DNA of 40,576 bases from Nitrospirota bacterium (GTDB lineage Bacteria; Nitrospirota; Thermodesulfovibrionia; UBA6902): assembly GCA_016215115.1 (NCBI GenBank), contig JACRLN010000042.1, positions 1 through 40,576 of the forward strand, written 5' to 3'. A program made the translations under genes and the position numbers. This document shows, in pieces, positions 1 through 40,576 of the stretch (its first letter is position 1; every line of letters starts with the position of its first letter). Below the pieces are notes generated by a model. It ran no database searches, was not told the DNA's origin, and saw only the letters and a program-made list of their open reading frames with translations.

Positions 1-139
1 ACTATCCAAGGACATTACCCTTGATCCTTCCCCCCTCTTGTTCCATAAAGATACCCCACCTCCTTAAAAAGAAGAAACCGCCCTGATTCAAAAAATAACA
101 TCTGAGGCGTGTTGCTTCCACCTTTCACTGAAGGGTTAC
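1..139 (-). mobile_element. IS-like element end, left copy (partial)
   Basis: Positions 3-139 are an exact reverse complement of 40440-40576. The outer tip of the element is at 139 (minus-strand reading GTAACCCTTCAGTGAAAGG) and the element runs off the window. Reading outward there is a strong ribosome-binding site (AAGGAGG) and an ATG at 46, but that frame stops after 14 codons. A second outward frame with an ATG near 14 stays open to the edge and could be the transposase start. Too little is present to name a family. The tip resembles the tips of the adjacent MITE-like repeat (TAANCCYTCAGT). Confidence 0.7.
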
Positions 140-146
140 TCAAATC

Positions 147-312
147 GTAATCCTTCAGTTACGGATGACAAAAAACTATTTGGATTGTCATTCCCGCGAT
201 CTGTTAAGCGGGAATCCAGAAACCAAAAACCAGAGAACTGGATCCCCGCTCAAAGGACTGCGGGGATGACACGCTTTAAACAATTATTGCAACCCGTAAC
301 TGAGGGCTTACA
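147..312. repeat. MITE-like repeat beside phoU, with 7-bp direct repeats
   Basis: The element has imperfect inverted ends (TAATCCTTCAGTTACGG on one side, TAAGCCCTCAGTTACGG on the other). Its core is two hairpins of the form GTCATTCCCGC...GCGGGAATCCAG and CTGGATCCCCGC...GCGGGGATGAC. It is flanked by the direct repeat TCAAATC at 140-146 and 313-319, which fits a 7-bp target duplication. The right-hand duplication contains the phoU stop codon, so insertion was at the very end of phoU, where the hairpins may now end transcription. It has no coding capacity. A shorter relative lies near 39663. Confidence 0.75.
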
Positions 313-975
313 TCAAATCTGATCCGGAAGCATATGCCGGATGATTTTCCCCTCAACCATGTAAATAACTGTCTCTGCAATGTTTGTTGCATGGTCCGCA
401 ATTCTTTCAATATATTTGGAGACATAACTTATTTTCACCGCCCTTGAAACGGTTGTGGGGTCCTGGGTCATGATAAACATCAATTCCTTCCAGACCATTT
501 CGTTGAGATCATCAACTTCATCATCCCGCATTATGACGTCTTTTGCTAATTGTGTATCCTCATTGATGAACGCATTAATGGTATCGCGCACCATCCCCCG
601 CGCTATCCTGCTCATCCTGGGGATATCTATATAGGGTTTCAGAAGAGGCTCTTCATTTAACTCAAGCGCCCTCTCGGTAATATTGACGGCGTTGTCTCCG
701 ATGCGTTCGAGATCAGAGGTGATCTTCATCGCCGTAGTGATGAACCTCAGATCTTTTCCCATCGGCTGTTTAAGTGCGAGGAGTCTTATGCATTCTTCAT
801 CTATCTGCACATCCAGCGCGTTCACTTTGTGGTCGCCTTCTATTACACTCCGGGCCAGATCGGAGTTCCTCTCCACCAGGGATTGCACGCCGTTCTGTAT
901 CGCGGATTCCACAAGGGCGGCCATTTTCACCAGCATTCCCTTGAGATGTCCCAGTTCTTCGTTTCTTACTGTCAT
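313..975 (-). CDS. phoU: phosphate signalling regulator PhoU
   Basis: A 220-aa cytoplasmic helical protein with two tandem PhoU domains (about residues 10-100 and 115-205). Acidic metal-binding stretches are visible, such as DLERIGDNAVNI and YIERIADHATNI, the family's conserved E/D-x3-D signatures. The family links the PstSCAB transporter to the sensor PhoR and represses the Pho regulon when phosphate is plentiful. It is the last gene of the pst operon. Its ATG overlaps the pstB stop by one base (TAATG), which implies coupled translation. Length is normal. The stop codon lies inside a 7-bp repeat that flanks a MITE-like insertion, but the protein looks intact. Confidence 0.97.
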   Translation of the reverse strand: MTVRNEELGHLKGMLVKMAALVESAIQNGVQSLVERNSDLARSVIEGDHKVNALDVQIDEECIRLLALKQPMGKDLRFITTAMKITSDLERIGDNAVNITERALELNEEPLLKPYIDIPRMSRIARGMVRDTINAFINEDTQLAKDVIMRDDEVDDLNEMVWKELMFIMTQDPTTVSRAVKISYVSKYIERIADHATNIAETVIYMVEGKIIRHMLPDQI

Positions 976-1739
976 TATCCGAACCTCCCTGTAATATAAT
1001 CTTCCGTAAGCTTTTGTGAAGGATGTGTAAAAATTTTATCAGTTCGATCAAATTCTATCAAATCACCTAACATCATAAAACCTGTAAAGTCAGAGATCCT
1101 TGCGGCCTGCTGCATGTTGTGGGTGACAATGATGACGGTGACATCTTTTTCTAAATTTACAATGAGGTCTTCTATCTTTGATGTCGAGATCGGGTCGAGC
1201 GCTGATGTCGGTTCGTCAAACAGGAGGACCTCCGGTTCTACCGCGAGCGCCCGTGCAATAACAAGTCTCTGCTGCTGTCCGCCGGACAGTTCATAAGCGC
1301 TTGCATGGAGCTTGTCTTTGACTTCCTCCCAAAGCGCCGCGTGATTAAGAGCCCTCTCCACCCTTTCCGACAGGTCTGATATTTTCCTGACGCCTTTCAG
1401 TCTCAGCCCGTAAGCGATATTGTCGAAAATGCTCATGGGAAAAGGTGTTGGTTTCTGAAATACCATCCCGATACGGCTCCTGAGATCTATCACATCAATA
1501 TTTTCCGAAAAAATATTTTCTGCCTTAAAGAGGATCTCTCCTTCATATCTGTTTCCAGGATACAGGTCATGCATCCGGTTAAAGCACCTGAGGAGCGTGG
1601 TCTTTCCGCAGCCGGATGGACCAATGAGCGCGGTAACGTTATTTTTATAGACCGGCAGAGTGATATTTTTCAGTGCGTGAACACTGCCCGCATAATAGAA
1701 ATTCAGTCCTTTCACTTCAAACTCCGTCTGGCCGCTCAT
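975..1739 (-). CDS. pstB: phosphate ABC transporter ATP-binding protein PstB
   Basis: A 254-aa ABC ATPase that powers high-affinity phosphate import through PstC and PstA. Visible motifs are Walker A (GPSGCGKTT), the Q-loop region ([12 protein letters not shown], typical of PstB), the signature LSGGQQQR, Walker B followed by the catalytic Glu ([13 protein letters not shown]), and the H-loop (VTHNMQQA). The length matches the family. The start overlaps the end of pstA by 4 bases (ATGA), and the stop overlaps the phoU start. It is cytoplasmic and membrane-associated. No anomaly was seen. Confidence 0.98.
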
Positions 1740-2581
1740 TTCCCTCCGTACCTCTTTTTAATCAAAAACCTCCCGGCGATCGTGATCACCAAAATCGAAA
1801 TAGTTATCACAAGAGACGCGGCCCATGCCTGTGCATGCCAGCTCTCATAAGGCCCCATCGCATACTGAAAGATCGATACCGTAAGTGAAGCAACGGGTTT
1901 GTTCATATTAACCGAAAAAAATGAATTATTAAAAGCCGTAAACAAAAGCGGCGCTGTCTCTCCGGCGACACGCGCAATTGAAAGAAGTATCCCCGTGAGG
2001 ATGCCTGTTGAGGCCCCCCTGTAGACGACCTGGATAATGACCTTGTAATACGGCGCACCGAGTGCGAAGGCCGCCTCCCTCAGCGTCCATGGGACAAGAG
2101 TGAGCATGTCTTCCGTGGTCCTCAGTACAACAGGGATCATGATGATCGCAAGTGCAATTGCCCCTGCCCATCCGCTGAAGTGCCCCGAAGGCTTAACGAG
2201 TATCGCGTAGATGAACGTCCCAATGACTATGGACGGAACGCTGACCATGATATCAGAGAGTATGCTTATTATCCGCGCTATCTTTCTGCCGCGCGCATAC
2301 TCGGCAAGGAATGTTCCGCCGAGAACACCTACCGGAACACCGATCAGCGCCGCGCATATGGTCATCATCAACTGTCCTGCAAAGGCGTTTCTGAGTCCGC
2401 CTCCCTCTACGCCTGCAGGTGCAGGATCATTGAGGAATAGACTCAGGTTCAATGCTTTTATTCCGTGCACAAGCACATCACCTAAAATAAAGACCAGCCA
2501 GAACAGACCCAGAAGGGCGGCAAGGGTGCTCAGTGTCATGGCGATAAATCCTTCAATCTTTCTTGTCTGCTCTCTTGTCAT
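1736..2581 (-). CDS. pstA: phosphate ABC transporter permease PstA
   Basis: A 281-aa inner-membrane permease with about six hydrophobic segments. The cytoplasmic EAA-type loop that contacts the ATPase is visible ([16 protein letters not shown]). It forms the phosphate channel with PstC. The start overlaps the pstC stop by 4 bases and the end overlaps pstB by 4 bases, so the three genes are translationally coupled. Length and topology are normal for PstA. The N-terminus is charged ([12 protein letters not shown]) before the first membrane segment, as expected. Confidence 0.97.
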
Positions 2582-3519
2582 CGCAAATACTTCCTTTCCG
2601 CTTTAAGGAGAAAAAATTTCGCTGCTGCAAGGGTGATGAAGCTCATCACAAAAAGCACAAGCGCAAGATAAAAGAGAGATGACAGATAAATATTCTTATC
2701 CGCCTCAGCGAATTCATTCGCGAGAGTAACAGTTATAGTTGCCGCGGCGTCAAGGAGCGATGTTGTTATCCTGTGGTTATTTCCAAGAACAAAGGCCACG
2801 GCCATAGTCTCCCCGATCGCCCTGCCGAGGGAAAGGACTATTCCTCCAAACACACCTATCTTTGAATAAGGGATAACGACATTCTTAATGACCTCCCACT
2901 TTGTCGCGCCGATGGCATAAGCGGATTCCTTTACGATCGCGGGAGTGAGATTGAAAGAGTCCCTGGATATGCTTGCAGTGAAGGGTATTATCATGATGCT
3001 CAGGATAACACTCGCGGTTAAAATGTCAATCCCCATCGGTGTACCCTGAAAGAGAATGCTGACAAAAGGTACACCAACAGTAATTTTCTTTAAAAAGGGT
3101 TCAATATACCTGCTCATTATCGGAGATAGGGTGAATAGCCCCCACATACCGTAGATTATGCTCGGGATGGCAGCTAAAAGCTCAATAGCTGCGCCGATAG
3201 GCCCTTTAAGGAAATTAGGTGATATTTCCGTAACAAATACAGCGATGCCTATTGCAACAGGGATTGCGATCAGCAGGGAAAGAAACGTCGTGATGATGGT
3301 CCCGTAGATATTCGTCAAAGCGCCGAAAGATTCCTTCACAGGGTTCCAGTCTGTCGAGGTAAGGAAATTTATAATCCCGAATTTTTCAATGGCGAGAGAA
3401 GATTCGGATATAAGTATGAAAAGAATTCCGATGATAAGCAGTATAACAGAGAATGAAGCAACCGCTGTAGTTGCTGAGAAGATGATGTCAGCAGGATTTT
3501 TTTTGTATTGTAATGGCAA
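2578..3519 (-). CDS. pstC: phosphate ABC transporter permease PstC
   Basis: An inner-membrane permease partner of PstA. It has six or more hydrophobic segments and an EAA-type loop (VKESAYAIGATKWEVIKNVV). The frame can be opened at an ATG at 3579, but that ATG lies inside a 28-bp interspersed palindrome and would add about 20 atypical residues. I prefer the TTG at 3519: GGAG sits 7 bases upstream, and the protein then begins PLQYKKNPADIIF directly before the first membrane segment (313 aa). An out-of-frame ATG followed by an A8 run lies nearby. The gap to pstS is occupied by the palindrome. Confidence 0.93.
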   Translation of the reverse strand: MPLQYKKNPADIIFSATTAVASFSVILLIIGILFILISESSLAIEKFGIINFLTSTDWNPVKESFGALTNIYGTIITTFLSLLIAIPVAIGIAVFVTEISPNFLKGPIGAAIELLAAIPSIIYGMWGLFTLSPIMSRYIEPFLKKITVGVPFVSILFQGTPMGIDILTASVILSIMIIPFTASISRDSFNLTPAIVKESAYAIGATKWEVIKNVVIPYSKIGVFGGIVLSLGRAIGETMAVAFVLGNNHRITTSLLDAAATITVTLANEFAEADKNIYLSSLFYLALVLFVMSFITLAAAKFFLLKAERKYLR

Positions 3520-3564
3520 TGTATTGCTCCATCGTAAAATATCATTCCGCTTGATGCGGAACCC

Positions 3565-3592
3565 GTAGGGGCAATTCATGAATTGCCCCTAC
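3565..3592. repeat. 28-bp palindrome, AATTCATGAATT core
   Basis: A perfect palindrome GTAGGGGC-N12-GCCCCTAC with core AATTCATGAATT, identical to the copy at 23965-23992. It lies 2 bases past the pstS stop, between pstS and pstC. As RNA it would form a long hairpin. That could protect pstS mRNA or lower read-through, giving more binding protein than permease. A smaller hairpin (TTCCGC ttgat GCGGAA, about 3545-3561) follows on the pstC side. Confidence 0.9.
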
Positions 3593-3593
3593 A

Positions 3594-4604
3594 TTAATAA
3601 ATCCCCTTCTCCTTCCAGTAAGCCCTGATCTTATCCTTGAGGGATTTCGGCAGGGGAACATACACGAGCTCTTTAGCCTTATTATCTCCGTTCCTGAAAG
3701 CCCAGTCAAAAAATTTCACAACGTTCTTATTTACATCCGTCTTTTCCTTTGCGAGGAGTATAAAGGTCGCTCCTGCGATCGGCCATGATCCTTTGCCGGG
3801 TGCATTCGTAAGCCAGAGGTAAAAATCCTTCTTCGGGTCAAAATCCCCTGATTCAGCGGCATCCTCAAAGCTCGCAAATCCCGGTTCAACAAAATTTCCC
3901 GCAGAATTCTTAAGCTGCGTAAAGTTGAGTTTGTTCTGCTTTGCATAGGCGAACTCAACATATCCGATGGAGTTTGCTGTCCTCTTCACATAATTAGCAA
4001 CTCCCTCATTTCCTTTACCGCCGATACCTACAGGGAACTTCACGGCTTTTCCGGCGCCGACCTTTTCCTTCCAGGCAGGGCAGGTTTCATTGAGGTAATT
4101 GGTATATATGGCTGTTGTTCCGGAGCCGTCCGAACGGTAAAGAACAGTGATTTCGCTGTGTGGAAGCTTAGCAGCAGGATTCATTTTTTTCACTTTGTCG
4201 TCATCCCAGTATTTAATTTCTCCGAGGAATATCCTGCACAGCGATTCAGAGTCGAGTTTCAGTTGCCCCGGCTGGACACTTTCAAGGTTTAGGACCGGAA
4301 CGACCCCGCCGATCACAGCGGGAAACTGCAATAACCTGTCCTTCTGAAGCTGCTCGGGCTTGAGCGGATCATCCGATGCTCCGAAATCAACCGTCCTTTC
4401 GGTAACCTGCCTCTGCCCTCCGCCTGAACCGATGGACTGATAGTTGATCTGCACGCCGGTTATCTTGTTGTAATCATACGCCCATGCGGAATACACGGGA
4501 TATGGGAAGGTGGCGCCTGCGCCGTTTAACGTCTCTGCAGCATTTGCATACGCGAATGACAAAAGCAATGCTGCGATTAATGTCAGTTTCAGAATTGGTT
4601 TCAT
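3594..4604 (-). CDS. pstS: periplasmic phosphate-binding protein PstS
   Basis: A 336-aa phosphate-binding protein for the PstSCAB importer. It has a signal peptide (residues 1 to about 22, hydrophobic core ILKLTLIAALLLSFA, likely cut after AYANA) and the mature start AETLNGAGATFP typical of PstS. Phosphate-contact motifs are SIGSGGG, DFGASDDP and RSDGSGTT. No lipobox is present, so it is soluble in the periplasm. The ATG is preceded by AAGGAG at 5-base spacing. It is the first gene of the operon and has a PhoB-box array upstream. Length is normal. Confidence 0.98.
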   Translation of the reverse strand: MKPILKLTLIAALLLSFAYANAAETLNGAGATFPYPVYSAWAYDYNKITGVQINYQSIGSGGGQRQVTERTVDFGASDDPLKPEQLQKDRLLQFPAVIGGVVPVLNLESVQPGQLKLDSESLCRIFLGEIKYWDDDKVKKMNPAAKLPHSEITVLYRSDGSGTTAIYTNYLNETCPAWKEKVGAGKAVKFPVGIGGKGNEGVANYVKRTANSIGYVEFAYAKQNKLNFTQLKNSAGNFVEPGFASFEDAAESGDFDPKKDFYLWLTNAPGKGSWPIAGATFILLAKEKTDVNKNVVKFFDWAFRNGDNKAKELVYVPLPKSLKDKIRAYWKEKGIY

Positions 4605-4644
4605 ATTATCTCCTTTTTTATACTTTTTAGCATACTCTTTGATT

Positions 4645-4683
4645 ATTACAATAATGTTACAAATGGATTAAAGTTTTGTTACA
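4645..4683 (-). promoter_or_regulatory. PhoB-box array upstream of pstS
   Basis: Four half-sites lie in exact 11-bp register on the plus strand: ATTACA (4645), GTTACA (4656), ATTAAA (4667) and GTTACA (4678). Read toward pstS they give TGTAAC/TGTAAT direct repeats. An 11-bp spacing of TGTNA(C/T) units is the known arrangement of PhoB boxes. A plausible -10 (TATGCT) lies between the array and pstS, near 4630. The array is 40-80 bases upstream of the pstS ATG, consistent with activation under phosphate starvation by the PhoB encoded at 16141-16836. Confidence 0.75.
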
Positions 4684-4976
4684 TAATTATATCACCCCCT
4701 TTCCACGTTTTTATCTAAGCTTATCGAAAAAATGTTACAGGATTATGTCAGTTCCATGAAATTATCAAGTCAACTCCAGTTAATAATGAACAACGTCCCG
4801 ATTAACAAAATAATAGAGATGTTCGGAGAAGTGTCAGAATTGTTTTTCTGCATGAAGAGGAAGGTTTCTGGTATTTTTAAGTTTTACCGTAAGAAGCCGT
4901 ATAACTATGTATAACAAAAAATAAGTAAGACAAGTTTTTAACATTACTACAACGAACTAAACAAGGAGGGATCAAT

Positions 4977-5384
4977 ATGTCGTTAATTACTTGGAACGAA
5001 AATTTCAGCGTTAATATTATGGAGGTTGATTCACAGCATAAGAAGCTTATTGAACTTATAAATGAGTTACACGAAGCAATGAAGGTGGCTAAGGGTAAGG
5101 ATGTTATGGGTAACATATTAAGTGAGTTGGTAAATTATACTGTTTATCATTTCGGTACAGAAGAAAAGCTGTTTCAGAAGCACGGATATGCTGAATATGT
5201 AACACACAAAAAACAACATGATGATTTAACAAAACAGGTAGTGGCTGCTGCGGATAAATTCAATAAAGGGGGTAATATCATCACCGTTGAAGTGATGAAC
5301 TTTCTTAAAAACTGGCTTCAGAACCATATTCTTGCAGTAGATAAAAGATATGCTCCTTTTCTGAACAGTAAGGGAGTTGTATAA
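4977..5384 (+). CDS. bacteriohemerythrin
   Basis: A 135-aa single-domain hemerythrin that binds O2 at a non-haem di-iron site, used for oxygen scavenging, sensing or delivery in microaerobes and anaerobes. All seven canonical ligands can be placed: H21, H58, E62, H77, H81, H117 and D122, a spacing that matches known bacteriohemerythrins almost residue for residue. Length is normal and there is no signal peptide. The ATG follows AAGGAGGG by about 6 bases. It is divergent from pstS across a 372-base gap, and seems to be a monocistronic gene at the edge of the block separating pstS from phoR. Confidence 0.96.
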   Translation: MSLITWNENFSVNIMEVDSQHKKLIELINELHEAMKVAKGKDVMGNILSELVNYTVYHFGTEEKLFQKHGYAEYVTHKKQHDDLTKQVVAAADKFNKGGNIITVEVMNFLKNWLQNHILAVDKRYAPFLNSKGVV

Positions 5385-5816
5385 GCAGTTTTTATTTCCC
5401 ACCCCGTTTCGTTTTCCCTGTCAGCCATGCATTTATTTGTTCAGGAAAGAAAGGGCCCCGGGGAATTGACGAATTTGTTTCTTTCGGCATGAAAGATGCG
5501 AGCACTGCCGCCTGATTTTTCCGGAAATCGTAAATATATTTTGTATATTCAACAAGATCACTTCTATCTCTGACGGACATGGACAATGGTCACAAAAAAA
5601 GAATTTAGTTCTTCTGAACTGGGACGCCTTCACCTCCTTACTATTACTCTGTTGAAACGTTATTTCTATGGCTTGAACCTACTGCACTGAGGTACTTTTT
5701 TCCAGCTGGCCCTTGGAACTAAAAAAACTGTTGCGTTGTATCGTTATTTTTACGTATGATATAATTATTTATTGGGCTTAAACGGTTGAATTGAATTCTA
5801 TAAAGGGACTATAGAA
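5385..5816. other. intergenic stretch, possible remnant
   Basis: This is 432 bases between the hemerythrin gene and the accessory island. A minus-strand open frame of 64 codons (5392-5586, TTG start, no ribosome-binding site, a stop just before the start) is too weak to call. A strong AAGGAGG (5634-5640, minus strand) has no start codon at a workable distance, so a decayed gene is possible. A promoter-like pair facing the next gene is listed separately. Confidence 0.4.
5736..5765 (+). promoter_or_regulatory. candidate promoter for the 265-aa gene
   Basis: TTGTAT (5736-5741) and a consensus TATAAT (5760-5765) are separated by 18 bases, about 50 bases upstream of the ATG at 5817. The surroundings are AT-rich, so a chance match is possible. 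Confidence 0.45.
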
Positions 5817-6614
5817 ATGGGAATAACTGGGGGTAAAGGTATTCAGATTCTTTCATCTTTCAGGTTTTCATATTTTAGTAAAATTAACAATAAAATTACT
5901 ACGGTATTTGGCCTGATTTTAAGTATAACCGGTTTCTTTGGTAGCGTTGCAACTTTATTAACATTACCCTCCGATCAATGGGGGAAGCTTCTTCCTATTA
6001 GTCTTATTATCATATTTCTATTAGGATTGTCAGTTTTTATAATTTCATTAATACAAAATTATAAAATCAACCTCGCTATCCCAGGTGTCCATGAGCTTGA
6101 GTCGATTACGTCGCGTTATCATATGGAGCCTGCGACATTGGAAGGAGTAAGGTGGATTGCACAACTTGAGGCAGACACTTATTCCTCTATTGATGCGGTG
6201 CCAAGACATGTTCTTGAAGAATGGTTTAGTGTTAACCCGCGAGGTTTTTTTCTCCTTAAAGCACTGAATGGTAGTGCTATTGGTCACATTGATATACTAC
6301 CAATACGTAAATCAAGTTTAGAGAAGTTTTTAGCTGGAGAATTACGCGAAACTGATATTCGTGGAGAATCCCTATATACCCCTGCTGAACGTCGCTCTAT
6401 CAAACATCTTTATATCGAAAGCGTCATTGTTAAACCCCAACGTAATAAATCTAGTGCATCCGCATTGTTACATCTTTTATCTCAATTTATGTCAATGATT
6501 AATAATGTCGGGGTATTCGAAAATATTGAAATGATATATGCAATAGCAGCTTCTCGGGCGGGCGAAGGGCTGAAGAAACTGCTTGTAGCTAGTGATGCCA
6601 TTGACGGTCTTTAA
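5817..6614 (+). CDS. two-TM protein with GNAT-like domain
   Basis: A 265-aa protein with two hydrophobic helices (about residues 27-50 and 58-81) and then a soluble domain of about 170 residues. The stretch IKHLYIESVIVKPQRNKSSA followed by a helix resembles motif A of GNAT acyltransferases (beta strand, then the V-x-P-x2-R loop that binds acyl-CoA). The preceding part (GFFLLKALNGSAIGHIDILP) fits the GNAT beta hairpin. The usual Gly-rich Q/R-x2-G-x-G/A loop is degenerate here, so activity is uncertain. The ATG follows AAGGGA. It is the first gene of an AT-rich accessory stretch. A membrane-tethered acetyltransferase is the best guess. Confidence 0.6.
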   Translation: MGITGGKGIQILSSFRFSYFSKINNKITTVFGLILSITGFFGSVATLLTLPSDQWGKLLPISLIIIFLLGLSVFIISLIQNYKINLAIPGVHELESITSRYHMEPATLEGVRWIAQLEADTYSSIDAVPRHVLEEWFSVNPRGFFLLKALNGSAIGHIDILPIRKSSLEKFLAGELRETDIRGESLYTPAERRSIKHLYIESVIVKPQRNKSSASALLHLLSQFMSMINNVGVFENIEMIYAIAASRAGEGLKKLLVASDAIDGL

Positions 6615-6722
6615 AAAAATGGATTTTTTATTTCTTGGTTTATCAATAAAGGAAAACGGCTGTGCTTTGTTCTTTAAGAAAGTACAGAAATAAAAAAATA
6701 GATAACACTAATATATTAAAAT

Positions 6723-7166
6723 ATGACTGATTATTATAATCCTCTGTTATCTCCAGGTATTCATGATGTAAAACTTGAACAGATAGATCAAATATTTGTT
6801 GCGCCGTTTAATAATTTGTGTAGAAAAAATTTAATTGCAAGATTTTTAATTTTTCTTTCAAATTTTAATAACGTTGGGATAAATTGTGAAATATGGATAG
6901 ATGGGTCTTTCGCTACAGATAAACCTGAACCGTCAGATATAGATATTATATTTTTTTTCAGTCCTATAGAAGTGAATCATTTACCAGAGGAGAAGAAAAA
7001 TATATTATATGATTTATTTGGCGACCCTAAACAGACAAAGTTTAGATATAATTGTGATGCATACTTTATTCCAAATGATAACATTGTAGATCGCAGTTAT
7101 TGGCGTGGTTGGTTTGGATTTTCAAGAGATGAAAAGCCAAAAGGAATAGCTAGACTTATTCTATAA
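6723..7166 (+). CDS. minimal nucleotidyltransferase-like protein
   Basis: A 147-aa protein with the Pol-beta-type nucleotidyltransferase signature: G61-S62-F63, nine residues, then D72-I-D74. A possible third carboxylate is D111 (YNCDAYFI). Such minimal NTases transfer a nucleotide to a protein, RNA or antibiotic, and are common antitoxin or toxin halves (MNT-type modules). It ends 7 bases before a 326-aa coiled-coil gene, so the two are surely one transcript. Low GC and a weak ribosome-binding site match the neighbouring genes. The family resembles DUF6932-type proteins, but that assignment is from memory of the motif pattern only. Confidence 0.65.
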   Translation: MTDYYNPLLSPGIHDVKLEQIDQIFVAPFNNLCRKNLIARFLIFLSNFNNVGINCEIWIDGSFATDKPEPSDIDIIFFFSPIEVNHLPEEKKNILYDLFGDPKQTKFRYNCDAYFIPNDNIVDRSYWRGWFGFSRDEKPKGIARLIL

Positions 7167-7173
7167 GATCGAA

Positions 7174-8154
7174 ATGAATACAATAGAAAAAATCCAATCT
7201 CAGATCAATGATGCTTCCGAGATAAAGAAAAAATATGAGTCTATACTTGCGTCTGAGCCAAATAATTTTGCATATAAACTAAGCTTAAAAAGCATTGAAG
7301 AGCATATTTCAGATTTACAAATGCAGTTACAGAAAGAAAAAGCCCTAAGAGAAAAAGAGGTTCTTGAGATAAGACTTAAAGGTGAACCAGCTAAGAGTGG
7401 TAGCATCCCTTTGTCAATATTAGCGCACTTAGCAGGCCATCTTTCTACGGCTATACTCACAGCCTCACAACGATTAAAAACTGGAATAAATGTTAGAGGT
7501 AGAATTCAACAAGAAGTTATTAACACTTTAGATTTAAGGCTTGCTGGGATAAGCGGCGGATCAACAAGACTGTTTATTACAGGAAACACATCTCCAGATA
7601 TGTTCGGATATAGTCTTCTTGAAAATAGTCTTGAAAGTACTTTTGAATTATTGCTTTCCACATCGCCTGACGAATTGTCTGAAACTGCCTCTAAAATAGG
7701 GCCTCGTAGTATTCACAGATTTAATAATTTTTTAAAATCACTTTCAGTATCTGGGCTTGAAGTTGATATGTATTGGAGCACCCCGACACAAAAGAATTAT
7801 GAATGGCTTGGTAACAAAGATCTGATTCTGAGAATTTCAAATTCATTAGACAGCTTAAAAACTTCTGAACCTATACAGTTTGCGTTTGAAGGGAAATTAG
7901 TCATGGCAAGTCTGAAAGGCAATATAGAGGTAGAGATATCGGAGAGCAAAAGCATTAAGGGTACATTTCCCTCAAATCTACTTGAGAATGTTAAAAAGTT
8001 GCATATTGGTGAAGATTGTAAAGGGTTAATTGAGCAGTCAACAATAATTAATCAAACCACAGGATATGAAAAAAAGTATTACACAGTATTGAAAATTGAT
8101 AAACATATAGATGACTCTCCAATACAAGAAATTTTTTGGGAAACTTCAGATTAA
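7174..8154 (+). CDS. coiled-coil partner of the nucleotidyltransferase
   Basis: A 326-aa protein of unrecognised family. Residues 1-70 are highly charged and heptad-rich (IEEHISDLQMQLQKEKALRE), predicted to be a coiled coil. Residues about 75-200 form a soluble domain containing LSILAHLAGHLSTAIL and an RLAGISGGSTRLFI strand-loop, and the rest looks beta-rich. There are no membrane segments and no obvious catalytic motif. It starts 7 bases after the nucleotidyltransferase gene. The pairing suggests a two-component toxin-antitoxin or defence module in which this protein is target, sensor or effector, but the role is inference from context. Confidence 0.6.
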   Translation: MNTIEKIQSQINDASEIKKKYESILASEPNNFAYKLSLKSIEEHISDLQMQLQKEKALREKEVLEIRLKGEPAKSGSIPLSILAHLAGHLSTAILTASQRLKTGINVRGRIQQEVINTLDLRLAGISGGSTRLFITGNTSPDMFGYSLLENSLESTFELLLSTSPDELSETASKIGPRSIHRFNNFLKSLSVSGLEVDMYWSTPTQKNYEWLGNKDLILRISNSLDSLKTSEPIQFAFEGKLVMASLKGNIEVEISESKSIKGTFPSNLLENVKKLHIGEDCKGLIEQSTIINQTTGYEKKYYTVLKIDKHIDDSPIQEIFWETSD

Positions 8155-8249
8155 CTCTCAATAATAAAAGGTACGGGGTTTGTTCTCGACATGAGACAAA
8201 ATAGGAGCGAAGAGGATAAAAAATTGGCAGTACCCCGCTGATTCGAAAT

Positions 8250-9446
8250 ATGAGTCATGGTGAAAGCAAAAGTTGTTGTATCAATTGTTTTTCTGATCCA
8301 GAAATACAAAGTTTTGTGGAAGATGTCGACACAATAGGACGTTGTGATTATTGTGAAAGTTCAGATGTTAAGATCCGTGATGTTGAAGAAGTTGGGCAAT
8401 TCATTTTAGAAGGTTTATTAAGATACTATGAAGATGCAGCTGAACATGTTGGTTATGAATCTGCTGAGGGTGGTTATTTATTATCAACAGATACTATTAG
8501 TGAAATATTGCTTTATGAAATTGATATTTTTGGAGAAAAGCTTACGGATCCTACTTATTTAGCAGAAGATTTAATTGATGATGACGGTACGCCATATGTG
8601 AAAAAGGATCCTTATGGCCCACCAGCGGGAGAACCTGAAGAAATCGATGACTGGGAACACTTTTGCGAAACTGTTAAGAATGATCAACGTTTCACTGCAT
8701 TATTAAAATTAAATAATGCCGATAAATATGATAATTCTCACCCAATTAATTTATTAGAAAAACTTGCAGATGGATTTCTACCTTCACTACTAATGCATTT
8801 ACCAAGAGGTATGAATATATATAGGGCAAGGATCGAAGAAAAAAATGAAATATTCCAACACAAAGATTTAACAAGCCCCCCACCGGAAAAAACAAGAAAT
8901 AGCCGAATGAGTCCTGTTGGGATTTCCTTTTATTATGGCGGATTAGATGCCGCTACTTGTATAAGTGAAGTTCGAGCAAGCGTTGGTGGAAAAGTTGCCG
9001 TTGCAGAATTTGAAATACAAAAAGAACTAACAATTTTAGATTTATCAAAAGATATTGAAGAATTTAAAAGCATTTTTAATGAGGAATATTATTTTAATTA
9101 TGAAGAATACTACAAACCACTTCTGAGACATTTTGTTACAGAGATTGCAAAACCAATCCAAAAATCTGATATGGATACTGAATACATTCCTACTCAGGTT
9201 CTTACAGAGTTCATTAAGATGAGATCTATTACTGATTTATACATGCCAAATACAGATCATAAAATCGACGGCATTATGTTTAAGAGCAGTTTAAGAACTG
9301 ACGGTATAAACATAGTGCTGTTCAAAGGGGCTGATGTATCAACCGAAGACATTACTCAGAACAGCGAAGCATGGCTTCTTTACAAGGCAACAAAAAGATA
9401 CGTCATAACTGAAATTGATGTCAGATTTCGAGCAGTTAATGAATAA
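8250..9446 (+). CDS. zinc-ribbon / HEPN / RES-domain protein
   Basis: A 398-aa protein. The N-terminus carries a zinc ribbon (C10-x2-C13 ... C32-x2-C35). Residues about 45-170 are an acidic helical region consistent with the HEPN/RES N-terminal domain. From about residue 185 there is a RES domain: MNIYRARI supplies the conserved Arg, SFYYGGLDAATCISEVR supplies the conserved Glu, and RTDGINIVLF is near the C-terminus. RES domains have an ADP-ribosyltransferase-like fold, and several act as toxins that destroy NAD+. No antitoxin-like gene overlaps it. A separate decayed RES fragment lies at 13979. Good match to the RES fold; substrate unknown. Confidence 0.75.
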   Translation: MSHGESKSCCINCFSDPEIQSFVEDVDTIGRCDYCESSDVKIRDVEEVGQFILEGLLRYYEDAAEHVGYESAEGGYLLSTDTISEILLYEIDIFGEKLTDPTYLAEDLIDDDGTPYVKKDPYGPPAGEPEEIDDWEHFCETVKNDQRFTALLKLNNADKYDNSHPINLLEKLADGFLPSLLMHLPRGMNIYRARIEEKNEIFQHKDLTSPPPEKTRNSRMSPVGISFYYGGLDAATCISEVRASVGGKVAVAEFEIQKELTILDLSKDIEEFKSIFNEEYYFNYEEYYKPLLRHFVTEIAKPIQKSDMDTEYIPTQVLTEFIKMRSITDLYMPNTDHKIDGIMFKSSLRTDGINIVLFKGADVSTEDITQNSEAWLLYKATKRYVITEIDVRFRAVNE

Positions 9447-9457
9447 TTAGCGAACTT

Positions 9458-12163
9458 CTAAAAATATGGGAACAATGTGGAAGACAAAGGGGGACTACCT
9501 TTACCATAGTATTTTATCTTGGCCATAGTTGCCATAACCTTCTGCCCGCCTTCAAAATCCCAGACCTTATGGTTTGGTGGGTATCCAGGACGTGCAAGAG
9601 TAACTTTATAGTCACTACCTAAAGCAACAACTTCATGAATGTGGCCAAATCCGCACAACTTGCAAAAAATTCGCGACAACTTATCATATTTTATATGTGT
9701 TGAGACATCAGAAAAGTCCAGCTCTCTGTATTGCTGCACCAATTCGCTCCAGAAAGCCAGAATGTTAGCTTTCAATTGTGCACCACCAGCATTAGTCATA
9801 ATTCTTGTGCGGTACTCAATTTCTTGCGCAGCAGCAGTTTCATCCCAGCCCTCACTATAGGTAAAATAATGCTGGAGATTGATACCTAGTTCCCATTTCC
9901 AGATAGAGGAGAGGTCCTCAAATCCTTCATTTTCACGTGGATTTGGAATAAGCCGTGCGATACAACAGACTCCATGCCAATAGGCCATTCGTTTGCATTT
10001 CTCTATCCTTTTCTGCACATACTCATCATTAGAATTATCGATACCATTAATAAGCAGAAGCGTAAATTTTCCGATTATTTCGACAACAATGCGGCAATAA
10101 TCTGTCTTCTCAAAATAGTCTCCCTTAGTTGACAGCAGAATTGCGGTGTATTTTTCCTCGGCATCACCACGTTTCTTCACGAGTATCTCTTTATCACGGA
10201 AATCAAGAAGAAGATGCAATGCTATCGTGAACATTGATATGTCAAGGATGTTGGGCTTGTGCTTTAGTGTCCTCTGCTTTTCAAGGATCTTAATATATTG
10301 GTCGAAAAAATGGAAAACTGTTTTTTGCAGATCGGCAAAACCTGAAGGGGTTTTTCGGTGCACATGCTTTGCAGTACGTTCTTCATAGTCGAAACGGCCT
10401 TCGGATGATTCAACCGCATCCCGGTCTGCTTCTTCATTTTCCGCAGATATATCTACATCCCGAATCTTGAGTTTCTCGAAGATTGCCCGAAGTGTTTCAA
10501 GGACTCGTTCAATCCGATGGGTACCGTACAGATGAGAAAAACCTCCCTTTACGATAAGTTCCGGAGATATCTTGGTGAATTCATCATATTCCAGTACTTC
10601 ACCTGTGCCATCGTCTTTCGGCCTGCCCTCATCATCCAGAATTCTTCTGCTACCCGACCCATCGTCATCCTTTCTCGCAAGGTCATCCGGATGTAGATAG
10701 CTCAAAATGTCCAATAGATCAGCATCACCAAACTCTATCTGATCTAAAACATCTTCCATCTTTTGGGTAGCGGGATCCGGATTTGTGCGGGATAGTGCCG
10801 CCACATCATGTATTATCTGTTTATTCGAAACGGCTAAACCAGTACTATTAAATAGTTGACCATAAAGAATATCTTCAGAGATTTCTGCTGCCTTCAGTCG
10901 GTAGTGCCCGGATTCTTTTTGATATTCGGCTTCTTTAAAAGTAATCTCCCCAGATACGTTTCCCCAACCATCAAACAGCCTCATTATAAGGTCTTTCGCA
11001 TCAATAGGCCCGTTAATATAAACCTGAAATAGTACGCCGAGTCTGTCAATAGCCTTTAATCTATTAAATTGCTTTTTTTCGGGTAATGCGTCATTTGTTG
11101 TGTCCCTTATATTTACAGGGATGTCAGAGGCTAAAATTATTTTCCCCTTGTCCTGCAAGCCAAGATCATCTATCCAGTTGCCTTTTTCTCTGCGAAGGAG
11201 CAGACATACTTCCTCATTTGTTGTGGGTATTTTTCGTGTGCCGAGTGCAGGTGCAGTCATGTTCGCACTGCCGAACATACAGTATTCATTCGACTCTGTA
11301 CGAATGTGAAGCAGCTTTGCGTGAAGATATCTATTGTTTCTGACTCCCGGTATGGTGTTCCAATTGTAAAACTTTATATTCCTGAACAGGATATCCTTGA
11401 AAGAGGCTGAGCAGGAATCCGGTTGTACAATTGCGTGTATATTCGCGTCTGGATAGCTATCCGCCAACTCACGCAGGATAAACGCTTCTGAATCAAAAAA
11501 TGGGGATATAAGAGTTATTTCACGGACAGTCTCGCTACTGATATGTGTTTGGATTGACATAAGCATGTTTCCGTTTGCATTCGAAAGCAAAAAGCATTGA
11601 ATATCTCCGGTTAGACTAACGCCATCGCCAACGGGTGTGTCGGGGATTTCATCAAGCCACGGCGTATGCTGTTTTACCCATTCTACTTTTCTTCGAGCAA
11701 TGCCATAAGTTTCAGTACTTAAAGAGTGAACATACTTCCATGCGTTCTTAAATATCGAAGCTTTAGGATCGAGAAGCCCATTGATGTGGAATGCTCCCCA
11801 TAGCTCTTGATTGCTGCCATGACCGGAGGCTGTAAGATTTCCTGAACCTACAATCAGAAAACCTTGCCCTTCACGCCCGAAAAAAAGATATAGCTTTGGA
11901 TGAAACGCTCCATTTCGAACAATACCGGATATAGAATACCGTCGTGCCGCCTTTGCAGGATATCCGGTTATTGTGCCGAGATACTGCTGCAACATTGAAT
12001 CATCAACAAGAATGCATGTATTGATCACACCCGCTCGGCTCAATGCTGAAAGAGCATCATGATTGAAATAGTTGAAATCGAAAGAAAAGGTTGTGAGTAT
12101 GCAAGAATGGAAGCGATTTGCCGGGAGCGTCGCAAAAATCGAGTATTCCTGCCGCTCGCTCAT
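9458..12163 (-). CDS. 901-aa double-HKD (phospholipase D-like) protein
   Basis: A large protein with two PLD-superfamily half-sites near the N-terminus: H88-x-K90 followed by GSGNLTASG (107-115), and H281-x-K283 followed by GSANMTAPA (298-306). This is the arrangement in HKD nucleases and helicase-associated PLD domains. Residues about 340-450 look beta-rich, 480-590 are acidic and linker-like (KDDDGSGSRRILDDEG), and about 600-901 form a large helical domain that I cannot assign. There is no signal peptide, so it acts in the cytoplasm, probably on nucleic acid. It overlaps the upstream 529-aa gene by 4 bases (ATGA), so the two are coupled. I cannot match the pair to a named defence system. 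Confidence 0.75.
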   Translation of the reverse strand: MSERQEYSIFATLPANRFHSCILTTFSFDFNYFNHDALSALSRAGVINTCILVDDSMLQQYLGTITGYPAKAARRYSISGIVRNGAFHPKLYLFFGREGQGFLIVGSGNLTASGHGSNQELWGAFHINGLLDPKASIFKNAWKYVHSLSTETYGIARRKVEWVKQHTPWLDEIPDTPVGDGVSLTGDIQCFLLSNANGNMLMSIQTHISSETVREITLISPFFDSEAFILRELADSYPDANIHAIVQPDSCSASFKDILFRNIKFYNWNTIPGVRNNRYLHAKLLHIRTESNEYCMFGSANMTAPALGTRKIPTTNEEVCLLLRREKGNWIDDLGLQDKGKIILASDIPVNIRDTTNDALPEKKQFNRLKAIDRLGVLFQVYINGPIDAKDLIMRLFDGWGNVSGEITFKEAEYQKESGHYRLKAAEISEDILYGQLFNSTGLAVSNKQIIHDVAALSRTNPDPATQKMEDVLDQIEFGDADLLDILSYLHPDDLARKDDDGSGSRRILDDEGRPKDDGTGEVLEYDEFTKISPELIVKGGFSHLYGTHRIERVLETLRAIFEKLKIRDVDISAENEEADRDAVESSEGRFDYEERTAKHVHRKTPSGFADLQKTVFHFFDQYIKILEKQRTLKHKPNILDISMFTIALHLLLDFRDKEILVKKRGDAEEKYTAILLSTKGDYFEKTDYCRIVVEIIGKFTLLLINGIDNSNDEYVQKRIEKCKRMAYWHGVCCIARLIPNPRENEGFEDLSSIWKWELGINLQHYFTYSEGWDETAAAQEIEYRTRIMTNAGGAQLKANILAFWSELVQQYRELDFSDVSTHIKYDKLSRIFCKLCGFGHIHEVVALGSDYKVTLARPGYPPNHKVWDFEGGQKVMATMAKIKYYGKGSPPLSSTLFPYF

Positions 12164-13749
12164 TGCAGTTTCTCCTTGAGTACTTTCTGCCCCAATGCAG
12201 TGAGCTTCTGTTGATTATCAACAAGCTTCAGGTCTATAAGGAATTGATGTAGAGATAAAATACGTGGCCCGGTCCAGACTGGCTCAGCTATACCCACTGG
12301 CTTGAGCATATTATCCTCGAATATGAACTTAAGAGTATTTTCGTTCCGGTTCCGCATTTTACGCATGGCAACTTCAATATGCCGATTGATAACTTGTTGT
12401 AAAAGGAGCCGCTCTACGAAATCCGACAGATTCAGTTTCTTGTGTCTTACGATCCATTCGAGCAACTGCACCACGTCCCCGTCACGGTTCATGCCGTGTT
12501 TTCGAGAATAGGCACGCAGTTTTTCAATTTGTCCTTTGTCGTGCTTGAAAATCAAACCGAGAACACACATAGCATGAGCAACACTTTTGAAAGCTGCATC
12601 CTCCCCAATACGCTGAATTGCATCAGTATGGCTTAAGGGTTGAAAGCCCTCATCGTATAACATCTCTGAAAACTTATCAAATGACATAGTATCCGCACTT
12701 TTCACATGAATCGTATCGGACATTATAGTCATACATGCTCCTTGTACAAAGTCCTTAATTATCATAGGAAGAAGCGATTGTCCCCGGTTGTTCAACTCGA
12801 CGAGTAATGCCCAAAGAACGGTTTCCATACTGTAATGGGCATACTCATTGAGGGCGTAATAATACCAACCGGTTGAAGCCGTATAGTCAACAAAAGGTTT
12901 TTTCTGCCATTTTTGTAGAAGGAAACTCCCCGGAAACCAGTCCTCTGGAGTATTCAGCGATGAATCATTCAGATATTCAAGGTAGAGCAAGATGGTTTCC
13001 CGGCGAAAAGTTGCATGACCTGCTGGCATCTCAATAGTCGGATAATCATGACCGAAAAGCAAGTCAATGTAAAATCTCCATTCATCAGTATCCGGAACAA
13101 TTTCTGTAAGCGAGAATTCCTCTCCCAACGATACAATATCTTTGATTGATGCTTTACCACTATCTATGATATGGACGTACCGTTTACGTGTGTCTTCGGA
13201 AATCGTTTTTTCGAAATGCTTGGCAAGTATTCTTCCGTAGGTCGGAGTGCAAACAGATATCCGGCTTTCTTTTTCACTTGGTGCAATCAATCCAGTAGCA
13301 GTAAGCGCTCCTTGATAATATTGGCCAAAAGCCCCAGTAGAGTATTTCCAATAAGACCGAAGCCCTGTGTTCCGGTCGGCGCCACCAGCAATATCAATAA
13401 TATCTTTTCGCTCATTGAGATAGTTCTTTGCATACAGACTTCCGACAACACCTTGTTCATCTGGGAAATTGTGCGACATTATAAAGGCAAGAAGTAATTC
13501 TCCACGTCTAATGAACTGTTGATACTCAGTGACACTGACCTTACCCTTTTCCTTAGCGTACTGTTCCAGCAGCCATATGTAGAATCCATAATAACGCATG
13601 CGACGTGTGAGATTCGTCAATCCTGGAAGAAGAGAGGCATAGGTAGAAATTGAGGTATTTTGCATCCCGAGCATGTCCTGCCCGGTGATGAATGTTTTTT
13701 CGGCACCCCAGAAAGGGGCTTCCCAATTCCCGCCAATAAGTACAGGCAT
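12160..13749 (-). CDS. 529-aa partner of the PLD-like protein
   Basis: A protein of unrecognised family. It has an aromatic-rich N-terminus (GNWEAPFWGAEKTFITGQDM), a long mainly helical middle, and a C-terminal region (about 455-529) with a winged-helix look ending in LTALGQKVLKEKL. There are no membrane segments, Walker motifs or obvious metal site. The stop overlaps the start of the double-HKD gene by 4 bases, so fixed stoichiometry is likely and the pair is probably one functional system. Composition is closer to the genome than that of the AT-rich genes at 5.8-9.4 kb, so it may have arrived separately. Confidence 0.7.
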   Translation of the reverse strand: MPVLIGGNWEAPFWGAEKTFITGQDMLGMQNTSISTYASLLPGLTNLTRRMRYYGFYIWLLEQYAKEKGKVSVTEYQQFIRRGELLLAFIMSHNFPDEQGVVGSLYAKNYLNERKDIIDIAGGADRNTGLRSYWKYSTGAFGQYYQGALTATGLIAPSEKESRISVCTPTYGRILAKHFEKTISEDTRKRYVHIIDSGKASIKDIVSLGEEFSLTEIVPDTDEWRFYIDLLFGHDYPTIEMPAGHATFRRETILLYLEYLNDSSLNTPEDWFPGSFLLQKWQKKPFVDYTASTGWYYYALNEYAHYSMETVLWALLVELNNRGQSLLPMIIKDFVQGACMTIMSDTIHVKSADTMSFDKFSEMLYDEGFQPLSHTDAIQRIGEDAAFKSVAHAMCVLGLIFKHDKGQIEKLRAYSRKHGMNRDGDVVQLLEWIVRHKKLNLSDFVERLLLQQVINRHIEVAMRKMRNRNENTLKFIFEDNMLKPVGIAEPVWTGPRILSLHQFLIDLKLVDNQQKLTALGQKVLKEKLQ

Positions 13750-13978
13750 TTTTATCAGCTATTTTATTTCCTTTTTTTCTATAAATTACCTGTTGTAATC
13801 TACATCATTTAAGAGATTTTTAGAAGAGATATATTTCAAGAGGGTAGCAAAATGACTCCATAAGCACTAAAGCTCCTCAGTAACGTTCTCTGACTCCCTC
13901 TTTGTCAGCAAACTGCGGGGTAAAAATCAGAGGCAAAACTCTATATTTCACCCGGAAAGATTCGGGAAAGACTGCCTC

Positions 13979-14206
13979 TTATTTCCACATCCGCTCATCG
14001 AGCGTGAAAGGCTGCGGTTTGCCGGTCTTTATTTTTATAAAATCGGCATGTCCTGGATTGAGCACAAGGTTGTGTTCATCCGGAATGAGCGCTGAAGGCA
14101 CACGCAGTATTGAAGAGACTCCCTTTCGTGCCCATTCGGTCCCTATTTCCTTTGTGGAATTAGATGGGGGCGACATTCTCCAGTCCGGGGTTATTTGCCA
14201 GTTGTC
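13979..14206 (-). pseudogene. RES-domain toxin, C-terminal fragment
   Basis: The minus-strand frame reads a typical RES-domain tail: PDWRMSPP, then EWARKGVSSILRVPSALI and PDEHNLVLNPGHADF, ending in a basic PFTLDERMW stretch. These match the C-terminal third of Xre-RES-type NAD+-degrading toxins. The frame is closed upstream by a stop near 14207, and no N-terminal half or antitoxin remains. A MITE-like repeat starts about 35 bases further on. The ATG at 14176 lies inside the conserved core, so it is not a genuine start. Confidence 0.75.
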
Positions 14207-14238
14207 ATGTTGTCAAGCCTGCCCGGCAGGTGCGGTGT

Positions 14239-14384
14239 CATTTACTAATCAGTTCATTAGTATGAAGACACATTTGTCATGCCCGCAGGTAGTAAGCGGG
14301 CATCCAGTACCTTTCTGGATTCCCGCTCAACAGACTGCGGGAATGACGTTTATGTATGCTTACTTATGAACTCCTTAGTAAAAT
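14239..14384. repeat. MITE-like repeat beside phoR, different ends
   Basis: The inverted ends read ATTTACTAATCAGTTCATTAG on the left and, from the right on the minus strand, TTTACTAAGGAGTTCATAAG. Between them is a double-hairpin core (GTCATGCCCGC...GCGGGCATCCAG / CTGGATTCCCGC...GCGGGAATGAC). This is the same core type as in the phoU-side repeat, but the termini are unrelated. It lies between the decayed RES toxin and the end of phoR, and may act as the phoR terminator. Confidence 0.7.
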
Positions 14385-14407
14385 TTCCGGAAAAGTACAC
14401 TCTGTGT

Positions 14408-16144
14408 TTAATAGTAAACCTTCACGATCGTCCCCTTGCCTTCTTCACTCTCTATCTTCATCTCCCAGCCATGCGCTTGTACAAGATGTTTGACGATTGC
14501 AAGACCAAGCCCCGTGCCGCCGAGTTCCCGGGAGCGTGACGGATCAACACGGAAGAATCTTTCTCCAATTCTTGAGAGGTATTTTCGGTGTATGCCGATT
14601 CCGGTATCTCTTACAAAGATAAAATTTCTGCCGTTTTCCTGTCCGGCGCCGATCTCTATCGTCCCCTTCTCTGTAAATTTGACGGCGTTGTCGGCAAGGC
14701 TAAGAAGGATTTGTTCGAACCTGTCCCTGTCGGCGCTGATTATCTTTCTCTCTGTCTGAAGCGATTTTTTGAGAAGAATATCCTTCTCCGCAGCCTGCAC
14801 CATAACCGCCTCAATTACATGATCCATAATATCTGATATATTCACGTCGGTCTTGTTCATTTTTATCACGCCGAGCTCTACACTTGAAAGGGTCAATAAA
14901 TCGTCTACCAGTCTGTTGATCCTTTCGCTTTGGGATTTGATGGTCTGAAGAAATTTTTCGGCATGTTCCCTGTCATACAGAGCGCCATCCAGAAGCGTTT
15001 CTGCAAATCCCTTTATCGACGTTACCGGGGTCTTTATTTCGTGTGAAACATTTGCCACAAAATCCTTTCTCATCTGCTCAAGCCTTTTCAGATGTGTCAG
15101 GTCATGAAAGATAGCTGCAACACCTGCTATCTCACCTACTTTATATGATATCGGCGACACCAGGACAGATAAATATCTTTCTTCAGGAAAATCTACAATC
15201 AATTCGGCAGAGCCGGTCATCCGGTTTTGTTTTACATGATCAACGAGAGACAGGAACTCGGGATTTCTCACAATTTCGATAAATGGCTTCCCGTCTAACT
15301 GCTGGACGCCAAAAAGTTCTCTTGCCGCATTATTTGAAAGTTCGATGGCTCCGCGTATATTAATAAGCAAGAGAGCTTCGGGTATATTTTTGATGATGAC
15401 ATTCAGACGGTTTGCCTTTTCGTCCCTTTGAATAATGCTTGTTTCCAGCTTGGACGCCATGTCATTCAGGTTGTGGGCCAGTTCGGTAAACTCTCCGGCG
15501 CCTTCGAGGTGGAGTCTTTTTTTGAAAAATCCGTGAGCTATTGCGCCTGCATATTCAGCTATCTGGTTTACGAACTTTCTGATCCTTTCCGTCTGCCAGA
15601 TTAAGATAACCCCTGTGAGCAGAAATATTGAGATGACCACAAGGTTTATTTTCAGCATTAACGCATTAACAGTTGAATTTACATCTTTCAGCGGCACGGC
15701 AAGTCTGATAAATCCCGCAGGCTGTCCTTCCTTCATGATCTTTCTTGCCGTGTAAAGGAAATCGTGCTTCAGCGTATCGCTATGCCTGACAGCCCAGCCT
15801 GTATCAGAAACAAAGGCCTGCTGGATTTCCAGTCTCGAGGCATGGTTATCCATCTTTGATGAATCATTGTCGGAATCGCCGAGGACTTTCCCGTTGATAT
15901 CAATAACAGTAACCCGCGCGCCTGTCTTTTCCTTTGCCTTTATACAAAACCCGTCAAGAACGGTTGTCTGGCTGAAAGAAATATTTTCCGCTATAAGCGC
16001 CGCCTGAATTAAGAGGCTGTCTTTCAGATTATTTATATAGTCTGAACGCACAACCCTGGTGACATAGAGTTCAATAAAGATTGCGGAAAGCAGAAAAACA
16101 AGAAAATACAGCAGGAATATCCTTCTGAAGATATGTCTTTTCAC
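14408..16144 (-). CDS. phoR: phosphate-responsive sensor kinase PhoR
   Basis: A 578-aa membrane histidine kinase. TM1 is at about 9-31, a periplasmic region at about 32-163, TM2 at about 165-184, then HAMP (186-240), PAS (245-345), HisKA with the phosphorylated His near 368 (ANVSHEIKTP), and an HATPase domain with N-box (LADNAVKF), G1 (DTGIGI) and G2 (GGTGLGLAIVKHL). The family phosphorylates PhoB when phosphate is scarce. The start overlaps the phoB stop by 4 bases. The long periplasmic domain puts it in the PhoR/PnpS group with an extracytoplasmic sensor. Assignment to phosphate rests on the pst operon downstream on the same strand. Confidence 0.93.
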   Translation of the reverse strand: MKRHIFRRIFLLYFLVFLLSAIFIELYVTRVVRSDYINNLKDSLLIQAALIAENISFSQTTVLDGFCIKAKEKTGARVTVIDINGKVLGDSDNDSSKMDNHASRLEIQQAFVSDTGWAVRHSDTLKHDFLYTARKIMKEGQPAGFIRLAVPLKDVNSTVNALMLKINLVVISIFLLTGVILIWQTERIRKFVNQIAEYAGAIAHGFFKKRLHLEGAGEFTELAHNLNDMASKLETSIIQRDEKANRLNVIIKNIPEALLLINIRGAIELSNNAARELFGVQQLDGKPFIEIVRNPEFLSLVDHVKQNRMTGSAELIVDFPEERYLSVLVSPISYKVGEIAGVAAIFHDLTHLKRLEQMRKDFVANVSHEIKTPVTSIKGFAETLLDGALYDREHAEKFLQTIKSQSERINRLVDDLLTLSSVELGVIKMNKTDVNISDIMDHVIEAVMVQAAEKDILLKKSLQTERKIISADRDRFEQILLSLADNAVKFTEKGTIEIGAGQENGRNFIFVRDTGIGIHRKYLSRIGERFFRVDPSRSRELGGTGLGLAIVKHLVQAHGWEMKIESEEGKGTIVKVYY

Positions 16145-16836
16145 AGGTCTCCATCCACATAGTAGCCGATTCCCCTTCTGGTCCTGATATACACGGGGGT
16201 TGAGGGATCGTCTTCTATCAAGGCTCTTAACCGTCTGATATGGACATCAACGGTTCGCGGCTCGACAAAGGCCTCGTCTTTCCATACAGCATCCAGGAGA
16301 GCGTCCCTGTTTAATACCCTTCCTTTTCTCTGAGCCAGATAAAGGAGGAGTTTAAATTCCGTTGCGCTGAGTTCAATCGGGATCCCCTTTTTAGATACTT
16401 TATAGGTAGCGGTGTTGATTTCAAGTTCGCCGATTCTCATTATTTTCTCTGCCGCAGGTTTCGCCTGGGTGCGTCTGAGAACAGCCCTGACACGTGCAAT
16501 CAATTCACGGGGGCTGAAAGGCTTTGTAATATAATCATCAGCTCCCATCTCAAGCCCGAGCACCTTGTCAATCTCCTCGCTCTTTGCCGTCAGCATGATA
16601 ATTGGAATTGAAGACGTATTTTCTGAGGACTTCAGGATTTTACAGAGATCCATCCCCTGAATGCCGGGAAGCATCAGATCGAGGATAATCAGTCCGAATT
16701 TTTCTTTTCGGACAAGGCCGAGGGTATGTTCCCCGTCAGAAGAAACAGATACTCCAAATCCTTCCTTCTCAAGATTATAGGCAACAAGTTCGGAGATATC
16801 TTTTTCATCCTCAACAACTAAAATCTTTGTCTTCAT
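16141..16836 (-). CDS. phoB: phosphate response regulator PhoB
   Basis: A 231-aa OmpR/PhoB-family regulator. The receiver domain (1-120) has acidic residues E9-D10, phospho-acceptor D53 (LIILDLMLPG), a conserved Thr (IIMLTAKSEE) and Lys (DDYITKPFSP). The C-terminal winged helix (about 135-231) carries the recognition region TVDVHIRRLRALIE and the wing RTRRGIGYYV. It should bind the 11-bp-spaced boxes upstream of pstS. It is the first gene of phoB-phoR. I saw no convincing PhoB box directly upstream of it. Confidence 0.95.
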   Translation of the reverse strand: MKTKILVVEDEKDISELVAYNLEKEGFGVSVSSDGEHTLGLVRKEKFGLIILDLMLPGIQGMDLCKILKSSENTSSIPIIMLTAKSEEIDKVLGLEMGADDYITKPFSPRELIARVRAVLRRTQAKPAAEKIMRIGELEINTATYKVSKKGIPIELSATEFKLLLYLAQRKGRVLNRDALLDAVWKDEAFVEPRTVDVHIRRLRALIEDDPSTPVYIRTRRGIGYYVDGDL

Positions 16837-17033
16837 TAATTCACCATATTTTTACAGTACAGTTTAACATGAAATGCGGTATGCAGTCCTATAGCGGTCC
16901 TTCTCTTGTTAATTTCCTTTTCACATGCTATTCTTTTTCTATGTTAAAAAAAATATTTTTATCAATTAAATTAGTCCTGACATTCCATCAGGACAAGCAT
17001 AGAGTGAAGCCATAAAATAAAAAGGAAGATGAC

Positions 17034-18209
17034 ATGTTACACCTAAAACGGCAGTTGCCTTACAGGCCCACGGAGAGGATGAATGTTGTAAGCTACCCCA
17101 TAAGAGACATAGTTATGGAGGCCAAGCGTGAGGAAGCGAAGGGCAAGAAAATGATCTACCTCAACATCGGAGACCCGCCCCAGTACGGCTTCCAGTCGTT
17201 CAAAGTGATAGCTGAGCGGGTGAAAACTGCGCTCGACGAAAACTGGAAAGGCTATGCGCCTTCCGAAGGCGACGAGGAGTTCAGAAAGACAGTAGCAAAG
17301 ATTGAGAAATGCAGACCCGAAGACGTGTTTGCCGTCGCAGGCCTCACCGAGGGCATAGACTTCTTCTTCCATTCGTTCATAGGGTTTGGGGAGAAGGTGC
17401 TCCTTCCCAACCCGGTATATCCGCTCTATTTAAGCAAGGCAAAACAGTTCGAGGGCGACAGCGTCTTCTACAGACACGATGCGGACGGCCAGATAGACGT
17501 AGTGAACCTGGCAAAGAAGATCGAGGGCGCAAAGGCTATGGTAATAATCAACCCGAATAATCCGTTGGGCTCTGTATATTCTGAAAAGAACCTCGCAGAA
17601 GTAGTGAAGCTCTGTGCCGAGTATGATGTCCCCATATTTTACGACGGATCCTATGACCAGCTCATATTAGAGGGCAAACAGATAGACTTCAGGAAGATAG
17701 CGAGGGACAAGATACCATTCATATACGGAAGCTCGCTCTCCAAGGACTTCAGCTATCCCGGAGCAAGGATAGGATGGGTAGCGTTTCACGGTGATAAGTG
17801 GTCAGAGGTCAAGAATGCCTTCTTCCTTCTGTGCAACCAGCGCCTCTCTGTTAATTGGGAATACCAGAAGGCTGCCGCCGCTGCAATAGTAGACCCCTCA
17901 TATTCTGCGTACATCGCGGACATGAAGAAGAAGCTTTTGGAAAGGAGAGACACGTTCGTGAAGATGGCCGGGAAACTGCCGCTATCGTTCCCGGTTCCGA
18001 AAGGCGCTTTCTACGCATTCATAAAGATAGAAACGCAGAGATGGAAGAAGGACATAGAATTCGTGCGTGCCGCGCTTAAGGAAGGAGTTGTCTTCGTCCC
18101 GGGCTCAGGGTTCGGCAGGCAGGAAGATGGAGTGTACTTCAGGACCACGTTCCTGCCTGAGCCAAAAATCATAGAAGAGGCGTTCGCCAAAATTAAACGG
18201 ATATTGTGA
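17034..18209 (+). CDS. class I/II aminotransferase, archaeal alanine type
   Basis: A 391-aa PLP enzyme of fold type I. The PLP lysine lies in SLSKDFSYPGARIGW, and NPNNPLG is the substrate/cofactor loop. The N-terminal pattern YPIRDIVMEA...YLNIGDP and APSEGDEEFR strongly resembles archaeal alanine/aspartate aminotransferases (VEYAIRDVVLPA...RLNIGDP type). It probably interconverts pyruvate and alanine or a related pair. AAGGA precedes the ATG. Codon use is GC-richer and heavier in ATA, AGG and AGA than the flanking genes, which fits transfer from an archaeal-like donor. It is divergent from phoB and convergent with folD. Confidence 0.85.
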   Translation: MLHLKRQLPYRPTERMNVVSYPIRDIVMEAKREEAKGKKMIYLNIGDPPQYGFQSFKVIAERVKTALDENWKGYAPSEGDEEFRKTVAKIEKCRPEDVFAVAGLTEGIDFFFHSFIGFGEKVLLPNPVYPLYLSKAKQFEGDSVFYRHDADGQIDVVNLAKKIEGAKAMVIINPNNPLGSVYSEKNLAEVVKLCAEYDVPIFYDGSYDQLILEGKQIDFRKIARDKIPFIYGSSLSKDFSYPGARIGWVAFHGDKWSEVKNAFFLLCNQRLSVNWEYQKAAAAAIVDPSYSAYIADMKKKLLERRDTFVKMAGKLPLSFPVPKGAFYAFIKIETQRWKKDIEFVRAALKEGVVFVPGSGFGRQEDGVYFRTTFLPEPKIIEEAFAKIKRIL

Positions 18210-18244
18210 ACTGCCGCAAGCAGCTTGAACAGTGGAATTGAATT

Positions 18245-19186
18245 CTAACCTATTATTAGCGGATGTTTTAAGAACTGATTATTCTGTGCAGAACGAACGG
18301 TATTCTCCAGCAGAATGGCTATTGTTACGGGTCCAACACCGCCCGGAACAGGTGTTAAAAATGACGACTTCTTTTCAACTGATTCAAAATCAACATCTCC
18401 AGCAATTGAACCATCCTGCAGAACGTTAATCCCGATATCCACAATTACCGCGCCTTCTTTAACCATATCACCTCTTATCAATCCCTTCATCCCCGTTGCC
18501 GTACAGAGAATATCTGCCTGCCGTGTAAAATATCCCAGGTCCTTTGTCTCCCTGTGGCAAACGGTAACTGTCGCCTCTTTTGCAAGAAGCATAAGAGAGA
18601 GAGGTTTTCCAACGGCGAGACTCTTTCCGATAATAACGGCATGTTTCCCTTTTATGTTTACTCCGTAATATTCAATAAGCCTGATAACCCCAAATGGAGT
18701 ACAGGGCAAAAAACCCGAAACAGCAGTCATGGTCCCGCTTCTGTAAAGTGATTCATAATCACCCTGCTTGAATATCTGAAAAGTGGATTCGTCTGCTGCA
18801 AGCCTACCGATTGACAGGGAGCCAAGGCCGTCTATATCCTTTTCAGGAGCTATCTCATTTACAACCCTCCGCGTATTAATCCTCCTGGGAAGCGGCAAAA
18901 GTACGAGGAGCCCATTAATTCGTTCATCTCTGTTTATTGAATGAACGACATTGAGGATTTCATTTGCTGATGCGCTATCAGACAATTTAAATTGATGTGA
19001 CGCAATTCCGGCTTTTTTGCAGGCCTGAATTGTAGCGTACAGATACTCTTTTGAAGCAAGGTTCTCTCCTGCCATCAGCAATCCAAGCCCGACATCTATT
19101 CCATGTTCTTTTAAATCTTCAATATCTTTTTTAACTTTCTCCTTGATCTGGTCTGAAAGCTTCCGGCCATCCATTATCTGTGACAT
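18245..19186 (-). CDS. FolD-family protein with altered active site
   Basis: A 313-aa member of the methylene-THF dehydrogenase/cyclohydrolase family. The fold landmarks are present: KDIDGLGS, FLPCTPFGVIRL, the Rossmann segment VIIGKSLAVGKPL and TPVPGGVGPVT. Aligned by eye to E. coli FolD without gaps, Tyr50 is kept (Y48), but catalytic Lys54 is Thr (T52) and Gln98 is Leu (L96); Asp121 is kept (D119). There is an insertion of about 20 residues at 131-152 before FLPCTP. Cyclohydrolase activity is therefore doubtful. The ATG follows AAGGAG. It may be a dehydrogenase-only or repurposed paralogue. Family certain, activity uncertain. Confidence 0.88.
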   Translation of the reverse strand: MSQIMDGRKLSDQIKEKVKKDIEDLKEHGIDVGLGLLMAGENLASKEYLYATIQACKKAGIASHQFKLSDSASANEILNVVHSINRDERINGLLVLLPLPRRINTRRVVNEIAPEKDIDGLGSLSIGRLAADESTFQIFKQGDYESLYRSGTMTAVSGFLPCTPFGVIRLIEYYGVNIKGKHAVIIGKSLAVGKPLSLMLLAKEATVTVCHRETKDLGYFTRQADILCTATGMKGLIRGDMVKEGAVIVDIGINVLQDGSIAGDVDFESVEKKSSFLTPVPGGVGPVTIAILLENTVRSAQNNQFLKHPLIIG

Positions 19187-19244
19187 AGATACTCCTTTAC
19201 TATATTTCTATAGTTAGGTAATTAACACTATTAAACATTATAAA

Positions 19245-20120
19245 CTATAATCCCTCAGCAAGCCTCCGCAGTTCTTCCCTCAACGGCAAAGGACTGAAAC
19301 CCAATGCATATGCCTTTGAGCTTTCAAACGTGATGTCCGGCGGTCTCGGCGCTGCCATACTCACATCTTTCTGCAGGCACGGTATTAACCGGGCATCCCG
19401 GTGTCCTGAAACTTCTGCCAGCAACCTGCCAAAATCATACCGTGACATCCTTTCCCGGCCTCCAAGGTGTATTAAGCCCTTTACTTTTTCCAGAGCAATG
19501 AAAAGCCCGTGAACTGCGGTCTGCGCACTGATCGGATTTCTGAATTCATCAGTAAACAGCCGCAGGTCCCTTCCTTCTCTCATCGCCTTTATCATCGGTT
19601 GAATAAAACTTTCAGACACAGTACCCGGCAAACCGAACATCAAAACCATGCGGCATATTGCTGTATCGGTATATCTTTTCCTCATTCCTTCCTCGGCCAG
19701 AACCTTTTGCTCTCCGTAAATGTTTATTGGAGAAACAGGGTCTTCTTCACGGTAAGGGGCTTTTAAGCCATCAAAAACGAGGTCGGTAGATGTAAAGACA
19801 CAGGGAATTTTTAAATCCGCGCACAGGCCGGCTATATGAATGGAGGCGTCCACATTGATTTTATGCGATTCTTCTTTATGCATCTGGCAATAATTGGGGT
19901 CAGATGCTGCTGCTGTATGAATGACTGAATCAGGACGAACCTCACGAAACAGTTTCTTGATTTCTCTAAAATCCGTCAAATCAGCTTTGATAATGTTAAC
20001 GCCGTCAATTTCTACCGGATGAGAATAGGCCGTTCCGTATACATTCCATTCTTTCTTCGCGATTTTACAGATATTCCATCCAAGGAAACCGCTGGCGCCT
20101 GTCACAAGAAGTTTTTTCAT
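19245..20120 (-). CDS. RmlD-like sugar-nucleotide reductase (extended SDR)
   Basis: A 291-aa NAD(P)-dependent reductase/epimerase. Residues 7-13 (GASGFLG) form the Rossmann glycine loop, VIHTAAASDPNYC is the family's cofactor-binding strand, and YGEQK is the catalytic Y-x3-K. The length and the pattern PREDPVSPINIYGEQK-like context match dTDP-4-dehydrorhamnose reductase (RmlD/RfbD). The rest of the dTDP-rhamnose pathway is absent here, so the substrate is unproven; a SAM-synthetase-beta-like or other sugar reductase is possible. It lies 58 bases upstream of folD on the same strand and may share its transcript. Confidence 0.8.
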   Translation of the reverse strand: MKKLLVTGASGFLGWNICKIAKKEWNVYGTAYSHPVEIDGVNIIKADLTDFREIKKLFREVRPDSVIHTAAASDPNYCQMHKEESHKINVDASIHIAGLCADLKIPCVFTSTDLVFDGLKAPYREEDPVSPINIYGEQKVLAEEGMRKRYTDTAICRMVLMFGLPGTVSESFIQPMIKAMREGRDLRLFTDEFRNPISAQTAVHGLFIALEKVKGLIHLGGRERMSRYDFGRLLAEVSGHRDARLIPCLQKDVSMAAPRPPDITFESSKAYALGFSPLPLREELRRLAEGL

Positions 20121-20125
20121 TTTTT

Positions 20126-20244
20126 AACCACAGAGGACACGGAGATTAAATTAACAATTAAAAGTGAATAGTAAACAATTAAGGAATATTTAATTATTCA
20201 TTCTAGTTTATTATTATACACTTCTCTCTGTGCTCTCTGTGGTT
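20126..20244. repeat. inverted repeat with CCACAGAGGACAC arms
   Basis: Two 20-bp arms, 20126-20145 and 20225-20244, are complementary at 17 of 20 positions (AACCACAGAGGACACGGAGA). They enclose an AT-rich spacer. This arm sequence is a widespread dispersed repeat in bacterial genomes. It lies between two divergent genes, in the leader of the RmlD-like gene. Confidence 0.7.
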
Positions 20245-20302
20245 CCCGTTTAAAAAATGTTACAATAATTTTCATAATAACCAATCTCGTAAAAGGATTA
20301 CA

Positions 20303-20959
20303 ATGCTCAAAGCAATACCTTTAAAAGAAATAAAATATATCCTCCTCGACATGGACGGCACATTGCTGGACCTGTATTTCGACGATTATTTCTGGGGACA
20401 TCTGGTGCCTGAAAAATACGCGGAGAAACATAATATGACCTTCGGCGCTGCAAAGGACTTTTTGTATACGACATATAAATCGCATGAAAAAACATTGAAC
20501 TGGTGCGATATTGATTTCTGGTCAAAGGAACTCCATCTTGATATCCCTGCCCTTAAAGAGCAGATAAGACATCTCATTGAAGTGCATCCACATGTAATTG
20601 ATTTCCTGAAAATGATGAGAAGACGCAGGAAAAAGATTTTTCTCGTCACAAACGCCCATTTCAAGACAGTAAAAATAAAATTCGGCAAAACAGAGATAGG
20701 AAAATATTTTGATGACGTGCTGTGCTCGTTTGATGTCGGTTATCCAAAGGAGTTCATTGAATTCTGGCGCCTTGCAGAGAAAAAATTGAAATTCGATAAA
20801 GAAAAATCTATTTTTATTGACGATACAGAGGAGGTACTTAAAACGGCAAGAGAATACGGGATCAAATATTTAATTTTTAAAGCAAAAGCGAGTTCAAAAG
20901 CCGAGCCTAAAAAAACAAATGAATTTTTTACCATACATGATTTCAGGGAATTGATGTAG
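20303..20959 (+). CDS. yrfG: HAD-family nucleotidase, YrfG type
   Basis: A 218-aa haloacid-dehalogenase phosphatase. Motif I is LLDMDGTLLDL (nucleophile D16, acid/base D18), followed by the YrfG-specific FDDYFWGHLVPEKYA. Motif II is LVTNAHF, the motif III lysine is in GYPKE, and motif IV is IFIDDTEE. The sequence runs parallel to E. coli YrfG (GMP/IMP nucleotidase), including TLNWCDIDFWSKEL. It should dephosphorylate purine mononucleotides. AAGGA lies before the ATG. The stop codon overlaps a palindromic repeat by one base. Confidence 0.88.
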   Translation: MLKAIPLKEIKYILLDMDGTLLDLYFDDYFWGHLVPEKYAEKHNMTFGAAKDFLYTTYKSHEKTLNWCDIDFWSKELHLDIPALKEQIRHLIEVHPHVIDFLKMMRRRRKKIFLVTNAHFKTVKIKFGKTEIGKYFDDVLCSFDVGYPKEFIEFWRLAEKKLKFDKEKSIFIDDTEEVLKTAREYGIKYLIFKAKASSKAEPKKTNEFFTIHDFRELM

Positions 20960-20986
20960 TAGGGGCGAACGGCCGTTCGCCCCTAC
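20959..20986. repeat. 28-bp palindrome, GAACGGCCGTTC core
   Basis: The same GTAGGGGC-N12-GCCCCTAC frame as the copies at 3565 and 23965, but with core GAACGGCCGTTC. It begins at the last base of the yrfG stop codon and could form a transcript-ending or stabilising hairpin. Confidence 0.88.
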
Positions 20987-21014
20987 AAAATAAAATGTGT
21001 TATTATAATTCCAG

Positions 21015-21329
21015 ATGGAGAACAGGCGAAGTAAAAGAATAGCTGTCGGTTATAAAGCTGAGATCATCTATGGCGGCAAAAGCTTTGAATGTGTAATAGA
21101 AAATCTTTCCAATGTAGGTGCTTATATAGTCACTGCATCAACAAATACTGAAATTAATTTTAAGCCACAGGAAATGCTTGAACTTAGATTTGAACCCAAT
21201 TCCGGAGAAATAGTCAACCTGCAATGCAGGATAATGTGGTCAAAACAAACATTGCCTCATCGTTTAACAAATAGAATCGGCCTCGAAATTTTAAACCCCT
21301 CGTGGGATCAAAGTACTTCCTTTGTGTAA
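21015..21329 (+). CDS. PilZ-domain protein
   Basis: A 104-aa single PilZ domain. The cyclic-di-GMP-binding motifs are RRSKRI near residue 4 (R-x3-R) and ENLSNVGAYI near 29 (D/N-x-S-x2-G). It is probably a small c-di-GMP receptor acting on motility, secretion or polysaccharide output through a partner protein. It follows yrfG and a palindrome, and it is convergent with rho. The ribosome-binding site is weak. A second PilZ domain occurs at the C-terminus of the PAS protein at 38522. Confidence 0.85.
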   Translation: MENRRSKRIAVGYKAEIIYGGKSFECVIENLSNVGAYIVTASTNTEINFKPQEMLELRFEPNSGEIVNLQCRIMWSKQTLPHRLTNRIGLEILNPSWDQSTSFV

Positions 21330-21360
21330 AAACTTAAATCCGGTACCCGTGACCGTATTC

Positions 21361-22608
21361 CTACTTATTCATCATATCAAGGAATTCCTTATTGCTCTTG
21401 GTCCCGGTAATTTTGTCAAGCAGGAATTCCATGCTTTCAACTGTACTGAGCGAATGAAGCACTTTTCTTAAAATCCACATCCTCTGAAGTACATTCTTCT
21501 CCACCAGAAGTTCTTCTTTTCTTGTGCCCGAGGCATTAATATTGATGCTCGGGAATATTCTCTTGTCCACAAGTTTTCTGTCAAGATGCAATTCCATGTT
21601 GCCGGTTCCCTTGAACTCTTCAAAGATAACATCATCCATCCTGCTGCCGGTATCGATAAGAGCTGTAGCAAGAATTGTCAAACTTCCGCCATCCTCAATA
21701 TTTCTGGCAGTTCCGAAAAATCTTTTAGGTTTCTGAAGGGCATTTGAATCAAGACCGCCGGAAAGGACTTTTCCACTGGCCGGAATCACTGCATTATACG
21801 CCCTCGCAAGTCTTGTTATTGAATCAAGAAGAATTACAACATTTTTCTTTGATTCAACGAGCCGCTTTGATCTTTCAATAACCATTTCTGCAACCTGGAT
21901 GTGTCTCTGCGGCGGCTCGTCAAATGTCGAACTTATTATTTCTGCGCCTACCTGACGCTTCCAGTCAGTAACCTCTTCCGGTCTTTCATCAATAAGGAGG
22001 ATAATCAGATGGACATCGGGGTGGTTCTTTTTAATCGACTTAGCTATGGACTGAAGCAGCATTGTCTTACCCGTTCGCGGCGCTGCAACAATCATGCCCC
22101 TCTGCCCCATTCCTATAGGAGTGACGAGCGACATAACCCTTGTTGAATAATCATCTTTGTGATATTCAAGGTTTATGGCCTCTGTCGGATAATAAGGAGT
22201 AAGGTTGTCAAATAAGGCCCTTTCAATATTTTCATCAGGCGGTTCATGATTGATAGCCTCAACTTTTAAGAGTGCAAAGTACCTTTCACTTTCTTTCGGA
22301 GGCCGTATCTGTCCTGTTACAAGGTCTCCGGTGCGCAAATTAAATCTTCTAATCTGTGAAGGTGAGACATATATATCATCAGGCCCGGGCAGGTAACTGT
22401 AATTAGGAGAACGGAGAAAACCGAAACCGTCAGGCAATATCTCAAGCACTCCTTCTCCAAAGATCAAACCTGTTTTTTCAGTCTGTGCCTGCAGTATTGA
22501 GAATATTAGGTCCTGTTTCCTGAGTCCTCTTGCACCTTCAACGCTTAATCCTTTCGCCATTTTGGTTAATTCATCAATAGTCCTTTCTTTGAGGTCTGTA
22601 ATATTCAT
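21361..22608 (-). CDS. rho: transcription termination factor Rho
   Basis: A 415-aa RNA-dependent helicase that ends transcription. The N-terminal helical domain is [21 protein letters not shown], followed by the cold-shock RNA-binding domain ([22 protein letters not shown]), Walker A ([11 protein letters not shown]), Walker B ([13 protein letters not shown]), the Q loop and R loop ([20 protein letters not shown]). I chose the ATG at 22608 because AGGAGA lies 5 bases upstream and the protein then starts exactly like other Rho proteins. An in-frame ATG at 22641 would add 11 residues and has a weaker AAGGAA. Monocistronic. Otherwise typical. Confidence 0.97.
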
Positions 22609-22641
22609 ACTCTCTCCTTGATTTTTGTTCTTCTCTGCCAT

Positions 22642-22987
22642 GGGATAGTTTCCTTTTTTGTGGGATTATTTACTTAGGGTATAAAGCAGTTTAAAAGTAA
22701 AGGCAAAATGTGAACTTGCCTTTTAAAACTAATTTTAATCTAAAATATGTAAATTATATGATGCTCTCCTTAAATTTCTTCCAGAAAAAATATACGCTTG
22801 GAGATTTTAACCTTTCAACTCAAACGGGAATTGTAAAAAAAGAAGAATTGTTAATAATCATACTATAATAGTTTTGTTTTTTTGTCAATACCCACGGAGG
22901 TAAAATCTAAGGCTGAGCAAAAATATGGAATTTTGCTATACTTTATATAGCCCAAGACCATGATATTAATATTGAAAGGAGCCAAAT
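22642..22987. other. rho-hemB divergent intergenic region
   Basis: 345 bases of AT-rich DNA between divergent rho and hemB. A weak promoter-like pair faces hemB (TGAGCA at 22914-22919, TATACT at 22937-22942, 17-base spacing). The rho leader is about 100 or more bases, as is common where Rho controls its own gene, but I see no clear structure. No repeat or small gene is evident. Confidence 0.4.
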
Positions 22988-23962
22988 ATGTCTTTCCCAA
23001 TTCATAGACCCAGGAGACTCAGGCATAACAAAGTAGTACGAGATATGGTAAGAGAAACACATCTGACACCGAATGATTTTATATATCCCATGTTTGTTAC
23101 ATTCGGGAAAGGGGTTAAAAAGAAAATATCTTCAATGCCGGGATGTTTCCAGATGTCTTTAGATGAGATAGTAAAAGAGGCGCAAAATGCCTACAAACTT
23201 GGAATCCCTGCCGTCATACTCTTCGGTATCCCGGAACATAAGGATGAACGCGGTACCGAGGCATACAACCCGAAAGGAGTTGTACAAAAAACCATAAAGG
23301 CAATCAAGGACAAAGTTCCTGAACTCGTTGTTATAACAGATGTCTGCATGTGTGAATACATGAGTCACGGTCACTGCGGTGTTATAAAAAACGGTAAGAT
23401 ATTGAACGATCCAACCCTCGAACTGCTTGCAAGGGAAGCGCTTTCACATGTAAAGGCAGGCGCTGACATGGTTGCTCCCTCTGATATGATGGATGGACGC
23501 ATAATGGCTATAAGGAATATACTTGATGAAAACGGATTTGATGATATCCCTATAATGAGTTACGCCGCCAAGTACGCCTCCGCATTTTATTCTCCTTTCA
23601 GGGAGGCGGCGGAATCAACCCCTTCGTTCGGAGACAGACGTTCTTATCAGATGGACCCCGCAAACAGGAGGGAGGCGATAAAAGAAGTTGCTCTCGATAT
23701 CGAAGAAGGCGCAGACATTGTTATGGTCAAGCCGGCAATGTGTTATATGGATATCATCTCAGATGTAAAAGACACCTTCGATGTCCCGGTTGCAGCATAT
23801 AATGTAAGCGGGGAATATTCAATGGTCAAGGCTGCAGCTAAACTTGGCTGGATAGATGAAATGAAGGTTGTTATGGAATTGCTGACCTCTTTGAAACGCG
23901 CAGGCGCTGATTTGATACTCACATATCATGCAGTTGATGCGGCGAAGGAACTGAATAAATAA
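22988..23962 (+). CDS. hemB: delta-aminolevulinic acid dehydratase HemB
   Basis: A 324-aa porphobilinogen synthase that condenses two 5-aminolevulinates, an early step to haem, sirohaem and cobalamin. The Schiff-base lysines are K195 ([12 protein letters not shown]) and about K248 ([11 protein letters not shown]). The metal-site cysteines lie in [14 protein letters not shown] (about 118-131), the zinc-type arrangement. The ATG follows AAGGAG. It is followed after a palindrome by a corrinoid-activation-like gene, so tetrapyrrole and corrinoid functions are adjacent. Length is typical. Confidence 0.97.
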
Positions 23963-23964
23963 AT

Positions 23965-23992
23965 GTAGGGGCAATTCATGAATTGCCCCTAC
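23965..23992. repeat. 28-bp palindrome, second AATTCATGAATT copy
   Basis: Identical over all 28 bases to the copy at 3565-3592. It begins 2 bases after the hemB stop. As in the other two copies, it sits just downstream of a stop codon. Confidence 0.9.
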
Positions 23993-24042
23993 GCTCGCAC
24001 AGCAGAAACAGATTTTTTAACACAAAAGGACTCACTTAATAA

Positions 24043-25920
24043 ATGGAAATCACACTAACTTCCGGCAAACGAATTGAAATAAAACCGGGCACCTCCATTC
24101 TGGAATCCCTCAAAAACGCAGGCATATACCTCACTTCTTCCTGCGGAGGGAAAGGCACGTGTGGAAAGTGCAAGATAATTATAAAATCCGGGCAGGCCGT
24201 TTCCAAATCAAAGATAAAACTCTCTCATGAAGAAGTTGATAAAGGCTATACCCTTGCATGCAGAACATTCCCTTCCGAAGATGTACTCATTGATATTCCG
24301 AAAGAATCTATGCTGGTAGTTGAAGGCAAGGTCGTTACGGGAAAATCAAAAGACCTGCAGACCCTTTTAAATTCAACAGGCGCAAAAATCGATCCCCTTA
24401 CAGAAAGGATTGTCCTGCAACTGCCGCCACCGACCCTTGATGATAATATCAGTGACCTCGAGAGGTTAAGGCGGGAACTATTTTCAAAGGGTATGGGGTG
24501 TTTAAGAGTCCCTTTTAGATTCATGCCGGATCTTGCAAAGACCATGAGAAAGGAAAATTGGGAGATTACGCTTTGCACGATTCACACTGAAGATTGTGAA
24601 GAGATAATACGCATTACTCCCGGCAAAAAGAAGACCCCGCAGTACGGTGTTGCCGTTGATATCGGCACTACAACCATCGTTGTTTTTCTCATTGACCTGA
24701 TAAATGGGGAACTTGTGGACATCGCATCTACCTACAATTCACAGATACGCTTTGGTGACGATGTAATTACCAGAATTGTCCATGCCACTGAGCACAATAA
24801 ATTAAAAGAACTGAATGACGTTGTTGTTACTGACATAAATGTCCTGCTTTCCATAATAAGGAAAAACCATCGCATAAATATTGACTCTATAGACTGCGTT
24901 GTAATTACGGGCAACACGACGATGACGCATCTGTTTTTAGGGCTGGACCCCTCTGCAATCAGAGAAGAACCGTATATTCCAACTGCAAACGCCTTTCCGC
25001 TTTCATATGCAGGAGAACTCGGCGTCAAGGTAAATCCTAACATACCGGTGTATGCCTTCCCGTGCATTGCCAGCTACGTAGGCGGAGACATAGTCTCAGG
25101 AGTGCTTGCGACCCAACTGCATAAAAAGCAGGAGTTATGCATGTTCATTGATATTGGTACAAACGGCGAAATAGTACTCGGGAATGCCGAATGGCTCGTG
25201 GCTGCGGCATGCTCGGCGGGTCCGTGTTTTGAGGGAAGCGGCATTAAACACGGCATGCGGGCCACTGATGGGGCGATTGAAGGTGTGAAAATCCATCCTG
25301 AAACGCTTAAACTCGAACTGAAAATCATCGGTGACAATGTAAAACCTACCGGGATATGCGGCTCGGGAATGATTGATGCGATTGCAGAAATGTTCCTTAC
25401 CGGGATAATTGACCAGAAGGGAAAACTTCAGAAAGATGTTTCAAGCAATGTTAGAAAGGGCGAGGGAGGTCTGGAGTTTGTAGTCTATTCAGGGGATGGT
25501 ATGGAACTCGTACTTGCAGAATCTGATATAGAAAACATCATCAGGGCCAAGGCAGCGATATATGCAGGTTTCTCAACCCTTCTCAAGGAAGTGGGTTACA
25601 CATTTGATGATATACAGAAGATTTATATAGCCGGTGGTTTCGGTAAATTTTTGGACATAGAAAAAGCGATCATGATCGGCATGCTCCCCGAACTGCCGAA
25701 AGAAAAATTTGAGTATAAAGGTAATACATCTGTCACAGGAGCATATCTTTGTCTGCTGTCACGGAAGCTGCGTGCAGAGGCGGAAGAGATTGCAAAAAAG
25801 ATGACCTATATTGAGCTTTCGGTCTCGCACTCATTTATGAATGAATATGTCTCAGGACTCTTCATCCCGCATACAAATATCGATGCTTTCCCAAGTGTGA
25901 AGAAGCTGATGGAGAAGTAA
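24043..25920 (+). CDS. 2Fe-2S / ASKHA-domain protein, RACo/RamA type
   Basis: A 625-aa protein with an N-terminal plant-type ferredoxin domain (C34-x5-C40-x2-C43 ... C73) and a large C-terminal ASKHA ATPase domain (GVAVDIGTTTIVVFLIDL, then IDIGTNGEIVLG, then IYIAGGFGKF). This is the layout of reductive activators of corrinoid proteins (RACo, RamA), which use ATP to reduce Co(II) to Co(I) in the corrinoid protein of methyl-transfer pathways. No corrinoid protein, methyltransferase or CO-dehydrogenase gene is in the window, so its client is unknown. The ribosome-binding site (AAAGGA) lies further from the ATG than usual. Confidence 0.88.
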   Translation: MEITLTSGKRIEIKPGTSILESLKNAGIYLTSSCGGKGTCGKCKIIIKSGQAVSKSKIKLSHEEVDKGYTLACRTFPSEDVLIDIPKESMLVVEGKVVTGKSKDLQTLLNSTGAKIDPLTERIVLQLPPPTLDDNISDLERLRRELFSKGMGCLRVPFRFMPDLAKTMRKENWEITLCTIHTEDCEEIIRITPGKKKTPQYGVAVDIGTTTIVVFLIDLINGELVDIASTYNSQIRFGDDVITRIVHATEHNKLKELNDVVVTDINVLLSIIRKNHRINIDSIDCVVITGNTTMTHLFLGLDPSAIREEPYIPTANAFPLSYAGELGVKVNPNIPVYAFPCIASYVGGDIVSGVLATQLHKKQELCMFIDIGTNGEIVLGNAEWLVAAACSAGPCFEGSGIKHGMRATDGAIEGVKIHPETLKLELKIIGDNVKPTGICGSGMIDAIAEMFLTGIIDQKGKLQKDVSSNVRKGEGGLEFVVYSGDGMELVLAESDIENIIRAKAAIYAGFSTLLKEVGYTFDDIQKIYIAGGFGKFLDIEKAIMIGMLPELPKEKFEYKGNTSVTGAYLCLLSRKLRAEAEEIAKKMTYIELSVSHSFMNEYVSGLFIPHTNIDAFPSVKKLMEK

Positions 25921-25948
25921 CGTCCCTGCAACTGCGCCGTTCCATATT

Positions 25949-28411
25949 TTATTTCTTCTTCTCAGTCTCTATCCCCCATATCTCTCTTGCATATTCCATT
26001 ATGGTGCGGTCGCTGGAGAATCTTCCCATATTTGCAACATTTAAGATGGACTTTTTAGCCCATTCGTGTTTGTCTTCATAGAGATTGCCGACCCTCTCCT
26101 GACAGTTGATGTAGGATTCGTAATCAGCAAGGACCATATATGTGTCACCATGATAGAGGATGGAATCAACTACAGGTTTAAAAAGCCCTGCATTTTCAGG
26201 AGAAAAATATCCGCTCCTTATCATGTCTAATGCCTCTCTCAATTCGTGGTTCTTCTCATAATAACTGTAAGGATTATAACCCGAACCCTTCAATTCCAGA
26301 ACCTCCTCCGGGGTAAGCCCGAAGATAAATATATTGTCCCTGCCCACCTCTTCCATTATTTCGATATTTGCGCCGTCAAGGGTGCCGATTGTCAAGGCGC
26401 CGTTTAATGACAGCTTCATATTGCCTGTACCGGACGCTTCGGTTCCGGCGGTTGAAATCTGCTCAGACAAATCAGCAGCAGGTATTACCCTTTCAGCAAG
26501 AGAGACATTATAATTACTGAGGAAAACCACCTTTAATCTGTCTCCCACCTCTTTGCTGTGGTTAACAACGTCTGCCACGGAATGAATAAGTTTGATTATA
26601 AGCTTTGCCATCCAGTATGCGGGAGCCGCCTTTCCGGAAAACATAACAGTGCGGGGGGAGACAGCTTCATAATAACCGCGTCTTATCCTGTTATAGAGGG
26701 TTACAACATGCAGGACATTCAGGAGTTGTCTTTTGTACTCATGGATCCTCTTGACCTGGACGTCAAACATAGATCCCGCGTCAACACTTATATTGTTCTT
26801 TTTTGAAATGTATTCAGCGAACCGTTTTTTATTTTCCTTCTTTACGTCCATCCATCTTTCCCTGAATTTCTTATCTTCAGACAGCGGAGCAAGTTTTTTT
26901 AACTCATCAAGATCAGTGATCCACTGATCGCCTATATTTTCTGTAATAAGGTCGGATAAGAGAGGATTTGCCTTCTTAAGCCACCTTCGGGGTGTAATGC
27001 CGTTTGTCTTATTATTGAATCTCTCAGGGAACATATCATAAAAATCTTTAAATATCCGGTTCTTGAGTATCTCAGTATGAAGTTTTGAAACTCCGTTAAC
27101 AGAGTGGCTTCCCACAATCGCAAGATTTGCCATCCTTATCAGTTTTTCATCGCTCTCTTCAATAAGTGACATCCTTTTCCTCTTTTCAATGTCTCCGGGG
27201 AAACGCCAGTTTACCTCTTCGAGGAACCTCCTGTTAATCTCATGGACAATCTGCGCGTGTCTTGGCAATAGATTTTCAAACATTGAGAAAGGCCATTTTT
27301 CAAGGGCCTCTGGCATTACAGTGTGATTTGTATACCCAAAGGTCTCGACTGTTATATCCCATGCCTTCTCCCAGGGAAGACCTTCAATATCCAGTAAAAT
27401 TCTCATAAGCTCCGGAATTGCAATTGCGGGATGAGTGTCATTGAGCTGCACAGCCACTCTTTTTGTAAAGTTATCAAAAGCAGGCTCCTCTTTTTTATAT
27501 CTCCTTATGATGTCCTGAAAGGTCGCGGAGACAAAGAAATACTGCTGCTTCAACCTCAGCAACCTTCCTTCCATAATGTGATCTGAGGGATAGAGCACCT
27601 TTGAGATGCTTTCTGACTTTGCCTTGTTCTCAACTGCGTGGATATAATTGCCGCCATTAAAAAAGTGTAAATCAAAATCCCTCGAAGACTTTGCGGTCCA
27701 GAGTCTCATATTGATCACATTGTCGTTCCTGTAACCCGGGATTGGGGTATCGCATGCCATGGCCATAACTTCTTCGGTATCAACCCATTCATTTCTCAAT
27801 ATTCCATTTGAGTCTGTATGCTGGTTTACCCTTCCATAATAATGGACTGAGAAAAAATGTCCATGCCGGGCTATTTCCCATGGATTGCCATACCTCAGCC
27901 AGTTATCAGGAGTTTCAACCTGATACCCGTCCTTAATCTTCTGGTAAAAGAGTCCATATTCATATCTTATTCCGTATCCGTAAGCAGGAATTCCTAATGT
28001 AGCAAAGGAATCAAGGAAACAGGCAGCGAGACGGCCTAATCCTCCGTTGCCAAGCCCTGCATCCCACTCCGCCTCTCTTATATCCTCCATTTTGCAGCCC
28101 AGCGCTTCCATGGCCTTTGTGCATTCATCTTCAGTTCCCAGGTTTACCATGCTGTTGCCAAGCGTCCTGCCGACCAGGAATTCAAGGGAAAGATAGTAAA
28201 CCCGCTTGGCCTTAGTCTTATAATAAGACCTCTGCGTGGCAAGCCATTCCTCTATAAGTCTGTCCCGCATGGCATAGGCAAGCCCGATATAAAAGTCAAA
28301 GGTATGAGACCTCTCGCAGTCCTTGCCAAGGTGGTGCTCAATATAGTTCTTGACCGTTGACTCTAACTTCTCAATCCGCTGTTGTTCTTTTTTAACGTAT
28401 CTCACTGGCAT
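25949..28411 (-). CDS. glgP: glycogen/alpha-glucan phosphorylase
   Basis: An 820-aa GT35 enzyme releasing glucose-1-phosphate from glycogen with PLP as cofactor. Motifs are GNGGLGRLAACFLDS near residue 120, NDTHPAIAIPELMR (about 323-336) and the PLP-lysine region EASGTGNMKLSLNGALTIGT. The length is that of the short bacterial GlgP/MalP class. It is convergent with the RACo-like gene and reads the same way as the downstream-encoded transporter but is separated by about 160 bases with no shared signals. Housekeeping carbon-store use is likely. Confidence 0.97.
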   Translation of the reverse strand: MPVRYVKKEQQRIEKLESTVKNYIEHHLGKDCERSHTFDFYIGLAYAMRDRLIEEWLATQRSYYKTKAKRVYYLSLEFLVGRTLGNSMVNLGTEDECTKAMEALGCKMEDIREAEWDAGLGNGGLGRLAACFLDSFATLGIPAYGYGIRYEYGLFYQKIKDGYQVETPDNWLRYGNPWEIARHGHFFSVHYYGRVNQHTDSNGILRNEWVDTEEVMAMACDTPIPGYRNDNVINMRLWTAKSSRDFDLHFFNGGNYIHAVENKAKSESISKVLYPSDHIMEGRLLRLKQQYFFVSATFQDIIRRYKKEEPAFDNFTKRVAVQLNDTHPAIAIPELMRILLDIEGLPWEKAWDITVETFGYTNHTVMPEALEKWPFSMFENLLPRHAQIVHEINRRFLEEVNWRFPGDIEKRKRMSLIEESDEKLIRMANLAIVGSHSVNGVSKLHTEILKNRIFKDFYDMFPERFNNKTNGITPRRWLKKANPLLSDLITENIGDQWITDLDELKKLAPLSEDKKFRERWMDVKKENKKRFAEYISKKNNISVDAGSMFDVQVKRIHEYKRQLLNVLHVVTLYNRIRRGYYEAVSPRTVMFSGKAAPAYWMAKLIIKLIHSVADVVNHSKEVGDRLKVVFLSNYNVSLAERVIPAADLSEQISTAGTEASGTGNMKLSLNGALTIGTLDGANIEIMEEVGRDNIFIFGLTPEEVLELKGSGYNPYSYYEKNHELREALDMIRSGYFSPENAGLFKPVVDSILYHGDTYMVLADYESYINCQERVGNLYEDKHEWAKKSILNVANMGRFSSDRTIMEYAREIWGIETEKKK

Positions 28412-28570
28412 GGCCTTAAGGTTATATCGTCACATGTCATAAAGAACTTAATTTCTTTTGTAAAGAAACCGGGTTGAAGCAGGCGCAAGCCCCTTCTATC
28501 TGCTTCTAATTACATTTTTTGAAATAAAGGATTACTTACGCAATAAGCACCAACTATGTGAAGCGAAGTG

Positions 28571-29950
28571 TTATTCTGGCGCAATCATCGGGGCAGGCTT
28601 CTTGTTTGTTTGCTTCTGCGGCTCTGCATGTGGCGGACATTGCAATGATGACTGGGTGGCAAGTTGACGTGCAGTCTCACGCCTTGCCATTTCCTTCCTG
28701 TCTTTTATGAAAAAACTCAGGCCGGCACCAGTGATCAGAAGAACTGCCGCTGCAATGAACGAGGATGTAAATGTATTGGTGCCTGCAAGCAGCATCTGAG
28801 ACGCCTTGATCATAACAAATCCTCCTACTCCCCATGCAGTAAACATAAGCCCGTAGTTGACACCGAAATTTTTCAAACCCCAAAAGTCTTTTGTGAAAGA
28901 CGGAAACAAAGTTAGGTTAGCGCCGTAATTAAACCCGATAAAAGTGGCAATGATTACAAGCAAGGCTGCGTTCGGCGCCTTTGCCCCGACAATGGGTACT
29001 GCCATGAACATCATCAATGCCTGAAGTATAAAAATACTGGCAAGTGTCCGGGTCCTTCCTATCTTGTCGGACAGGATCCCGGTTGCAATGCGGCCTCCTG
29101 CATTTCCGACTGACATAATTGCAACAGCCAGAAAGGCGTTTGATCCCATGCTGCTTTTTGCCATCCCGGCAACACTTCCTATTACCATCAGTCCTGCGCC
29201 GGCGCCTATAAAATACAATATCCAGAGCATCCAGAAGGAATGTGTCTTCAGCATATCCTGCGGGGTGTAATTCACCTCCTCAAACGAGACCCTTGCCTTG
29301 ATACCCGCTTGGGTATTCGACCTCCGTTCTGTCATCCCTTGTGCCACATAGCTTTCGGGCGGATTGACCAGAAACATGGATAACAGGCTCACGACAATAA
29401 AAAAAGCGATACCGAAAAAAAGCATGGTGCCCTGCAACCCCCAGTTGCTGAGAAGATACTGTGAAAGCGGTGCAATATAAACAGAGGCAAGCCCAAAACC
29501 GGATACGACAATGCCGGCGATCTTTCCGGTCTTTGCAGGCGGATACCATTTCAATGCCGGAGGTGTTGCAGATGAATAACCGAATGCAATACCGGTCCCG
29601 ATGAAAACTCCAAAGCCTAACATCCATACGAAATATGATGTCGTTAGAGATATGAAAATAAATCCCAGTCCAACCAGTATCCCGCCGGTAAAGGCGGTAA
29701 TTCGCGGCCCCAATCTATCCTGACATTTCCCCGCAAGTATCATTGTGCAGGCAAATACGAGACAGCATAAGGCATAGGGGTCATTAATTGAAGTTAAATC
29801 CCAGTTAAATGCACCGGCGCCGCCTGTTTCAATGGACTGTTTGATTGCAACTTTAAATATGCTCCAGGTATAAAGCACTCCTAAAGCCAGATTGATGCCG
29901 GTTCCAGCCGCAGTTACTATTTTCCCTTTACATGAGATATATTTTGACAT
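28571..29950 (-). CDS. OFA-family MFS transporter (oxalate/formate type)
   Basis: A 459-aa inner-membrane protein with about 12 hydrophobic helices. The opening NLALGVLYTWSIFKVAI and the loop GKCQDRLGPR (MFS motif A) are typical of the oxalate/formate antiporter family. The conserved loop LSDKIGRTRTL lies between helices 8 and 9. The C-terminal tail is Pro/Gln-rich (CPPHAEPQKQTNKKPAP) and cytoplasmic. Members exchange oxalate/formate or carry other monocarboxylates, and the substrate cannot be told here. No oxalate-degrading genes are adjacent. The ATG follows AAGGAAAAAGG. Confidence 0.88.
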   Translation of the reverse strand: MSKYISCKGKIVTAAGTGINLALGVLYTWSIFKVAIKQSIETGGAGAFNWDLTSINDPYALCCLVFACTMILAGKCQDRLGPRITAFTGGILVGLGFIFISLTTSYFVWMLGFGVFIGTGIAFGYSSATPPALKWYPPAKTGKIAGIVVSGFGLASVYIAPLSQYLLSNWGLQGTMLFFGIAFFIVVSLLSMFLVNPPESYVAQGMTERRSNTQAGIKARVSFEEVNYTPQDMLKTHSFWMLWILYFIGAGAGLMVIGSVAGMAKSSMGSNAFLAVAIMSVGNAGGRIATGILSDKIGRTRTLASIFILQALMMFMAVPIVGAKAPNAALLVIIATFIGFNYGANLTLFPSFTKDFWGLKNFGVNYGLMFTAWGVGGFVMIKASQMLLAGTNTFTSSFIAAAVLLITGAGLSFFIKDRKEMARRETARQLATQSSLQCPPHAEPQKQTNKKPAPMIAPE

Positions 29951-30061
29951 GACCTTTTTCCTTTCGGTGGTAATATTACCCTCACTTTACGGAAGAATCA
30001 CAGTATTACTTGAGAGGGCTTACGCAAATATTGTACTTATTTACCAATCGTGCGGGGAAAT

Positions 30062-30112
30062 GGGGTCAGGCTTAAATCTTGAGATGATAAACTCAATTTT
30101 TAGCCTGACCCC
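30062..30112. repeat. long palindrome GGGGTCAGGCT...AGCCTGACCCC
   Basis: Arms GGGGTCAGGCTTAAATCTTGAG (30062-30083) and its near complement (30092-30112) enclose an 8-base loop. It lies in the gap between the divergent OFA transporter and lexA genes. The arm sequence is a widely dispersed REP-like repeat in proteobacterial-type genomes, often linked to RAYT transposases. No RAYT gene is in the window. Confidence 0.8.
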
Positions 30113-30207
30113 TTTAGCCACTCCATTAGCCCACTCCAATCTAAGGACCATCACAACACAAGTTGACTAGGTTATCAACGTCCTGCCACTGCTGCCAATT
30201 TTTCCGC

Positions 30208-30245
30208 TTGACTAATTTAATACACTATTATACACTTTGTATTAA
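30208..30245 (+). promoter_or_regulatory. lexA promoter with overlapping operator
   Basis: TTGACT (30208-30213), a 17-base spacer and TACACT (30231-30236) give a near-consensus sigma-70 promoter. A near-perfect palindrome, TTATACA-CTT-TGTATTA (30228-30244), covers the -10 element and runs almost to the ATG at 30248, as expected of an autoregulatory repressor site. A wider inverted pair, TTAATACA/TGTATTAA (30217-30224 and 30238-30245), overlaps it. I did not find the same palindrome before the methylase gene. Confidence 0.65.
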
Positions 30246-30247
30246 CT

Positions 30248-30874
30248 ATGAAAGTACAACTCAGTCAAAAACAGGCAGACGCAGTTCGCTGTATACGAAA
30301 CTGGCTTATGCATAAAGGAAAAACCCCATCTGTACGTGAACTGATGACAGCGCTTGAATATAAATCCCCGAGATCGGCTGCGTTAATTATTGAGGAATTA
30401 ATCCAGAAAGGTATTTTAAAAAAGCGTTCAAATGGAGATTTGCAGTTAATTAAAGATATTGAAGCAGATTCAGTTCATGCCCGCACAGTCAATATTCCTT
30501 TAGTTGGTATAGTGGCTTGTGGAGTGCCTATCTTGGCTCAGGAAAATATTGAGGGGTTTATCCCGGTATCTGTTTCCCTTGCAAGACCCGGGTTTAAATA
30601 TTTCCTGCTTAGGGCTAAAGGCAATTCTATGAATAAAGCCGGAATCAATGACGGAGATTTAATCCTTGTTCGCCAGCAGTCAGCGGCACAAAACGGCGAT
30701 ATAGTTGTAGCGCTGATTGATGATGAAGCAACTGTCAAAGAGTTTCAGCATAATAAGAATTGTGTCGTTTTAATGCCAAGGTCGAGCAATAAAAATCATA
30801 AACCGATTATCCTGGCAGAAAATTTTCAGGTTCAGGGAGTGGCAGTAACAACAATTCCAAAGTTGGAGGTTTGA
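30248..30874 (+). CDS. lexA: LexA-family self-cleaving repressor
   Basis: A 208-aa SOS-type repressor. The LexA winged-helix domain (1-68, KTPSVRELMTALEYKSPRSA) is followed by a linker and an S24 peptidase domain. The cleavage site is C91-G92 (VACGVPILAQENIEGF), where E. coli LexA has Ala-Gly and UmuD has Cys-Gly. The catalytic pair is S127 (GNSMNKAGINDGD) and K164 (DEATVKEF). It is followed within 2 bases by a 57-aa gene and then by a restriction-modification set, so it may be the island's own switch and not the cell's main LexA. No ribosome-binding site is obvious. Function well supported. Confidence 0.92.
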   Translation: MKVQLSQKQADAVRCIRNWLMHKGKTPSVRELMTALEYKSPRSAALIIEELIQKGILKKRSNGDLQLIKDIEADSVHARTVNIPLVGIVACGVPILAQENIEGFIPVSVSLARPGFKYFLLRAKGNSMNKAGINDGDLILVRQQSAAQNGDIVVALIDDEATVKEFQHNKNCVVLMPRSSNKNHKPIILAENFQVQGVAVTTIPKLEV

Positions 30875-30876
30875 AC

Positions 30877-31050
30877 ATGGCAAAAAATGCACCGTATGGA
30901 GACAATCACAGACAAGGAGCAATTAAAAATCGCACACAGTTTTATAACTCTCACAATGAGCGCTGGACAAAAATAGACAAAGAGACTAATTTATTTATTG
31001 ATCAAAAGGCGGATAAGTTGCCGTTTAAAGGAGTGAGGAAAGAGAAATAA
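30877..31050 (+). CDS. 57-aa conserved-looking basic protein
   Basis: Begins MAKNAPYGDNHRQGAIKNR and ends DKLPFKGVRKEK. It is basic, aromatic-poor and without membrane segments. The ATG has GGAGG 7 bases upstream and follows the lexA stop by 2 bases, so it is translated with lexA. A similar small protein is, from memory, often found beside LexA-like genes or restriction modules, but I cannot name a family. It may be an accessory or DNA-mimic-like factor. Confidence 0.7.
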   Translation: MAKNAPYGDNHRQGAIKNRTQFYNSHNERWTKIDKETNLFIDQKADKLPFKGVRKEK

Positions 31051-31129
31051 ATTCATATGCAATTATTGCTGGAAACTAACTGCAATATGAAATGGTGATC
31101 TATGAAACTTGTTAGATATAGGCGGAAAC

Positions 31130-32965
31130 ATGACTAAAAAAAAGAAGACACCAGAGGCAGAATTAAAAGCTGGTTATATGCTTGACTTTATCAGCGGCGA
31201 ACCAATCAAAGCAACACCGGAAGAAGTGGAGGCGGTCCAGGTATTCGCGCAGCGTTTAGTCGAGGATTACGATTATCCGAAATCGCATATTCAAACTCGC
31301 CCACAGCATCGAGTAAGGAAACGTCCCTCTGACGAGGAAAAAACCTACCCTGTGGACATCGCTGTCTTTCGCTCGTCCAAAAAAACCGAGGACGATTTAT
31401 TCATGGTCGTTGAGTGCAAGAAGAAGAACCGAAAAGACGGTGTTGAACAGCTCAAACTCTATATGGACATGTCTTCGGCTGAGGTGGGCGTCTGGTTCAA
31501 CGGGGACGAGCACGAATATTTGCGGAAGATACACCTCAAGGACGGCTCGCGCACCTATACGCCGCTCCCCAATATTCCCCGCTCCGGTCAGCGCATTGAG
31601 GACATCGGCCTCTTCGCGCGCAAGGACCTCAAGAAGCCGTCTAATTTAAAGTCCGTATTCCGTGACCTCCGCAATCATCTGGCAGGCATGACAACCGGCA
31701 TCACCCGCGATGAAGCTTTGGCGCAGGAAATCATCAACATCTTGTTCTGTAAGATTCTCGATGAACAAGAAACTGCACCCTCAGAAACCGTCACATTTCG
31801 GGCCGGAGTGGGCGAAGACATTACTGATGTCCAAAAGCGTATTGCAAAAATATTCAATCGCGTCAAGACAGACTACTTTGAGGATGTATTTGACTCTGAG
31901 GTTGTACTTAAACTTGATGCCGAAAGCCTTTATTATGTGGTCGGTGAACTCCAAAACTACTGCATCATGGAGGCTGACCGTGATGCAATAGGCGATGCCT
32001 TTGAGGTCTTCATCGGTCCTGCCCTGCGTGGGGCAGAAGGTCAATTCTTTACCCCGCGTAACGTTGTAAAGATGATGGTCGAAATTCTCGATCCCAAGCC
32101 GGGTGAAAAGATCATTGATCCAGCCTGTGGTTCCGGTGGTTTTCTCATCGGCGCCCTGGAGCATATCTGGCGGCATGTGGACGTCAAAGCCAACAAACAC
32201 GAATGGAAACCGGACAGGAGGTTCAAGGAAAAAGTTCGAGTTGCCATGGAATATTTTCGGGGCGCGGATAAGGATGCGTTTCTTGCGAAAGTCTGTAAGG
32301 CTTATATGGCGCTTGTCGGGGATGGTCGCGGAGGTGTTTTCTGTGCGAACTCTCTTACACGGTCTGAAGACTGGCCAGCAGCTATGCGCGAAAAGATTAA
32401 TTTTGGCGCCTTTGATGTTGTGCTGACCAACCCGCCATTCGGCAAGAAAATTGTTGTAAAAGGCGTGCCCATTTTATCCCAATACGACTTCGGACACAAA
32501 TGGACGCGGAATAAAGAGACTAAGGAGATTGAGAAAACAACAACTCTTCACGAGGATCAACCACCTCAAATTCTTTTTTTAGAACGGTGTCTTCAATTAC
32601 TAAAGCCGGGCGGGAGGTTAGGTATAGTTTTACCCGAGGCCGTATTCGGTATGCCTACCTACGAGTATGTCGTAACCCATCTGAGGAAAAAAGTTAAGAT
32701 ACGCGGCATTATTTCAATGCCCGAGCCGCTTTTCAAGACGAGCGGTAAGGGTGGTACCCATGCAAAGACTTGCGTCCTATTTCTGGAAAACACACCGCCC
32801 AAACCGGATGAGGATTGGGACATCTTTATGGCTGATGCAAAATGGTGCGGCCATGATTCAAGAGGTAACCCTACGATACGTAAAGACGCAACTGGAAAGG
32901 AAATGCTTCTTGATGACATTCCACTTGTAACCAAAAAGTTTAAGGAGATCATCGGCTCATGGTGA
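31130..32965 (+). CDS. nuclease-methyltransferase fusion (HsdM-type)
   Basis: An adenine-N6 methyltransferase (611 aa) with an added N-terminal PD-(D/E)XK domain. In residues numbered from the ATG at 31130, D76 (PVDIAVF) and E95-C-K97 (VVECKKKN) form the nuclease motif of the HsdR-N type. The helical HsdM N-terminal domain follows, then motif I DPACGSGGFLIG (about 330) and the catalytic NPPF (about 434). GGCGGA precedes this ATG; an in-frame TTG at 31109 is an alternative. It overlaps the HsdS gene by 7 bases. No HsdR is present, so cutting may depend on this fused domain, as in BcgI-like enzymes. Confidence 0.85.
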   Translation: MTKKKKTPEAELKAGYMLDFISGEPIKATPEEVEAVQVFAQRLVEDYDYPKSHIQTRPQHRVRKRPSDEEKTYPVDIAVFRSSKKTEDDLFMVVECKKKNRKDGVEQLKLYMDMSSAEVGVWFNGDEHEYLRKIHLKDGSRTYTPLPNIPRSGQRIEDIGLFARKDLKKPSNLKSVFRDLRNHLAGMTTGITRDEALAQEIINILFCKILDEQETAPSETVTFRAGVGEDITDVQKRIAKIFNRVKTDYFEDVFDSEVVLKLDAESLYYVVGELQNYCIMEADRDAIGDAFEVFIGPALRGAEGQFFTPRNVVKMMVEILDPKPGEKIIDPACGSGGFLIGALEHIWRHVDVKANKHEWKPDRRFKEKVRVAMEYFRGADKDAFLAKVCKAYMALVGDGRGGVFCANSLTRSEDWPAAMREKINFGAFDVVLTNPPFGKKIVVKGVPILSQYDFGHKWTRNKETKEIEKTTTLHEDQPPQILFLERCLQLLKPGGRLGIVLPEAVFGMPTYEYVVTHLRKKVKIRGIISMPEPLFKTSGKGGTHAKTCVLFLENTPPKPDEDWDIFMADAKWCGHDSRGNPTIRKDATGKEMLLDDIPLVTKKFKEIIGSW

Positions 32966-34437
32966 ACATTCAGCAAGACCATCTCGGATTTGTACTGCCG
33001 AATAGTAAAATCCGCAATGGAGTTTTCATCCCGAAATTTTACAATCCTGAATTATTAGCACGCCTCAGGAAACTTAAAACAACGCATCAACTGCTATCCA
33101 TTAAGGATTTAAAAGACGACGGCCATCTTTCCGTTGCTACTGGTGATGAAATAGGAAAGATGGCGTATGGAACTGGGGAGATACCTTTTATAAGAACTTC
33201 TGATATCGTCAATTGGGAAGTCAAGGCAGATCCCAAACACGGTGTGAGTGAGGAAATCTACGCCGCCTACTCTGTTAAACAAGACGTTAGAGCAGGCGAT
33301 ATATTTTTAGTGCGTGACGGTACCTATCTGATCGGTCAAGCATGCGTTCTCACAAATCATGATCTCCCATGTCTTTATCAATCACATATCCTGAAGTTTA
33401 GATTGAACGAAGCATCACCAGTATCGCCTTACCTTTTCCTGGCTTGCCTGAATAGTCCGACAGTTAAGCAGCAAATACGTGCAAATCAATTTACTGCTGA
33501 CATCATAGATACTGTCGGCAATAGGTATCTTGATCTGGTGTTACCCGTTCCCCAAAAGAAATCTTTACGTGACCGTATTTCTAACGAGGTGCGATTGAAT
33601 GTAACACAAAGGATAGACCTTCGAGAGCGGATACGAAAAATTCCGCTGTGGGTTGAAGGGCAACTCGAATGTCTTGACTCCCCAATTCCTGAGGACTGGT
33701 TATGGCGCAGTGAACTGCTTGGCAATACTGGCTTTGCACGTTCAATATCGTATATTCGAAGCGGTATTTTTATTCCGAAGTACTATGATCCTCAGCTTGA
33801 TGACACATTGAAAGGGTTGAAGCGAACGCATGAATTGGTCACCATAAATGACCTCGTAAAAAGCAAAGTTGTCAACTGGGATACCGGCATCGAGATCGGT
33901 AAAATGGCGTACGGGACGGGACATATTCCCTTCATACGAACATCTGACATCTCGAACTGGGAACTCAAGGGTGATCCTAAACAAAGCGTTAGTGAAGCAA
34001 TCTATGAGGCAAACAAGCAGGATGTTCAACCTGAGGACATTTTTGTAGTTCGTGATGGAACATATCTTGTTGGTACGTCCTGTATTTTAACTGAGGACGA
34101 CACGAAGATTCTCTATTGCGGAGGCATGTACAAACTGCGCGTCCATGACAAGAAAAAACTCGATCCTTACCTCTTGCTTGCTCTCCTGAATACTCCGATT
34201 GTCCGGCGTCAAATGCGCGCCAAACAATTCACCCGCGATATTATCGATACGTTGGGCAAGCGCTTGTTTGAAGTGGTCCTGCCGATTCCAAAAGATGTCA
34301 AGACTTGTAAGAATATTGCTGATGAAACCCGGCGAGTAATCGAGACGCGCGTTCAACTTCGTAATCGCACTAAAGAAATCGCAATCGAAGTAGAAGGTAT
34401 CGCAAAGGGTACTGTGGAAACTATAGAAGAGATTTAG
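32959..34437 (+). CDS. hsdS: specificity subunit HsdS with duplicated halves
   Basis: A 492-aa DNA-recognition subunit with two target-recognition domains. The two halves are clear copies: RNGVFIPKFYNP at 19 matches RSGIFIPKYYDP at 267, GKMAYGTGEIPFIRTSDI at 66 matches GKMAYGTGHIPFIRTSDI at 314, and VRDGTYLIG at 118 matches VRDGTYLVG at 364. The shift is 248 residues, or 246 after a two-residue gap. Each half ends in a spacer helix (VTQRIDLRERIRK, IETRVQLRNRTKE). Two near-equal TRDs suggest a palindromic or near-palindromic target. It partners the overlapping methylase-nuclease. Confidence 0.9.
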   Translation: MVNIQQDHLGFVLPNSKIRNGVFIPKFYNPELLARLRKLKTTHQLLSIKDLKDDGHLSVATGDEIGKMAYGTGEIPFIRTSDIVNWEVKADPKHGVSEEIYAAYSVKQDVRAGDIFLVRDGTYLIGQACVLTNHDLPCLYQSHILKFRLNEASPVSPYLFLACLNSPTVKQQIRANQFTADIIDTVGNRYLDLVLPVPQKKSLRDRISNEVRLNVTQRIDLRERIRKIPLWVEGQLECLDSPIPEDWLWRSELLGNTGFARSISYIRSGIFIPKYYDPQLDDTLKGLKRTHELVTINDLVKSKVVNWDTGIEIGKMAYGTGHIPFIRTSDISNWELKGDPKQSVSEAIYEANKQDVQPEDIFVVRDGTYLVGTSCILTEDDTKILYCGGMYKLRVHDKKKLDPYLLLALLNTPIVRRQMRAKQFTRDIIDTLGKRLFEVVLPIPKDVKTCKNIADETRRVIETRVQLRNRTKEIAIEVEGIAKGTVETIEEI

Positions 34438-34451
34438 GTGAGGATTTGCCG

Positions 34452-34685
34452 ATGACTAATAAATTATTACAATTGGCAGTAGCAAAGTATCTGGTCATTG
34501 CAGTAGACAGAGGCATGACAAATGAGGTCAATTATTTCAATTCTCTGAAAGAGGCTAAGAGAGCATTTGGAGAGATAGCTCATGATCATGGATACAAACC
34601 TTCAGAGATAAATGCATCAGACAAATACGATGTCTCAATATGGGAATGGACAGAAGACAGGTATGAGAAAGTATTTGGGGATTAG
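34452..34685 (+). CDS. 77-aa hypothetical protein
   Basis: Not recognised. Soluble, mixed charge, with a helix-strand look (YLVIAVDRGMTNEVNYFNSL, then VSIWEWTEDRYEKVF). It lies 14 bases after hsdS on the same strand, with GGTGAGG before the ATG, so it is likely co-transcribed with the restriction-modification genes. Confidence 0.5.
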   Translation: MTNKLLQLAVAKYLVIAVDRGMTNEVNYFNSLKEAKRAFGEIAHDHGYKPSEINASDKYDVSIWEWTEDRYEKVFGD

Positions 34686-34691
34686 GTTTTA

Positions 34692-34935
34692 ATGATAATT
34701 AAATACGACCTCAGAAAAAAGAAAAGGGTTATTGCAAAAGGCTGAAGGTTCTCTGCTTGTTCCGAGAGATGGAATTTTATTGATACCTTTTCGAGAAATT
34801 CAGAAAATCATTACTGATGATTCCAAATACAAGCAAAATACAATAGATATCTATATCAATTTCAAGGAAAACATCATTGAGTTAACGTACACAGATAAAA
34901 CAATAGACGTGACCAAATTTCGGTTAATGAAATAG
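34692..34935 (+). CDS. small gene, possibly frameshifted
   Basis: An ATG at 34692 opens MIIKYDLRKKKRVIAKG and stops after 17 codons. A frame shifted by one base then continues AEGSLLVPRDGILLIPFREI to a stop at 34935. Joined, they would make one protein of about 80 residues with a natural-looking start. The alternative is a 67-aa protein from a TTG at 34732 with little room for a ribosome-binding site. The break is in an A-rich stretch, so a real frameshift, slippage or a sequencing slip are all possible. Function unknown. Confidence 0.4.
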
Positions 34936-35223
34936 ACAATGATTCAATATAACCCTAAGTAACAGACTCCGGGACTTTGGTTCCAACGCTGCATTATTTA
35001 AAACACCTGAGCGTGGAGCTTTCTTCCTAGATCCCCTTTTTCTTCCATCAATCATTCGTATCATTTCGATCAGGTGTATAGGCAGTAGGTTGCAGTTTTC
35101 AATTTGCATTAATCGCATTAACCAATATCCGCCGTTCTATTTGCGATGATAGACATGAGACGTCTGCTTTTAACAAATGGAAACAAGACGTTCGAATTCA
35201 ATGAATTGGGGAAAGGAGAATAC

Positions 35224-36243
35224 ATGGCTGAAAAAAGGAATTTAGTAAAAAAGAATGACTACAAGAAATTTCTGGGCAGGTTAAAAGATGAGATTATAAC
35301 TGCAAGGCAGAAGGCATACAAGACAGTTAACAGGCAATTAGTTGAATTGTACCTCAGCATAGGAGAAAGCATTTATGAAAAAGTTGAAGTTTCCAACTGG
35401 GGACAGGGCATCGTGGAAACTCTGTCACAAGACCTTCAGAAAGAGTTCCCTGATATGAAGGGATTTTCGAGTAGAAATTTATGGGAGATGAAGAAAATAT
35501 TTGAAACATACAAAGATAATCAAAAACTGCAACCACTGGTTGCAGAATTATCCTGGTCTCATAATTTAGTGATAGTACATCAAACTGATTCTTTGGAGGA
35601 AAAAGATTTTTATTTAAGAACCTGCATAAATGAACGATGGTCCCGCCGTGAACTTGAAAGGCAGATCAATGCCTCACTCTATGAACGGTTTATGCTCTCC
35701 AGAAAGACCGATAAGTTAGTCCCACACTCAAAAGAAAAGAACCTGATGACTCACTTGAAGGATGAGTATATTTTTGACTTCCTTGGATTAAAAGATTGTT
35801 TTGCGGAGCATGATCTGCGGCGGGCAATCGTTACGAACCTGAAAGAGTTCTTTCTTGAGTTCAGCAGCTATCTGGCCTTCGTCGGTGAAGAATACAAAAT
35901 AACAGTCGGCAACGAGGACTACAATGTTGACCTTTTGTTTTATCACAGACAATATAGATGTCTCGTAGCAATAGAGTTGAAGATCGGCAAGTTTAAACCT
36001 GAGTATGCAGGCAAGATGCAGTTTTATCTGGATGCGCTTGATGAGAAGCTTAAGCTCGATGAAGAAAACCCGTCCGTGGGTTTAATCCTCTGTAAATCAA
36101 AGGATGAAGATGTTGTTCGTATAGCCATAAGTAAGGCCTTGACCTCTGTTAAGGTTGCTACATATAAAACAAAAATTATTGACAGGAAATTATTAAAGAG
36201 CAAACTGCATTCACTGCCATGGGTTGGGGAAGGGATGCAATAA
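35224..36243 (+). CDS. YhcG/DUF1016-family PD-(D/E)XK nuclease
   Basis: A 339-aa protein. The N-terminal DUF1016 helical domain (about 10-165) contains YLSIGESIYEKVEVSNWGQG, FSSRNLWEMKKIFETY and LSWSHNLVIV. The C-terminal nuclease domain has the core YNVDLLFYHRQYRCLVAIELKIG (D ... E-x-K), followed by GKMQFYLDALDE and SVGLILCKSKDE. The family is common in restriction and mobile-element clusters and likely cuts nucleic acid. The ATG at 35224 follows AAAGGAG; a longer frame from 35146 lacks support. It is the last gene of the restriction block and is separated from the preceding small gene by 288 bases. Confidence 0.9.
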   Translation: MAEKRNLVKKNDYKKFLGRLKDEIITARQKAYKTVNRQLVELYLSIGESIYEKVEVSNWGQGIVETLSQDLQKEFPDMKGFSSRNLWEMKKIFETYKDNQKLQPLVAELSWSHNLVIVHQTDSLEEKDFYLRTCINERWSRRELERQINASLYERFMLSRKTDKLVPHSKEKNLMTHLKDEYIFDFLGLKDCFAEHDLRRAIVTNLKEFFLEFSSYLAFVGEEYKITVGNEDYNVDLLFYHRQYRCLVAIELKIGKFKPEYAGKMQFYLDALDEKLKLDEENPSVGLILCKSKDEDVVRIAISKALTSVKVATYKTKIIDRKLLKSKLHSLPWVGEGMQ

Positions 36244-36372
36244 TGTTCATTTAGGACGCCCAGTTTCAACCGCATCTCCTTCTCATCCCATAAATTTAAA
36301 GAAAACGACTTGAGGCTTTCTGTTCCAATGGTTGCTGAAATGAAAGGCTGTGGAAGAATTTCTATGGAAAGC

Positions 36373-38181
36373 CTACCCCTTCACCCTCGGTCTTTTATTC
36401 GCCTCAAGGACTCTCTTTCTGAGTCTGATGGACTGGGGTGTTATTTCGACAAGTTCATCTTCTTTGATGAATTCTATCGCCTGTTCGAGATTCAGGAGCT
36501 TCGGCGGGATCAGCATCAGCGCTTCGTCAGTTCCTGATGCACGCATGTTGGTTTGCTTCTTTTCTTTTGTAACATTGACGTCCAGATCGCTTTCCCTCGA
36601 ATTTTCGCCGATGATCATCCCTTCATAAACAGGCATATTTTCTTTAATCAACAATGTGCCTCTTGGCTGTAAGTGAAAGAGCGCATAGGTGGTTGATTTC
36701 CCCCCTCTATCAGATACAAGCACTCCCGTCTGCCGCTTTGACATATGCCCGTGCCACGGCTCATATCCGTCAAAAAGGTGATTGAGAAGTCCTGTGCCTC
36801 TTGTGTCTGTAAGAAACTGCGACCTGAAACCGATTAAGCCCCTTGACGGTATCCTGAATTCAAGCCTCACCCTGCCGTTTCCGTTGTTCTGCATCTTCTG
36901 CATCCGGCCCTTTCTCATCCCGACCTGCTGTGTCACCACTCCGACAAAATCCTCCGGCACGTCTATCACGAGCAGTTCCATAGGCTCATGCAAGACGTCG
37001 TTAATCTTTTTTGTTATCGTCTCAGGCATTGAAACAGAAAGCTCATATCCCTCGCGCCTCATCATCTCAACAAGGATCGCAAGCTGCAATTCCCCGCGCC
37101 CCATTACATTAAACGAGTCCGCGGCGCCGTCAAAATCGACCTTTATAGAAACATTGTAAAGGAGTTCCTTTTCCAATCTTTCCCTGAGATTTCTTGACGT
37201 CACATATTTGCCTTCTTTGCCGGCAAAAGGTGAGTTGTTAATGGAAAACACTATTGAAATGGTCGGCTCGTCAACCTTTATCCTCGGCAAAGGTTTAGGA
37301 TTTTCCACGTCAGTAATCGTGTCGCCTATGTTTATCCCTTCAATGCCTGCAAGGGCCACAATGTCGCCGGCAGACACTTCCTTTGCATCAATACGCTCAA
37401 GCCCCTGAAATGTATAAATGGTTGTAATCTTTCGCTTTAATGCCTCCCCGTTGCTGTTTATCATGGCCACCGTGTCGCCTATCTTCACTGTTCCGGAAAA
37501 TATCCTTCCTATGGCGAGCCTGCCGACATAGTCGTTATAGTCTATGTTTGTAACAAGGTATTGAAGAACGCCGTTACCGTCGCCGTCAGGCGCAGGGACT
37601 GTTTTCAGGATAACGTCAAACAGAGGCATTAAATCCTCTGATTTATCATTCATATCAAGTTTGGCAATTCCCACTTTTGCATTTGTATAAACAATAGGGA
37701 ATTCGAGCTGATCTTCTGTCGCGTCAAGGTCAATGAACAGGTCATACACTTCATTTAGAACTTCCTGAATCCTTGCATCAGGCCTGTCAATCTTGTTTAT
37801 CACAAGGACCGGCGGAAGATTGAGCTCCAGTGCCTTTCTCAGCACGAATCTTGTCTGGGGCAGCGGCCCTTCAGAAGAATCAACAAGGAGCAGCACCCCG
37901 TCGACCATCTTCATTATCCTCTCCACCTCGCCGCCGAAATCCGCATGGCCGGGTGTGTCCAGGATATTTATCTTTACGCCGTTGTATTCGACGGCAGTAT
38001 TCTTCGCCATTATGGTGATACCTTTTTCCCTCTCAAGATCATTACTGTCCATGACCCTCTCCTGCACCCTCTCATTGTCCCGGTAGATTCCCGCCTGTTT
38101 CAGCATGCAGTCCACAAGGGTTGTCTTGCCGTGATCGACATGGGCAATAATTGCAATGTTCCTTAAATCTTCTCGCTTCAT
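36373..38181 (-). CDS. typA: ribosome-associated GTPase TypA/BipA
   Basis: A 602-aa translational GTPase related to EF-G, acting on the ribosome during stress or low-temperature growth. G1 is [15 protein letters not shown]2 is the GITIMAKN region, G3 is [15 protein letters not shown], and G4 is NKIDRPDA. These are followed by beta-barrel domain II and the EF-G-like domains III and V, then the TypA-specific C-terminal domain with [20 protein letters not shown]. Length is typical. It is convergent with the YhcG gene and marks the return to core genome. Confidence 0.97.
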
Positions 38182-38521
38182 AAAACCTCTTTCATAAGAA
38201 AAGCTGTCAGCTATCAGCGATCAGTTGAAAAACTAATAACTGAAAACTTATTCTGTCTTTCAGCTTTTGATTAACTGTTTACCCTTCACCAGACAATTCA
38301 CTACTGCATTTTTCAAGATTATTGAAGAACGTGAAGCAGGAAACGTCGCGGTTATAGACGGTGTAACATTATTATAAACTATTCGTACAAGATAATACTA
38401 TCCCCAACAATACAATCCCTTGACCTCTGCAATTAATCTGCTATACTTCCAATTATAATTGCCTGTTCCTTTACATGGAGACGCTTCGTTACCCACACCA
38501 ATAATTCTAAAGAGAAACACA
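38182..38521. other. typA-PAS intergenic region
   Basis: 340 bases. Arms AAAAGCTG and CAGCTTTT near 38200-38270 form a long-range inverted repeat upstream of typA. A plus-strand frame at 38315-38377 reads IIEEREAGNVAVID before a stop, resembling the opening strand of a STAS (anti-anti-sigma) domain, so a decayed gene is possible. A promoter for the next gene lies at 38420-38447. Confidence 0.4.
38420..38447 (+). promoter_or_regulatory. candidate promoter of the PAS-PilZ gene
   Basis: TTGACC (38420-38425) and TATACT (38442-38447) are separated by 16 bases, about 75 bases upstream of the ATG at 38522. Both hexamers are near consensus. Confidence 0.5.
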
Positions 38522-39658
38522 ATGAGCAAAAAGGTCTCAGATACAGATGAAGCTGGTAACATCATGGAAAGTGAGGAGAAGTATCGCATTTTGTTTCAAA
38601 ACGCAATGGATGCAATCTTCCTCATTGACCCTGTGACACTGAAGATCTCAGACTGTAATCAAAAGGCATCCGAACTCAGCGGGTATGCCATAAGAACGCT
38701 CAGGAACATGAACATCAGGGACCTTCATCCGGAAGAAGAGCAGGATGTGGTGAAAACAATTTTTCATAAGGCCTCGGAGATGGGCACGCTCTCGGGTATA
38801 TGCGGGATTAACCTCTTCCGTAACAATGGGGTCCATATCCCCGTTGAGCTCAACCTCAGGACCCTGCATATCAGAGAAAAAGATTATTTTCTCTGTTCTG
38901 TCCGGGATATCGCGAGACAAAAAGAGAAGGAAGAGAAGCTCTGGAATGAACGTGAAAGATTAATCAATATCCTCGATTCAGTAGAAGACGGCATATATAT
39001 CGTCAATCAAAAGTATGATATCGAATATGTTAACTCCCTGCTACTGCAGGAATTTGGGCCTGTTGAAAAACGCAAATGTTATGAATACCTCAACAAAAGA
39101 AAAGAGATATGTCCCTGGTGTAATAATAAAAAAGTTTTTACGGGAAAAAAAGTGCGCTGGGAATGGACCCGGCCTAAAACAGAGAAGACATATGACATAA
39201 TTGATATTCCCCTGAAAAACCCTGACGGAAGTATTTCAAAACTGTCAATACTTCACAACATAACCGAACTCAAAAAAGCAGAGGAGGCGCTCCGTGACAG
39301 CGAAGAGCGTTTTCGTACATCAAAGACTGAACAGATGGAAAGAAGGCTGCATACACGTTATAGCAATATCAATGAATGCCCGGTATCGTTTGAAAACGCA
39401 GACACAATCAGGATAAAAGATATAAGTTCCGGCGGAGTATGTCTGAAAACTCAAAGGGAATTAGATGTTAATAGTATTCACACAATAAAGATGCGCCCGC
39501 CCATGAATGGTGAAATTAAGAGAAAGAGTTTGGTAGTCTGGTCTTCTTTGAAAGAAGCAGATGCTGATTTATATAGATATGAATCCGGCCTGAAATTTAT
39601 CGAAACAGATGACAGTTTAAAGAGATCTATGGAAAAATTCATCAGCAATCTCACCTGA
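38522..39658 (+). CDS. PAS-PAS-PilZ signalling protein
   Basis: A 378-aa cytoplasmic protein. The first PAS domain (about 20-130) opens EKYRILFQNAMDAIFLID. The second (about 145-260) opens NILDSVEDGIYIVNQKYDIE and contains a Cys cluster (RKCYEYLNKRKEICPWC) that could bind metal or sense redox. A short coiled linker is followed by a C-terminal PilZ domain (about 290-378) with RRLHTRY and DISSGGVCL, the c-di-GMP-binding motifs. No kinase or GGDEF domain is present, so it probably couples a ligand or redox signal to c-di-GMP reading. The ATG at 38522 removes a spurious 21-residue extension. Confidence 0.85.
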   Translation: MSKKVSDTDEAGNIMESEEKYRILFQNAMDAIFLIDPVTLKISDCNQKASELSGYAIRTLRNMNIRDLHPEEEQDVVKTIFHKASEMGTLSGICGINLFRNNGVHIPVELNLRTLHIREKDYFLCSVRDIARQKEKEEKLWNERERLINILDSVEDGIYIVNQKYDIEYVNSLLLQEFGPVEKRKCYEYLNKRKEICPWCNNKKVFTGKKVRWEWTRPKTEKTYDIIDIPLKNPDGSISKLSILHNITELKKAEEALRDSEERFRTSKTEQMERRLHTRYSNINECPVSFENADTIRIKDISSGGVCLKTQRELDVNSIHTIKMRPPMNGEIKRKSLVVWSSLKEADADLYRYESGLKFIETDDSLKRSMEKFISNLT

Positions 39659-39662
39659 ACAG

Positions 39663-39772
39663 TAATCCCTCAGTTGCGGGTGGCAATAATTGTTTAAAGC
39701 GTGTCATCCCCGCTTAACAGATTGCGGGAATGACAATCCAAATAGTTTTTTGTCGCCCATAACAAGTCTGAA
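39663..39772. repeat. shortened MITE copy after the PAS-PilZ gene
   Basis: In reverse orientation to the element at 147-312, it matches that element's two outer thirds but lacks about 55 bases of the core, leaving one hairpin (GTCATCCCCGC ... GCGGGAATGAC). Its outer end is TAATCCCTCAGTTGCGGG; the inner end is eroded. It starts 4 bases after the PAS-PilZ stop, so it may serve as that gene's terminator. Confidence 0.7.
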
Positions 39773-39879
39773 TGACAAATTAATAACCAAAGGGTAGCCA
39801 ATTGACAGTCGTTGTTGTTAATATTTGAAATAGACTATGCAACAATTATATAAAGCTGTACTGATTTAGAGGAGACAAT

Positions 39880-40443
39880 TTGACCGACAAAGACAAGGCA
39901 AAGGATCATCTTATAGAAGAGCTGACAAAGAATACAAACAAACTTAAACAGGATATTTATATTCAGGAACGGGTTCAGGAAATCCTCATCAAAGCCAAAA
40001 ATGAGTGGGAACAGACCTTTGACGCAATCCCTGATATCGTCGTTATTATAGACAGTCAACTCAGGATTATAAAAGCCAACAGGAAATTAGCCGAAAAATT
40101 GGGAGTTAAACGCGATGACCTGATTGGCAAATTCTGCTATAACGTTATTCATGGCACAGAGGAGCCCCCGTCATACTGTCCTCATGGTAAAACTTTAGCT
40201 TCCGGTAAAGAACATACAGGAGAAATATATGAAGACAAATTAAAAGGTCATTACCTTTTCAGCTCTACCCCTTTGCATGACGATAAGGGAGAGTTTAAAG
40301 GTGTTTTAGAAATAGCCCGTGATGTAAGCGAGCAAAAGCTGGCAGAAGAAGCGCTTAAGCAAAGTGACGCAAAGGCAAAGGCAATATCTGATTCTTCAAT
40401 AGACGCCATTATCGTTATTGACGGAAAGGGAGTAATTACGTAA
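39880..40443 (+). pseudogene. PAS-domain sensor gene truncated by IS-like element
   Basis: Starts at a TTG with AGAGGAG about 6 bases upstream (MTDKDKAKDHLIEEL). A coiled N-terminus (1-45) leads to a complete PAS domain (about 45-150: FDAIPDIVVIIDSQLRIIKA ... VLEIARDVSEQKLAEEAL) and then the start of a second one (DSSIDAIIVIDGKGVIT). The frame then runs straight into the end of the IS-like repeat, whose first bases supply the stop codon. The lost part was probably a histidine kinase or other output domain. Cys residues in YNVIHGTEEPPSYCPHGKT suggest a haem or metal-type PAS subclass, though this is uncertain. Confidence 0.8.
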
Positions 40444-40576
40444 CCCTTCAGTGAAAGGTGGAAGCAACACGCCTCAGATGTTATTTTTTGAATCAGGGCG
40501 GTTTCTTCTTTTTAAGGAGGTGGGGTATCTTTATGGAACAAGAGGGGGGAAGGATCAAGGGTAATGTCCTTGGATA
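40440..40576 (+). mobile_element. IS-like element end, right copy (partial)
   Basis: An exact inverted copy of 3-139. The tip GTAACCCTTCAGTGAAAGG abuts the interrupted PAS gene. Inside it are an AAGGAGG and outward-reading ATGs at 40533 (the frame meets a stop if the left copy's next bases apply) and near 40565 (open to the edge). The element is cut by the window end, so its length, far end and target duplication cannot be seen. Confidence 0.7.

Follow-up and report, generated by a model that had tools for sequence, protein, structure and literature searches.

Genes A and B, two adjacent genes in a 40,576-nt stretch of a Nitrospirota genome (the window), constitute an unnamed two-gene module that is related to Azaca and is very probably defensive. 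In the reading favoured here, which was given a probability of roughly 60%, A and B are obligate subunits of a mobile defence module akin to the ZacA–ZacB part of Azaca and work by the mechanism proposed below. The pair, a compact defence candidate, is found in haloarchaea and several bacterial phyla; the catalytic residues of B are conserved, and its helical partner, A, has no known fold. No paper describing the pair was found in the open-licence literature; it may carry a name elsewhere.

Gene Pair and Distribution

The first-pass annotation had placed two genes with an ATGA overlap in this part of the window. The genes, their coordinates and the overlap were all borne out when the open reading frames were read again.

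9458..12163, (-) strand: gene B, 901 aa
12160..13749, (-) strand: gene A, 529 aa
12160..12163, (-) strand: ATGA overlap of the A stop and the B start

The ATGA overlap is consistent with translational coupling of A and B. The same pair was present in the closest relative, a Nitrospirota MAG (L110), with protein identities of 76% and 70–71%. The dN/dS values against L110 were 0.12 for A and 0.15 for B. At the codon level both genes are under purifying selection, and A and B are therefore both functional genes.

An alignment of A served to scan 84,980 species genomes for the distribution of the pair. A narrower alignment was used as the query, the 9-member alignment of A being too diverse for the collection scan. 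The scan gave 159 relatives, 80 of which were kept, and the ranking of homologues was biased towards Bacteroidota. B lay directly 3′ of A in 78/78 of the loci whose contig extended past A (80 loci kept), and it was frameshifted or broken in L062 and L107. The A–B gap of 93 pairs with A before B ranged from −59 to +17 nt; ORF starts were set at the first possible codon, which makes the large overlaps maximum values. Of the 395 Bacteroidota genomes sampled, the 6 with A were the same 6 with full-length B. Moreover, a single B, beside A, was found per genome in 29 genomes. Distant pairs were present in Proteobacteria, Nitrospirota, Actinomycetota and haloarchaea; plasmid-borne ones occurred in haloarchaea, Mycobacterium, Rhizobium, Cupriavidus and Novosphingobium, and a homologue of A adjoined B in each. 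Hence A and B travelled together in several phyla and in archaea, and their order was kept almost without exception. This co-occurrence in fixed order and the enrichment of type I restriction–modification (RM) genes given below strongly supported the earlier idea of a self-contained pair of a PLD protein and a partner.

An apparent B without A in one further genome (G340; L171, 1465–2850) retained just the C-terminal half of B, which came immediately after IS3-type transposase ORFs, and it was read as a decayed, IS-disrupted copy. Within the L083 cluster (L049–L051, L053–L055, L060, L066, L067, L079 and L122), the A proteins were at least 75% identical across the Bacteroidota genera Empedobacter, Halpernia, Pedobacter, Paenimyroides, Belliella, Sphingobacterium and Flavobacterium, which suggests recent horizontal spread.

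Catalytic Sites and Predicted Fold of B

The domains of B and its two half-sites were as follows.

Residues ~1–345: N-terminal PLD-superfamily domain with double H-x-K-N
Residues 365–460: beta domain
Residues ~498–602: disordered linker
Residues 606–820: helical domain
After the helical domain: C-terminal beta element
11837..11902, (-) strand: first half-site, H88-P-K90 to G106-S-G-N109
11261..11323, (-) strand: second half-site, H281-A-K283 to G298-S-A-N301

Two intact HKD half-sites had been claimed for B. The H88-x-K90 and H281-x-K283 parts of the claim, each followed by GSxN, stood, whereas the HKD label did not, with the Asp at K+5 missing from both sites. This position was occupied by F95 in the first half-site and R288 in the second, and D was found there in 0/90 and 2/90 full-length relatives, respectively; B was thus ruled out as an HKD-type PLD with HxK(x)4D. 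The catalytic residues themselves were strongly conserved in the same 90 relatives: H 89/90, K 90/90 and N 90/90 in the first half-site, and H 90/90, K 89/90 and N 89/90 in the second. H88, K90, N109, H281, K283, S299, N301 and E318 were invariant or nearly so, and the spacing from H to N was 20 or 21 residues. As read from the alignment, the motif of B is H-x-K...N, the signature of Tdp1.

PLDc_2 (1.9e-10) was the only Pfam domain in B. The AlphaFold2 model had a mean pLDDT of 78, with values above 90 across most of the PLD half and less certainty outside it. According to the Foldseek comparison of this model with the PDB, Tdp1 was the best match at 1e-10, including the duplex-DNA complex 5nwa, followed by polyphosphate kinase (PPK1), which also has a PLD fold. 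B combined two HxK...N half-sites without Asp with a two-lobed PLD fold, as in Tdp1-like HKN enzymes. It differed from Tdp1 in its low identity (~12%), its extra C-terminal domains, its obligate partner A and its defence context. PLD sites of this kind work through a covalent phosphohistidine and are metal-independent. B is a predicted DNA-cutting phosphodiesterase.

PLD folds are found also in lipid metabolism and DNA repair. A role in DNA-end processing or as a lipid phosphodiesterase, with no link to phages, could be read from the fold matches, among which are Tdp1, a repair enzyme, and PPK1. This role was considered very improbable, given the patchy presence (6/395), the single copy per genome, the mobile elements and the defence neighbours of the pair.

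The Helical Partner A

The model of A was almost entirely helical and of high confidence (pLDDT 89.4, pTM 0.88). No Pfam domain was detected in A, and Foldseek found no solved fold in the PDB below an E-value of 0.27. The transporters that appeared in this search (E of at least 0.27, TM 0.1) were read as no match, and the sequence matches of A in the PDB, which were design constructs and one uncharacterised protein with weak E-values, were attributed to chance. The conserved positions of A were the motif LLPGLTNLTRRMRYY near the N-terminus, R81, E223, R249, W295, H457 and K464, and T-x-P-R496 near the C-terminus. A had no match in the phage collection, and the single-protein scan of viral contigs gave no match.

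Relation to Azaca and Other Known Systems

Azaca (ZacA–ZacB–ZacC) corresponds to PADLOC PDLC03828–PDLC03830, and its gene content follows PADLOC, the literature (PMC12278908; PMC10952713) and the genuine loci described below. The first-pass annotation had regarded both proteins as unrecognised. This view was overturned by the PADLOC models, in which ZacB matched B at 5e-12 and ZacA matched A partially at 2e-5, and profile comparison agreed. The alignment of A with ZacA by hhalign (E 1.3e-6) spanned ~120 columns, and the similarity was confined to ~120–140 N-terminal residues of A. The PLD half of B was aligned with ZacB at E 1e-12, with the TTFSFD motif and the two HxK sites in the aligned part, and the C-terminal half of ZacB had no match in B. 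The PADLOC ZacB model also matches PLD-helicases generally, and the ZacB match of B alone therefore proves little. Judged from the profiles together, A is a distant homologue of ZacA and B of ZacB, and the pair probably works like the ZacAB core.

The genes were adjacent with A before B in the pair, and the same order, with ZacC next, was seen in the genuine Azaca loci L041 and L042. The differences were as follows. The ZacA of L041 matched DUF6361 (PF19888) at 1.5e-62, whereas A did not; A was ~110 aa and B ~290 aa longer than the Azaca proteins; the pair had no ZacC helicase; and the two-gene unit was stable across phyla. No ZacC was found in the genome of the window, and 19 other pair-bearing genomes gave short, weak matches only, none of them full-length, whereas both genuine Azaca genomes gave full-length ZacC beside ZacB. 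The pair lacks both the DUF6361 match and ZacC, and it was therefore rejected as Azaca proper and classed as a relative.

The pair could instead be a ZacAB core that has lost ZacC and uses the helicase or translocase subunits of its neighbours (HsdR, ZorD, SNF2) in trans. The ZacA and ZacB homology of the two subunits, the Azaca gene order and the frequency of helicase-bearing neighbours would fit such borrowing. It was held to be unlikely, since no helicase gene adjoins the pair in the window, the genome of the window has no ZacC, and several other loci have no nearby helicase gene. The pair allows a direct test of the need of Azaca for its helicase.

The earlier exclusion of DISARM was upheld. 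The NCBIfam model of DrmC scored 17 bits on B against a cut-off of 133, and DrmA, DrmB and the DISARM methylase were missing among the window genes scanned. DrmC, DpdK of Dpd, NgoFVII and SauUSI resemble B in having a PLD fold as the effector in defence loci; their matches were weak only, whereas here a two-gene unit is present.

Association with Restriction Systems

The surroundings of the pair were examined for enrichment of defence genes. Of 49 non-redundant loci whose flanks reached 6 kb or more, 19 had type I RM genes within ~10 kb, as against 0/20 random regions of the same genomes (Fisher p 0.0007); the mean flank searched was somewhat longer for the loci (14.5 kb) than for the control regions (12 kb). 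Pfam searches of 108 immediate neighbours gave 8 HsdS, 4 HsdM and 5 SWI2/SNF2 proteins, none of which was listed in the matched control from the same genomes. The pair was nested between hsdS and hsdR on a Myroides plasmid (L004) and within the hsd operon of L075, 6 nt after hsdS and 3 nt before hsdR, and hsd genes adjoined it in L094, L103, L106 and L107. Other neighbours were Zorya genes upstream of the pair (L008), an SNF2 gene that the pair follows (L009), and a methylase and a restriction gene that it precedes in Mycobacterium (L014).

PrrC acts inside EcoprrI as an RM guardian. Like PrrC and PARIS, which are the precedent for such guardians (PMC12707154), the pair occurs as accessory genes in or beside type I RM loci; the proteins are unrelated, and the A–B pair is often found without RM genes. 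The pair may be a backup effector of the PrrC kind that kills or arrests the cell once a phage inhibits the adjoining type I restriction enzyme. The nesting in the Myroides plasmids and L075, the adjoining hsd genes and the precedent speak for this role. Its probability was nevertheless judged to be low: over half of the non-redundant loci, the window among them, lacked any type I RM gene in the available flank, and the partner genes varied (Zorya, SNF2 and other methylase systems). The pair lay within an RM operon in a minority of loci and not in the window. With the pair embedded repeatedly in hsd operons, the known RM guardians would gain a backup of the nuclease type.

Accessory Island of the Window

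The first-pass annotation had assigned the pair to an accessory island, and comparison within the genus confirmed this.

4820..14409, boundaries approximate, no strand: accessory insertion carrying the pair at the pstS/phoR junction, from same-genus comparison
6723–8154, (+) strand: DUF6932 nucleotidyltransferase-like gene and its partner, the PADLOC candidate pair PDC-M63A/M63B (4e-54, 2e-94)
8250–9446, (+) strand: HEPN_RES_NTD1 and RES domain protein, toxin-like, convergent with B (Pfam 5e-23, 1e-12)

The island measured 9.6 kb, with nucleotide homology ending near 4820 and restarting near 14410. In the same-genus genomes L153, L154 and L157, phoR adjoined pstS with nothing like 4820–14410 in between. 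The island carried genes for hemerythrin, an unassigned protein, PDC-M63A/B, the HEPN-RES protein and B–A. In L110, the pair was near a homologue of a TOTE-type primase-helicase and an SNF2 helicase, and also near two ORFs, one VirD4-like and one integrase-like, both recognised by reading of the sequence. The absence of the pstS–phoR insertion in the sister genomes and the surroundings in L110 mark the island as accessory DNA that is mobile. The mobility of the pair was evident in its plasmids, the empty site in sister genomes and its patchy presence (6/395).

No RM operon adjoined the pair in the window, where the neighbours were toxin-like or candidate defence genes only. Homologues of the RES and M63A/B genes were absent near other pairs at E 1e-8, and these genes are therefore probably separate systems. 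Elsewhere in the window, at 31109–34437 on the (+) strand, an N6 methylase with an HSDR_N_2 N-terminus and an overlapping 492-aa partner formed a separate restriction-like pair.

The strict pairing, the gene overlap, the location on plasmids and islands and the RES-type toxin-like gene on the same island would also agree with a toxin–antitoxin module for plasmid or island stability, in which the nuclease B would be toxic and A would neutralise it. Against this, A and B are both large, the invariant charged and aromatic residues are spread all along A, unlike typical antitoxins, and the specific association with RM operons is unexpected for a stability module. A toxin–antitoxin role was rated as rather improbable.

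Proposed Mechanism

In the favoured reading of an Azaca-related defence module, the N-terminal half of B would be a Tdp1-like pseudodimer, in which the two HxK-N half-sites form one active site. B would cleave the phosphodiesters of nucleic acid via a covalent phosphohistidine and without metal. The helical A, made just before B, would bind B and license it on sensing foreign DNA, either by target recognition or by release from inhibition. Once licensed, B may cut the DNA of the invader or poison the cell. In many hosts the pair would back up the adjoining restriction system, whereas in the window it may act by itself or together with further island genes.

A broader form of this proposal is advanced only tentatively, with the odds somewhat against it: the pair may be a widespread, unnamed, self-standing immune system of two proteins, whose Tdp1-like HKN phosphodiesterase is under the licence of an all-helical partner of new fold, independently of helicase and methylase, and which has been incorporated into type I restriction operons of several lineages as a second, embedded defence.

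Divergent Loci

Three further loci departed from the usual arrangement. A distant pair in Rhizobium (L017, 7797–12053) had the reversed order, B then A. In Halorussus (L012, 10691–14902), an unassigned gene of 1403 aa followed the distant A–B pair and is a possible third component. In the genome of the window itself, a second contig (C53; L043, 110–4159) carried a TOTE-type primase-helicase beside a 342-aa A-like ORF of 30% identity; this ORF ended 110 nt from the contig end, and the contig stopped before any B could show.
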